Origin: Lentilactobacillus parafarraginis DSM 18390 = JCM 14109
GTDB taxonomy: Bacteria > Bacillota > Bacilli > Lactobacillales > Lactobacillaceae
Length of the DNA: 45,288 bases
Assembly: GCF_001435895.1 (NCBI RefSeq)
Contig: NZ_AZFZ01000017.1
Coordinates: forward strand, 1-45,288
Reading direction: 5' to 3'
Each line of letters starts with the position of its first letter. Positions within the stretch are counted from its first letter, which is position 1. A program made the position numbers and the translations under genes. Shown here one piece after another: positions 1 through 45,288 of the stretch. Below the pieces are notes generated by a model, which worked only from the letters and a program-made list of their open reading frames with translations, had not been told where the DNA came from and searched no databases.

Positions 1-127
1 CTGAAATAAAGTTTTCAGACGGACCCTAGTGTTATTAAAAATTTTTATTTCGTATTTGAGTGTCTATTAAAAGCGTTCGTAATTGTCTGAGTTTATTTGA
101 AGCGTAAAAGACACTAACATGTCTCAA

Positions 128-179
128 TTGAACTGAACCCCTTGAATTAGACTTCTCCAATTCAAGGGGTTCAGTTCAA
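128..179. terminator. Long perfect inverted repeat, probable terminator of the 201-947 gene
   Basis: A perfect 21-bp inverted repeat (128-148 with 159-179) encloses a 10-base loop. It lies just past the stop codon of the leftward secreted-protein gene, which suggests a terminator. Neither flank has a strong run of T, so efficiency and direction are uncertain. Nothing else is recognisable in bases 1-127. Confidence 0.6.
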
Positions 180-200
180 GCTTTCGTTGCATTTTCAACA

Positions 201-947
201 CTACTTAGGCGGTAGTAACAAGATAAACGCACCACCGCTGGTACCAACATTAATTCCGATTCGATAGCCAGTAATGGTCGAAAGAGATAAGTTTTCTTCT
301 TGTAGCTGGTTAGTAATATTTGTCTTTAAGTATTCATTGTAGGTCATCTTCCCAGTCAGCAACGCCTTATCATATTGCCCCCCATTTGTTGATCCCAGAA
401 GAATGAATTGAGATTGTTCGTCCTTTGGCAATTGGCCTTTAAAGTATTCATAGCTATCAGACGTAATTAACCGATCGCCGGTGTCGGCCACTGCTTGAAG
501 GGCTTTATCTGGAACGGTGCCTTTCATGACGGTTAGAATTGCCTGTCTCACAGCCGTCTTAGTTTTGACACCGCCGTTTGCCGCAGGGTCTTTGATGCGA
601 TTATTAGGCCCCTTTGCCAAGTATCCCCGCCATACGTAACCGTTTGCTCCGCCACGATAGTTAACCACCTTATAATAGACGGCCGCCTTTTTGCCGTTAA
701 CCATCTTGACACTTTGGGATAGGTGCCAAGTAGCGTAGGGATAATTCCTTAAATTATGCAGTTTCTTTGTGTGATATTTGTTCCATATATATGCGGATTT
801 CGTAGATTTGGCGTGATAAGCAATGTCATTATATGATTTTGTTTTTACCCACTTGTAAGCCGCTTGCGTCGTTGGCTGGGTTGTTGCAAAACCAATCCCA
901 GCCCCCAGCAGTGTCAGTAAAAAAAGGCTTGTAACTTTTTTATTCAT
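201..947 (-). CDS. Secreted protein with an SH3-like/GW-like N-terminal module
   Basis: The product has 248 residues. Residues 1-29 form a Sec signal peptide: basic start MNKK, hydrophobic core, cleavage near TTQAA. Residues about 45-112 carry a module in which a tyrosine- and histidine-rich stretch (LHNLRNYPYATW) is followed by GKKAAVYYKVVN and GYVWRGYL. The same arrangement occurs in the product at 39882-40568, so the two are paralogues in this part. The C-terminal half (about 130-248) is an unrelated globular region that I do not recognise. The start is an ATG preceded by AAAGGGG. A wall-associated role is an inference from the signal peptide and the SH3-like pattern; no sortase motif or transmembrane anchor is visible. 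The function is unknown. Confidence 0.75.
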   Translation of the reverse strand: MNKKVTSLFLLTLLGAGIGFATTQPTTQAAYKWVKTKSYNDIAYHAKSTKSAYIWNKYHTKKLHNLRNYPYATWHLSQSVKMVNGKKAAVYYKVVNYRGGANGYVWRGYLAKGPNNRIKDPAANGGVKTKTAVRQAILTVMKGTVPDKALQAVADTGDRLITSDSYEYFKGQLPKDEQSQFILLGSTNGGQYDKALLTGKMTYNEYLKTNITNQLQEENLSLSTITGYRIGINVGTSGGAFILLLPPK

Positions 948-1242
948 AATGGAATACCCCTTTCAGAATATCTTAATTATCATTTATTATAAGGCCCTTT
1001 ATGCCGAATTCATGTGATCAAAAGGTTATTTGATTCTAATTTGACCTTCTATATCTTTGAATGACACTTTATAAGGTTTCAAAAACGATTGCTTTATGAG
1101 TAACACCTCAAAATCAAGGTATCATGATATTTATGAGACGTCAATTTCTACTAATCCTTTCGGGGGTTATCCTTGGAAGAAACGTGAATTTGTTTTCTAA
1201 ATCCTTCTAATGGGTAACTAATAACATTCTTAACGGAGTTTC
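948..1242. other. AT-rich intergenic region
   Basis: This gap separates the start of the secreted-protein gene from the end of the TetR gene. An ATTATA at 986-991 (TATAAT on the minus strand) may be the -10 box of the secreted-protein gene, but no good -35 box is seen. I see no small gene or clear terminator here. Confidence 0.35.
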
Positions 1243-1884
1243 TTAAGGTTTAAGCCCCTTCAACAAGAATTCCGCCGCCTCATCCGTTGCCTTTTGGGTG
1301 TTAATCGATGACCCCGCCAGCGCAACGGGAATCGCGTAACTCATGATGGTTGCCGCAATGTAGTGGAAAACCCGAAGGACCGGCCACTGAACGATTAGAC
1401 CGGCTTGCTGATAGTGAGTAATTGCTTGGCCAAGTGGGCCGCTAACCAGCTCCTGAATGAGTTTGGTAAATGTCTGACGCATATTATTATCGGTGATAAT
1501 CTCTTGAAGCACAATTCGTAACTGGCGTTGATTATCAATTACGAAGATGATTCGGTTCTTAATGACCGTTCTTAAAAATTCTTCGAAGGACGGATAAGTG
1601 GTTGCCGTTATGGTTTCGGAAAATTCCGAAGCAGCCCTTGGGATGACTTGCTGAACAAATGGCCCCAAGATTGCGGCCAAGATGCCGTCCTTTGTTTTAA
1701 ATTGTTTATAGACGGTGCCCTCGGAAACTCCAGCGAGTTGGGCGATATCACTAGTACTGGTGCGATCAAAGCCCTTATCCGAAAACAGCTTGAGGCTGGC
1801 TCTTAAAACCGCTTTTTGTTTTGCAGTTAACTGGGTTTCGTCCAGACTTTCAGAAAATAAGTCCTGAAGATTTTTAATTGCCAT
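1243..1884 (-). CDS. TetR/AcrR family transcriptional regulator
   Basis: The product has 213 residues. An N-terminal helix-turn-helix at about residues 22-68 has the family pattern: a lead helix (AVLRASLKLFSDKGFDRTS), then IAQLAGVSEGTVYKQFKTKDGIL. The C-terminal part is helical and fits a ligand-binding and dimerisation domain. It is the last gene of a leftward operon and starts 14 bases after the permease stop with an AGGAGG site. The simplest reading is that it represses its own operon through the palindrome at 3859-3876. The inducing compound is not predictable from sequence. Confidence 0.88.
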   Translation of the reverse strand: MAIKNLQDLFSESLDETQLTAKQKAVLRASLKLFSDKGFDRTSTSDIAQLAGVSEGTVYKQFKTKDGILAAILGPFVQQVIPRAASEFSETITATTYPSFEEFLRTVIKNRIIFVIDNQRQLRIVLQEIITDNNMRQTFTKLIQELVSGPLGQAITHYQQAGLIVQWPVLRVFHYIAATIMSYAIPVALAGSSINTQKATDEAAEFLLKGLKP

Positions 1885-1898
1885 TGGTGACTGGCCTC

Positions 1899-3116
1899 CT
1901 ATACTTGGCGGTAACGCCGCATCGATACTAAGTTTAACACTAAGAATAACGCGAAGAAGATCAATAAAGCAATCACATCACCAAAAATATCAGTAAAGTT
2001 TGATCCCTTCTCAATCACGTTACTCATGGCCGTTGCGCCGTAATAAAGTGGCATAATCTTAGCGACCGGCTGCAGCCAACCCGCCATTTGACTGATGGGA
2101 ATGATCCCAGAGAAGAAAATCTGGGGGATGACAACCACGGGAATGAATTGGACCATCTGAAATTCAGATGAGGCAAACGTTGAGATGAATAACCCCATGG
2201 TTAATGCGACAATCGCCAGAAGAATGTTAATGAGAAACATGTTCCACACGCTGCCAAGAATTTGAATCTTGAAAGCGTAAATACTGAACACCACGATCAG
2301 CAGCGTCTGAATTAGGGCAAAGATACCGTAACCTGCCAGATAGCCGGAAATAATTTCGCCACGTTTCACGGGAGTCGCTAACAGACGATTCAAAGTGCCG
2401 GTGGTTCGTTCGCGCAACAGGGCGATGCCTGAAATTAAGAACACGAAGAAGAACACCACGAAGCCAATCATGATGGGGAGCAGGGTATCAAAGAAGGTTG
2501 AATCACTGCTGCCATAAAGGTAGTGAGTGGTTGCCGAGTAGTTGACGGGCTTTACCGACTGCTTGGCTAGGGTTGCTCTTGACTTATTTGGCAATGCAGT
2601 TGACTTTGGCGCAGCTTGCGATCGTGACGAACGTGCACCACGACTTGCCATCGCTAATGAGGTTTGCAGTTTCTGAATGATTTGTTGTTGAGCTTTCAGG
2701 GCGCGTTGCTGCGATTTGATAGCAGTCGCGGCCGCCTGAGTGCGCAACTTGATTTGGGCTGCTTGGAGGCTCTGCTTTAGGATGGCGCTCTTGCTTTGAT
2801 CCGCGTTTTGCAGGGTTAAAGTGAGCTTGTCACCGCTCTGAGAAATGAACCCAGCATAGTTATGGTTCCGGATGTTGGTTTCGGCGCTGGCTTGATTAGA
2901 AATATGGTGAATCTTGATATGCTTGTTTTTAACGGCGTTTACCAGCGTCGTATCAACACCTCGCACACCAAGCGATGCGGTTTGCGTTGTGTTGGATTGA
3001 AATAGAAAGTACATCAACGTTAAGATAAATAACGGTGCCAAAAACATCAGGGCAAGCGTTCGCTTATCCCGCACCATTTCTCGTAACACCCGTTTAATCA
3101 TTGCGATTATTCTCAT
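1899..3116 (-). CDS. ABC-2 type transporter permease
   Basis: A 405-residue membrane subunit of an exporter. One transmembrane helix (about 20-40) is followed by an outside region to about residue 205. That region includes a Gln/Ala-rich coiled-coil stretch around 125-165. Five more helices follow between about 210 and 400. The motif RERTTGTLNRLLATPV after the second helix is typical of the ABC-2 membrane family (drug, lipid or polymer export). The ATG at 3116 has a GGGAGG site 7 bases upstream that lies within the end of the ATPase gene. The two frames therefore overlap by 23 bases, suggesting translational coupling. With the ATPase and TetR genes it forms a self-regulated efflux operon; the substrate is unknown. 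Confidence 0.88.
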   Translation of the reverse strand: MRIIAMIKRVLREMVRDKRTLALMFLAPLFILTLMYFLFQSNTTQTASLGVRGVDTTLVNAVKNKHIKIHHISNQASAETNIRNHNYAGFISQSGDKLTLTLQNADQSKSAILKQSLQAAQIKLRTQAAATAIKSQQRALKAQQQIIQKLQTSLAMASRGARSSRSQAAPKSTALPNKSRATLAKQSVKPVNYSATTHYLYGSSDSTFFDTLLPIMIGFVVFFFVFLISGIALLRERTTGTLNRLLATPVKRGEIISGYLAGYGIFALIQTLLIVVFSIYAFKIQILGSVWNMFLINILLAIVALTMGLFISTFASSEFQMVQFIPVVVIPQIFFSGIIPISQMAGWLQPVAKIMPLYYGATAMSNVIEKGSNFTDIFGDVIALLIFFALFLVLNLVSMRRYRQV

Positions 3117-3834
3117 CTTGCATCCTCCCTGCCTTTAAAAAGACTTCTTCGACGGTTTTCACTTGGTAATCCTTCACTAATTGATCGGGGGTTCCCTGCG
3201 CAATTGCCGCGCCGTTGCGAATCATCATCAGCTGGTCAGACTGTTCGGCGTCTTCCATCACGTGGGTTGTGAGCAGGATTGTTTTGCCCTCGTCGGCAAT
3301 ATTATGAAGCTCGGTCCAGATTTGCTGGCGCAGTTCAGGGTCAATCCCCACGGTTGGTTCGTCCAGAATTAATAGTTCCGGATCGGAAACCAAAGCAATT
3401 GCTAACGATAACCTGCGTTTCATGCCCCCGGAATAATCTTTGACGTACTTGTCTAGATCGGGCACCAGATTGACAATGTTGGCCGCATATGGGATCTGCG
3501 TTTTTAATTTATCGCTGGCAATTCCCTGCATTGAACCGAAAAAGTTAAGATTTTCTCTTGCGGTTAACGTACTGTAAAGGGCATCGGTTTGGGCCATATA
3601 ACCGATTTTGGCTAAGAGTTTCCGGTTGGGCATCCGTTGGCCCAGCACCGTTACCGTTCCCTTCTGGGGCGTTAGCATCCCCATAATTGTGCTGACCAGC
3701 GTCGTTTTGCCAGCCCCACTTGGACCAATGAGACCTAGTATTTCGCCGTTATGAACCGTTAGATTGATATTTTTTAGGACAATGGTTTTGCCGTATCCCT
3801 GTTGAAGATTGGATACTTGGATTGTAATTGCCAT
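3094..3834 (-). CDS. ABC transporter ATP-binding protein
   Basis: A 246-residue ATPase partner of the ABC-2 permease. Walker A GPSGAGKTT lies near residues 38-46, the signature YSGGMKRRLSLAIAL near 137-151, and Walker B LLILDEPTVGID follows, with the switch histidine in LLTTHVMED. The start is placed at the ATG at 3834 because GGAGGTG lies just upstream of it. An in-frame ATG at 3849 falls inside that ribosome site and is less likely. It is the first gene of the leftward operon, whose promoter and operator lie at 3859-3906. The GID after Walker B is common in drug-export ATPases of the DrrA type. Confidence 0.9.
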   Translation of the reverse strand: MAITIQVSNLQQGYGKTIVLKNINLTVHNGEILGLIGPSGAGKTTLVSTIMGMLTPQKGTVTVLGQRMPNRKLLAKIGYMAQTDALYSTLTARENLNFFGSMQGIASDKLKTQIPYAANIVNLVPDLDKYVKDYSGGMKRRLSLAIALVSDPELLILDEPTVGIDPELRQQIWTELHNIADEGKTILLTTHVMEDAEQSDQLMMIRNGAAIAQGTPDQLVKDYQVKTVEEVFLKAGRMQDENNRND

Positions 3835-3858
3835 TTTCAACACCTCCATTTTTTATAA

Positions 3859-3876
3859 TGAGTAAGTCCTCACTCA
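3859..3876. promoter_or_regulatory. Probable TetR operator
   Basis: The imperfect palindrome TGAGTAAGTCCTCACTCA (7 of 8 half-site bases match) sits immediately downstream of the leftward -10 box. Binding there would block transcription of the ATPase-permease-TetR operon. Assigning it to the operon's own TetR protein is an inference from position and symmetry. Confidence 0.6.
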
Positions 3877-3878
3877 CT

Positions 3879-3906
3879 AGTATAAAATAAAATGATGAGG
3901 ATGCAA
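3879..3906 (-). promoter_or_regulatory. Promoter of the ABC-2/TetR operon
   Basis: On the minus strand TTGCAT (-35, at 3901-3906) is followed after 16 bases by TATACT (-10, at 3879-3884). The operator palindrome begins 2 bases downstream of the -10 box. Confidence 0.65.
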
Positions 3907-3940
3907 GGATAATTTCAATTTTTTTGGTATCGGTTTCTTT

Positions 3941-3976
3941 GGCAGTTATTCGCACTTGGCGTTTTGCCAAACTGCC
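3941..3976. promoter_or_regulatory. Nested inverted repeats upstream of the aminotransferase promoter
   Basis: GGCAGTT (3941-3947) is matched by AACTGCC (3970-3976), and inside it TTGGC (3956-3960) is matched by GCCAA (3966-3970). The element ends 2 bases before the -35 box of the aminotransferase operon. It could be an activator or repressor site; no regulator can be named. Confidence 0.3.
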
Positions 3977-3978
3977 CC

Positions 3979-4007
3979 TTGCTTTCACAAAATAAAACGG
4001 TTATGAT
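3979..4007 (+). promoter_or_regulatory. Promoter of the leader peptide-aminotransferase operon
   Basis: TTGCTT (3979-3984) and TATGAT (4002-4007) are separated by 17 bases. Transcription would begin near 4014, about 26 bases before the leader-peptide start codon. Confidence 0.7.
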
Positions 4008-4040
4008 AAAAACGTAAGATATTCTAAGGAGTCTTTAATT

Positions 4041-4106
4041 ATGCCAAACACTAGTAAAACTCAACTGAATACTTGTCGTTATTACTTTTGGTTTTTTCAG
4101 ATGTGA
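4041..4106 (+). CDS. Aromatic-rich leader peptide of an attenuator
   Basis: This is a 21-codon reading frame with ATG at 4041 and TGA at 4104-4106. It has a full AAGGAG ribosome site at 4026-4031, nine bases before the start. Residues 14-19 are YYFWFF, encoded by TAT TAC TTT TGG TTT TTT at 4080-4097. So all three aromatic amino acids are sampled within six codons. The frame lies between a good promoter and an intrinsic terminator in front of an aminotransferase gene. It resembles the leader peptides of the enterobacterial phe and trp operons in design, not in sequence. The likely role is to make the ribosome sense charged aromatic tRNAs. Translation itself has not been shown. Confidence 0.75.
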   Translation: MPNTSKTQLNTCRYYFWFFQM

Positions 4107-4236
4107 TCTGTAAAAGCCAAGAGATTTTCGTGATGAAAATTAAAAGGCCGCGCAGATCAAGCAATTGACTGTGCGGGATTAAACCATTTTTGGGAAGTCC
4201 TTTCAGTCAATGATGACTGAGAGGACTTATTTTTTT
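4104..4236 (+). promoter_or_regulatory. Ribosome-mediated attenuator with alternative RNA hairpins
   Basis: Five segments can pair in exclusive ways. Segment 0, TGATCTG (4104-4110), overlaps the leader stop codon and matches CAGATCA (4153-4159) exactly. Segment 1, CCGCGCAG (4148-4155), pairs with CTGTGCGG (4169-4176). TTGACTG (4165-4171) matches CAGTCAA (4204-4210), extended by GGATT (4176-4180) with AGTCC (4196-4200); this would be the antiterminator. The terminator uses 4195-4209 with 4214-4228. A ribosome that completes the peptide covers segment 0, so 1:2 and the terminator form. A ribosome stalled at the aromatic codons leaves segment 0 free, so 0:1 forms, then the antiterminator, and transcription continues. 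The pairings are seen in the sequence; the mechanism is inferred. No T-box signature is present. Confidence 0.65.
4195..4236 (+). terminator. Intrinsic terminator inside the leader (attenuator)
   Basis: A 15-bp stem (4195-4209 with 4214-4228, one G-U pair) with loop ATGA is followed by seven T at 4230-4236. The ribosome site AGGAGG of the aminotransferase begins at 4237, so this terminator must be passed for the operon to be expressed. Confidence 0.85.
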
Positions 4237-4253
4237 AGGAGGAGATCCATATT

Positions 4254-5438
4254 ATGAGTAAATTAGTTGATCGAATGAATAAACGGGTAGCCGCGTTATC
4301 ACCATCTTCAATTTTAACTTTTAATCAGAAGATTTCGACGATTCCTGACATTGTGAAACTGACGTTGGGGGAACCAGACTTTAACACTCCCGACCACATT
4401 AAGCAGGCTGCCATCAACGCAATTAACAATAACGACAGCCACTACACAAATTCCCGGGGGACGCTGGGGCTTCGCAAGGCCGCAACAAGTTACCTCAGTA
4501 AGAAGTACGGTGTGAACTACGATCCTGAAACCCAGATCTTAATGACTGCCGGCGCAACTGGGGCCATCTATTCCGCTCTGACGGCGATGCTGAACCCTGG
4601 GGATACCGTGATTATTCCAACCCCAATCTTTCCGTTGTACATTCCCATTGCCACGCTTGGCGGTGCCAAACCCATCTTTATTGACACCTCTGATAACGGT
4701 TTTATCCTGTCACCAGAAAAATTGGCGAAGGTGATTGAAGACAATAAAGAGACGGTTAAGGCGGTCGTTTTAAACTACCCGACTAATCCAACCGGGGTTA
4801 CTTATCATCGTGAGGATCTCCAAAAAATTGCCGACGTCATTTCCAAGTACGACATTTTTGTCCTCAGTGATGAAATCTATAGTGAGTTAACCTACGATGG
4901 CACCCACGTTTCAATGGGTTCAATTCTCCCTGACCAAGCCTTAGTGATGAATGGGGTTTCTAAGTCTCACGCTATGACCGGTTGGCGGATTGGGATGATC
5001 TGCGGCCCTGCGGATGTTATTAGTGAAATTGGCAAGGTCAGCGAGTTTACGATCACTTCGGCAACGACCAACGCTCAGGCGGCGGCCGAAGAGGCGTTTA
5101 AGAATGGCCTTGACGATAGTTCAGCGATGAAGGCGGAATATATTAAACGGCGAGATTTACTCATTAAAGGATTATCGAAGGCCGGATTCTCGTGTCCGAA
5201 CCCGAATGGGGCGTTCTACATTTTCGCTAAGATTCCCGCTGGTCTCAACCAAAACAGCGTTGAGTTCTGTTATGAATTAGCTGAGCAGGCGAAGGTTGCC
5301 GTTATTCCGGGTGCCTCATTTGGCCCTGGTGGTGAAGGGTACGTTCGAATTAGTTACGCTGCCAGCGAAGCTGATTTGAATAAAGCCGTTGACCGGATCC
5401 AAAAATTCGTTGCTGATAAAGCTAAGGCCGTTGATTAA
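4254..5438 (+). CDS. araT: PLP-dependent class I aminotransferase, probably aromatic (AraT-like)
   Basis: The product has 394 residues, the usual length for fold-type I aspartate/aromatic aminotransferases. Family landmarks in order: LTLGEPDFNTP near residues 35-46, HYTNSRGTLGLR, NYPTNPTG (the Asn contacting PLP), the Asp/Tyr pair in LSDEIYSEL, the Schiff-base lysine in SKSHAMTGWRIG near residue 240, and the carboxylate-binding arginine in GYVRISYA. The closest family I recall is lactococcal AraT, which transfers amino groups between phenylalanine, tyrosine or tryptophan and 2-oxoglutarate. The aromatic leader peptide supports this substrate range. It is followed after 48 bases by a D-2-hydroxyacid dehydrogenase. 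Together they could convert aromatic amino acids to keto acids and then to hydroxy acids such as phenyllactate. Alternatively, the aminotransferase could make the last step of Phe/Tyr synthesis. ATG at 4254 follows AGGAGG. Confidence 0.75.
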   Translation: MSKLVDRMNKRVAALSPSSILTFNQKISTIPDIVKLTLGEPDFNTPDHIKQAAINAINNNDSHYTNSRGTLGLRKAATSYLSKKYGVNYDPETQILMTAGATGAIYSALTAMLNPGDTVIIPTPIFPLYIPIATLGGAKPIFIDTSDNGFILSPEKLAKVIEDNKETVKAVVLNYPTNPTGVTYHREDLQKIADVISKYDIFVLSDEIYSELTYDGTHVSMGSILPDQALVMNGVSKSHAMTGWRIGMICGPADVISEIGKVSEFTITSATTNAQAAAEEAFKNGLDDSSAMKAEYIKRRDLLIKGLSKAGFSCPNPNGAFYIFAKIPAGLNQNSVEFCYELAEQAKVAVIPGASFGPGGEGYVRISYAASEADLNKAVDRIQKFVADKAKAVD

Positions 5439-5486
5439 GTCGACCACTAACTAAGTATTAATCTATAAAAAGAGGAGAAAATAATA

Positions 5487-6479
5487 ATGAAAATTTTGAT
5501 GTACACCGTTCGCCCAGATGAAAAAGGCCCCATTAACCAGTGGGTGAAGGATCACCCTGGTTATCAAATTGATACCAATAATCAACCCCTAAACAGCAGT
5601 ACCGTTGATCTTGCAAAGGGATATGATGGGATCGCGATTCTTCAACACGCGTCAATTACCGAACCGGTTGTGTATCAAAAGCTCAAGGAATTTGGCATCA
5701 AACAAATTTCACTTCGGAGTACCGGATTTGAAATCATTGATTTAAAAGAAGCCACTAAGAACGGCTTAGTCGTCACAAATGTGCCCGGTTATTCACCACG
5801 ATCCGTAAGTGAACTGGTGCTTGCTGACGTGATGTATCTTTTGCGCCATCTCGGTGAAGTTCGTGCTCGCGAAGAACACGGCGATTTCACCTGGGTTAAT
5901 ACGGAAGCCAAAGAAATTCACACGTTAACTGTTGGCATTATTGGGGCTGGTAAAATCGGGAGCGCCGTGGCGCGGATCTTTAGAGCCCTTGGTGCAAACG
6001 TGATTGCCGCTGATCCCATTCACCGCCCGGATTTAAACGATACCGTTACCTATGTCGATCACGAAACGGTTTATAAAACGGCCGATATTATCACCATGCA
6101 CACGCCGCTAACCGATGAAACGCACCATATGATCGATGCCGCTGTTTTCAAGAAAATGAAACCAAGCGCCATCTTCATTAATGCATCACGGGGTCCGGTT
6201 GTTAAAACGGGTGATTTAGTTGCCGCTTTGGAGAATAAAGAGATTGCCGCCGCCGCGATTGATACATTTGAAGGGGAAACGCCAATTGTCAATCATGATC
6301 TAACGGGCAAACCATTGAACAATGACAATTTGGAAAAGCTGTTGGCTATGCCAAACGTGAATGTCAGTCCCCACATTGGGTTCTATACGGAAGTGGCTGT
6401 TCAAAACATGGTTGAGATTACTTTGAACGATGTCGATGCCATTCTTCAAGGGAAACAGTCACTGCATCAAGTCAATTAA
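5487..6479 (+). CDS. D-2-hydroxyacid dehydrogenase (D-lactate/D-hydroxyisocaproate type)
   Basis: A 330-residue NAD-dependent enzyme that interconverts 2-keto acids and D-2-hydroxy acids in the cytoplasm. The nucleotide-binding motif GIIGAGKIGSAVARIF lies near residues 153-168, followed by an acidic residue (AADP). The catalytic Arg is in INASRGPVV, the Glu in DTFEGE and the His in VSPHIGFYT near residue 296. The opening MKILMYTVRPDE is typical of the D-LDH/D-HicDH branch rather than of serine-pathway dehydrogenases. It is cotranscribed with the aminotransferase (gap 48 bases, own AGAGGAG site), which suggests that it reduces phenylpyruvate or branched-chain keto acids. It could also be an ordinary D-lactate dehydrogenase; specificity cannot be read from sequence alone. 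Confidence 0.85.
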   Translation: MKILMYTVRPDEKGPINQWVKDHPGYQIDTNNQPLNSSTVDLAKGYDGIAILQHASITEPVVYQKLKEFGIKQISLRSTGFEIIDLKEATKNGLVVTNVPGYSPRSVSELVLADVMYLLRHLGEVRAREEHGDFTWVNTEAKEIHTLTVGIIGAGKIGSAVARIFRALGANVIAADPIHRPDLNDTVTYVDHETVYKTADIITMHTPLTDETHHMIDAAVFKKMKPSAIFINASRGPVVKTGDLVAALENKEIAAAAIDTFEGETPIVNHDLTGKPLNNDNLEKLLAMPNVNVSPHIGFYTEVAVQNMVEITLNDVDAILQGKQSLHQVN

Positions 6480-6515
6480 ATTTAGTTAAACCAGAAGTTG
6501 TTTAGAATAGTTAAA

Positions 6516-6556
6516 CGGGCCACCGACGTTCCTGAATTGGGAACATTGGTGGCCCG
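6516..6556 (+). terminator. Hairpin after the aminotransferase-dehydrogenase operon
   Basis: A 9-bp outer stem (6516-6524 with 6548-6556) encloses an inner stem (6528-6532 with 6540-6544). The following T-run is weak (CTTAGATATTATT), so the terminator call is moderate. Confidence 0.55.
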
Positions 6557-6629
6557 GCTTAGATATTATTCAAAGTAACAGATTAAAGCTGGCCATTTTG
6601 AATAAGTGAGCTGATAGGAGTGAATTGAA

Positions 6630-7130
6630 ATGCGAAGAACTGATCGTGAAGTAACGGATATTACCCAAATTAAATCAATTTTAACGGCTGGGCAGGTCAT
6701 TCACCTAGGCCTTTCAACTGGTGAGTACCCCTACGTTGTGCCGACAAATTACGGGTTTGAATTTAATGATCAAAATCATTTAACCCTGTATATTCATGGC
6801 GCGCCGGTTGGCCACAAACGAGAACTAATCGCAAACAATGGCAAGGTTGGGTTTTCGATTGACGTGGATGGCCGGGTTCTGGTGCCAAAGGACCCGCAAC
6901 ATCACACCCCGAGCTTTCAGTACCGAAGTGTGATGGGTTATGGGAATGCTGAATTAGTAGATGATTTAAAAATTAAGCGCCACGCCCTGCAACAGATTAC
7001 CAAGCATGAGGTTGGGCATCCATGGGCTGATTTGCCGGATGCGGCCGTTGCCCATGTCGGGATCATCAAAATCGAAGTCCTTCATTACACGGCTAAGGCA
7101 AATCCTGGGGATCCAGAAAAGTACTTATAG
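6630..7130 (+). CDS. PPOX-fold flavoprotein of the NimA-like family
   Basis: A 166-residue protein of the pyridoxamine-5'-phosphate-oxidase-like split-barrel group. The start MRRTDREV is a hallmark of the NimA-like branch. It continues with VIHLGLSTGEYPYVVPTNYGFE and the histidine in LYIHGAPVGHKRELI, which in relatives lies near the flavin or haem site. Members reduce nitroimidazoles or bind FMN or F420; most in lactobacilli are unstudied. The start follows AGGAG with good spacing. It is monocistronic and converges on the TraX-like gene, leaving only 9 bases between the two stop codons. The physiological substrate is unknown. Confidence 0.8.
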   Translation: MRRTDREVTDITQIKSILTAGQVIHLGLSTGEYPYVVPTNYGFEFNDQNHLTLYIHGAPVGHKRELIANNGKVGFSIDVDGRVLVPKDPQHHTPSFQYRSVMGYGNAELVDDLKIKRHALQQITKHEVGHPWADLPDAAVAHVGIIKIEVLHYTAKANPGDPEKYL

Positions 7131-7139
7131 GAATGGCTT

Positions 7140-7943
7140 CTACGACTTAACCCCCAGAAGGGATGCGAGAATGTACAGGAACCAAATGTGTAACGGGTAG
7201 AAGGCGTAAAAGAATCCCTTCATTGACTTGCCAAGTTCTCCGTTATAGAAGTAAATTGGGATGATGGCGAAAACGCGCATCCATTCCGTGTTTGTAGTGA
7301 GCAGGTTGTTCGCCGAAAACCCGGTTGCCAGTAATGCAAATACAGCAATCGCGATCAATTGCCAATTTCGATGTTTTCTAAGGAGATACATGAGGGGACC
7401 AATATAGAGGAACACGTTATTTTCAGCTGTCAGAACGGTTGGAAATAGCACATAAATTCCCATTGATAGCCAGTGAGCGGAGGAGAATGCGATCATCAAA
7501 CCGCTCAGGATAATTGGTGTGAGAATCATCAAGATGCCAATCATTATTTGCCGAGGGTGGTGGGTCGTCCGCCCGGTCCCAATTAATTGGAAACCATACA
7601 TGGTTAAAACGCCAATGAATATGTCGGAAAAAATATTATTCATCAAGCCAAGATCACCGACGCTGAAGAAGTGCTGAACAATCTGACTTCCAATCTGCAT
7701 TGTCCAAAAACCGATCAGCAGACGGAACAGGTAGCGCTTTTGGTTATGGGTATGAGTGAATCCTTCAACACTCAAAAAGAAGAAGATTGTGGCCACGGGC
7801 CGACCAAACCAGTCCATCCAGTCAGGAGCTCCGGCGCCAGCAAACATTTCGTGGATGTGGTCAACCACCATTAGCGTGATTCCGATAAGCTTCAGATCGA
7901 AGTTCGTTAGACCACGTTTTGCAGCTAATTCGATAATGATCAC
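7140..7943 (-). CDS. TraX-like integral membrane protein
   Basis: A 267-residue hydrophobic protein with about eight predicted membrane helices. The start region LTNFDLKLIGITLMVVDHIHEMF followed by WFGRPVATIFFFLSVEGFTHTHN matches the TraX family. That family is named after F-pilin acetylation but is widespread in Firmicutes, where its role is unknown. No conjugation genes are nearby, so a pilin role is unlikely here. The start is uncertain. The first candidate is GTG at 7943, but GAGGTG overlaps it. An ATT a few codons later would be better spaced from that site. No other ATG occurs before residue 25. Confidence 0.75.
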   Translation of the reverse strand: MIIIELAAKRGLTNFDLKLIGITLMVVDHIHEMFAGAGAPDWMDWFGRPVATIFFFLSVEGFTHTHNQKRYLFRLLIGFWTMQIGSQIVQHFFSVGDLGLMNNIFSDIFIGVLTMYGFQLIGTGRTTHHPRQIMIGILMILTPIILSGLMIAFSSAHWLSMGIYVLFPTVLTAENNVFLYIGPLMYLLRKHRNWQLIAIAVFALLATGFSANNLLTTNTEWMRVFAIIPIYFYNGELGKSMKGFFYAFYPLHIWFLYILASLLGVKS

Positions 7944-8096
7944 CTCAAATTAATTTTGTGGGCAAAGTGTAACATAACTGATTTGCATGATAAACCTTCT
8001 GTTAGCCTTTTTACGGTTTTTTTAGGAGTAACTGCCCAGCGTTAGTTTAATGAATGATAACTACCATTTTCAATAAATCCTCATGCATCACTTTGA

Positions 8097-8122
8097 GCTC
8101 CCATCACACTGGGAGCCTTTTT
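8097..8122 (+). terminator. Orphan rightward terminator upstream of the ABC half-transporter
   Basis: GCTCCCA (8097-8103) pairs with TGGGAGC (8110-8116) around a 6-base loop and is followed by CTTTTT. No rightward protein gene ends upstream of it, since the flanking gene runs leftward. It may end a small untranslated transcript, or protect the promoter at 8124 from read-through. Confidence 0.6.
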
Positions 8123-8123
8123 G

Positions 8124-8152
8124 TTGACTTAAAAACGGATTCGGTCGATAAT
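8124..8152 (+). promoter_or_regulatory. Promoter of the ABC half-transporter gene
   Basis: TTGACT (8124-8129) and GATAAT (8147-8152) are spaced by 17 bases. The start codon at 8211 lies about 50 bases beyond the expected start of transcription. Confidence 0.7.
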
Positions 8153-8210
8153 TGATTAGCTTTAATTGTGTGCAATTAAAATGATTAAACAGAAATGAGG
8201 GGGCAATCAC

Positions 8211-10010
8211 ATGCAAAAAGCTTCCAATCAGTCGGTACAGAGCGATTCCGAAAGCCAATCTAAAGTCACAATGATGGGGATGTTTAAGTTCGTTTTTGGG
8301 ACGGTTCTCAAGCGCCCCTGGGTGTTGATCCTCAACGTAGTGGTATTAACGATTCTATCCTTAATGGATTTCTTGCTGCCACAATTCAACCAATATATTA
8401 TTGATCACGTGATTCCAAATAAGAGCGTTGCCGAGCTAGTGGTTGTCGTGGGGCTCCTGCTTCTAACGGTGACGATTTCAGGCATCTTTACCTATCTTTC
8501 AACCTACTGGATGGGCGTTATGAGCCAGGGGGCAATCACAAACCTAAGAAACCAGTTGTATCGTTACCTCATCCGTTTGGATACCCACTTCTTCGAGTCC
8601 AGTAAAACTGGTGATTTGATGGTTCGACTGACGTCAGACATTAATAACCTCCAAAACCTGATTTCACCCAATATGTTGTCATTAGTCGGCAGTTTGTTTA
8701 CGTTTGTTGGCGTGCTGTTTTTTATCTACTTCGTTAACTGGGAAATGGCGTTGGCAGTGAGTTTGACGTTTCCGTTTATTTTCCTGGTGGTGCGCGTTTT
8801 TCGAACCCGAATTCGTGAATCATACCGGAAGGCCCGGCAATCCCAAGCCTTGATGACGAATCAGCTGCAGAATACTTTAACCGAGATTCAGTTGATTAAG
8901 AGTTACACCACTGAGGATTTGGAAACCAACCGGTTCAGCAAACTCGCAAATATGAATAAGGATAACATCATTGAAGCAACGCGGAACCAAGCGATTTTTT
9001 CACCGCTCATCAACTTTATTGAGTATTTGGGAACGGCAACCGTGTTACTGTTAGGAACAATTTTTATATTTAAGAAACAGCTAACCCTTGGGGAATTAGT
9101 CGCCTACCTGAGCTATGTGGGAATCCTCCAAAGCCCGATTAGTTCATTTTCAAGATTGCTGAATCAGTTTCAACAGTCATTGGTTTCTTACGGCCGGATT
9201 ATGGACATTATGGCGCTCAAACCGCAAATTATGGATGCGCCAAACGCGGTTGATTTTCCAGAAATTAAGCGAGGGGTTGAATTTGACCACGTGACGTTCA
9301 CCTATGACGTTGATGATCCAAAGGCCGCCCATGAGCCGGCGATTCGGGACGTGAGTTTTCAGATTCCGTTTGGTAAACAAACCGCGTTGGTTGGCCATTC
9401 GGGTGCCGGGAAATCGACGTTGACCGAATTGCTGGATCGCCTTTACGATATTGATAGTGGTCAAATTACCTTTGATGGCGTTTCGATCCAGGACATTAAG
9501 TTACGGTCGTTACGGCAAAACATTGCGATTGTGTCGCAGGATATTTTCATTATTGACGGGACGATTGCTGATAATATTAAGTACGGAACGCCGGGGGCAA
9601 CCGAAGATCAACTTTGGGAAGTCGCAAAGTTAGCCGATATTGACGCGTTCATTCAGGGATTACCCGAAAAGATGAAAACCCAAGTTGGCGAGCGGGGGAT
9701 CAAACTATCCGGTGGCCAAAAGCAACGGATTGCGATTGCTCGGGCGCTTCTCAAAAATGCCCAGATTGTCGTGTTGGATGAGGCCACCGCTTCTCTGGAC
9801 AATGAATCAGAAAAGACGATCCAACATGCATTGGAAAATTTGATGGAGCAGCGAACGTCGTTAGTGATTGCTCACCGACTTTCGACGATTCATAATGCCG
9901 ACCAGATTTTGGTTGTTGACGATGGAAAAATCGTTGAACGCGGTAACCATGAATCGTTGATGGCTCAGGATGGTTACTATAAGAAACTTTATGAAGCGCA
10001 ATTTGAATAA
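8211..10010 (+). CDS. ABC exporter half-transporter (fused membrane and ATPase domains)
   Basis: The product has 599 residues. Residues about 30-335 form a six-helix exporter domain, including the intracellular loop HFFESSKTGDLMVRLTSDINNL typical of type IV exporters. Residues about 358-595 form the ATPase: Walker A GHSGAGKST, Q-loop IVSQDIFI, signature LSGGQKQRIAIARAL, Walker B IVVLDEATASLD and H-loop IAHRLST. It should act as a homodimer at the membrane, exporting drugs, lipids or peptides as BmrA/MsbA relatives do. No second half-transporter is adjacent and there is no peptidase domain, so a bacteriocin role is not indicated. The ATG follows GAGGGGG. It is monocistronic, with its own promoter and a strong terminator at 10017. 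Confidence 0.9.
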   Translation: MQKASNQSVQSDSESQSKVTMMGMFKFVFGTVLKRPWVLILNVVVLTILSLMDFLLPQFNQYIIDHVIPNKSVAELVVVVGLLLLTVTISGIFTYLSTYWMGVMSQGAITNLRNQLYRYLIRLDTHFFESSKTGDLMVRLTSDINNLQNLISPNMLSLVGSLFTFVGVLFFIYFVNWEMALAVSLTFPFIFLVVRVFRTRIRESYRKARQSQALMTNQLQNTLTEIQLIKSYTTEDLETNRFSKLANMNKDNIIEATRNQAIFSPLINFIEYLGTATVLLLGTIFIFKKQLTLGELVAYLSYVGILQSPISSFSRLLNQFQQSLVSYGRIMDIMALKPQIMDAPNAVDFPEIKRGVEFDHVTFTYDVDDPKAAHEPAIRDVSFQIPFGKQTALVGHSGAGKSTLTELLDRLYDIDSGQITFDGVSIQDIKLRSLRQNIAIVSQDIFIIDGTIADNIKYGTPGATEDQLWEVAKLADIDAFIQGLPEKMKTQVGERGIKLSGGQKQRIAIARALLKNAQIVVLDEATASLDNESEKTIQHALENLMEQRTSLVIAHRLSTIHNADQILVVDDGKIVERGNHESLMAQDGYYKKLYEAQFE

Positions 10011-10016
10011 CCAGAA

Positions 10017-10063
10017 AACGCCCCTTAGATCAGCGCGAGCAAGCGTTGAATCTAAGGGGCGTT
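10017..10063. terminator. Bidirectional terminator
   Basis: A 14-bp perfect stem (10017-10030 with 10050-10063) lies between the convergent ABC exporter and the leftward secreted-protein gene. A-rich and T-rich flanks on either side fit use in both directions. Confidence 0.75.
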
Positions 10064-10096
10064 ATTGTTCTTCTGCTTAAAAATGAAGCGGATTTG

Positions 10097-10918
10097 TTAA
10101 CTGTCAGCCTCCATCTCGATTAAGTCATAAAAGGCGTGGCCGCCAACATTGTATTGGGTCCACCAGGCAGTGAGTGCCGAGTCGCCATTTCGCCAAGTAC
10201 GTTGTTGATTTTTAATTTTTTGAATTGACAGGCGGTAATATCTCGAAGAGACTTTCCTGTCAGGCAGTCCCTTGATCGGCTTTTTGTAGTAGACATAGGA
10301 TGTGTTGCCCGTTGTCTTGAAATGATTAATTTTCACCATGGTGGTTGGTTTGATTCGCCACAGCGGATTTTCATCTTGTGAACCTGACTTGGATTCGAAG
10401 CTGTTTTTAATATCGTAATGTTTGAGGCGGGCGCCACTATAATATTGCAAGTAGCCGTCCATTGTGATGTAGAAAATCGGCTTGTAATTCGAAGCTGCTT
10501 GATTTGTATATCCAGAACCAACTTGCATTACTCGAGCGCGAACCGGCAATTTAAACCGGTAAGGGGCAAAGTATTTGGTGTTGTAATGCTTCGTGTGGTA
10601 GGAGGCCATTTTGTTTTCATACAGATGCTGTTGGGCTTTGTAACTCATTAAGCCGCGAGATAGAACGGCCGTATTGCCCGATGTGAGAAGCACTTTAAGA
10701 ATGGTTCCTTTTGGTGTCAAGATTCGCTTACCACGGTGACCATCTACCTTGGTATACTGGCCAGTAAAGATTGGCCGCTTCACCTTAACATACGTGATTG
10801 AAATATTATCTCCCAAGTTAGAGGATGCTTGAGTCGGTCTTGTGACTGTAAGAAAACTGAGCGCCGAAATTACCGTTAACAGTAGGGTTAGTGGGGACTT
10901 CATTGATTGACGATTCAA
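10097..10918 (-). CDS. Secreted protein of unknown function
   Basis: The product has 273 residues if started at TTG 10918, which has an AAAGGAG site nine bases upstream. The next in-frame ATG, at 10903, lacks a well-placed site. Residues 1-31 form a signal peptide (basic start, hydrophobic core LTLLLTVISALSFLTV, cleavage near TQAS). The mature part is rich in Tyr, Lys and Ser and looks beta-rich, with repeated short strands such as KVKRPIFTGQY, FYITMDGYLQYYSG and YVYYKKPI. There is no anchor motif. It lies in a group of three secreted-protein genes. I do not recognise the family. Confidence 0.65.
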   Translation of the reverse strand: MNRQSMKSPLTLLLTVISALSFLTVTRPTQASSNLGDNISITYVKVKRPIFTGQYTKVDGHRGKRILTPKGTILKVLLTSGNTAVLSRGLMSYKAQQHLYENKMASYHTKHYNTKYFAPYRFKLPVRARVMQVGSGYTNQAASNYKPIFYITMDGYLQYYSGARLKHYDIKNSFESKSGSQDENPLWRIKPTTMVKINHFKTTGNTSYVYYKKPIKGLPDRKVSSRYYRLSIQKIKNQQRTWRNGDSALTAWWTQYNVGGHAFYDLIEMEADS

Positions 10919-10943
10919 GATGGGTCACTCCTTTACAGTTGCC

Positions 10944-10949
10944 ATTATA
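10944..10949 (-). promoter_or_regulatory. -10 box of the 10097-10918 gene
   Basis: A consensus TATAAT on the minus strand lies about 20 bases upstream of the ribosome site. The -35 position is poor. Confidence 0.45.
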
Positions 10950-10964
10950 GCATGGCGAAGTACG

Positions 10965-11004
10965 ACTAAAAAATCGCAAAACCGGATACTAGGTTTGCGA
11001 TTTT
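10965..11004 (-). terminator. Terminator of the 11013-12128 gene
   Basis: AAAATCGCAAA on the minus strand (10994-11004) pairs with TTTGCGATTTT (10970-10980). The second arm runs on into a six-T tail in the leftward direction, just after the stop codon at 11013. Confidence 0.8.
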
Positions 11005-11012
11005 AAAACACA

Positions 11013-12128
11013 TTAAAATGAACGGTTTGAAATTAATACTTCGGGGACGTGGTTAACCAATAAGTTGGCCAAACCACTATGGCCGTCGTAGGCAATTCCT
11101 TCAAATTCCCGTTTTGGCCCAAATTCGTTCCATTCAAAGCAACTATTGGTCAGATGCCCCTGGCCGTCCAACCGATCCTTGGGGAAACTGGCAACTGAGG
11201 CGTCCGATATCAGAAGGAGCCGTTTACGAGCCGGGTTGTAAGCCATGCTTTGAATTCTGGTTCCCGGTTGGTGACGAAGTTTCTGTTTGGTTAGCCGAAA
11301 TTTGACGGATCGGTGGTGGATTTTACCCTTGAATAAATAGGCACACCAGCCGGGATTCGTCCAGAAATAGGCGTTCCCAGCCCGATCAAATGTTAAGTTA
11401 TGGCCGCCGGGGACGCTGAGCCCGTGACTTGATAAGCGAAAACGAATCGCATGGTCTGGCCGCAGCTTTTTGAGATTGATGTGTTGAATGTATCCCCAAT
11501 AGTTGATTGGAACACGGGGTGCGCGTTCTTTATCACGCCACATATACATTCCATGATTCTTCCAGTTATAGGCCAGTGATTGCCCGTGACCGGTGACAAA
11601 CAAGGGGCCCACTTTGATGGCCGCTTGGATTTCCTTTTGCATCGGATTGTACTTACCGTGGTGTTTAACGTACGCATCCCGGACTTCCTTTGGAAATAAC
11701 CGGGCTCCCAATTGATCCAGTCGCTGAGTGTTGAATCGAACAATGCGGCCCTTATTGTGAAGATTTGTCGGACAGTAAACGATGTACATGTACTTTTTAC
11801 CTGTCATCGCAATTGATTGAGGGTTTCCCCAGTGCTGCCCATTCTTTCCCGGAGACGGTAATATGTAACGGGTTGCAAAGGAAACGTTTCTCCCCGTAGT
11901 TGCTTTAATTGAATGTGGATTGGAAGCCTGCTTCACGTGATGATAGTGTTTTGGAACGTGGATGTAGTGAACTTTGCGGTTATTAAGAAAGCGCATGTTA
12001 TGACGATGATAAATTAATCCAGATGACCGCTGATGATAAATAATAAACTTAGCGTTTGCGGTTGGTTCGCTAACCGCAAACGTGATGCATATTCCCAACA
12101 GACAAAAAAGCCCCTTTAGTAGTTTCAC
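11013..12128 (-). CDS. Secreted beta-propeller-like protein, paralogue of the 16750-17808 product
   Basis: The product has 371 residues and a signal peptide at 1-26 (cleavage near TANA). The start is a GTG at 12128 with a GGGGGGAG site five bases upstream. It shares ordered motifs with the product at 16750-17808: a KVGP-GHGQSLAYN block followed by MYMWRD, LRPDHAIRF, GHNLTFDRAGNAYFW, QSMAYNPARKRLLLISD and a final REFE...D...LLVN..PEVL. Such repeated short blocks with YNP, FD.AG and DG suggest blades of a propeller exposed outside the cell. The family is unknown to me, though lactobacilli have several secreted propeller-like proteins, including the bacteriocin helveticin J. Direct similarity to that bacteriocin is not evident. 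Mature residues are rich in His, Arg and Lys. Confidence 0.7.
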   Translation of the reverse strand: MKLLKGLFCLLGICITFAVSEPTANAKFIIYHQRSSGLIYHRHNMRFLNNRKVHYIHVPKHYHHVKQASNPHSIKATTGRNVSFATRYILPSPGKNGQHWGNPQSIAMTGKKYMYIVYCPTNLHNKGRIVRFNTQRLDQLGARLFPKEVRDAYVKHHGKYNPMQKEIQAAIKVGPLFVTGHGQSLAYNWKNHGMYMWRDKERAPRVPINYWGYIQHINLKKLRPDHAIRFRLSSHGLSVPGGHNLTFDRAGNAYFWTNPGWCAYLFKGKIHHRSVKFRLTKQKLRHQPGTRIQSMAYNPARKRLLLISDASVASFPKDRLDGQGHLTNSCFEWNEFGPKREFEGIAYDGHSGLANLLVNHVPEVLISNRSF

Positions 12129-12446
12129 GCAAACTCCCCCCCGAATTGCAAAATGCCGTGAACTATAAGATAAAAGTAAAAATATATTAACTTCTAAATT
12201 TTAAGTCACAATTCGAGAAATGTAAATATTTAATAAAGTAAATTCAGAGCTTATGAGTGATCCCGAAGCCCTTAACCGCAATGACGCGACGAAAAGCGTG
12301 CGCCCAATGCGGTCAGCTTCCGAATTATAGGTAGAAAGCTGTCTTGGGGCGCACGTTTTGTAAGGAAGTCTTGTTCAGATAAACATGAAGTCGTTGAGAC
12401 AAGCCGAATTTTTATGCCAACTGTCTCATTGGTTGAATTTGTTAAA
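12129..12446. other. Structured intergenic region
   Basis: This gap of about 320 bases lies between two leftward genes. It holds the complex hairpin at 12293-12359, a 6-bp inverted repeat (12396-12401 with 12422-12427), and ACCGCA/TGCGGT arms that could compete with the main hairpin. The part next to the 12128 start codon is AT-rich and probably contains that gene's promoter. No small gene is supported. Confidence 0.4.
12293..12359. terminator. Large GC-rich hairpin downstream of glutathione peroxidase
   Basis: CGTGCGCCC (12297-12305) pairs with GGGCGCACG (12347-12355), with A-rich and T-rich flanks on the two sides. An inner AGCTT/AAGCT stem lies in the loop. It could end leftward transcription from the peroxidase gene, with a tail of only four T. 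Confidence 0.5.
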
Positions 12447-12920
12447 TTAAGAGGCAGCGATGGCCTGTTTAACAGTATCTTCCATTGCTTCCGGCCTTGT
12501 GATTGGGGCGTAACGGTGGATCAATTTGCCGTCTCGACCAACCAAAAACTTTGTGTAGTTCCACTTAATGTTTCCGTGACCTGATTGGGCTTTGAGGAAG
12601 GTAAAAAGTGGATCTTCATTCTCACCATTAACAGTGACGCGGCGGGTCATTGGAAATGTGACGCCGTAATGAAGTTGACAATACTCTTCGGCTTGTTGAT
12701 CAGTTTCTAATTCCTGGTGAAATTGGTTTGATGGCAGACCGATTACCACCAGTCCATCATTGTGATACTGCTTATAGAGGGATTCGAGCCCCTCTAATTG
12801 GGGTGCTAAGCCACATTTACTAGCGGTGTTGACAATTAACAAAACTTTTCCCTGATAATCTTTTAAGTTGATAGGATTACCATTCATTTCAGTTTCGGTA
12901 AAGTCATAAATGGATGTCAT
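12447..12920 (-). CDS. gpo: Glutathione peroxidase family thiol peroxidase
   Basis: The product has 157 residues from ATG 12920, chosen because GAGGAG lies 8 bases upstream. A GTG three codons earlier is too close to that site. The catalytic cysteine is in NTASKCGLAPQ near residue 36, the glutamine in GLPSNQF and the tryptophan in KWNYTKFLVGRDG, which together form the GPx triad. The enzyme reduces hydrogen peroxide or organic peroxides in the cytoplasm. In bacteria without glutathione, family members mostly use thioredoxin. The family resolving cysteine position in the CxxxxxC segment is not obvious; one further cysteine lies in EEYCQLHYG. The gene stands alone between two terminators or hairpins. 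Confidence 0.92.
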   Translation of the reverse strand: MTSIYDFTETEMNGNPINLKDYQGKVLLIVNTASKCGLAPQLEGLESLYKQYHNDGLVVIGLPSNQFHQELETDQQAEEYCQLHYGVTFPMTRRVTVNGENEDPLFTFLKAQSGHGNIKWNYTKFLVGRDGKLIHRYAPITRPEAMEDTVKQAIAAS

Positions 12921-12982
12921 TATAATCACTCCTCACTTAATTGAATTGTACCCTATTAATTGGTACCAAACAATAGAAAATG

Positions 12983-15595
12983 CTATTCGTTGGATTTGAG
13001 GGCTTCGATCATATCGACCCGCTTTAAATGGCGATGGGCAACCAAAATGACGATCACGTTAAACAGGATCATGAGCAACGTTGCAACGATATACCACTGA
13101 AAATGAATAGTCAGAGGAAAGACAACCGTCGCGGTTTCCGCCTGATGAAGGACATAGAGCGTCAACAGGTTACCAAATCCGAACCCAACAATAATGCCGA
13201 CAATTGCCAGCACGATGTTTTCCCGGGCAATATACATCGTAACTTCGCGATCGAAGAAACCGAGCACTTTAATGGTTGACAGTTCGCGAATTCGTTCCGA
13301 AATGTTGATGTTGGTCAAGTTGTACAGGACGACGAAGGAAAGAACCCCTGATAACAGAATAAAAATCAGGACAACCGGTGTCATCTGATTGGACATGTTG
13401 TTGACGGTCTTTCTTTGGTCATTTGTGAAGCTGACACCGAGAACGTGGGAATTATCGGTTAACCACTTTTGGCTCAAATTTGTTTGGGATTTTCCAGTCA
13501 TTTTTTTAAGCTGAACCATCAGCGTTTCAATGGGAATTGACCGCTTAAAGGCCCTTTCGTAAGCGGTGGGTGAGAGATACATGAAGTGGCCGATATAGTT
13601 CTTAACGACTTTTGCGACGGGAATGATCGCCTCATGCCCATTTGCGGTTGTCACGTGCAGATCACTACCGGTTTTTAACCCAAGTGTGTTAGCAATTTTT
13701 TCAGAGATGACAATGCCACTTTTAGGAAGGGTCACCTTTGTGTTTGTCTGAACGCTGCGGAGGTGAACGTAATTGGTAAATTGGTGAGGGTTCTTGGCCA
13801 CGTACAGGGTAACGTCATTGAGCTGATCACCGTGGGATTTAACTTTGACCACGTCAGTGCCGACTGGTGTGCTTGACTTGTACTGGGGGCTTTGGCTAAC
13901 GGTCTTTTCGACGGTATTCAAGTGGTGGGGATCGTTGGCCTGAACAACCGCCTGATAATTGATCACTTGGCTGAACTGACGATGGCCAGAAGCGCCGATT
14001 GAATCAGAGATGCCAAAGCCGGTTAAAATGAGTGCCGTTCCACCAGCAATGCCGAGAATAGTCATGAATGCCCGGGACTTAAAGCGGAACAGGTTTCGAT
14101 AACTGACTTTTTGATAAAAATGAAGTTTGGACCACAGCCAGGTGAAATGTTCCAGCCATATTTTTTTCGCTGATTTGGGTGTTTTGGGCCGCATCAGCGA
14201 TGACGGGACTTCTTTAACTTGGCGGAGGATCACGTACAATGCCGCTCCAACCGTTGCAATCAGCGATAGAATGGCGGCGATGAGAATTTGGGCCCACTGG
14301 TAATAAATAATCGGAACGGTGAAGATATATCCCTTATAAAGTGAAATCACAAACCTGGGTAGATATTGGTTTCCGACAAATGAGCCTAAGGCAATTCCGA
14401 GGATGCCAGCCAAAAATGCGTACGAAACATAGTTCTTGGCAATGGCTAAATTTGAGAATCCCAACGCCTTAAAGGTGCCAATTTGCATTCGGGCTTCTTC
14501 TACCATTCGGGTGACGGTTGTGAAGGTGATAAGGGCTGCTAACAGAAAGAAGAAAACCGGAAAGACGTTTGCGATGGCCGCAATTCGGTCTGCGCTGTCT
14601 CCGTAAGCGGAAAATCCAGCGAGATCCTCACGGGTTGACCAGGTATAGGTTGGGGTTGCGGATTTGGCCAATTGCGTTTTCGCCGCGGTTAGCTTTGCCC
14701 GCTGCTGATTGATTTTCGATTGAGCAGCTGTCAACTTAGCGGTTGTTTTGAGGCGCCAATTTGATTGCTTATTGAGTTGCTGTTTGGCTTGAGTAATCTT
14801 TGCTTGGGCGGCCGTTAATCTTTTGGTTGCCGGTGAGAGTTTGCGATTACCTTCCGCGAGAATTTCTGCTTGACGCTGTTGTTTGCGCTCTTTAAAAATG
14901 GGCTTCAGTTGGTTAACTTTTTGATTGACCGCGTGACGATGAGCTTTAGAAAAGGGATCTTTCGTTGCTAAGGAATCAAACCGAACGTTGAGTAGGGTGG
15001 CAGTTGGCAGGTTCATCTGAGAAGATCTGATATAGGCAAAGTAAGCCACCTGACCAGTGCCAATATTCGTTGATCCCCGGGTTGTATTGTCGATATAGAG
15101 GGGTGAGTTCGCAAACCCAACAATTTTGTAAGTTTGCCGCTTTAAATGAGCTTGGTTCTTAAATGTATACGTGTCCCCCAGCTTGTAGTGATTTTGCTGC
15201 TGGGCCCGCTGATCCAAGATGATTTCATTGTTTTTCCGGGGCAGATGACCAGAGGTTACTTCTAATTGGTTGAGACCGCGGTTATTTGTGTAGCCGTAAA
15301 GGGCAACGGCGTCCTTATTCTGACCGCCCAGAACGTATTTGAACTTAACTGATTGGGCTTTGGCACCATTGACCTTTTCGGCGGCCTTCACGTCATCGCT
15401 GGTGATGCCCTTATCCGAGAGAAGTGAAACGTCGGATAGCTGGTGTTGATTAAGCATGGTGGTTGCGGAATCAATGAGTCCCGGGCCGGTTGCTTTCACA
15501 CCAACGAAGATTACAACCCCCAGAAAAATGATTAATGCGATTGCGATAAACCGACCTAGGGATGCCCGAATATCTCGCCACAGTAAATTTCCCAT
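12983..15595 (-). CDS. FtsX-like ABC transporter permease, two permease modules
   Basis: The product has 870 residues from ATG 15595 (AGGAGG is 8 bases upstream; a GTG at 15604 overlaps it). One membrane helix at about 15-37 is followed by an outside MacB-like periplasmic-core domain. A charged, Gln/Ala-rich coiled-coil segment (about 230-312) comes next, then three helices (about 340-460). A second module has a helix near 515, a further outside domain, and three C-terminal helices (about 735-860). The plan resembles large FtsX exporters that pair with a LolD/MacB-type ATPase and act in antimicrobial-peptide resistance or lipoprotein and peptide handling. The ATPase gene is just upstream: its TAG stop is part of this gene's ribosome site, implying coupling. 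Confidence 0.88.
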   Translation of the reverse strand: MGNLLWRDIRASLGRFIAIALIIFLGVVIFVGVKATGPGLIDSATTMLNQHQLSDVSLLSDKGITSDDVKAAEKVNGAKAQSVKFKYVLGGQNKDAVALYGYTNNRGLNQLEVTSGHLPRKNNEIILDQRAQQQNHYKLGDTYTFKNQAHLKRQTYKIVGFANSPLYIDNTTRGSTNIGTGQVAYFAYIRSSQMNLPTATLLNVRFDSLATKDPFSKAHRHAVNQKVNQLKPIFKERKQQRQAEILAEGNRKLSPATKRLTAAQAKITQAKQQLNKQSNWRLKTTAKLTAAQSKINQQRAKLTAAKTQLAKSATPTYTWSTREDLAGFSAYGDSADRIAAIANVFPVFFFLLAALITFTTVTRMVEEARMQIGTFKALGFSNLAIAKNYVSYAFLAGILGIALGSFVGNQYLPRFVISLYKGYIFTVPIIYYQWAQILIAAILSLIATVGAALYVILRQVKEVPSSLMRPKTPKSAKKIWLEHFTWLWSKLHFYQKVSYRNLFRFKSRAFMTILGIAGGTALILTGFGISDSIGASGHRQFSQVINYQAVVQANDPHHLNTVEKTVSQSPQYKSSTPVGTDVVKVKSHGDQLNDVTLYVAKNPHQFTNYVHLRSVQTNTKVTLPKSGIVISEKIANTLGLKTGSDLHVTTANGHEAIIPVAKVVKNYIGHFMYLSPTAYERAFKRSIPIETLMVQLKKMTGKSQTNLSQKWLTDNSHVLGVSFTNDQRKTVNNMSNQMTPVVLIFILLSGVLSFVVLYNLTNINISERIRELSTIKVLGFFDREVTMYIARENIVLAIVGIIVGFGFGNLLTLYVLHQAETATVVFPLTIHFQWYIVATLLMILFNVIVILVAHRHLKRVDMIEALKSNE

Positions 15596-15607
15596 ATATC
15601 TCACCTC

Positions 15608-16309
15608 CTACCAAACAATTTCGGAAACCGGGGTTGGATTTGAATGGTTTTCGACATCGCGAACTTTGGCATCGTTAATATGAATGACCCGATCGGCCAT
15701 CTTAGCGATTTCTGAGTTGTGGGTAATAATGACGACCGTTTTATGAAAGGTTCGACTGGCGTTGCTGAGAAGCTGAAGGACCTGCTTACCGGTTTCGTAA
15801 TCCAAGGCACCAGTGGGTTCATCACACGGTAAGAGCTTTGGATTTTTAGCGAGTGCCCGGGCAATGGCGACCCGTTGCTGTTCGCCACCGGATAGTTGCG
15901 ATGGAAAATTATCCAGCCGTTCCGATAAGCCAACTTCATCCAGAACCTTTACCGGATCCAACCCATCCTTAACGATTGAAGTTGCCAGTTCAACATTTTC
16001 CCTAGTTGATAGGTTGGGAATAAGATTATAGAACTGAAAGACAAACCCGATATCATCGCGGCGAAACCGTGTTAATTCTCGGGCATTAAACGTTGCGATG
16101 TCGGTGCCGTCGATGATTATTTGGCCGCTGGTTGGGCTATCCATCCCACCGAGGATATTCAGGATTGTCGATTTCCCGGCGCCACTGGGCCCTAAAATTA
16201 CGGTTAGCGAACCGGCTTCAATGTCAAAACTGACATCGCGATTCGCAACGATTTCGGTTTCTCCCATTTGATAAGTTTTGAATTCATTTCGAACTTCAAT
16301 GTAGGCCAT
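15608..16309 (-). CDS. ABC transporter ATP-binding protein, MacB/LolD type
   Basis: A 233-residue ATPase. Walker [10 protein letters not shown] lies near residues 39-47, the Q-loop in [10 protein letters not shown], the signature [16 protein letters not shown] and Walker [13 protein letters not shown], with the switch histidine in [10 protein letters not shown]. The spacing and the LDY after Walker B are characteristic of the MacB/LolD subgroup that powers FtsX-type permeases, here the gene directly downstream. Its ATG follows AAAGGAG at a slightly long spacing. The promoter at 16364-16392 is flanked by two copies of a 17-bp repeat, which suggests regulated expression. Confidence 0.9.
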
Positions 16310-16327
16310 TGTTTAGCAAACTCCTTT

Positions 16328-16344
16328 AACGTCATTAAATGAAC
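16328..16344. repeat. Direct repeat copy 1 (possible operator)
   Basis: AACGTCATTAAATGAAC, with the internal palindrome TCATTAAATGA, lies in the 5' untranslated part of the leftward ATPase mRNA. Copy 2 at 16410-16426 differs at one base. Confidence 0.5.
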
Positions 16345-16363
16345 GCATTATTCTTCTATTAAC

Positions 16364-16392
16364 ATTATGGTATCTTCGCTGGTAAATAACAA
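16364..16392 (-). promoter_or_regulatory. Promoter of the MacB-like ABC operon
   Basis: On the minus strand TTGTTA (16387-16392) and CATAAT (16364-16369) are separated by 17 bases. Transcription would start near 16357, between the two 17-bp repeats. Confidence 0.65.
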
Positions 16393-16409
16393 TCGACAAT
16401 TGAAAGACG

Positions 16410-16426
16410 AACGTCATAAAATGAAC
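16410..16426. repeat. Direct repeat copy 2 (possible operator)
   Basis: AACGTCATAAAATGAAC lies upstream of the -35 box. It is 82 bases from copy 1, close to a whole number of helical turns, which would suit looping by one regulator. Confidence 0.5.
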
Positions 16427-16429
16427 AAA

Positions 16430-16650
16430 TTAATGAGAGTTGATTTCTGGGTATTTCTCGAAAAATAGCTGGGCGGCTCCTCCCTTAAAGGCCTTGACGA
16501 TGTTGGTAGGCCCGGATTTCGGCTTAAAACTAATCAGGAGTCATCACCTCGATGCGTTCGATAGTTACTTCGTTCAGATTCGCGATTCGCTGCAAGATTG
16601 ATTTCATAATTGAATTCATGATGATTTTTCCATTACAAAGATGTAAAATC
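16430..16650 (-). pseudogene. Remnant of an IS200/IS605-family transposase (tnpA)
   Basis: Read leftward, one frame gives NGKIIMNSIMKSILQRIANL (from about 16634), then VTIERIEVMTPD and a stop. After a frame change a second segment gives ISFKPKSGPTNIVKAFKGG, AAQLFFEKYPEI and a stop at 16430. This follows the order of TnpA of this family: a helix before VMPDHVHLLIS, then PK...IVK.LKG.SAR..F...PE. The metal-binding HxH motif that should follow PD is lost through a small deletion and frameshift, and both ends are missing. The fragment lies between a promoter region and the secreted-protein gene. It is probably inactive debris. Confidence 0.6.
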
Positions 16651-16749
16651 GACTTAACTATTAACAATTGTTCCCGTGGGGCGCGGGTGTCAATAGTGAA
16701 TTTTGGGAGTAATGGTTAAATGGCCGTTACCTAAATGGAGGGGTATCTA

Positions 16750-17808
16750 TTGAAAATTAGAAAGGTTATTGTGGGGGTCGCAACAGGTGTATTACTCGCT
16801 GCGTCAGTTGCTGGGGTTGCCAGTGCTGCGACTTATGTTCAGCGGAGTAATGCACTGATTCAGTACGGAAGTTTGCGGTTAGTGAATAATCATAACGTTC
16901 ACTTTGTGAAGGCAAATGGTAACTATTCCTGGTCAAAGAATCCAAGTGGCCGTGACACAATTAAGAGTACGAGTGGGACAAAGTGGACGCTGCGGACAAA
17001 GTATCTATTGCCAACGACGCACGCCGTATTTGGTAAATCTGCCTTTGATGTGACTAATCCGCAGGCTGCTGCATTTGGGGGCAAGTACCTGTTCGTGCTT
17101 TACGCACCACACAACACGGTTGGAAAGGGGTTCGTGGTTCGTTACAGCAGTGCTGCGCTCGCCAAGATGGGGTCAATCCAAAGTGCTTTGGACTCGAAGA
17201 AGGGCAGCTCAGGCATTAAGGTTGGCCCACAAATTGATGTTGGCCACGGCCAATCGCTGGCTTATAACCGGAAACAGCATTCGTTATGGATGTGGCGGGA
17301 TCGTCCGGACATGAAGCCAACCGCTTCCTCAACGATTCAACGGATTAGTATGTCATCGCTGCGGCCGAACCGGGCAATTAAATTCCACATGAACAATCGC
17401 GGGGCGATGGTACCAGCAGGACATAATCTAACCTTTGATAATTCTGGTCATGCATACTGGTGGGGCATTTCCGGCGGTCACGTTAAGATCTACCGCGGCG
17501 TGCTTGGTGCGAAGTCCATTCGGGTATCGTTGGTTAAGCAGCTCCTCAAGAACCAAACGGGAACCCATCAGCAATCAATGGGATATAATCCCCATAATGG
17601 TCGCCTGTACCTGGTTTCCGATGATTCAATTCAAACATTGCCTGCTTCAAAGACATACGGGCATGGAAGTTTGAAGCCAAGCGATATTAAGTACACGCGA
17701 TTCCATTCCGGCCGAGAATTTGAATCAATGATCTTTGATAAGTCTGGACATGCGATGTTGCTGACAAACCGGAACCCAGAGCTCTTACGGTCAACCACCC
17801 GTTACTAA
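16750..17808 (+). CDS. Secreted beta-propeller-like protein, paralogue of the 11013-12128 product
   Basis: The product has 352 residues from TTG 16750, which has GGAGGG 7 bases upstream. The in-frame ATG at 16735 lies inside that site. A signal peptide (KIRKVIVGVATGVLLAASVA, cleavage near ASA-AT) is followed by a region matching the paralogue in order: IKVGPQIDVGHGQSLAYN, LWMWRD, LRPNRAIKF, VPAGHNLTFDNSGHAYWW, QSMGYNPHNGRLYLVSDDS and a final REFESMIFDKSGHAMLLTN with NPEL. It is shorter than the paralogue and less rich in histidine. No wall anchor is present, so it is probably released or bound non-covalently. Function unknown; a propeller fold is inferred from the repeated short motifs. Confidence 0.7.
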   Translation: MKIRKVIVGVATGVLLAASVAGVASAATYVQRSNALIQYGSLRLVNNHNVHFVKANGNYSWSKNPSGRDTIKSTSGTKWTLRTKYLLPTTHAVFGKSAFDVTNPQAAAFGGKYLFVLYAPHNTVGKGFVVRYSSAALAKMGSIQSALDSKKGSSGIKVGPQIDVGHGQSLAYNRKQHSLWMWRDRPDMKPTASSTIQRISMSSLRPNRAIKFHMNNRGAMVPAGHNLTFDNSGHAYWWGISGGHVKIYRGVLGAKSIRVSLVKQLLKNQTGTHQQSMGYNPHNGRLYLVSDDSIQTLPASKTYGHGSLKPSDIKYTRFHSGREFESMIFDKSGHAMLLTNRNPELLRSTTRY

Positions 17809-17825
17809 TTTAATGAGTTGTTAAT

Positions 17826-17867
17826 CGCCGTTGAAACTAAATTCAAATGCCGATTCAAATAACGGCG
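17826..17867 (+). terminator. Weak hairpin after the 16750-17808 gene
   Basis: CGCCGTT (17826-17832) pairs with AACGGCG (17861-17867). The loop is 28 bases with a repeated ATTCAAAT, and no T-run follows. It is a possible terminator only. Confidence 0.35.
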
Positions 17868-18002
17868 GGCATGAAATAGTTGGATTTTTCGTTATCCGTC
17901 ATTACGGGGCAGCGACTAGGCGCCCGTTTCGGAATGTCATGTTAAATATGGAGAGGTTGAAGCAATTCATTATTTTGCTCAGCCTTTTTATATGGTTCAA
18001 AG

Positions 18003-18062
18003 TTGACACGGTGTCATCTATCTGGTAAGATAATTTTAATTAATAAATGACATCGTGTCATT
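18003..18062 (+). promoter_or_regulatory. hrtRBA promoter with two TetR palindromes
   Basis: TTGACA (18003-18008) and TAAGAT (18026-18031) are spaced by exactly 17 bases. The palindrome TGACACGGTGTCA (18004-18016) overlaps the -35 box. A second one, AATGACATCGTGTCATT (18046-18062), lies just past the transcription start, 44 bases centre to centre. From memory, both resemble the TGACAC-n-GTGTCA operator bound by the haem sensor HrtR in Lactococcus. Repression by the first gene's product, relieved by haem, is the expected control. Confidence 0.75.
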
Positions 18063-18077
18063 ACTGGAGGGAATCAC

Positions 18078-18602
18078 ATGGTATCAACAACCTTTCGGAA
18101 TTTAAATTCCGAGAAACGCGAACGCATCAATCAGGCGTTGTTAAATGAATTTTCGAAACGGCCGTTAGCCGAAGCAGAAGTTGCCCCAATCGTGAAGCAA
18201 GCAGGCATTGCGCGGGGAGCGTTTTATAAGTACTTTGATGATTTAAGGGATGCCTATCGTTACATTTATGGCGTCGCAATGGGGTCGATTCACGTTGAAA
18301 TCAATGAAGAAGTAAATGATCACACATTTAGGCCACAGTTCTATGTGGATCAAGTGGTCGCATTTGTTGACAACGTGGGTGCCAGTCAGTATCGAGATCT
18401 TGTGAAGATGCATCTGCGTAGAAATGAATCATTAGTTGATGAACAATTTGATGATTCGAAATTATCAGGTCGGCAATGGGCGGCCATGATTTTGAGCCAT
18501 CAAGTCATTAAACAGATCTTAGAGGAACCAGAACGGCGAGATGTCCTAATCTCTCGACTTTTAGAAGTTTTAAACTTACTGGCTCGAAAGGAGAACGCAT
18601 AG
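18078..18602 (+). CDS. hrtR: TetR-family haem-sensing repressor, HrtR-like
   Basis: The product has 174 residues. An N-terminal helix-turn-helix (about 14-60) contains IVKQAGIARGAFYKYFDDLRDAY. Lactococcal HrtR binds haem through histidines at about positions 72 and 149. Here a histidine lies at position 72 (SIHVEI) and another at 141 (ILSHQVIKQI) in a plausible matching helix. The gene is first in an operon with an FtsX permease and an ATPase in the order R-B-A, and the promoter holds two matching palindromes. All of this fits haem-responsive control of haem efflux. Alternatively it could sense another hydrophobic ligand. The TAG stop is immediately followed by the next ATG, so translation is coupled. 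Confidence 0.72.
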   Translation: MVSTTFRNLNSEKRERINQALLNEFSKRPLAEAEVAPIVKQAGIARGAFYKYFDDLRDAYRYIYGVAMGSIHVEINEEVNDHTFRPQFYVDQVVAFVDNVGASQYRDLVKMHLRRNESLVDEQFDDSKLSGRQWAAMILSHQVIKQILEEPERRDVLISRLLEVLNLLARKENA

Positions 18603-19667
18603 ATGTATTTAGCTTTAAAAGAAATTCGCCACGAAAAGTTACGGTACTCCTTAATTACCGGGATGATCGTCCTGATTACCTACCTCATCTTTATTTTATC
18701 AGGACTAGCCACTGGATTAGCTGGTGAAAATACCCAGGCAATCGACTCATGGAATGCGAAGAGTGTGGTTTTAAATCGGGATGCGAATGTTAACCTGTCG
18801 CAATCCACGATCACAACGGATCAGATTGATAACGCAAACTTAACCAAGAACCAAGCCGTGATTGGCCAGTCGCCAGTGGTTGTTAAGTCCCACGATCGTG
18901 AGAAGGAATCCGCCCAGTTTGTTGGTCTGAAAAACAATGAGTACATTGCAAAGGACCTTTCCGTTGCTAACGGCCGCAAAGCACGAACCAGTCATGAAGT
19001 TGTGGTTGATCAGCAGTTTAAGCAGGACGGGTATAAACTTGGCGATAAGGTGAAGTTTAATTCCGCTACCACCCGTTACACAATTGTTGGCTTTACAAAA
19101 AATGCCAAGTTAAACGTCGCTCCGGTAGTATATGGATCGCTCTCAACTTGGAAAGACCTGAGGAATATGCCCGGCGCAAAACTGGCGGGGAGTGCGATTG
19201 TTTCGAAAACCGCAAACTTCAAGTCTCATAATAAGGAACTCAAGACGTACAGTGACAGTTACTTCGTTTCCAAGTTGCCAGGGTACGCCGCTCAAAACAC
19301 AACTTTTGGCTTCATGATTGGATTTTTGATGATTATCTCACTGGTAATTATCGCGGTATTCCTGTATATTTTAACGATTCAGGCGTTACCAACCTATGCG
19401 GTATTGCGAGCCCAAGGAATTCCAGCTGCTACCCTGGTTCGGACCATCATTTCTCAATCGCTGATTTTAATGGCGTTGGGAATTGTGATTGGAACTGGAT
19501 TGACGTTGATTACCGCGAACATGATTCCGTTTGGGGTGCCGATTTCATTTAATGTCCCAATGCTGGCAATGATTTCGGTTGGCCTTCTTCTAATGGGAAT
19601 TATTGGGGCTGCAATTCCAGCCCGAAAGATTGCCGTTGTTGACCCTGTACAAGTAATTGGAGGATAA
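18603..19667 (+). CDS. hrtB: FtsX-like permease, HrtB-like haem exporter subunit
   Basis: The product has 354 residues. One N-terminal helix (about 17-38) is followed by a MacB-type outside domain (about 40-225) containing NGRKARTSHEVVVDQQF and KLGDKVKF. Three C-terminal helices follow (about 235-260, 283-305, 315-340). This four-helix, 350-residue plan is that of HrtB and related type VII ABC permeases. These take a substrate from the membrane and push it out rather than moving it across from the cytoplasm. It starts directly after the repressor gene and is followed after 2 bases by the ATPase, so the three genes form one tight operon. Toxic free haem is the expected substrate. Confidence 0.75.
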   Translation: MYLALKEIRHEKLRYSLITGMIVLITYLIFILSGLATGLAGENTQAIDSWNAKSVVLNRDANVNLSQSTITTDQIDNANLTKNQAVIGQSPVVVKSHDREKESAQFVGLKNNEYIAKDLSVANGRKARTSHEVVVDQQFKQDGYKLGDKVKFNSATTRYTIVGFTKNAKLNVAPVVYGSLSTWKDLRNMPGAKLAGSAIVSKTANFKSHNKELKTYSDSYFVSKLPGYAAQNTTFGFMIGFLMIISLVIIAVFLYILTIQALPTYAVLRAQGIPAATLVRTIISQSLILMALGIVIGTGLTLITANMIPFGVPISFNVPMLAMISVGLLLMGIIGAAIPARKIAVVDPVQVIGG

Positions 19668-19669
19668 AA

Positions 19670-20362
19670 ATGTCAGTAATTGAACTCAAAAACATTAATA
19701 AATACTTCGGCACCGGTACCAGTCGGGTGCACGTGCTGAGCGACGTCAACTTTGCCGCTGATAAGGGCGAACTCATTCTGGTTGTCGGCCCTTCCGGTTC
19801 CGGTAAGAGTACCTTTCTGACAATTGCCGGGGGATTGCAAACCCCTTCATCCGGAAAGGTGATTGTTGAAGGCCAGGATGTCGATCAGTTGACTAAAAAG
19901 CAGCGGGACAAGCTGCGGCTTAATCACGTTGGGTTTGTTCTCCAATCATATGCGTTAGTGCCATACCTGAAAGTCAAGGAACAGCTCGAATTCGTCAGGC
20001 GGGTTAAACGAACTGGCCTATTAAGTTCGGAGGATTTGCAGAGCTTGCTGGCACAGCTTGGGATCGAAGATTTGGTGGATAAATTTCCTGGGCAGTTATC
20101 TGGTGGCCAAACACAGCGGGTCGCCATTGCGCGGGCACTCTATGCCAATCCCGAAATTGTGTTGGCGGATGAACCGACGGCCGCCCTTGATTCGGCGCGG
20201 GTGGCCGAGGTAGGCAAACTCTTTAAGGAGCTTGCGGAAACCCGTAACAAGGCGGTTGTGGTTGTTACCCACGACATGCGATTGGCTGAATTTGCAGATA
20301 AGACGTACGAAATTTTGGACGGTAAACTAGGATTGAAACAACCGGCTCAAGAAACCTATTAA
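19670..20362 (+). CDS. hrtA: ABC ATPase, HrtA-like haem exporter subunit
   Basis: A 230-residue ATPase with Walker A GPSGSGKST near residues 41-49, the Q-loop FVLQSYALVP, the signature [16 protein letters not shown], Walker B IVLADEPTAALD and the switch His in VVTHDMRLAEF. The pattern is of the MacB/LolD/HrtA subgroup and fits the adjacent four-helix FtsX permease. It should dimerise in the cytoplasm and drive the permease. It is the last gene of the operon; a short hairpin with a T-run lies about 40 bases downstream. Confidence 0.8.
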   Translation: MSVIELKNINKYFGTGTSRVHVLSDVNFAADKGELILVVGPSGSGKSTFLTIAGGLQTPSSGKVIVEGQDVDQLTKKQRDKLRLNHVGFVLQSYALVPYLKVKEQLEFVRRVKRTGLLSSEDLQSLLAQLGIEDLVDKFPGQLSGGQTQRVAIARALYANPEIVLADEPTAALDSARVAEVGKLFKELAETRNKAVVVVTHDMRLAEFADKTYEILDGKLGLKQPAQETY

Positions 20363-20400
20363 TTAAATGACTATTCTGGAATGGTGGTGATTCATTGCTT

Positions 20401-20423
20401 TGGCAGTGACTTCGCCATTTTTT
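20401..20423 (+). terminator. Possible terminator of hrtRBA
   Basis: TGGC (20401-20404) pairs with GCCA (20414-20417) and is followed by six T. The stem is only four pairs, so this is weak. Confidence 0.35.
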
Positions 20424-20521
20424 ATACCAATTTATTCTAATGACTGGCGGGCTTGCGATTAGACTTAATCATATGGGCACTTTAAGACCGGATTCGCACG
20501 ATCAACCGTTAAGTCACATGC

Positions 20522-20527
20522 TATACT
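20522..20527 (+). promoter_or_regulatory. -10 box of the lipoate ligase operon
   Basis: TATACT lies about 40 bases upstream of the ligase start. No clear -35 box is seen at 16-18 bases. Confidence 0.4.
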
Positions 20528-20557
20528 GAATATGTAAGCGTTTGTGAAACCGCATTT

Positions 20558-21640
20558 TTGGATAAGGGGATGGTCCTAATCTTATACGTTGATGTTTCAA
20601 GTGGTGATGACTATCTGGTTCAACCCGCTATTGGCCAGTATCTATCGACTTACTTTATCACAAACCCCAAGTTTCAAGACGAGGTAATTTTCTTTTATCG
20701 GCCGAAAACACCGATTATTATCTGTGGGGTTAATCAAAATGTGTACTCAGAAGTTAATCTTGATTATTGCCGTGAACACGGGATTAAAATTGCTCGACGG
20801 GGTGCCGGTGGCGGTGCTGTTTACGTTGATCCAGGGAATCTGACTTACTGCTTTGTGGACAATGATAATGGCCATAACTATTTGAATTTTAAGCATTACG
20901 CGCAGAATGCAATTCTGACATTGAAGCAGCTAGGCGTTGACGCGGCAATGACTGGTAGAAACGATCTTACCGTTGATGGTAAAAAGTTTTCGGGGATGTC
21001 GGCCCTTAAAATCGGTAACCGGTTTTCGACTGGGGGAACGTTAATGGTTGACGTTGACTTGGACAATGCGACCCAGGCGTTACGGCCACCCAAAGCCAAG
21101 ATGATTTCGAAGGGTGTTAAATCCGTTCATAGTCGGGTGACAAATCTCCGACCATATTTTAGTGCTCCGTATCAGGCAATCACGCTTCCGGAATTGCAAA
21201 CCCGATTTTTAAAAAATCTCTTCAAAGTTTCCGACCTATCTGATATTCCGACCTACGTGATGACAAAAGATGACTGGCAGGAGATCGAAAAAGCAGCAAC
21301 TGCTAAGTATGGGAATCCGGATTGGGTAATGGGAAAGCAAACCCATGATACTGCGTACCATTCCAGACACTTTTCCGGCATCGGCACGGTTGAAATTAGT
21401 TTCACCGTTTCCCACGGGATTGTGACCCATGCCAAGATCTTTGGTGACTTCAATAAGATGAATGGGAACCTGGGTGCGATTGAACGGGCGCTGGTCGGGG
21501 CGCCATACACCCACGCCAGTCTGACAGAGGCGTTCGTTCAGGGACGGGTTGCTGAAAACATTGGGGCGATTGAACCTGATGCCCTGGCTGATACGATGCT
21601 TGGTTCGCGGTATGCTGACAAAGCAAATATTAATCAATAG
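20558..21640 (+). CDS. lplA: Lipoate-protein ligase A family
   Basis: The product has up to 360 residues. The lipoate- and ATP-binding motif RRGAGGGAVYVDPGNLTYCFV lies near residues 80-100 (the family consensus is RRxSGGGAV, here with Ala for Ser). GRNDLTVDGKKFSGMSALK and KGVKSVHSRVTNL follow and match the adenylation core. A C-terminal accessory domain (about 245-345) contains a GIGTVEISFTVSHGIV strand region. The enzyme activates lipoate with ATP and attaches it to a lysine of a carrier protein; the obvious carrier is the GcvH-like protein two genes on. The start is uncertain: TTG 20558 has no clear site, and ATG 20570 directly abuts AAGGGG. It is first in a three-gene operon, with a gap of 17 bases to the lyase. 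Confidence 0.88.
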   Translation: MDKGMVLILYVDVSSGDDYLVQPAIGQYLSTYFITNPKFQDEVIFFYRPKTPIIICGVNQNVYSEVNLDYCREHGIKIARRGAGGGAVYVDPGNLTYCFVDNDNGHNYLNFKHYAQNAILTLKQLGVDAAMTGRNDLTVDGKKFSGMSALKIGNRFSTGGTLMVDVDLDNATQALRPPKAKMISKGVKSVHSRVTNLRPYFSAPYQAITLPELQTRFLKNLFKVSDLSDIPTYVMTKDDWQEIEKAATAKYGNPDWVMGKQTHDTAYHSRHFSGIGTVEISFTVSHGIVTHAKIFGDFNKMNGNLGAIERALVGAPYTHASLTEAFVQGRVAENIGAIEPDALADTMLGSRYADKANINQ

Positions 21641-21657
21641 AGGAGGTTAATTCCTTA

Positions 21658-23037
21658 ATGAGCGGTGAAGTACTTGGATCGATGTTTAATCAGAATAACT
21701 ATTCAACTGCGAGAATGCGGGCAGTGTGGACTGACGAAAACCGCCTAAAAACGGTTTGTCAGGTTGAAACGGCAGTTGCCTACGCCATGGCAAAGAACGG
21801 GAAGATTCCGTTGAGCGCCTACGAGGAAATCAAGGCGAAAGTCGTTCCCGAAAATTATGACCTCACCCAGCTACGGTTGGCGGCGGCACGGGCGGGGCAT
21901 TTTCTCGCCGGGTTTGTGAGTGAGTCTCAGAGTCTATTCGATGACGGTGCCGGTCAATTTCTTCATTACGGCGCGGCCAGTGAAGATGTTGAGGATACCT
22001 GCTATGTATTGCAGCTCAAACAGGCCGACCGAATTATCATGGATTATTTGGTTAAATTTGGGGATGTCCTGTATCACTTGGCGGATGGCTATAAAAAGAC
22101 CCCTAGCGTGGCGATTGCTCACCGAACGTATGCGGCCCCTTCAACTCTGGGGTTTAAGCTGGCAGTCCAACTGAACGAATTGGATTATCTGATGCGGCGG
22201 CTTGACGCGCTTTCCAGCTTTACGTTTGCCGGCTCGTTAACTGGCGTTGAGGGACTATCCAACATGATTGGTGATCACTACGATCAGGTTGAAACTGACT
22301 TTTGTGATTACCTCGGCCTACAAGTGCCTGAGATGTATTGGCACACTCAGCGGGAACGGTTCACCGAATATTGCCACGTGCTGACGATGATTGCCCAAAT
22401 GCTGGGAAAATTGGGACGAAACTTGCTGACGATGAGTCAAACGCAGGTTGGCGAATTTCAGGAGGACTATGCGCCCGGACGCCAGGGCTCCACAGTGATC
22501 CCGACGGTTCGCGAACCTTATATGTGTGAAGCAATTGTTAATTTAGCAACGGTTATTCGTGATGAAATGCCGTTGATGTATGATACGATGCAGGTGAGCG
22601 GTGAAAAAGATACAGCCGTTTGGCGGGATATTTATGTGGTTCTGCCGGAAATTACAATGTATTTATCTGGCCAGCTGAATTTTGCGACTACCGTTCTCAA
22701 AGAAGGACGCTTTAACGTGAACCGGATGGCGGAAAACTTTCTTTTAGATGATGGTACCATGTACTCGGGAGCGCTGATGATGGCTTTGGCGAAATCAATG
22801 GGCCGCCAGGATGCTCACGAGTTACTGGTTGATTTACGAGTTCAAGCAGATGATCGGCAGCAGTCGTTGCGTGATTGTTTCTATCAGGATCAAACAATCG
22901 CCAAGTATCTCAGCCATGATGATCTGAATCGGATCATGTCACCTGAGGCCGGGGTTCCCCACGCAGTTGAAAAAACAGACAAAATATTAAAACTCTACCG
23001 GAAACGGCATCCATTGAAAACAAGGAGTGATTCATAA
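21658..23037 (+). CDS. Fumarase/aspartase-superfamily lyase with altered catalytic motifs
   Basis: The product has 459 residues. The fold landmarks of the adenylosuccinate lyase/carboxymuconate cycloisomerase branch are in order: WTDENRLKTVCQVETAVAYA near residues 23-42, HYGAASEDVEDTC near 103-115 (family H-G-TS-DV-DT), AHRTYAAPSTLGFKLA near 153-168, and the mobile loop GRQGSTVIPTVREPYMCE near 273-290. Two key positions differ from adenylosuccinate lyase: Tyr replaces His in the family RTH motif, and the loop reads TVREP where the consensus is HKRNP. The serine of the loop is retained. The changes argue against ordinary purine synthesis. The gene sits between lipoate ligase and a lipoyl carrier, and its stop overlaps the carrier's ATG. 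A beta-elimination or cycloisomerase step linked to the carrier is conceivable but unproven. Confidence 0.8.
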   Translation: MSGEVLGSMFNQNNYSTARMRAVWTDENRLKTVCQVETAVAYAMAKNGKIPLSAYEEIKAKVVPENYDLTQLRLAAARAGHFLAGFVSESQSLFDDGAGQFLHYGAASEDVEDTCYVLQLKQADRIIMDYLVKFGDVLYHLADGYKKTPSVAIAHRTYAAPSTLGFKLAVQLNELDYLMRRLDALSSFTFAGSLTGVEGLSNMIGDHYDQVETDFCDYLGLQVPEMYWHTQRERFTEYCHVLTMIAQMLGKLGRNLLTMSQTQVGEFQEDYAPGRQGSTVIPTVREPYMCEAIVNLATVIRDEMPLMYDTMQVSGEKDTAVWRDIYVVLPEITMYLSGQLNFATTVLKEGRFNVNRMAENFLLDDGTMYSGALMMALAKSMGRQDAHELLVDLRVQADDRQQSLRDCFYQDQTIAKYLSHDDLNRIMSPEAGVPHAVEKTDKILKLYRKRHPLKTRSDS

Positions 23038-23345
23038 TGGCAAAAGCAGTTGATGACGCAAAGTATCTATGGCAAAAGAAGATGCCAAATGGGCATACCA
23101 GAATTGGGTTTAATGATGTTGCCCGTCAAGAAGTCGGTGAAATCTCGTTTGCGACCTTTCCTGAGGGGCTTGCCGAAGTGAAACTGGGGGACGTGATTCT
23201 CTCAATCGAAGGCGCCAAAGCGGTTTCCGAAGTGCACACTCCGGTTGCCGGTAAGGTAGCTAAAGTCAATTTGGCGCTCAAGGAGCATCCTGAGTATCTG
23301 GATAGTCCAGATGAGGAGAAAAATTGGGTTGTTGAATTGTTTTAG
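23037..23345 (+). CDS. Short GcvH-like lipoyl carrier protein
   Basis: The product has 102 residues, clearly shorter than the 125-130 of glycine-cleavage H protein; the C-terminal helix is reduced. The lipoylation site is lysine 61 in SIEGAKAVSEVHTPVAGKV, matching the family ESVKA...SPVSGKV pattern. TRIGFNDVARQEVGEISFATFP matches the first hammerhead strands. It starts on the A of the lyase stop codon (TAATG) with an AAGGAG site, so the two are coupled. No glycine-cleavage P, T or L gene is present. It is therefore better seen as a GcvH-like carrier served by the operon's own ligase, similar in principle to the GcvH-L proteins of staphylococci and streptococci that are linked to a macrodomain and a sirtuin. 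Confidence 0.85.
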   Translation: MAKAVDDAKYLWQKKMPNGHTRIGFNDVARQEVGEISFATFPEGLAEVKLGDVILSIEGAKAVSEVHTPVAGKVAKVNLALKEHPEYLDSPDEEKNWVVELF

Positions 23346-23370
23346 AATCATTTTATAACTGAAGATAATT

Positions 23371-23409
23371 AAAAGTCGGCGACCCATGAGGAATGGGAAG
23401 CCGACTTTT
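23371..23409. terminator. Bidirectional terminator
   Basis: AAAAGTCGGC (23371-23380) pairs with GCCGACTTTT (23400-23409), with an inner CCCAT/ATGGG stem. It lies between the lipoyl operon and the convergent macrodomain gene. Confidence 0.85.
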
Positions 23410-23512
23410 GTTACAGAAACAGGTGCCAGTTGGCATATAAAAGGGCCCTAGATTGTAACATTTGAATGAAATGACGCGTAAATTCGAATCTATAATAGGC
23501 GAGAATGATTAT

Positions 23513-24019
23513 TTACCGCTGTTGAGCTTTCTGCCATTCCTGCTGGTAAGCATCAAAGGTTACGGGGTCAAAGCACACCATTGTCACATCCAATGGCGCC
23601 TCGAACGTTTGAATTTCGTGAATGGCAATCTTGGCTGCTGGGTTGAGTGGAAAGTCGAAAATTCCGGTACTAATGGATGGAAATGCAACCGTGTGGCAGT
23701 TGTTTTCGACTGCCCGTTTCAAACTGTTCCGGTACGAATTTGCCAATAATTCAGGTTCGTTTTGGTGGCCACCGTGCCAAATTGGTCCCGGGGTGTGGAT
23801 CACAAATTTGGCGGGAAGGTTGAAGCCCGGAGTGACCTTTGCTTCACCGGTCGGACAGCCGTTAAGTTTCCGACAGGCCTCATCTAATTGTGGACCGGCA
23901 GCTCGGTGAATCGCGCCATCAACGCCCCCGCCGCCTGACAAAGCCGTATTCGCGGCGTTGACAATTGCGTCGACGTGCATTTGGGTGATGTCACCCTTGA
24001 TTATGTTGAAATGTGCCAT
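23513..24019 (-). CDS. Macrodomain protein, MacroD/YmdB type ADP-ribose hydrolase
   Basis: A 168-residue single-domain protein. INKGDIT-like [21 protein letters not shown] opens the fold. The ADP-ribose loop [16 protein letters not shown] lies near residues 28-43 and the second loop [12 protein letters not shown] near 113-124, the order and spacing of MacroD1/YmdB. Such enzymes remove ADP-ribose from acidic residues and cleave O-acetyl-ADP-ribose. The start ATG has a perfect AAGGAGGT site. The gene converges on the lipoyl-carrier operon. In some Gram-positive bacteria a macrodomain, a GcvH-L protein, a lipoate ligase and a SirTM sirtuin form one operon, so the proximity may be meaningful. No sirtuin is present, and the length is that of the standard rather than the zinc-containing class. 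Confidence 0.9.
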
Positions 24020-24377
24020 GTGATGACCTCCTTAGAAATAATGGTCGTTTCTAACTTTCATTTTACGCCGAAAACAGGATGGTGGTGAACACTTGGCGAT
24101 GGCTTAATACCATTTCGAATTTGATTATCAGGGAAACTCTTTATTTCTTTTTGGAATATTTTTGTTATAATTAGAATACACAAAGAATAAAAATGGCGGT
24201 AATTTAGGTTTTAAACCGGTTTGTCACATTTAATTCTAATTAGTCGCTTTTGGAAGTGGTATTAACTAGAGATTGCCACGATAGGGTGGTTGATGACATT
24301 CAACCACTGATGAAGCGGTAAAACGAGAAACATTTAACGATGCTTATGAAGTCGCACATAGATTGGATTGGGTAATT
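24020..24377. other. Intergenic region with promoter and structured 5' leader
   Basis: This region holds an extended -10 promoter at 24163-24171 for the rightward regulator. About 200 bases of untranslated leader follow. In the leader, GTGGTTGA (24286-24293) pairs exactly with TCAACCAC (24300-24307). No T-run follows that hairpin. No pheromone-like small gene was found. Confidence 0.45.
24163..24171 (+). promoter_or_regulatory. Extended -10 promoter of the XRE/TPR regulator gene
   Basis: TG-T-TATAAT is a full extended -10 element (TATAAT at 24166-24171). The -35 region is poor, as is usual for this promoter class. Confidence 0.55.
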
Positions 24378-25265
24378 ATGGACATTAAAAAGTTTGTCGA
24401 ACGACGAAAGGCCTTAAAGTTATCACAGATGAAGCTTTGCGAAGGGATTTGTACCCAGGCAACTCTCAGCAAATTCGAACGCAATGGGCGGGTTCCTTCA
24501 TTGTCAATTCTCAATCGGCTTTGTGCGCGAATGGGGCTTACCGTTGATGATCTCAATCAAGATCCCGAAGCGTCCGTGGCGCGACTACGTGAGCAACTGG
24601 ATGAAATTGAAGAAGACCTGATGATGGAAAATTACATGAAGGTCCAGGCAGCTCTGAAAAAGATTAAGGAAAACGACATTGAAGCAATTCCACTCAGGAT
24701 GCAGTTCTTCTATTTGAGGGGGATGTTGCATGCCGTTACTAACAAAAAACCGGATGAAGTGCTATTTGATTTTACACAAATCCTAGATGATCTAGACGAA
24801 AAACATCAGACAATCTTTACCCAACTTGCTTATGTTGGCTCCGGAATTACTTACACACGCATCCATCAACCGGCGCGGGCTGACTTCTTCTTCAAAAAAG
24901 CGCATGAGTTTATTAACGCAACTTTGGCTCCCGCGGAAGCAAAGCAATTGAACAGTGATTATTTACGCATTTTAACGCTGTGCTTTTACACTGCCAATTA
25001 TTATGCAAATAAAGATAATTATAAAGTCAGCGACCAACTCATCAAAAAGGGCATTGCGCTGTGTTCTCAAAAACACGTGACATACTATTTACCCCGACTG
25101 AAATTTTTAGCCGCCGAAAATGCGCGACACCAGGGAGCGGGGAAAGAAGATATTTCTCAGTTACTTGATGAGGCATTGGCGTTCGCGCGACTTAATCATA
25201 ACGAAGTGATTGAGTTGCGAGTTGCGGCCTTTAAGAACGGGTTTATTACTAAAATTAAAGAATAG
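24378..25265 (+). CDS. XRE-type helix-turn-helix regulator with TPR-like C-terminal domain (Rgg/MutR-like)
   Basis: The product has 295 residues from ATG 24378; an in-frame TTG at 24363 is an alternative. The N-terminal helix-turn-helix (about 3-62) reads IKKFVERRKALKLSQMKLCEGICTQATLSKFERNGRVPSLSILNRL. The rest is all-helical with tetratricopeptide-like pairs such as NYYANKDNYKVSDQLIKKGI. This is the build of the Rgg/MutR/PlcR group, many of which respond to short peptides. No pheromone gene is visible on either side, so the ligand and targets are unknown. Several cysteines are present. Its transcript begins near 24178, and a strong terminator follows the gene. Confidence 0.8.
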   Translation: MDIKKFVERRKALKLSQMKLCEGICTQATLSKFERNGRVPSLSILNRLCARMGLTVDDLNQDPEASVARLREQLDEIEEDLMMENYMKVQAALKKIKENDIEAIPLRMQFFYLRGMLHAVTNKKPDEVLFDFTQILDDLDEKHQTIFTQLAYVGSGITYTRIHQPARADFFFKKAHEFINATLAPAEAKQLNSDYLRILTLCFYTANYYANKDNYKVSDQLIKKGIALCSQKHVTYYLPRLKFLAAENARHQGAGKEDISQLLDEALAFARLNHNEVIELRVAAFKNGFITKIKE

Positions 25266-25276
25266 TTTGTGATCGC

Positions 25277-25353
25277 AAAACAATCTAAGATTAGATCCAG
25301 CTTGAACCTGAAATGAATCAGTTTCTGACTGGATCCAATCTTAGATTGTTTTT
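25277..25353. terminator. Very long palindromic terminator, repeat copy A
   Basis: A 24-bp stem with one mismatch (25277-25300 with 25329-25352) ends in a T-run, between convergent genes. Its arms share AATCTAAGAT-n-AGATC with the terminator at 39805-39870, so the two seem to be copies of one dispersed element. Confidence 0.8.
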
Positions 25354-25370
25354 AAATTGGACTGGTGGCC

Positions 25371-26024
25371 TCAGAATTCAATCAAATGGTGGTGAACGGC
25401 ATAGCGGACCAGTTCCGGCCGGGAATTGAGCGCTAATTTGTGCATAATACTAGCTTTGTGCGCCTCGACGGTTTTTGTGGAAATGAAAAGGCGGTTAGCG
25501 ATTTCTTTGTTTGTATAACCCAGTGCCATTAACGGGAAAACCTCTCGTTCACGTTTTGACAAGCTGTGATAGCCCTTCAGATTCGAATCAATGCCATTGG
25601 ACTCAATTTCTTTAATATCGGATTTTGATAGCGTGATATGAGAATCTATGTACTGCTTATCCGTGGCCAAAGCATTTAACCCGGCAATCAGCTCATTGTC
25701 TGGAGAACTCTTGAGAATGTATGACATGGCACCATTATGAATTGCTTTGTTGATATACTCCTGTTCTTCGTGCATTGAGAGGATCATGATTCGGATGTTT
25801 GGGAAATGATCATGAATTCGTTGAGTTGTGACCAGACCATTTTCGCCAGGCGGCATACTCAAGTCCATTACCAAAATATTAATGGGATGTTGTTCAACTA
25901 ATGTGTAGGCATCGGTTCCATTGCCGGCTTCAGCAACCACTTTAAAATTTGGCTGGGCGTTAATTAGGTATGATAAACCTTTACGAACGACAGCGTGATC
26001 ATCCGCAATTAAAACTTTTAACAT
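25371..26024 (-). CDS. NarL/LuxR-type response regulator (NreC-like)
   Basis: The product has 217 residues from ATG 26024, which follows GAGGTGAATGCA. Frames upstream of it lack family homology. The receiver domain (about 1-120) starts with VLIADDHAVVRKGL and has the phospho-acceptor Asp in ILVMDLSMP near residue 54. It also has the Thr/Ser switch in MILSMHEEQEY and the conserved Lys in YILKSS. The C-terminal LuxR helix-turn-helix (about 150-210) is LSKREREVFPLMALGYTNKEIANRLFISTKTVEAHKASI. It lies 10 bases after the sensor kinase gene and should be phosphorylated by it. In staphylococci the NreBC pair activates nitrate/nitrite respiration; no such genes are in view, so the targets are unknown. 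Confidence 0.9.
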   Translation of the reverse strand: MLKVLIADDHAVVRKGLSYLINAQPNFKVVAEAGNGTDAYTLVEQHPINILVMDLSMPPGENGLVTTQRIHDHFPNIRIMILSMHEEQEYINKAIHNGAMSYILKSSPDNELIAGLNALATDKQYIDSHITLSKSDIKEIESNGIDSNLKGYHSLSKREREVFPLMALGYTNKEIANRLFISTKTVEAHKASIMHKLALNSRPELVRYAVHHHLIEF

Positions 26025-26034
26025 TGCATTCACC

Positions 26035-27066
26035 TCACGATCGCTGCTGAATTGGAAATTTTGCGGATACAGTGGTTCCGCTCCCCAGTTTTGAATGGAT
26101 TTCAAACGTGCCATTTAAGGCTTTGACGCGCTCATTCATATTCATTAGGCCCAGAGAATGGCCGTTGAAATGCTGCTGTTTAGGAACATCAAACCCGTGC
26201 CCATCATCGATTATTTCGAGCGTCACGTAATAGTCATGGGTTACGAGCAGGACATTAATTTCACGAGCCTCCGCATGCCGAAGAGCGTTGCTAATTGCCT
26301 CTTGGCCAATCCGATACAGAACGCTCTGAACATCCTGAGATAAATGGTCAGTTGTACAGGCACCAACTGTGTGAATGGTTACCCCAGTATTTTCGGTTAG
26401 CCGTTTGGCCAGGACTCGCAGTGCCGGCAGAAGCCCAAAATTATCGAGAACGGATGGGCGAATGTCCAGCGCCATCTCTTTGACTTCTTTTAAAACATCG
26501 TTGAGCTGTCGTTCAATCTCGTGAGTTAGTTCAGATCGCTCATCAGTTGGGATTCCCTTTTCGCCAAGTCGGCGGACGCCCATGATGGCTGAATAAACTC
26601 CCTGAGCAATACTGTCATGCAAATCTTGGGAAATGCGTTTGCGCTCTTTTTCATGCGCCCGGTTGACGTACTGATTAAGCTGGCGTTGTTGTGCGAGTTG
26701 GTCCACTCGTTTCAAGGCGCCCCGACTTTTCAACGTGATTGCGGTGACGTTTTCGTTGCTATCCAATTGATGATAGATCATGAAGTATTTCAAAACGTGG
26801 TCATGTTGCTGAGGAAGGGTGATCGGAATTGTAATGGTCGTCATATGATTTTTAATTGTACAGTTGTAGCAATCGTTGATTTGCGATTGATTTTCTGAAA
26901 CGGCTGCTTGGGCGATCGCCATTAGATATTGAGGATCAACCGCGAACTTAGTATGTAGTTTCTGCGCGAGGTGGTTACTGACGATCGGTTGATGATTCTG
27001 GAAGATCCAAGTGGCGTCAGTTGCGTCATCGAAATATTGATGGATCCAGTCCTGGCTTTTGGACAT
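26035..27066 (-). CDS. Soluble HisKA_3 sensor histidine kinase, NreB-like with one CxxC
   Basis: The product has 343 residues with no membrane helix. The N-terminal 115 residues form a PAS-like sensor region containing DCYNC near residues 64-68. A coiled linker leads to the phospho-acceptor histidine in EKERKRISQDLHDSIAQG near residue 150. The ATPase domain has the N-box QEAISNALRHAEAREINV, G1 IIDDGHGFD and G2 GLGLMN-type motif SLGLMNMNERV. The layout and linker resemble staphylococcal NreB, an oxygen sensor that holds a [4Fe-4S] cluster with four cysteines in two CxxC pairs. Only the second pair can be seen here. It may hold a different cluster or act as a thiol switch. The ATG has an AAGGAGG site. 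Confidence 0.82.
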   Translation of the reverse strand: MSKSQDWIHQYFDDATDATWIFQNHQPIVSNHLAQKLHTKFAVDPQYLMAIAQAAVSENQSQINDCYNCTIKNHMTTITIPITLPQQHDHVLKYFMIYHQLDSNENVTAITLKSRGALKRVDQLAQQRQLNQYVNRAHEKERKRISQDLHDSIAQGVYSAIMGVRRLGEKGIPTDERSELTHEIERQLNDVLKEVKEMALDIRPSVLDNFGLLPALRVLAKRLTENTGVTIHTVGACTTDHLSQDVQSVLYRIGQEAISNALRHAEAREINVLLVTHDYYVTLEIIDDGHGFDVPKQQHFNGHSLGLMNMNERVKALNGTFEIHSKLGSGTTVSAKFPIQQRS

Positions 27067-27129
27067 TTTGATGGCCTCCTTCCATAATAATGTGAGAATT
27101 AATCATCGAATAATTCCATTTATCATTAA

Positions 27130-27138
27130 ATTATAACA
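27130..27138 (-). promoter_or_regulatory. Extended -10 promoter of the two-component operon
   Basis: On the minus strand TG-T-TATAAT lies about 60 bases upstream of the kinase start codon. There is no clear -35 box. Confidence 0.5.
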
Positions 27139-27202
27139 GGGTTAGAGAATAATAAAACCCATGATTTTTAAAAGTAAGTAAATTGAGCAGAATTTGGCTC
27201 AG

Positions 27203-27235
27203 TACAAAAAAATCCCCCGATAGAAAGGGGGATTT
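27203..27235 (-). terminator. Terminator of the thioesterase gene
   Basis: On the minus strand AAATCCCCC (27227-27235) pairs with GGGGGATTT (27210-27218) and runs on into T-rich sequence ending near 27206. Confidence 0.85.
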
Positions 27236-27250
27236 AGCTATTTCGACCGA

Positions 27251-27613
27251 TCATTTTTCTACAAGTAATGTGACGGTACTGGTGCTTGTGAGGCGATCGT
27301 TATTCTTAATTTCTACGTGCCAGGTCTGGATTTTTCTGCCAGTGTGGACGGGCACAGCGGTGGCAGTTAAAACACCGCTACTAACGGCCGCAAGATGTTG
27401 CGTGGAGATGTCAATGCCAACCGCGTGGGAGTTGGCTGAGACGTTTTCATTAGCCCCCAAAGACGCTGCCGTCTCTGCCAATACGGCGTTGATGCCACCA
27501 TGCACAACCCCATACGGCTGTTTAATCGAATCAGTCACTTCAAGTGATATAATTGCATTAGTTTTGTTGACGGCAATAATCTTGATGCCCAGCAAATCCA
27601 TTAAGTTTTTCAC
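27251..27613 (-). CDS. menI: Hotdog-fold thioesterase, probable DHNA-CoA thioesterase
   Basis: The product has 120 residues from GTG 27613, which has GGAG ten bases upstream. A GTG at 27622 is nearly on top of that site. The PaaI/4HBT core motif is YGVVHGGINAVLAETAAS near residues 34-51, with the catalytic acidic residue in the helix. AVGIDISTQHLAAV and GRKIQTWHVEI follow in family order. Hydrolysis of 1,4-dihydroxy-2-naphthoyl-CoA is the natural assignment because menB and menE are divergently transcribed next door and the MenI step directly follows MenB. Without that context it would be an unspecific acyl-CoA thioesterase. Only about 36 bases separate its start from that of menB. Confidence 0.7.
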   Translation of the reverse strand: MKNLMDLLGIKIIAVNKTNAIISLEVTDSIKQPYGVVHGGINAVLAETAASLGANENVSANSHAVGIDISTQHLAAVSSGVLTATAVPVHTGRKIQTWHVEIKNNDRLTSTSTVTLLVEK

Positions 27614-27649
27614 GTAAATCACACTCCATATTGAAAGGATCGATTTTTA

Positions 27650-28471
27650 ATGACTACGGTTAAATGGGAACCTGTTAAATCCTATAAAGAAATTATTTTT
27701 GAACGTGCTGATAAAATTGCGAAGATTACGATGAACCGGCCGGCTAAAATGAACGCCTTTACGCCGGTCACGGTTCAGGAAATGATTGATGCGTTTAATA
27801 TCTGTCGTGATGATAGCACAATTGGGGTCATTATTCTAACTGGTGCAGGCGACAAAGCCTTTTCATCGGGCGGGGATCAAGGTGTTCGCGGCAACGGTGG
27901 TTACGTTGGCCCGGATCACATTGCCCGCTTAAATGTACTTGACCTTCAGCATTTGATTCGGATTATTCCCAAACCAGTAATTGCCATGGTTAAGGGCTGG
28001 TCCGTTGGGGGTGGCAACATTCTGCAATTGGTTTGTGATTTGACGATTGCCGCCGATAACGCGAAATTTGGTCAAACCGGTCCTAAAGTTGGGAGTTTTG
28101 ATGCCGGCTATGGTTCGGGATACCTTGCTCGGGTAATTGGTCACAAACGGGCCAAAGAAGTCTGGTTCTTGAACAAGTTTTATAGCGCTGAGGAAGCTTA
28201 CCAAATGAATTGGATCAATAAGGTGGTCCCGTTAGCCGATGTTGAATCCGAAACTTTGGATTGGTGTAACGAAATTCTGAAGAAGTCGCCAACCGCATTG
28301 CGATTTATTAAAGCGGCCATGAATGCCGACACAGATGGATTGGCTGGATTGCAGCAGCTTGGCGGGGATGCCACGATGCTGTTTTACACCACCGACGAAG
28401 GTAAAGAGGGTCGCGACGCGTTTAATGAGAAACGCAAACCTGATTTTGATAAGTTTCCGAAATTCCCATAA
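27650..28471 (+). CDS. menB: 1,4-dihydroxy-2-naphthoyl-CoA synthase
   Basis: A 273-residue crotonase-fold enzyme of standard MenB length. MenB signatures: [36 protein letters not shown] near residues 70-80, [46 protein letters not shown] (the Asp-Ala-Gly-Tyr catalytic stretch), and the C-terminal [10 protein letters not shown]. It closes the second ring of the menaquinone head group, turning o-succinylbenzoyl-CoA into DHNA-CoA. menE follows after 14 bases. The other early genes (menF, D, H, C) and menA are not in this window; many lactobacilli have only part of the pathway. The ATG follows AAAGG. Confidence 0.93.
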
Positions 28472-28485
28472 AGAGGTCATCACTC

Positions 28486-29919
28486 GTGGATAATTGGATT
28501 TTAAAACAAGCGGCGTTGTCACCCCAGCGAATTGCGGTGGACGACGGCCAAGCGAAGTTGACCTTTTCTCAGCTGGTTGGCCAACTCGAAACGCTCGCTG
28601 GGAAACTAGATCGGATTGGAGCCCTTAACGGAAACCGGGTTGCCATTATGACCCGCAATTCACTTCAGGGCTATTTAATGGCGTTGGCCGCCCTAGGCAG
28701 TGGTCAAACAATTGTCTGGCTTAATTGGCGATTGGCCGATGCCGAAATTAAACGGCAGCTCCAGGACAGCCGACCGACACTTTGTCTGGTCGATGACCAA
28801 TTGTGGCGGCCGGCGTTTGATTCCCAATTCGTAAAGTTTAGCGATGTAATGGGGATTACGGTTTCTAAAAAACCGTTACGAAGTGAATTTGACCCGGAAG
28901 CAGTTGCCAGTATCATGTACACTTCTGGGACAACCGGGGCACCCAAGGGCGTTATGCAAACCTTTGGTAATCACTTGGCCTCCGCGCTCGCCTCGTCACT
29001 TAACTTAGGGGTGACCCCTAAGGATGAGTGGTTGTGTGCGGTGCCGATTTTTCACATTAGCGGTTTTTCGATCATGATGCGCGGCCTGATTTACGGCATG
29101 ACCGTTAGACTGGTGGCGCACTTTGACCCGCAGACGGTGGATCGAATTTTAACGCACGAACCGGTTTCGACCATTTCCGTTGTGCCGTATATGCTTAAGA
29201 AGTTGTTAGATCTCCTGGAGCAACGGGGGAATCGTTATAACGCCAACTTTCGCTGTATGTTGTTGGGTGGCGGCCCCATTGACCGCCAAACCTTGACCCG
29301 TTGCCAACGGGCCGAAATTCCCGTCGTCCAGTCATATGGCATGACGGAAACCTGTTCGCAGATTGTCGCGTTAAATTATTCGGACGCTGATACAAGAATC
29401 GGATCAGTTGGTAAACCATTATTTTTGACCCAGATCAAATTAGCTGATGATTCTGGCGAAATTCTCATTAAAACCCCCGCGCTGACGCCGGGTTACCTTA
29501 ACCGACCGGATGCACTTGCCGATAAGAAAACGGCCGATGGTTGGTATCGTACCGGTGATATCGGCCACTTCGATCAGGATGGCTTTTTGTTTGTGGACGG
29601 TCGAATCGATGACATGATCATTTCTGGTGGTGAGAATGTCTTTCCGGATGAGATCGAATCCGTTTATCTGGCCCGCCCAGACATTGATGAAATTGCGATT
29701 GTTGGCGCCGACGATCCTGAATGGGGCCAGACACCGGTTGCGTTTGTGGTTTCCGATCAGCCACTGGATTCTCAGAACTTGATCGAATATGGCCGTCAAC
29801 GGCTGGCTCATTATAAGGTTCCTCATCGCTTCATTCGGATTAACCAGTTGCCGATGAACGCTGGCGGTAAAGTTCAACGATTTAAGCTGAAAGCGCAGCT
29901 CGACCAGTCGAATGAGTAA
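28486..29919 (+). CDS. menE: o-Succinylbenzoate-CoA ligase
   Basis: A 477-residue acyl-adenylate-forming enzyme. P-loop IMYTSGTTGAPKGVMQT lies near residues 142-158, the A5 motif SYGMTETCSQI, the A7-A8 region GWYRTGDIGHFDQDGFLFVDGRIDDMIISGGENVFPDEIE and the A10 lysine in MNAGGKVQRFKL. The MenE assignment rests on size and on its position directly after menB (14-base gap). A generic acyl-CoA ligase cannot be excluded by motifs alone. It makes the substrate of MenB from o-succinylbenzoate, CoA and ATP. Translation starts at a GTG with AGAGG upstream. A strong bidirectional terminator follows. Confidence 0.88.
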   Translation: MDNWILKQAALSPQRIAVDDGQAKLTFSQLVGQLETLAGKLDRIGALNGNRVAIMTRNSLQGYLMALAALGSGQTIVWLNWRLADAEIKRQLQDSRPTLCLVDDQLWRPAFDSQFVKFSDVMGITVSKKPLRSEFDPEAVASIMYTSGTTGAPKGVMQTFGNHLASALASSLNLGVTPKDEWLCAVPIFHISGFSIMMRGLIYGMTVRLVAHFDPQTVDRILTHEPVSTISVVPYMLKKLLDLLEQRGNRYNANFRCMLLGGGPIDRQTLTRCQRAEIPVVQSYGMTETCSQIVALNYSDADTRIGSVGKPLFLTQIKLADDSGEILIKTPALTPGYLNRPDALADKKTADGWYRTGDIGHFDQDGFLFVDGRIDDMIISGGENVFPDEIESVYLARPDIDEIAIVGADDPEWGQTPVAFVVSDQPLDSQNLIEYGRQRLAHYKVPHRFIRINQLPMNAGGKVQRFKLKAQLDQSNE

Positions 29920-29973
29920 TTAATTTAAACTGCAACCCGTTACACTTCATGTTTAGAATATGATATCGATAAC

Positions 29974-30017
29974 AAAGGCGGCTCACCGAGGATCATTTGA
30001 TTTGGTGAGCCGCCTTT
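29974..30017. terminator. Bidirectional terminator between menE and the sugar porter
   Basis: A 14-bp perfect stem (29974-29987 with 30004-30017), flanked by A and T runs, lies between convergent genes. Confidence 0.88.
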
Positions 30018-30046
30018 ATAAATGTTAAACGGTTAAATATCGCAAA

Positions 30047-31441
30047 CTACTTTGCTGCAGCTTCTTTTTGATCGGTTTGAATTTGTTCCAAAGACTTGCC
30101 AGCAGTTTCCTTGAAGAAAATCTGGATGAAAAGTCCCATGATGATACAGAAGCCACCGAAGATAACGAATGTCCAAACGTCACCTAATTTATCCAACATG
30201 ATTGGGAACAACTGGGTAACGACGTAAGTTGCCAACCAGAGAGCGGCTGAGGCAATTGATGAAGCCCGGCCACGAATCCGGTTAGGGAACATTTCGGAAA
30301 TCAGAACCCAGGTACCACCGCCCCATGACATTTCGAAGCTGGCAGTATGCAGAACAATCAAGACGATGATGAAGACATCAAATGCCTTGCTGATCGGATT
30401 CTGAGCAAATAAGATCGCAATCAGAATTAAGCAGAGGGCCATTGCGTAACTGCCCCATTTGAGCATCCGCTTACGGCCAAGCTTATCGATTAAGCCCATG
30501 AAGAAGGCAACGAAGAGAACTTTGACAACCCCGATGAAGACCGTTTCGACCATGGCAGCATCGGCACCAGCACCGGCATTCTTGAAGATGGTTGGTGCAT
30601 AGTAACCAACGGCGTTAACCCCAGTTAATTGCTGGAAGACCGAGCACATGATGGCAACGAAGAGGGCCATTCGGGTCCCCTTTTTGAAGAGGTCCTTGGT
30701 GAAACTCTTGTTGTGGCTTTCAGCGATGACGCTGGTTTTGATATCTTGAACTTGGTGATCAATTTCTTCCTTAGGTGAAACGGACATCTTTTGAAGAATT
30801 GACGACGCTTGCTCGGTGCGATCCTTATTGATTAAGAAACGCGGACTTTCTGGAATGAAGAATAACAGTATGAAGAAGACGATGCCGGGAATCATTCCGG
30901 CAAGAAACATCATCCGCCAACCGGTATCCTGGTTCCATTCCATTGAGTGGGTGTTCGCAATGATTGCGTTAACCAGGTAAACGATGAAAATTCCAGTGGC
31001 AATGGCTAATTGATAACCACCAACCATTTTCCCACGGATGTCCTTTGGCGCAATTTCGGCGATATAAACCGGAATTAAAGTGGAAACCATTCCGATTCCC
31101 AAGCCACCGACAAGCCGTGACACGATCATAACGGCGACGCTACCGGCCATTGCACAGCCCAAACCTGACAATGTAAATAAAATAGCGGAAACAAACATCA
31201 CAATTTTACGACCAATTTTATCAGCCAACCAGCCGGCAATTAAACAGCCGAAGAAGGCACCCAGTGGAATCCCGCCTGAAACAAATCCAAGAACACCACT
31301 GGACATATGAAAGACTGGTCCGATAAAGTTAATGGCCCCAGACATAACCCCTTGGTCATAACCAAAGAGGAAGCCACCAAACGCGGCAATAATAACAGTA
31401 ATCAATAAATATCTGGTATAAGTTTTCGACTTACCAGCCAA
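30047..31441 (-). CDS. Sugar porter family MFS transporter
   Basis: A 464-467-residue carrier with 12 predicted helices. Family motifs: FGGFLFGYDQGVMSGAI in helix 1, GWLADKIGRK between helices 2 and 3, VPVYIAEIAPKDIRG-type LIPVYIAEIAPKDIRGKMVG after helix 4, PESPRFL after helix 6, QQLTGVNAVGYYAPTIF in helix 7, and GLIDKLGRKR between helices 8 and 9. It imports a hexose or pentose with protons, like XylE and AraE. Substrate cannot be fixed, and no sugar-catabolic gene is adjacent. The start is uncertain: ATG 31450 abuts AGGAG, while TTG at 31441 is eight bases from it and better placed. A near-consensus promoter with a cre box suggests glucose repression through CcpA. Confidence 0.9.
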   Translation of the reverse strand: MAGKSKTYTRYLLITVIIAAFGGFLFGYDQGVMSGAINFIGPVFHMSSGVLGFVSGGIPLGAFFGCLIAGWLADKIGRKIVMFVSAILFTLSGLGCAMAGSVAVMIVSRLVGGLGIGMVSTLIPVYIAEIAPKDIRGKMVGGYQLAIATGIFIVYLVNAIIANTHSMEWNQDTGWRMMFLAGMIPGIVFFILLFFIPESPRFLINKDRTEQASSILQKMSVSPKEEIDHQVQDIKTSVIAESHNKSFTKDLFKKGTRMALFVAIMCSVFQQLTGVNAVGYYAPTIFKNAGAGADAAMVETVFIGVVKVLFVAFFMGLIDKLGRKRMLKWGSYAMALCLILIAILFAQNPISKAFDVFIIVLIVLHTASFEMSWGGGTWVLISEMFPNRIRGRASSIASAALWLATYVVTQLFPIMLDKLGDVWTFVIFGGFCIIMGLFIQIFFKETAGKSLEQIQTDQKEAAAK

Positions 31442-31599
31442 ATGAATCATCTCCTAAATATAGTCAATCCGCCTGCAGTGAGCCAGGCAGCAAAATGCTG
31501 AACGATCCTCCCTTTTGCTGAATCCCGTCATCAGCAGTTTTATGTGGCGAATCAAAGGCGAAGCAACTAAGCTTTGTGAAAAAGTCAGCTGTTTTCATT

Positions 31600-31646
31600 G
31601 AATCCGCTTACAGAAACATTATAATCTGATACATCAGTATGTCAAT
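31600..31646 (-). promoter_or_regulatory. Promoter of the sugar porter with overlapping cre box
   Basis: On the minus strand TTGACA (31641-31646) and TATAAT (31619-31624) are both perfect and 16 bases apart. TGAATCCGCTTACA at 31600-31613 matches the CcpA consensus TGWAANCGNTNWCA except at one base. It covers the expected transcription start, a position where CcpA represses. Confidence 0.75.
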
Positions 31647-31649
31647 ATG

Positions 31650-31870
31650 AAATTGATATTTTACTAAAATTAAGCGATTTCAACTCGAATAAAGTAATGT
31701 AATTTGCTAATAATATTATTAATTAAGCATGAAATAATACTTGTCCCACTTAGTTTTAATAAGTATTCAGTTACCTGATATACTGGATTCGAAGGCTACG
31801 GCATGAACTTTATTGTTAATCAATACTAATATATTAGTTAAACGTTAATCAAAACGCGCTTTAACGCCTA
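31650..31870. other. AT-rich non-coding stretch with palindromes
   Basis: This part of the 505-base gap between the sugar porter promoter and the metal ATPase is unusually AT-rich. It holds a perfect 14-bp palindrome ACTAATATATTAGT (31825-31838), flanked by two GTTAATC copies. Another AT palindrome lies around CTAATAATATTATTAA near 31708. No gene is supported. Confidence 0.4.
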
Positions 31871-31916
31871 GCAAAAGGGGGCTAATCCACTTAAGAATCC
31901 ATGGATTAGCCCCCTT
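31871..31916 (-). terminator. Terminator of the metal ATPase gene
   Basis: A 15-bp perfect stem (31875-31889 with 31902-31916) is followed leftward by TTTT, just beyond the stop codon at 31956. Confidence 0.82.
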
Positions 31917-31955
31917 CGACTGTAATGTCTGGGTAGATATTATTTTGTGGGTGAC

Positions 31956-33803
31956 CTAAAGCTCAGCGTTTGCTGGGCGGCCTCGGCCCGGATCGGACTG
32001 ATGGGCATCTTGACGATCAATTCGCGCTCGCAGTGCCCAAAGGATTGTGACGGTATCCACGACCTCTTGAAATAGGGCGCCGATGATTGCCGGAATAACC
32101 CCAAAGCTGGCGATCAGCATCAAAATGGTACAGATGGCAATCCCAATTAAAACCGATTGGCGGGCCACCTTCATCGTATCCTTCGAAATGGCCACTGCTT
32201 TGCTGACCAAACTTAAATCATCTTTTAATACAACGGCATCCGCGGACTCACTGGCGGCAGTTGAACCGTGGGCGCCCATCGCAATGCCGACGTCAGCCAT
32301 TGCCAGGGAAGGGGCGTCGTTGACACCATCACCGACCATGCAGACGGGTCTGTTTTTAGGGGTAACTTGTTCAATAACCTGAATCTTTTCTTTTGGTAGT
32401 TTTTCCGCGTAAACTTTATCGATGCCGACCTGATTGGCAATTTCCTGGGCAATTGGCCGCTGATCACCGGAAATCATCATTACCTGACGCACCCCCATTT
32501 GATGGAGGCTTTCCATTACCGATTTGGCTTCTGGGCGAAGTTCGTCCGAAAAACTGACGTAACCAACGTAGCGGTTATTAACGGAAACGTACACCGCCGT
32601 TTTATCGACTTTTTCAACTGGCTGGTCAGTCACAAATGACGCCTTACCAACCTTCACTAATTTTCCAGCAATTTTTGCGGAAACTCCTTCAGCGGTCACT
32701 TCCGTTACATCAGTAGCGGTTGGGATTTTATCCGGGATTGCCGCAACCAGTGACCTGGCCAGAATATGACCCGATTGTTGTTCGGCACCCGCCGCAAGTT
32801 GGAGTACCTGATCAGCAGAGTAGCCGTTGGTTCCGAAAATGTGGTCAACGGTGAGGTGCCCTTTGGTGATCGTGCCGGTCTTATCGAAAGCGAACGTTTT
32901 AGCCCGGGCAAGCTTCTCGATAATTGTCCCGCTCTTGACAATAATGCCGTTTCGACTGCCACGACTCATACCGGAAACCAGGGCAATCGGCGCCGCCAGA
33001 ATTAACGGACATGGTGATGCGACCACGAGAACTTCTGCAAACCGCACCGGGTCACCAGCTAGATACCAGGCGATCCCGGTAATGATGTATGCGACCAGCG
33101 TAAATGGCACTGCGTAACGGTCGGCCATTCTGACGAAATGAGCCGGTTGCGCTTCAGCTTGTTTGACTAACCGAATAATGTTTTGGTATTGGCTGTCATC
33201 CGCCGTTTTATCGGCAACCATTCGAAATGAAGCGTCACCGTTCACGGCGCCAGACATGACGTTATCCCCGACCTGCTTACTAACTGGCCGGGATTCACCC
33301 GTGAGGGAGGCTTCATCAATTGAAATCCGGCCGTCAGTGACTGTCCCGTCAACGGGGATGACCTCCCCAGGCTTTACAAGGAGGCGGTCGCCAATGTTCA
33401 CCGCGTCAATTTTAACGTCTTTAATATCGGTACCCTGAATTAAATGCGCCGAACTGGGCGAATTTTCAATGAGTGATTTCAGTTCCGAATTGGCCTTGTT
33501 GGCAGCGTAATCTTCCAACGCGTCACCACCCGTCAGCATGAGCAGCACGATCATCGCTGCCCAGTACTCCCCAACGGCAATCGTTGCGATAACGGCGGTA
33601 ATCGCCAAAAGGTCGACGCCAAATTTGCCGGAACGAAGGGTCTTGACCATATCGATGAACATGAGCAACGCAATTAATGTTCCAAGAACAGAAATCGTGA
33701 TTTGGGCATAGAGCGCCAGTCCGAAGCCAAATTGGAGAATGAGCGCGATGGCACTGACCACGAATACCCCCACTAACCGGTGGGAATTACTTAACTTGTT
33801 CAT
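31956..33803 (-). CDS. P1B-type heavy-metal transporting ATPase (SPC motif)
   Basis: The product has 615 residues without an N-terminal metal-binding domain. The actuator motif is SLTGESRPV, the membrane metal motif ASPCPLILAAP near residue 264, the phosphorylation site FAFDKTGTITKGH with the acceptor Asp near 308, and the hinge GDGVNDAPSLAMADVGIAMG. The SPC motif, in place of CPC, and the lack of cysteine-rich ends point to the P1B-4-like group. That group exports cobalt, iron(II) or zinc; PfeT of Bacillus is an example. The other possibility is a cadmium/zinc pump. ATG follows GGAGGT. A -10 box inside an inverted repeat (33838-33866) suggests metal-responsive control. Confidence 0.88.
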   Translation of the reverse strand: MNKLSNSHRLVGVFVVSAIALILQFGFGLALYAQITISVLGTLIALLMFIDMVKTLRSGKFGVDLLAITAVIATIAVGEYWAAMIVLLMLTGGDALEDYAANKANSELKSLIENSPSSAHLIQGTDIKDVKIDAVNIGDRLLVKPGEVIPVDGTVTDGRISIDEASLTGESRPVSKQVGDNVMSGAVNGDASFRMVADKTADDSQYQNIIRLVKQAEAQPAHFVRMADRYAVPFTLVAYIITGIAWYLAGDPVRFAEVLVVASPCPLILAAPIALVSGMSRGSRNGIIVKSGTIIEKLARAKTFAFDKTGTITKGHLTVDHIFGTNGYSADQVLQLAAGAEQQSGHILARSLVAAIPDKIPTATDVTEVTAEGVSAKIAGKLVKVGKASFVTDQPVEKVDKTAVYVSVNNRYVGYVSFSDELRPEAKSVMESLHQMGVRQVMMISGDQRPIAQEIANQVGIDKVYAEKLPKEKIQVIEQVTPKNRPVCMVGDGVNDAPSLAMADVGIAMGAHGSTAASESADAVVLKDDLSLVSKAVAISKDTMKVARQSVLIGIAICTILMLIASFGVIPAIIGALFQEVVDTVTILWALRARIDRQDAHQSDPGRGRPANAEL

Positions 33804-33837
33804 GATGGGACCTCCATTCCTTGATTACAAATAATCT

Positions 33838-33866
33838 CTACCTAGATTATAACAGTTCTAAAGTAG
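33838..33866 (-). promoter_or_regulatory. Promoter of the metal ATPase with an inverted repeat around the -10 box
   Basis: The minus strand has an extended -10 TG-T-TATAAT (TATAAT at 33846-33851). CTACCTAGA (33838-33846) and TCTAAAGTAG (33857-33866) form an imperfect inverted repeat around it. A metal-sensing repressor is a reasonable guess. Confidence 0.45.
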
Positions 33867-33906
33867 AAGGTCGATTAATACGCTCACTGATGAACAATTG
33901 GGATAC

Positions 33907-33942
33907 TAAAAAGGATTTCCAACCATCATTGTCGGAAATCCT
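33907..33942 (-). terminator. Terminator of the aldo/keto reductase gene
   Basis: On the minus strand AGGATTTCC (33934-33942) pairs with GGAAATCCT (33912-33920), followed by a run of T. Confidence 0.8.
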
Positions 33943-33969
33943 AGTTGATAAAGACTTATATTGATCAGG

Positions 33970-34839
33970 CTACTTTGATAAATGACTGAGCTGGTCGAAA
34001 TCGGCATCACTTAGCTGAACGTTTGCTGCCGCAACGTTGTCTTCCAAATGTTGAATCGAAGAGGTGCCGGGGATTGGCAAGATGTTTGGTGAGCGTTTGA
34101 GCAGCCAGGCCAACGCAATCTGCGCTTCGGAAACCTGATACTTGTTTGCGATTGCGCTGAGGGGACTGTCTGCACCGGCTAATTTCCCGGTATTTAACGG
34201 AAACCACGGAACAAACGCCATGTGTTGAGATTCGGCATAGTCGACAACGTCATCATCCTTGTGGTCAGCGACGTTGTACAGGTTTTCGACCGCATCGATC
34301 TTGGCGTACTTTTGGGCTTCCTTGATTTGGTCAACGGAAACCTGACTGAGACCAATATGCTTAATCTTACCTTCGTCCTGCATCTTCTTAAGTTCGCCAA
34401 CCTGATCGGCAATTGGAAAATGACTGTCGATTCGATGCAGGAACAAGAGATCTTCGTGATCGATCCCCAGGGTCATCATCGAGACTTCAACCTGTTGACG
34501 GAGGTAATTTGGTTCCCCATGGGGGGTCCAAATGCCAGGTCCCTGCCGGGTTTGGCCGACTTTATCGGAAATAAAGATTTTATCGCGGTTGGAAGCCTTT
34601 TTTAAGCCGGCCGCCAGATAACGGTCCGCGAACCACGGCCCGTACGAGTCGGCGGTGTCAAAGAAGTTAATCCCAAGTTCAGTCGCGTGCTGGATAACCG
34701 AAACGGCCTGGTTGGGATCCTTGTACGGCCCCCAAACCCCTGATCCAGTCAGCTGCATTGTTCCGTAACCCAGTCGGTTAATGGAAAATTGATCATCAAA
34801 TTGATAAGTGCCTGCATTTGCTGCAGTTAAATCTGCCAT
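33970..34839 (-). CDS. Aldo/keto reductase
   Basis: The product has 289 residues from ATG 34839, which has an AGGGAAG-type site. An in-frame start 13 codons earlier adds a non-homologous tail. The catalytic tetrad is visible: Asp and Tyr in INFFDTADSYGPW, Lys in ISDKVGQ and His in LLFLHRID. The C-terminal NADPH-binding segment is ILPIPGTSSIQHLEDNVAA. The family reduces aldehydes and ketones with NADPH. The sequence is of the oxidoreductase group often annotated as YdbC or general stress AKR in lactobacilli. It is monocistronic, with its own terminator. Confidence 0.9.
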   Translation of the reverse strand: MADLTAANAGTYQFDDQFSINRLGYGTMQLTGSGVWGPYKDPNQAVSVIQHATELGINFFDTADSYGPWFADRYLAAGLKKASNRDKIFISDKVGQTRQGPGIWTPHGEPNYLRQQVEVSMMTLGIDHEDLLFLHRIDSHFPIADQVGELKKMQDEGKIKHIGLSQVSVDQIKEAQKYAKIDAVENLYNVADHKDDDVVDYAESQHMAFVPWFPLNTGKLAGADSPLSAIANKYQVSEAQIALAWLLKRSPNILPIPGTSSIQHLEDNVAAANVQLSDADFDQLSHLSK

Positions 34840-35058
34840 GAATGCCACTTCCCTTAATAGTTTTGATCCAACTTTCATTTTCAGCGCTCACTAAAAGGAA
34901 GTCAACCATTGTGATTTTTACAAACTTTTTACAGTTGGCCAGACAATTAACGGTTTACCTCCGAACGATAATTAAGTGGTTGCGCTAAGGCACTAAATCC
35001 CCTGCAAAACTCGCATAGTTTTTAGGCGAAGCATGAATCAATGCCTTAAAAATTATTG

Positions 35059-35102
35059 TATACTAGCATAAAAGAACGTTAAATGATATTAATATCGATA
35101 TC
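35059..35102 (+). promoter_or_regulatory. Promoter region of the polyphosphate operon with palindromes
   Basis: TATACT (35059-35064) is a good -10 box with a poor -35 box. Just past the likely start lie two overlapping perfect palindromes, GATATTAATATC (35085-35096) and ATATCGATAT (35093-35102). They could be an operator. Confidence 0.4.
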
Positions 35103-35121
35103 TTGAATGGAGCGTATCAAA

Positions 35122-36663
35122 ATGGCCGATAAATACTATGGCACAATCATGGTTAACGTTTCTGGCGTCGAATTACTGATTGTCAATTTGAAATCATTGA
35201 AGGCGCTTGAACGGGTGAAAAAAGACATTAATTTGGGTGACGATGTTTATCAGGACAAGCCGGTTAAATTTGAATCAGTGGCGAAGGTTGCTGAGGCTTT
35301 GACCGGATTTGTTCAGATTTTAAACGATTATGGCGTCGAAAATTACCGTTTGTTTGGCAGCTCAGCGCTGTCACAGACCATTAACGCCGACTTTATTGCC
35401 GACCAACTACTGATTCATACTGGTCTGACAATTCGGTGGTTATCCATCAGTGAAGAGGTTTACTACCGGAATCAGGAAATCTCGGTTCAGCTTCACAAGC
35501 AGCGAAAGGCGAATCCCAATACCGTTTACTTGGTGGGAATCACGTCTGGGAACACGTCCATTACGCAGTTCGATAACGCAAAGTTTATCACTTCAGTTAA
35601 CTTTTCACTCGGGCCCATTAAGATTGCCGAGGATCTCCAAAGCTTAAGAGAAACCGCGCCAAATTCCATTGGGGTGCTCAATGATTACATTGATAGTAAA
35701 CTTAACGATTTCTATATCGGCAAACCATCCAGTTTTGTCCAGGATAAAGCCCCAACGAAGATTATTTTGCTGGGATCGCTGCCAGTTGAACGGTTGATTC
35801 GGGCTTATCAGAATACCGACCGGGAAATGTCTCTTTCAGTCGATGAATTTAATAATTTAATTGACGATATTATCGATGCTTCTGATCAGTATCTCATCGA
35901 GCAACTTCAGGTTGACGAGGATTTTGTGCCCCTGGTTTTGCCGGAACTCCTGTTGATTCGGCGGGTCATTCGCCTGACCAACGCCAAGGAGATCAGCTTC
36001 TCGGATTCGGGAATTGTTGACGGACTGGTTAATAATGAAGCCGTGAATCGGGGCTATTCAAAGCGTGATTTTATCCAGCAAACCATTACGATGGCGACCA
36101 ACGTTGCTGACCATTACGACGTCGAGCCGGTCCACCGGGATTTAGTCACCCGATTTGCCCTTCATCTCTTCGATCAGTTGAAGCCCCTGCATAAACTGGG
36201 CGCTCGTGAGCGGGTGTTGCTCCATTTGGCGTCCATTCTGCATGACGTTGGTAATTACATCGGTATTCATGAGCACTACATTCATTCGGAATATATTATT
36301 CGGCATTCAGATATCATTGGGTTATCAAAGGATGAGACCCAAATTATTGCGGCAATTGCCCGCTATCACAGTGCGACGACGCCCAGTGAAGACATCAGCC
36401 ATTTTCGGCATATCAGCGCTGAAAATCGCCGTCTCATTTCCAAATTGGCGGCCATTTTAAGATTAGCGGATGCTTTAGATGATGATCGCCAGCAGAAAAT
36501 TCAGCGGATTTCGGTGTCAATTCGCACTCACAGTGTGGTAATCACGGTATTTAGTAACGCGAACCTCGCTTATGAAAATTGGGTGTTTAACACCAAGAGT
36601 CAGTTCTTCCAGGAAACATATGGGCTGAAGGCAGTATTGAAGCAAAGAAGGGTGAAAAACTGA
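35122..36663 (+). CDS. Ppx/GppA-like protein with degenerate ATPase motifs and an HD domain
   Basis: The product has 513 residues from ATG 35122 (GGAG upstream; an ATG at 35107 overlaps that site). The N-terminal 300 residues follow the Ppx/GppA fold. The phosphate-binding loops are worn: the opening reads GTIMVNVSGVELLIV where active enzymes have an IDLGSNS-type loop, and the second loop reads VGITSGNTSITQF where DIGGGSTE is expected. The C-terminal part (about 320-500) is an HD domain with HLASILHDVGNYIG, EHYIHSEYIIRHSDI and LADALD. The gene starts an operon with ppk and an intact ppx, and its TGA overlaps the ppk ATG. It may regulate polyphosphate turnover or act through the HD site on a nucleotide. 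Confidence 0.82.
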   Translation: MADKYYGTIMVNVSGVELLIVNLKSLKALERVKKDINLGDDVYQDKPVKFESVAKVAEALTGFVQILNDYGVENYRLFGSSALSQTINADFIADQLLIHTGLTIRWLSISEEVYYRNQEISVQLHKQRKANPNTVYLVGITSGNTSITQFDNAKFITSVNFSLGPIKIAEDLQSLRETAPNSIGVLNDYIDSKLNDFYIGKPSSFVQDKAPTKIILLGSLPVERLIRAYQNTDREMSLSVDEFNNLIDDIIDASDQYLIEQLQVDEDFVPLVLPELLLIRRVIRLTNAKEISFSDSGIVDGLVNNEAVNRGYSKRDFIQQTITMATNVADHYDVEPVHRDLVTRFALHLFDQLKPLHKLGARERVLLHLASILHDVGNYIGIHEHYIHSEYIIRHSDIIGLSKDETQIIAAIARYHSATTPSEDISHFRHISAENRRLISKLAAILRLADALDDDRQQKIQRISVSIRTHSVVITVFSNANLAYENWVFNTKSQFFQETYGLKAVLKQRRVKN

Positions 36664-38834
36664 TGGCTAAAGTAAACTTTGAAAATCCAAAATATTATCA
36701 AAACCGGGAATTAAGCTGGATTGATTTCAATGACCGGGTCCTTGAAGAGGCCCGGGATAAATCCAACCCGTTATTAGAACGCGTCAAATTTCTTGGCATC
36801 ACTCAGAGTAATATGGATGAGTTTGTCATGGTTCGGGTTGCGTCGCTTGCTAAATTAGTTGAAGTTCAGTGGGATGGCAAGGATGCTTCGGGGCTTTCAG
36901 CTGCCCAACAGTTAAAGGCGGTTAATGACAAATCCCACGAGCAGCTGGTAAAGCAGTATAGCACGCTGAATCGGATTATTTTACCGGCGATCAATCAGGT
37001 GGGAATCCACCTGCTAAAAGTTGAGAATTTAAGTGAATCACAATATCAATTCATCAAGGGATACTTCCACGATGAACTTTATCCGGTTTTGACGCCGATG
37101 GCCGATGATTCCTCACGGCCGTTCCCGTTCATTGGCAACGATACGCTCAACCTATCTTTACGATTGAACCATAAGGATGATGACAAATCCCTTTACGCCA
37201 CGCTTCAGGTTCCAAGCATTTTTCCACGGGTGGTGAAGCTGCCGGGAGCCGATAATGACTTTATCTTGTTGGAAGACATTGTGAAACAGTTTGTCGATCA
37301 GTTATTTGTTAACTATGACATCCAGGAAGTTTCGACCTTTCGGGTGATCCGGGATATGGATTTGGATGTGGCCGAAGAAGATACGTCCGATTTGCTGAAA
37401 AAGGTTCAGCAACAGCTTAAATTGCGAGAGCACGGGAAGGTTATCCGGCTAGAAGTGGATTCTGACATCAGCAAGAAGTTGCGCAAACGCCTTGTTCGCG
37501 AGTTGGAAACGGACGAAGATTCCGTTTATGAAGTAAACGGGCCGATTGATTTGACCTTTTTGGGAAAACTTGCCAGTGCAGTCACTGGTCATGATGATTT
37601 AAAGTATCCGCCGTTCAAACCTTACCAAGCCCCAGAGTTGAATTCAGATCATAATATATTTGAAGCCATTCAACAGCATGATTGGTTAATGCAGCACCCA
37701 TATGACAAATTTGATTCGGTCGTTGAATTTATTCGCCAGGCATCAATTGACAGTGAGGTTTTGGCCATCAAGATGACCCTTTACCGGGTATCTGGGAACT
37801 CCCCGATTATTAAGTATTTGGGAAGGGCCGCGCAAAACGGCAAACAGGTAACGGTTCTGGTTGAAGTTAAAGCCCGGTTTGATGAGGAAAACAACGTTCA
37901 CTGGGCAAAACAGCTTGAACGAATGGGCTGTCACGTTATCTATGGCTTAGTCGGGTTAAAGACCCACTCCAAATTATCGTTAGTCGTTCGCCGTGAAGAA
38001 AGTGGTATTCGGCGTTACGTTCACCTTGGGACTGGGAACTATAACGATGTTACGGCTCATTTTTACACCGACATTGGCCTGCTGACCTGCAACAATGACA
38101 TTGGCATTGACGTTACCAATATTTTTAACATGCTATCCGGATACTCGCGGCCGCCGTACTTTCACAAGCTTCATATTTCGCCTCGCGGAATTCGTGAATT
38201 CATCACGGAACGGCTGGACCAGGCAATTACGTATGCCAAAAATGGCCGGCCGGTACATGTTCGCATGAAGATGAATTCCCTTTCGGATAAGGACATGATT
38301 GCCAAGCTCTACGAAGCTTCTCACGCTGGCGTTCAGATTGATCTGATCGTTCGGGGAATCTGCTGCTTGAAGACCGGTATCAAGGGGATTAGCGATAATA
38401 TCTCGGTTCATTCGATTGTGGGGCGTTTTTTGGAACACAGCCGAATTTACAGTTTTGACTTCGACGGCGAAAAGCAAGTCTACCTGTCCTCAGCCGATCT
38501 GATGACACGAAACTTGAATCGAAGAGTTGAACAGCTATTTCCGATTGAACAACCTGATCTGACCAAGCGGGTTTTGGATATCTACCAGACAATGTGGGAT
38601 GATAATGTGAAGACCCGGTATCTGGCTGCCGATGGGACCTATAAACGGGTTGATCGGCGTGGCCGGGCGCCATTGAACTGTCAGGAATACTTTGCCAATC
38701 AGGCGACTCAGCTAACTGAAGCCCAGCAAAGTGAAGCGCACATGAACACAACTAACCAGTTTCAACCGATGATGAGTCCTGAAAATCAACCCGACCCGTT
38801 TGACGAAGACCAGGATGGGGGAGACAATCAGTAA
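36663..38834 (+). CDS. ppk: Polyphosphate kinase 1
   Basis: The product has 723 residues, full length for PPK1, which makes polyphosphate from ATP reversibly. The N-terminal domain starts at YYQNRELSWIDFNDRVLEEA; the middle domain includes HPYDKFDSVVEFIRQAS. The autophosphorylated histidine is in GLKTHSKLSLVVRRE near residue 440, followed by YVHLGTGNYN. The second catalytic histidine is in GRFLEHSRIYSF near 595. The C-terminal 40 residues are acidic and Gln-rich (DPFDEDQDGG), beyond the conserved core. Start and stop codons overlap those of both neighbours by one base, indicating strict coupling in the ppx/HD-ppk-ppx operon. Confidence 0.95.
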   Translation: MAKVNFENPKYYQNRELSWIDFNDRVLEEARDKSNPLLERVKFLGITQSNMDEFVMVRVASLAKLVEVQWDGKDASGLSAAQQLKAVNDKSHEQLVKQYSTLNRIILPAINQVGIHLLKVENLSESQYQFIKGYFHDELYPVLTPMADDSSRPFPFIGNDTLNLSLRLNHKDDDKSLYATLQVPSIFPRVVKLPGADNDFILLEDIVKQFVDQLFVNYDIQEVSTFRVIRDMDLDVAEEDTSDLLKKVQQQLKLREHGKVIRLEVDSDISKKLRKRLVRELETDEDSVYEVNGPIDLTFLGKLASAVTGHDDLKYPPFKPYQAPELNSDHNIFEAIQQHDWLMQHPYDKFDSVVEFIRQASIDSEVLAIKMTLYRVSGNSPIIKYLGRAAQNGKQVTVLVEVKARFDEENNVHWAKQLERMGCHVIYGLVGLKTHSKLSLVVRREESGIRRYVHLGTGNYNDVTAHFYTDIGLLTCNNDIGIDVTNIFNMLSGYSRPPYFHKLHISPRGIREFITERLDQAITYAKNGRPVHVRMKMNSLSDKDMIAKLYEASHAGVQIDLIVRGICCLKTGIKGISDNISVHSIVGRFLEHSRIYSFDFDGEKQVYLSSADLMTRNLNRRVEQLFPIEQPDLTKRVLDIYQTMWDDNVKTRYLAADGTYKRVDRRGRAPLNCQEYFANQATQLTEAQQSEAHMNTTNQFQPMMSPENQPDPFDEDQDGGDNQ

Positions 38835-39784
38835 TGGAAAATTTTGCCGTAATCGATTTAGGCTCTAACTCAGTACGGATGACAATTAGTCGAATTAATG
38901 CTGACGGGACGTATGACACCCAGACGCAGATGAAGGAGTACGTTCGGTTATCTGAAAATATGGGACCGGAGAAGATTCTTCAACCCGATGCGATTGAACG
39001 CACGCTTCAGGCACTGCGGACTTTCAAGGACGTCTATTCAAAGCTGGATAACCTTGAGATCAAGGCCGTGGCCACCGCCGCAGTTCGGCAGGCAACCAAT
39101 CAAAAAGAATTCTTAAAAAAGGTTAAGTCGGAGATTGGGATTAAGTTGGAAGTCATTTCCGGCGCTCAGGAAGCCTATTACGACTATGTTGGCGTTTCGG
39201 AGACGTTGCCGGCAACTAACGGCGTCATTATAGATACTGGTGGCGCCAGTGCAGAAATTATTCTGGTTCAAAATAGTCAGGTCACCAACTTAATTAGTAT
39301 TCCGATTGGGTCGGTAACCCTGTCGTCAAAGTTTAATTTAGGGGACGCAATTCACCCTGAAGATTTATTTAAAGCCGTTATCTTTGTGAACAAGATTTTT
39401 CAAAGCGTTTGGTGGCTCAAAAATGGCTTGAATTTGCCGATTATTGGGCTGGGTGGCAGTAATCGAACCCTTGCAAAGATTAATCGCCGGTTCAATAACC
39501 TGCTGGACACCGATGATATTCATGGTTATCAGTTATCCGATACGCAGGTAAACGAAACTTTTGAAAAAATTGTCAGTCATGACTTGGAAGGCCGAAAAGC
39601 GGTTCCGGGAATTTCAAAGGACCGTGCCGATATCATCGTTGGCGGCCTGATTCCCGTGATCTTCTTAATGAATTATTTGGACTCTGATCGAATTACATTT
39701 TCAACCAGTGGGTTACGTGAAGGAATTCTGTTCGAACGTCTCCATAAAGTCTTGAAACAACGCGTTGAAAATAGCGAAGCATAA
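38834..39784 (+). CDS. ppx: Exopolyphosphatase, Ppx/GppA family
   Basis: A 316-residue two-domain protein of the short Ppx form. Both phosphate loops look intact: FAVIDLGSNSVRMTI at residues 4-18 and GVIIDTGGASAEIIL near 132-146. The catalytic glutamate region is ISGAQEAYYDY and the C-terminal helix carries STSGLREGILFERL. It removes terminal phosphates from polyphosphate made by the upstream kinase, or pppGpp. It is last in the operon and starts on the A of the ppk stop codon. Having kinase and phosphatase in one transcript suggests tight turnover of the polymer. A long palindromic terminator follows. Confidence 0.92.
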   Translation: MENFAVIDLGSNSVRMTISRINADGTYDTQTQMKEYVRLSENMGPEKILQPDAIERTLQALRTFKDVYSKLDNLEIKAVATAAVRQATNQKEFLKKVKSEIGIKLEVISGAQEAYYDYVGVSETLPATNGVIIDTGGASAEIILVQNSQVTNLISIPIGSVTLSSKFNLGDAIHPEDLFKAVIFVNKIFQSVWWLKNGLNLPIIGLGGSNRTLAKINRRFNNLLDTDDIHGYQLSDTQVNETFEKIVSHDLEGRKAVPGISKDRADIIVGGLIPVIFLMNYLDSDRITFSTSGLREGILFERLHKVLKQRVENSEA

Positions 39785-39804
39785 TTTAAAAGTTTAGACC
39801 CGCT

Positions 39805-39870
39805 AATCTAAGATAAGATCTAGCTGGAAACCCATTGAGGCTTCTTGCCAGATCTCATCTTAGATTTTTT
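39805..39870. terminator. Palindromic terminator, repeat copy B
   Basis: AATCTAAGAT (39805-39814) pairs with ATCTTAGATT (39857-39866), extended by AGATCT on both sides and ended by a T-run. It lies between the convergent ppx and secreted-protein genes. The arms resemble those at 25277-25353. Confidence 0.8.
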
Positions 39871-39881
39871 ATTTGGCTTTT

Positions 39882-40568
39882 TTAGAGTGGGGCGACGAGT
39901 TTTAGCAAGCCGTTTGCCAAGGAGAAGGCCAGCTCATTGAAGTGATGAAGGGCAATGACGCCTGTATACAGCTTGTTGACGCCATTGTTAAAAATTGCGA
40001 TAAGGGTTTGACCGTCAGACTTCAAGGTGTCGATGATTGTTTGGATTTTTTGCAAATCATTGTTATCAGAAATCTTATCGGATAACTGATTGAAATCTTT
40101 AATCAGATCGGCAAGCACGTCATGGCGGCCAATTGACTGTAACAGCGACAGGACGTGATTCTTATTCGGTGATGACAGCCGATCAATCGAGCTGACTAAC
40201 CGATTAATGGCTGCCCGCTGCTTTTGAACGTTAATGATTCTCACTAAGTAGCCCCGCCAGATCCAACCATGAACGCGGTGATTGCCGTTGGTGACCCGAT
40301 AGTACACGGCTCTATTGCCGTTGGTTTTGCGAACCGTGGCCGCCCGATCAGCGTAAAAAACGGTGAGTGGGTAATGGTCCGCGTTATGAAGTCTCTTTTT
40401 GAGGGCTGCGGATTGATAAAGGTAGCCACTAACTGCGTGATACGGGGCCTTCGCTAATTGCGAGGTAGAAATGACGGTGGCCGCTCTTACTGCCGGGATG
40501 TTCGGCTGAAACGCAAGCAGTGCCCAGCCGAATCCAAATGTCAGAATGGTAATAACTAATTTTTTCAT
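39882..40568 (-). CDS. Secreted protein with an SH3-like/GW-like N-terminal module
   Basis: The product has 228 residues from ATG 40568 (an adjacent TTG is possible). Residues 1-30 are a signal peptide with cleavage near VRAAT. Residues about 40-112 resemble the same region of the 201-947 product: LKKRLHNADHYPLTVFY, NGNRAVYYRVTNG and HGWIWRGYL. The C-terminal half (about 115-228) is different and helical, rich in Ile, Leu, Asp and Asn (LVSSIDRLSSPNKNHVLSLL), perhaps a coiled or bundled domain. So a shared wall- or surface-binding module seems to be joined to different tails. Function unknown. Confidence 0.72.
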   Translation of the reverse strand: MKKLVITILTFGFGWALLAFQPNIPAVRAATVISTSQLAKAPYHAVSGYLYQSAALKKRLHNADHYPLTVFYADRAATVRKTNGNRAVYYRVTNGNHRVHGWIWRGYLVRIINVQKQRAAINRLVSSIDRLSSPNKNHVLSLLQSIGRHDVLADLIKDFNQLSDKISDNNDLQKIQTIIDTLKSDGQTLIAIFNNGVNKLYTGVIALHHFNELAFSLANGLLKLVAPL

Positions 40569-40657
40569 CAATAATCAGACCTTTTGTGATAGTAAGTAAC
40601 CAGGAAGAATTTACAAGATTCAAAATTGATATTTAGCTTAATTGTTTCAGAGGATGC

Positions 40658-42820
40658 TCAGAGTTGTGATCTTTTCATCCCCTTTTCCAGCCAATTGACC
40701 GGGCCGCCCACCAGCCGTTTTAAGCAAGCCAGCGCAATGAAAATGGCCGCGAAGCCCAACAATCTGATGATATCTTGAGAAAAGACGCTGAGATCCGTTC
40801 CACCCAGTGCTTCACGAAAACCACTGATGGCGTAAGTAAACGGTAAAAATGGGGCGAATTGCGCTAAGCCATGGGGGATGGTTTCCAGTGGATACAGACC
40901 GCCAGTTCCAAATATTTGGATGATCATCAGTAAGACGGCAATGACCTTGCCGGCATTGCCAATTAAAAAGACTAGCGAAAACGTCATGATTGTGAAGACC
41001 AACGTGGTGGTATAGGCAATTGCGAGAAAGGCGAGCACATTTTGCGGCCGAATCCCCAAAATCAGGAGTTCGCTTATCATGGTGACGGTGGTTTGGGTTA
41101 GGCTAATGCCCAGAAATAGGGTGAGTTTACCAACATACGTTTGGATCAGATTTGGATGAAGCCGGGTTTTGGATTCGAGTACGTAGCGCCATGCCAGGAT
41201 AACGGTGAGTAGTAACGCGCCGATCCACATGGATAGCACGGTGTAAAACGGGGCTGCCGCATATCCAAATAATTTTAAGTGATACTGCTCGGTAGTCTTT
41301 AACTGGGTTGGGGATGCCAAGAGGTTGGCCAGCTGTGGACTTCTGCCCAGCAACTGAACTAACTGCTTGAGGTTCTTCTTATTTAAGAAGGCCGCTTTTT
41401 CATTGAGATCACGAAGGGTTCCCGAAACGTTATCTAAGCGCTGATTGATGCGACTAACCTGCCCCTTTGAAATGGCGGCAATGCTGCCGCCGGCATCTTG
41501 AATGGCCTGCAGCTGGGGAGTCAGGGAGCGAAGGGATGAAATGGCGGTATCGTTATCACTTAGATGCCGACTGATCAGATCGGTGAGGTCGTCTAGAGAA
41601 GGACTGACATTACTGGTAAAAGTGGTGGCAGCCTCATCAAGCTGGTTAGTTAGTGAGTTTGCGGCTTGATTTAACTGGTTGATTGATCGCCGTGCTTGGG
41701 CGGTTTTCCCCGCCGCCATCAGCTGGCGCAGCTGAGAAATTGCCTGTCGTTGGTGCGTCAATTGTGATTTGACGCCAGCCAGGTCTTTAATCAGCCTGGT
41801 TGCCGTGTTGTTTGGCAGGATGTTGTTAATGATGTCCAATGTTTTGAGCGCTTGATTGATTTGATCGCGCATGGCTTGGTTTGCCGCGGTTACGCTGGCA
41901 AGTTCATCGTTGGTGGCAGTGGTATGCTGGTGGTTTTCCAGATTAACCAGCAGTGTTCCCAGTGACGATTGAACTTGGGTCGCTTGGTCGCGAAGGCGGT
42001 CCAAATCGGTACTCAGGTCACTCTTCGCAGCGGTGGCCGTTCGGTCGGTTTCCTGGGCAAGCGCCTTTCCCTGACGGACGACGGCTTCCAGATGGCTAAT
42101 TTGGGATGATACCCGGGGGATGTTGTGCTTGATGCTTTTAAGGTAGGCCTGGACATCATCAGCATTGCGATCAACACGTTTGAGGTAACGTTGAGTTTGA
42201 TTAATATCATGAATTGCACTTACCAAAGTTGCGTGGATCTGGAGGATCTGGGGCTGTTTTTCGTTGATCTTCGTGCCGACCACGTTCATTTGCTTGATGA
42301 CTTCTTTTCCGGCGATCTTCGTGAAATTCTCCCGAATCTCCTGGGCGAGGGTATCCCGCGCTTGGCCGGTAATGATGGTGGCCGCCGGATTGAGCTTTTC
42401 GTTTGATTTGTAGATCAACGTTGCCTTTTCAGGACTGTCGGTGGCTAAAGTTGCCAACCGGCTTGAAAAATCATTGGGAATTTCAATGAGGGCGTAATAT
42501 TTCCCCTGGTCCAGTCCGTTATTGCCTTGCCAATCGTTAGTGAGCACCCAATTAATATTATGATTGCGTTTCAACTGATGGGTGACCTCGCTGCCGACAT
42601 TGAGGTGAGTGCCGTTGACGGTGCTGCCCTCGTCATTGTTGACCACGGCAATGGGCAGGCGACGGGTATTCGTTTGAGCATACGGATTCCATGAGACTTT
42701 AATATTTAACGTCGCGTAAATTGCGGGCACAAGACAAAAGGCGATCAGTGTGATTAACACTGGTCGGCTTTGAAAAACATGTTGGAAATCCCGTTTAATT
42801 AATGTTGTTAGTGTTCGCAT
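40658..42820 (-). CDS. YhgE/Pip family membrane protein
   Basis: The product has 720 residues. One N-terminal helix (about 20-40, LITLIAFCLVPAIYATLNI) leads to the family sequence VSWNPYAQT and IAVVNNDEGSTVNG. A long outside region (about 45-510) has mainly helical, Gln/Leu-rich coiled-coil character. Five or six C-terminal helices of ABC-2 permease type follow, including FGTGGLYPLETIPHGLAQFAPFLPFTYAISGFREALGG. The family includes the phage infection protein Pip of Lactococcus, YhgE of Bacillus and the EsaA-like part of type VII secretion. No ATPase or type VII genes are nearby. It is divergent from an equally long paralogue and shares its control region. Confidence 0.88.
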   Translation of the reverse strand: MRTLTTLIKRDFQHVFQSRPVLITLIAFCLVPAIYATLNIKVSWNPYAQTNTRRLPIAVVNNDEGSTVNGTHLNVGSEVTHQLKRNHNINWVLTNDWQGNNGLDQGKYYALIEIPNDFSSRLATLATDSPEKATLIYKSNEKLNPAATIITGQARDTLAQEIRENFTKIAGKEVIKQMNVVGTKINEKQPQILQIHATLVSAIHDINQTQRYLKRVDRNADDVQAYLKSIKHNIPRVSSQISHLEAVVRQGKALAQETDRTATAAKSDLSTDLDRLRDQATQVQSSLGTLLVNLENHQHTTATNDELASVTAANQAMRDQINQALKTLDIINNILPNNTATRLIKDLAGVKSQLTHQRQAISQLRQLMAAGKTAQARRSINQLNQAANSLTNQLDEAATTFTSNVSPSLDDLTDLISRHLSDNDTAISSLRSLTPQLQAIQDAGGSIAAISKGQVSRINQRLDNVSGTLRDLNEKAAFLNKKNLKQLVQLLGRSPQLANLLASPTQLKTTEQYHLKLFGYAAAPFYTVLSMWIGALLLTVILAWRYVLESKTRLHPNLIQTYVGKLTLFLGISLTQTTVTMISELLILGIRPQNVLAFLAIAYTTTLVFTIMTFSLVFLIGNAGKVIAVLLMIIQIFGTGGLYPLETIPHGLAQFAPFLPFTYAISGFREALGGTDLSVFSQDIIRLLGFAAIFIALACLKRLVGGPVNWLEKGMKRSQL

Positions 42821-43031
42821 TGTGTCTCGCCCGTTATTTTTATAACCTAATCGATAATTGAAATGTTAACGCATTTTTATTAGATAGCGCTTGTTAACAG
42901 TTAACAGACGCACTACAATATGCTATAGCTATTTTAACCACAAATGCTGGAAAATTCAATGGATAGGCAGTCATTTGCCCGGTGGTTAAATCGTTAAATT
43001 TGGTAAGTGACTGGGATGACGGGAGACAAAA
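42821..43031. promoter_or_regulatory. Shared divergent control region with three GTTAAC boxes
   Basis: GTTAAC occurs at 42865-42870, 42893-42898 and 42900-42905; the last two are 7 bases apart. The rightward promoter is TTAACA (42901-42906), 17 bases, TATAGC (42924-42929), so its -35 box lies in the third GTTAAC. A leftward TTATAA near 42839-42844 may be the other -10 box, with the first GTTAAC near its -35 region. One repressor acting on both genes is likely. Confidence 0.5.
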
Positions 43032-45194
43032 ATGGCAACAATCAGGGATGTCTATCATCGTGATTTACACGCAATCTTGAAAAATCCGGCCGCGTTGCTG
43101 ACTGTGTTTGTGCTGTGCATTTTACCGAGCCTGTACACCCTTGTTAACGTATCGGCAATTTGGAATCCTTATCGTCCCAGCGAAACCCACCACATTGCCG
43201 TTGCGGTGGTTAACCAGGATCAGGGGACCGCGCTGCGCGGTAAATCGGTCAACTTAGGCAAAGCAGTTGTTAATAAGCTCCACGACAATCACCAGATTGG
43301 CTGGCGGTTTGTTGACGCGCAAACGGCCAACGACCAGTTGAAACAGGGGAACTACTACGCGGAAATTATCATTCCAAAAAACTTTTCTCGGCGGCTGGCA
43401 AGCATTGCGACCGCCCATCCGCAACGGGCAACCGTGATTTATCGCACGAATACGAAGGATAGTCCGATGGGATTGAAGATGACCGAGACGGCGGCGAAGT
43501 CTTTGGTCAACCAGATTCAACAAAATCTTGTATACAATGTTAATAAAATCGCCTTTTCCTATCTCAATCAGTTAGGCGATAAAGCCCACCATAATGAATC
43601 TGAAATGATGAACCTAAAGGATTTGATTATCGCCCTGGGTGACAGTATGGATTTAGCGACGGCATCGGTTTCGACCATTCACGATACTGCCAGTGATATG
43701 GGCGTGGCGCTTGCGGCGTTTAAACCCGTGATTACACAGGCTCAGCACGTTGACGTTGTTGGGGATGCCAATGGGGCGTTAAAAGACCAGTTAACCACGA
43801 CCAAATCAGCTGTTAATCGGGGGTTCGCTGATTTTTCAACGGACTTGTCAACCACGGCTGCCCAAGCCCAAACGGTTAATCGGCTTGCCAAGCAATTGGG
43901 CAGGCGGGCTTCGGCAACTAATCGAGGACTTATTAATCGTCAAATCGAGACCCTCTCAACGCAATTAACACTCTTAAAAAGCCAAGTGACGCCGTTAAAC
44001 GCCTTTTTAAAGACGGTTAATCAGCAGAAAAATTTGGCGCAACTTAATGGGTTGGAAGCCATGCTTGGCGGCACCCAAGCCCTCATTAATCAGCAAACGG
44101 CTTCGCTCACGGCCCTTAAAAAGGGATTAAATACTACCGGCCAAGTAAATCAACGGCTTTATGACCAGTTGTTAAGTCAAAGCCAACGAACGGCTGATAA
44201 AATGCGGCTGCTGGTGGGGCAGTACCAGCGTGAAGTTCGGACCGGCACGAACGCGATTGGCGATCATTTGATTGCGACTATCACGCAGTCGCAACAACTC
44301 CTAACCACCTTAAAAAGGGGATCCGCGTTGAACGAGAAGATGTTGACGACCATGATTCAGGGTAACCAGCTAGTTGCGACTTCAACGGGAAAGCTGGAAG
44401 ATAAGCTGACTGCCGGTAAGGCGACGATTGTTGGTGTCAGTAATCGGTTAAAACTCACCAGTGATCGTAATATAGCGGCCATTATATCTGTGCTGCAGAG
44501 CAGTCCCGGCCTGATGGGAAGCACGCTTGCCAAGCCGTTTAATATTAAAAATGAAGATATTTATCGGGTTACCAGCTTTGGCGCCGCATTTGCGCCGTCA
44601 TACATGGCATTATCGATCTGGGTTGGCTGCACAATGCTGGTTGCCGTGCTGCACACAGCCGCGCCTCGTGAGGGGAAATTACGTAAACTGACCGATCGTA
44701 CAGAATATTTGGGTAAACTGATGATCTTCATGACCCTATCACTCATTCAAACCTTGATTGTGACACTGTCGACCATGTTTATTCTGCCAATCCATGCCGA
44801 AAGCCCCCTGTTGTTACTATTAACCGGGGGAATTATTTCCATTGGGTTTATGATCATTATTTACACATCGGTGTGCCTGTTTGGAAATTTGGGGAAGGCC
44901 CTCGTAGTGGCGCTACTCGCAACCCAGCTTGCGGGCAGTGGGGCGATTTACCCGATTCAATTGAGTCCGCTGGCGTTTCGATTAATTCAACCCCTATTTC
45001 CATTTGCATACGGGGTGAGTGGCTTCCGAGAGGCAATTGGCGGACCGAATATTGGAACAGTTGCGACAAACTTCTTCGTTCTGGCTGTCATGGCGGGGAT
45101 AATGTTGTGGCTGGGACTTTTAACGAAGCGGCCGCTTAAACACCAGACTGATCGTTTGACTCGCGATTTTCAAAAAACGGGATTGGGACAGTAA
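43032..45194 (+). CDS. YhgE/Pip family membrane protein, divergent paralogue
   Basis: The product has 720 residues, the same length as its divergent neighbour. The layout is the same: helix at about 20-40 (VFVLCILPSLYTLVNVSAIWNPY), IAVAVVNQDQGTALRG, QGNYYAEIIIPKNFSRRLASIAT, a long coiled-coil outside region and C-terminal helices with GSGAIYPIQLSPLAFRLIQPLFPFAYGVSGFREAIGG. Identity is clear in both ends and low in the coiled-coil middle. A role as a hetero-oligomer with the neighbour is possible because the membrane ends are conserved and the genes appear co-regulated. The outside region could bind phage or carry secretion substrates. The ATG follows GGGAG. Confidence 0.88.
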   Translation: MATIRDVYHRDLHAILKNPAALLTVFVLCILPSLYTLVNVSAIWNPYRPSETHHIAVAVVNQDQGTALRGKSVNLGKAVVNKLHDNHQIGWRFVDAQTANDQLKQGNYYAEIIIPKNFSRRLASIATAHPQRATVIYRTNTKDSPMGLKMTETAAKSLVNQIQQNLVYNVNKIAFSYLNQLGDKAHHNESEMMNLKDLIIALGDSMDLATASVSTIHDTASDMGVALAAFKPVITQAQHVDVVGDANGALKDQLTTTKSAVNRGFADFSTDLSTTAAQAQTVNRLAKQLGRRASATNRGLINRQIETLSTQLTLLKSQVTPLNAFLKTVNQQKNLAQLNGLEAMLGGTQALINQQTASLTALKKGLNTTGQVNQRLYDQLLSQSQRTADKMRLLVGQYQREVRTGTNAIGDHLIATITQSQQLLTTLKRGSALNEKMLTTMIQGNQLVATSTGKLEDKLTAGKATIVGVSNRLKLTSDRNIAAIISVLQSSPGLMGSTLAKPFNIKNEDIYRVTSFGAAFAPSYMALSIWVGCTMLVAVLHTAAPREGKLRKLTDRTEYLGKLMIFMTLSLIQTLIVTLSTMFILPIHAESPLLLLLTGGIISIGFMIIIYTSVCLFGNLGKALVVALLATQLAGSGAIYPIQLSPLAFRLIQPLFPFAYGVSGFREAIGGPNIGTVATNFFVLAVMAGIMLWLGLLTKRPLKHQTDRLTRDFQKTGLGQ

Positions 45195-45288
45195 TCTATC
45201 AGCTAGTCGGTTGGACGCCAACCAACTAAATAAAAACGGATCCGGCGCATTGAAGTACTGAGCTATACCCCCAAAGTTAAAGTAAAAA

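Follow-up and report, generated by a model that had tools for sequence, protein, structure and literature searches.

Probable attenuation by an aromatic leader peptide ahead of an araT operon in Lentilactobacillus parafarraginis, with related leaders in the Lactobacillales

How do lactic acid bacteria adjust the expression of genes for aromatic amino acids to the supply of the amino acids themselves? The question is raised by a stretch of 45,288 nucleotides (nts) of Lentilactobacillus parafarraginis, the whole of which we call the window, where a short ORF rich in aromatic codons stands before an aminotransferase/hydroxyacid dehydrogenase operon. A preliminary description considered this arrangement to be a leader-peptide attenuator. 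The evidence given below leads us to regard it as very likely that the element is a ribosome-mediated transcription attenuator, in which the charging of the tRNAs for Tyr, Phe and Trp is sensed and a shortage of any of these amino acids brings relief.

The leader ORF, MPNTSKTQLNTCRYYFWFFQM followed by a stop, is located at 4041-4106 of the forward strand (ATG 4041-4043, 21 codons, TGA 4104-4106), as are all the other features described here for the window. It is preceded by the ribosome site AAGGAG at 4026-4031, and similar sites are found 5′ of most of the related leaders. Codons 14-19 (4080-4097) are TAT TAC TTT TGG TTT TTT, six aromatic codons in a row, and the leader of 21 codons with a proper ribosome site is confirmed as it had been described. 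One feature of the attenuator class, a short ORF that has a ribosome site and contains consecutive codons for the sensed amino acids, is thus present. When both strands of the window were scanned for ORFs with a ribosome-site motif, an ATG, GTG or TTG start, a length of 8 to 41 amino acids and at least five aromatic residues in six, this leader was the sole ORF to pass, and three ORFs in total passed in 40 copies of the window generated by a first-order Markov model. Inspection by eye suggests a possible promoter at 3979-4007 (TTGCTT, 17 nts, TATGAT, with consensus bases at 3/6 and 5/6 positions), which would place the transcript start at approximately 4014; it does not satisfy the rule of the consensus scan and is absent from its output, and promoter-like sequence is also found 5′ of several related leaders, e.g. 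L003, L004 and L010. In plasmid records, a match to the leader was not found at the sensitivity used.

The leader RNA (240 nts) was predicted to fold with -76.2 kcal/mol (z = -5.95), and none of 200 shuffled sequences was as good. It contains six strands, A to F, which give the five mutually exclusive pairings A:B, B:C, C:D, D:E and E:F; the segments earlier numbered 0 to 4 correspond to strands B, C, D, E and F. Strand A (4085-4102) consists of leader codons, CTTTTGG (4085-4091) and CAGAT (4098-4102), which pair with CCAAGAG (4117-4123) and ATCTG (4106-4110), respectively, of strand B (GATCTGT...CCAAGAG, 4105-4123). Strand B overlaps the leader stop codon, as had been said of segment 0, and pairs alternatively with strand C (CCGCGCAGATC, 4148-4158) as GATCTGT/GCAGATC. 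Strand C in turn pairs with strand D (ATTGACTGTGCGG, 4164-4176) as CCGCGCAG/CTGTGCGG, and strand D forms the antiterminator with strand E (4195-4211) as ATTGACTG/CAGTCAAT, that is, 4164-4171 with 4204-4211. The last pairing, E:F, was found by the terminator scan as an intrinsic terminator at 4195-4228 with 15 pairs and a T run, its 5′ arm being 4195-4209 of E and its 3′ arm 4214-4228 of F (4214-4236 with the T run at 4230-4236). The T run abuts the ribosome site AGGAGG at 4237, 5′ of the aminotransferase gene. The exclusive pairings 0:1, 1:2, 2:3 and 3:4 of the preliminary description are borne out as B:C, C:D, D:E and E:F, including the terminator that touches the ribosome site of the aminotransferase gene. 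Strand A is an addition to that reading: the Tyr-Phe-Trp sensing codons themselves pair with the next segment, and compensatory changes are found in this pairing.

AraT was searched in 100 related genomes, and upstream of the 30 best loci an aromatic-rich leader was found in 27; at the other three (L022, L025 and L029), no aromatic leader was found upstream of AraT. The usual leader of the genus of the window ends with YYFWFFQI or YYFWFFRV, and the ends outside the genus include FYFWYFR, FYFWYFS, FYYFWFFHECL and RYYFRFFLV. Despite nucleotide differences the aromatic content is kept, as in YYFWFF, YYYYWFI, FWFWFF and YYFGYAYF, and the residues closing the araT leaders vary (QM, QI, RV, G, GQ, R, S, A and HECL). 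Scanning named genomes with a sequence pattern proved unselective, giving at least 119 stretches from many phyla; three lactic acid bacteria examined from it all had the leader, which precedes araT in Pediococcus parvulus and Leuconostoc holzapfelii and a PF13303-like gene in Weissella sagaensis (gene names by likeness). Leuconostoc holzapfelii and Weissella sagaensis belong to the Lactobacillaceae, order Lactobacillales. At two further loci, L211 and L212, a one-base shift relative to the W. sagaensis leader gives the frame YFTFGFFR, and the RNA pairing CTTTTGG/CCAAAAG is kept. At L006, L009, L013, L014 and L015, approximately 120-500 extra bases, hairpin-like in places, lie between the terminator and araT.

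The pairings are conserved together with the peptide. In 21 leaders, A:B, C:D and E:F were paired in 94.8% of cells, compared with 34-48% when the strands were slid, and double changes occurred at 13 of 33 pairs; none of 500 shuffles reached either measure. For the alternative pairings, B:C and D:E, 95.7% of cells were paired in the same leaders, compared with 24-39% slid, and covariation was not beyond that of the shuffles in this first set of 21. A wider set of 64 loci, picked among the stronger hits (28 of L157-L226 were left out), was given to the model R1; 63 of them, all except L195, matched R1 and entered the alignment. The pairs of R1 itself were paired in 93.4% of cells with double changes at 28 of 33 pairs, in an alignment fitted to that structure. 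B:C and D:E, which are not contained in R1, were paired in 92.4% of cells, compared with 23-48% slid, and showed 25 double-change cells compared with 9.1 in the shuffles, of which 0/500 reached 25; because the leaders are kin, such counts should not be read as probabilities. Slid versions of B:C and D:E match or exceed this number of double-change cells (25 at +1 and 31 at +2), with a far smaller share of their cells, 28-33%, being paired. Several rows of more distant leaders have gaps where B:C and D:E should lie, and these pairings were set aside there.

Compensatory change reaches the sensing codons as well. In the first helix of A:B, formed by the CTTTTGG part, double changes were found at five of seven pairs among the 63 leaders, and the CAGAT part of A is weaker, with 78.5% of cells paired. 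Where the Trp codon is changed, its RNA partner is changed too, giving CTTTCGG/CCGAGAG with CGG and CTTTTTG/CAAAGAG with TTG, and a similar partner change was seen by eye at L027, where the Trp codon has become CGC. The mutually exclusive terminator and antiterminator pairings, another feature of the attenuator class, are thus conserved in relatives. The comparison upstream of araT homologues, proposed with the preliminary description as a check, was in favor of it, as the leader is found at 27/30 loci, the pairings are kept and the stems covary.

The effect of the ribosome was predicted by removing its footprint (the A-site and 12 nts) before equilibrium folding of a transcript ending after E. 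For the window, the released ribosome was predicted to leave A:B at 0.99, C:D at 0.99 and D:E at 0.01, and stalling at the first or third aromatic codon to give B:C and D:E at 0.99-1.00; a stall at aromatic codon 6 was predicted to give C:D at 0.85. Among 20 core leaders, stalls at aromatic codons 1-5 gave D:E above 0.5 in all 20. After release D:E was preferred (>0.5) even so in 15 of the 20 on this transcript, and the off state there must therefore rest on the order of folding. Such an off state can be reached in that way, because on a transcript ending after D, with the ribosome released, C:D forms in 20/20. On the same shorter transcript, C:D still dominates in 16 of 20 after a stall at aromatic codon 1; in this model, the early C:D must give way once E is made. 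L024 was computed but kept outside the core 20, C:D being misaligned there, and its D:E was 0.00 in the states given. For the leader of the aro operon of the same genome (described below), the strands are complementary (6, 7, 8 and 7 pairs in A:B, B:C, D:E and E:F), and C:D was 0.95-0.98 in every ribosome state, showing no switch, where these values cover part of a bulged helix. A cruder measure, any upstream pairing of E in 27 leaders, gave a mean state difference of 0.07 compared with 0.02 in shuffles and did not separate the states. Equilibrium folding thus yields the full switch in the window, the 'on' half alone in most of the relatives, and none in the own aro-operon leader. The notion that a finishing ribosome favors termination and a stalled one read-through agrees with the conservation of the leader, the covarying stems and the predicted folding of the leader of the window.

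From these patterns we infer how translation, stalling, termination and read-through would be connected, and in which direction the element would respond. With an ample supply of aromatic amino acids, translation of the leader would be completed and the ribosome would depart; A:B and C:D would then form, leaving E free to make the E:F terminator, and transcription would end ahead of the aminotransferase gene. A shortage of Tyr, Phe or Trp would stall the ribosome on codons 14-19, where it would cover A, so that B:C and then D:E could form, the terminator would be blocked, and araT and the dehydrogenase gene would be transcribed.

The first gene downstream (4254-5438) encodes a class I/II aminotransferase, AraT-like (PF00155), with solved relatives including the aromatic aminotransferase 1dju; its best NCBIfam match, 557.5, is below the cut-off of 576, and aromatic specificity is suggested by the context. 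The second gene of the likely operon (5487-6479) encodes a D-2-hydroxyacid dehydrogenase (PF02826 and PF00389), solved relatives of which include D-lactate and D-2-hydroxyisocaproate dehydrogenases, and which may serve in the recovery of hydroxy acids or the spilling of keto acids. Since production of Trp is not to be expected of AraT, the downstream gene does not account for the Trp codon of the leader. A GC-rich inverted repeat, seen by eye after the dehydrogenase gene (6517-6555), is perhaps the end of the operon, and is not listed by the terminator scan, as it has no T run. At L325 and L326, a PF13303 transporter gene, of a family that has its own aromatic leader elsewhere, comes after araT and the dehydrogenase gene. 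Among the 24 members of the genus (G000-G023), the same four (G002, G007, G014 and G020) lack both aroC and a close orthologue of araT, when G023 is counted as araT-positive although its copy is split over two frames; among these four, only G007 has an R1 match, and it is false. This co-absence, together with the genes found after other leaders, fits a role in aromatic amino acid supply and not breakdown.

R1 matches 110 of 397 genomes of the family, in 18 of 40 genera; this tally includes eight genomes whose sole hit is among nine judged to be false. Beyond the 30 loci, 40 R1 hits were read, a selection aimed at second copies, low scores and other genera. An aromatic leader was found in 31 (L211 and L212 with the shifted frame), and the remaining nine (L200 and L203-L210, E = 1.5e-4 to 0.0084) had no convincing aromatic leader and were taken as false. 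By reading, the genes after the 31 leaders are araT (14), a PF13303 transporter (8), aroE (4), transketolase (3), aroC (1) and a prephenate dehydratase-like gene (1). A Pfam check of six downstream proteins confirmed one aroE, one aroC, one transketolase and two PF13303; the prephenate dehydratase-like protein had no Pfam match and a weak NCBIfam match (21.8 bits against a cut-off of 219). On contig C176 of the own genome, the leader MTKFVQQLNAYYYGYAWFR precedes an MFS transporter gene, and the leader MTKQTSVVNTYYFGYAYFM precedes chorismate mutase, aroC and further aro genes (aroA, tyrA and aroK by eye), each of the two leaders being followed by a terminator-like hairpin seen by eye. Leaders with P[QK]LNNYYFSYFR in G062, G070 and G075, and one with PQLNSYYFSFFR in G066, also precede aro genes (names partly by eye). 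Downstream genes that make or import the sensed amino acids are a further feature of the attenuator class and are found here, with the substrates of AraT and the transporters assigned by inference. The element of the window very likely belongs to a set in the Lactobacillaceae, and more widely in the Lactobacillales, located before genes for aromatic synthesis and uptake.

A strict scan of 90 regions upstream of aroC, PF13303 and aroE (five aromatic residues in six, fixed ribosome-site motifs, within 1.5 kb) gave a leader on the gene strand in two, L274 and L297, and candidates on the opposite strand in L278 and L305, that of L305 proving to be the leader of a divergent aro operon. These counts do not measure frequency, because leaders such as that of the own aro operon escape the strict rule and because another gene often stands ahead of aroC or aroE in the operon; the scan does not support a leader before every aro gene. 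Three other places were noticed. A short ORF, MTTHVYQTWQSR, lies at 1155-1193 of L381 (G000:C211), 5′ of the TrpX-type gene (PF04392) of the own genome, with a terminator-like hairpin by eye, and is perhaps a Trp leader. The ORF MKLFTTTKGNLFAWQFWRR adjoins a match to RF04312 (trpB ncRNA motif) at L318:4285-4463, 5′ of a TrpX-like gene, so RF04312 may go with a leader peptide as well. At L323:2383-2571, a match to the Rfam family rli28 (Listeria sRNA) has MFS and shikimate dehydrogenase-like genes in its vicinity.

Rfam labels the family RF02863 ('Enterococcus sRNA 2410') as 'Gene; sRNA', and its matches include the leaders of G062, G070 and G075. RF02863 matches 107 of 198 genomes of the order in 34 of 54 genera, 48 of these genomes being above the cut-off, and 0/14 controls, and the listed genomes with matches are mostly outside the family of the window. 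When 32 of the listed places were read (the 12 best and 20 chosen from strong to weak), all 32 had an ATG-started ORF with at least four aromatic residues in seven, ending at most 25 nts from the model start, and 27 of them contained FSYFR. By reading, the next gene is TrpX-like in 28, aroE in three and DAHP synthase-like in one; three of the TrpX-like proteins scored 301-345 bits against a TrpX cut-off of 390. In 30 of the 32, pairing between the codons around AGC and RNA 65-122 nts from the model start was found by a free search without shuffle control. One of the 32, L369, belongs to G017, of the same genus as the window. By score the window leader is not a member (20.5 bits over the full length, E = 0.3, against a gathering score of 61). 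The two nevertheless share an aromatic leader ORF at the 5′ end, last codons that pair downstream, and aro genes among the targets; RF02863 differs in its peptide, mostly FSYFR and without Trp, in its label, and in a hairpin directly after the stop in the leaders inspected by eye. The copies read (L318:7363-7552, L320:7413-7595, L322:7926-8059 and others) look like aromatic leader attenuators, and the sRNA label probably needs correcting.

These gene contexts bear on the opposite model, raised in the preliminary description, in which the nascent aromatic peptide senses a free aromatic amino acid as in TnaC, the ribosome is arrested at or near the stop codon, and a catabolic araT/dehydrogenase operon is turned on. 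Enzymes of the araT and hydroxyacid dehydrogenase types can degrade aromatic amino acids, and the constant peptide end of the RF02863 group (FSYFR) is as expected of an arrest peptide. This constancy of the FSYF codons, however, may stem from their pairing with downstream RNA, and the ends of the araT leaders are variable. The same leader type precedes aroC, aroE, transketolase and chorismate mutase, evidence that is indirect for the operon of the window, and araT goes with aroC across the genus. A ribosome placed at the stop codon left D:E above 0.5 in 11 of the 20 core leaders, which is in favor of such induction, and C:D was favored in the other 9/20; for the window itself C:D was predicted at 0.98, hence termination. 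With biosynthetic contexts, co-absence of araT and aroC and this last prediction against it, we consider TnaC-type induction improbable.

Still less probable is a T-box, riboswitch or protein-binding leader in which the ORF occurs by chance. T-boxes are common in this order according to excerpts of PMC2494555 and PMC9413887, but no Rfam family, Phe_leader and Trp_leader included, reaches its gathering score in the window; a permissive scan of 3950-4300 gave nine weak matches, none of them a T-box or riboswitch, and the aromatic content is maintained across leaders that differ in nucleotides. That the ORF and terminator form the gene of a trans-acting small RNA, as the Rfam name of the related RF02863 suggests and as the short RNA expected from a terminated leader would resemble, is hardly credible, because the RF02863 copies read all carry aromatic ORFs and precede aromatic-type genes, and the araT group retains the antiterminator pairings.

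Taking the preferred attenuator together with its relatives, we find a joint reading reasonably likely, in which the Lactobacillales commonly use attenuation by aromatic leader peptides to control the whole aromatic supply (the aro operon, aroE, aroC, transketolase for erythrose-4-phosphate, araT and several transporters), through chains of at least six alternating RNA strands of which the sensing codons are one, and in which the 'sRNA' RF02863 is a branch, the Trp-less leaders predicting that the TrpX-like transporters carry Phe or Tyr and not Trp. If this is true, it would show how lactic acid bacteria tune their aromatic amino acid supply, with the same control over the aminotransferase/hydroxyacid dehydrogenase route that may yield phenyllactate and aroma compounds. 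It would also place a classical mechanism where it was not expected in this order, make a testable switch of an Rfam sRNA that had no explanation, let leader codons predict the substrates of several transporters, and provide a natural series (araT, aro, PF13303, TrpX-like) in which to study how attenuators acquire strands without a change of sign.

Among known systems, TnaC is Rho-dependent with arrest at the stop codon; it resembles the element proposed for the window in having a leader peptide that senses an aromatic amino acid, and differs in these two properties and in the opposite direction of its response. In Firmicutes, excerpts of the literature describe His leader-peptide attenuators in the Bacillus cereus group and others (PMC2965389, PMC9413887), a Leu-rich leader of Staphylococcus aureus ilv (PMC5794164) and B. 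cereus-group T-boxes for genes of tyrosine synthesis (PMC2494555); a cysS leader is described elsewhere (PMC8632094). The His and Leu cases share leader-peptide attenuation with the element proposed here and differ in amino acids and genes, and the excerpts of PMC2965389, PMC9413887 and PMC5794164 do not mention aromatic leaders in Lactobacillales. A search of titles and abstract openings did not find such a leader described; the suggestion that the element may be undescribed thus holds within the literature searched, although leader-peptide attenuation itself has been published in Firmicutes for His and Leu. Outside this phylum, in the pheA and trp leaders of E. coli, a peptide rich in the regulated amino acid is followed by exclusive hairpins and a terminator before the first biosynthetic gene, and a stall leads to read-through. 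The element of the window has a short peptide, exclusive hairpins and a terminator like these leaders (Phe_leader and Trp_leader of Rfam) and is proposed to follow the same stall logic, and where they have four segments it has six in a chain, with the sensing codons as one of the paired strands.
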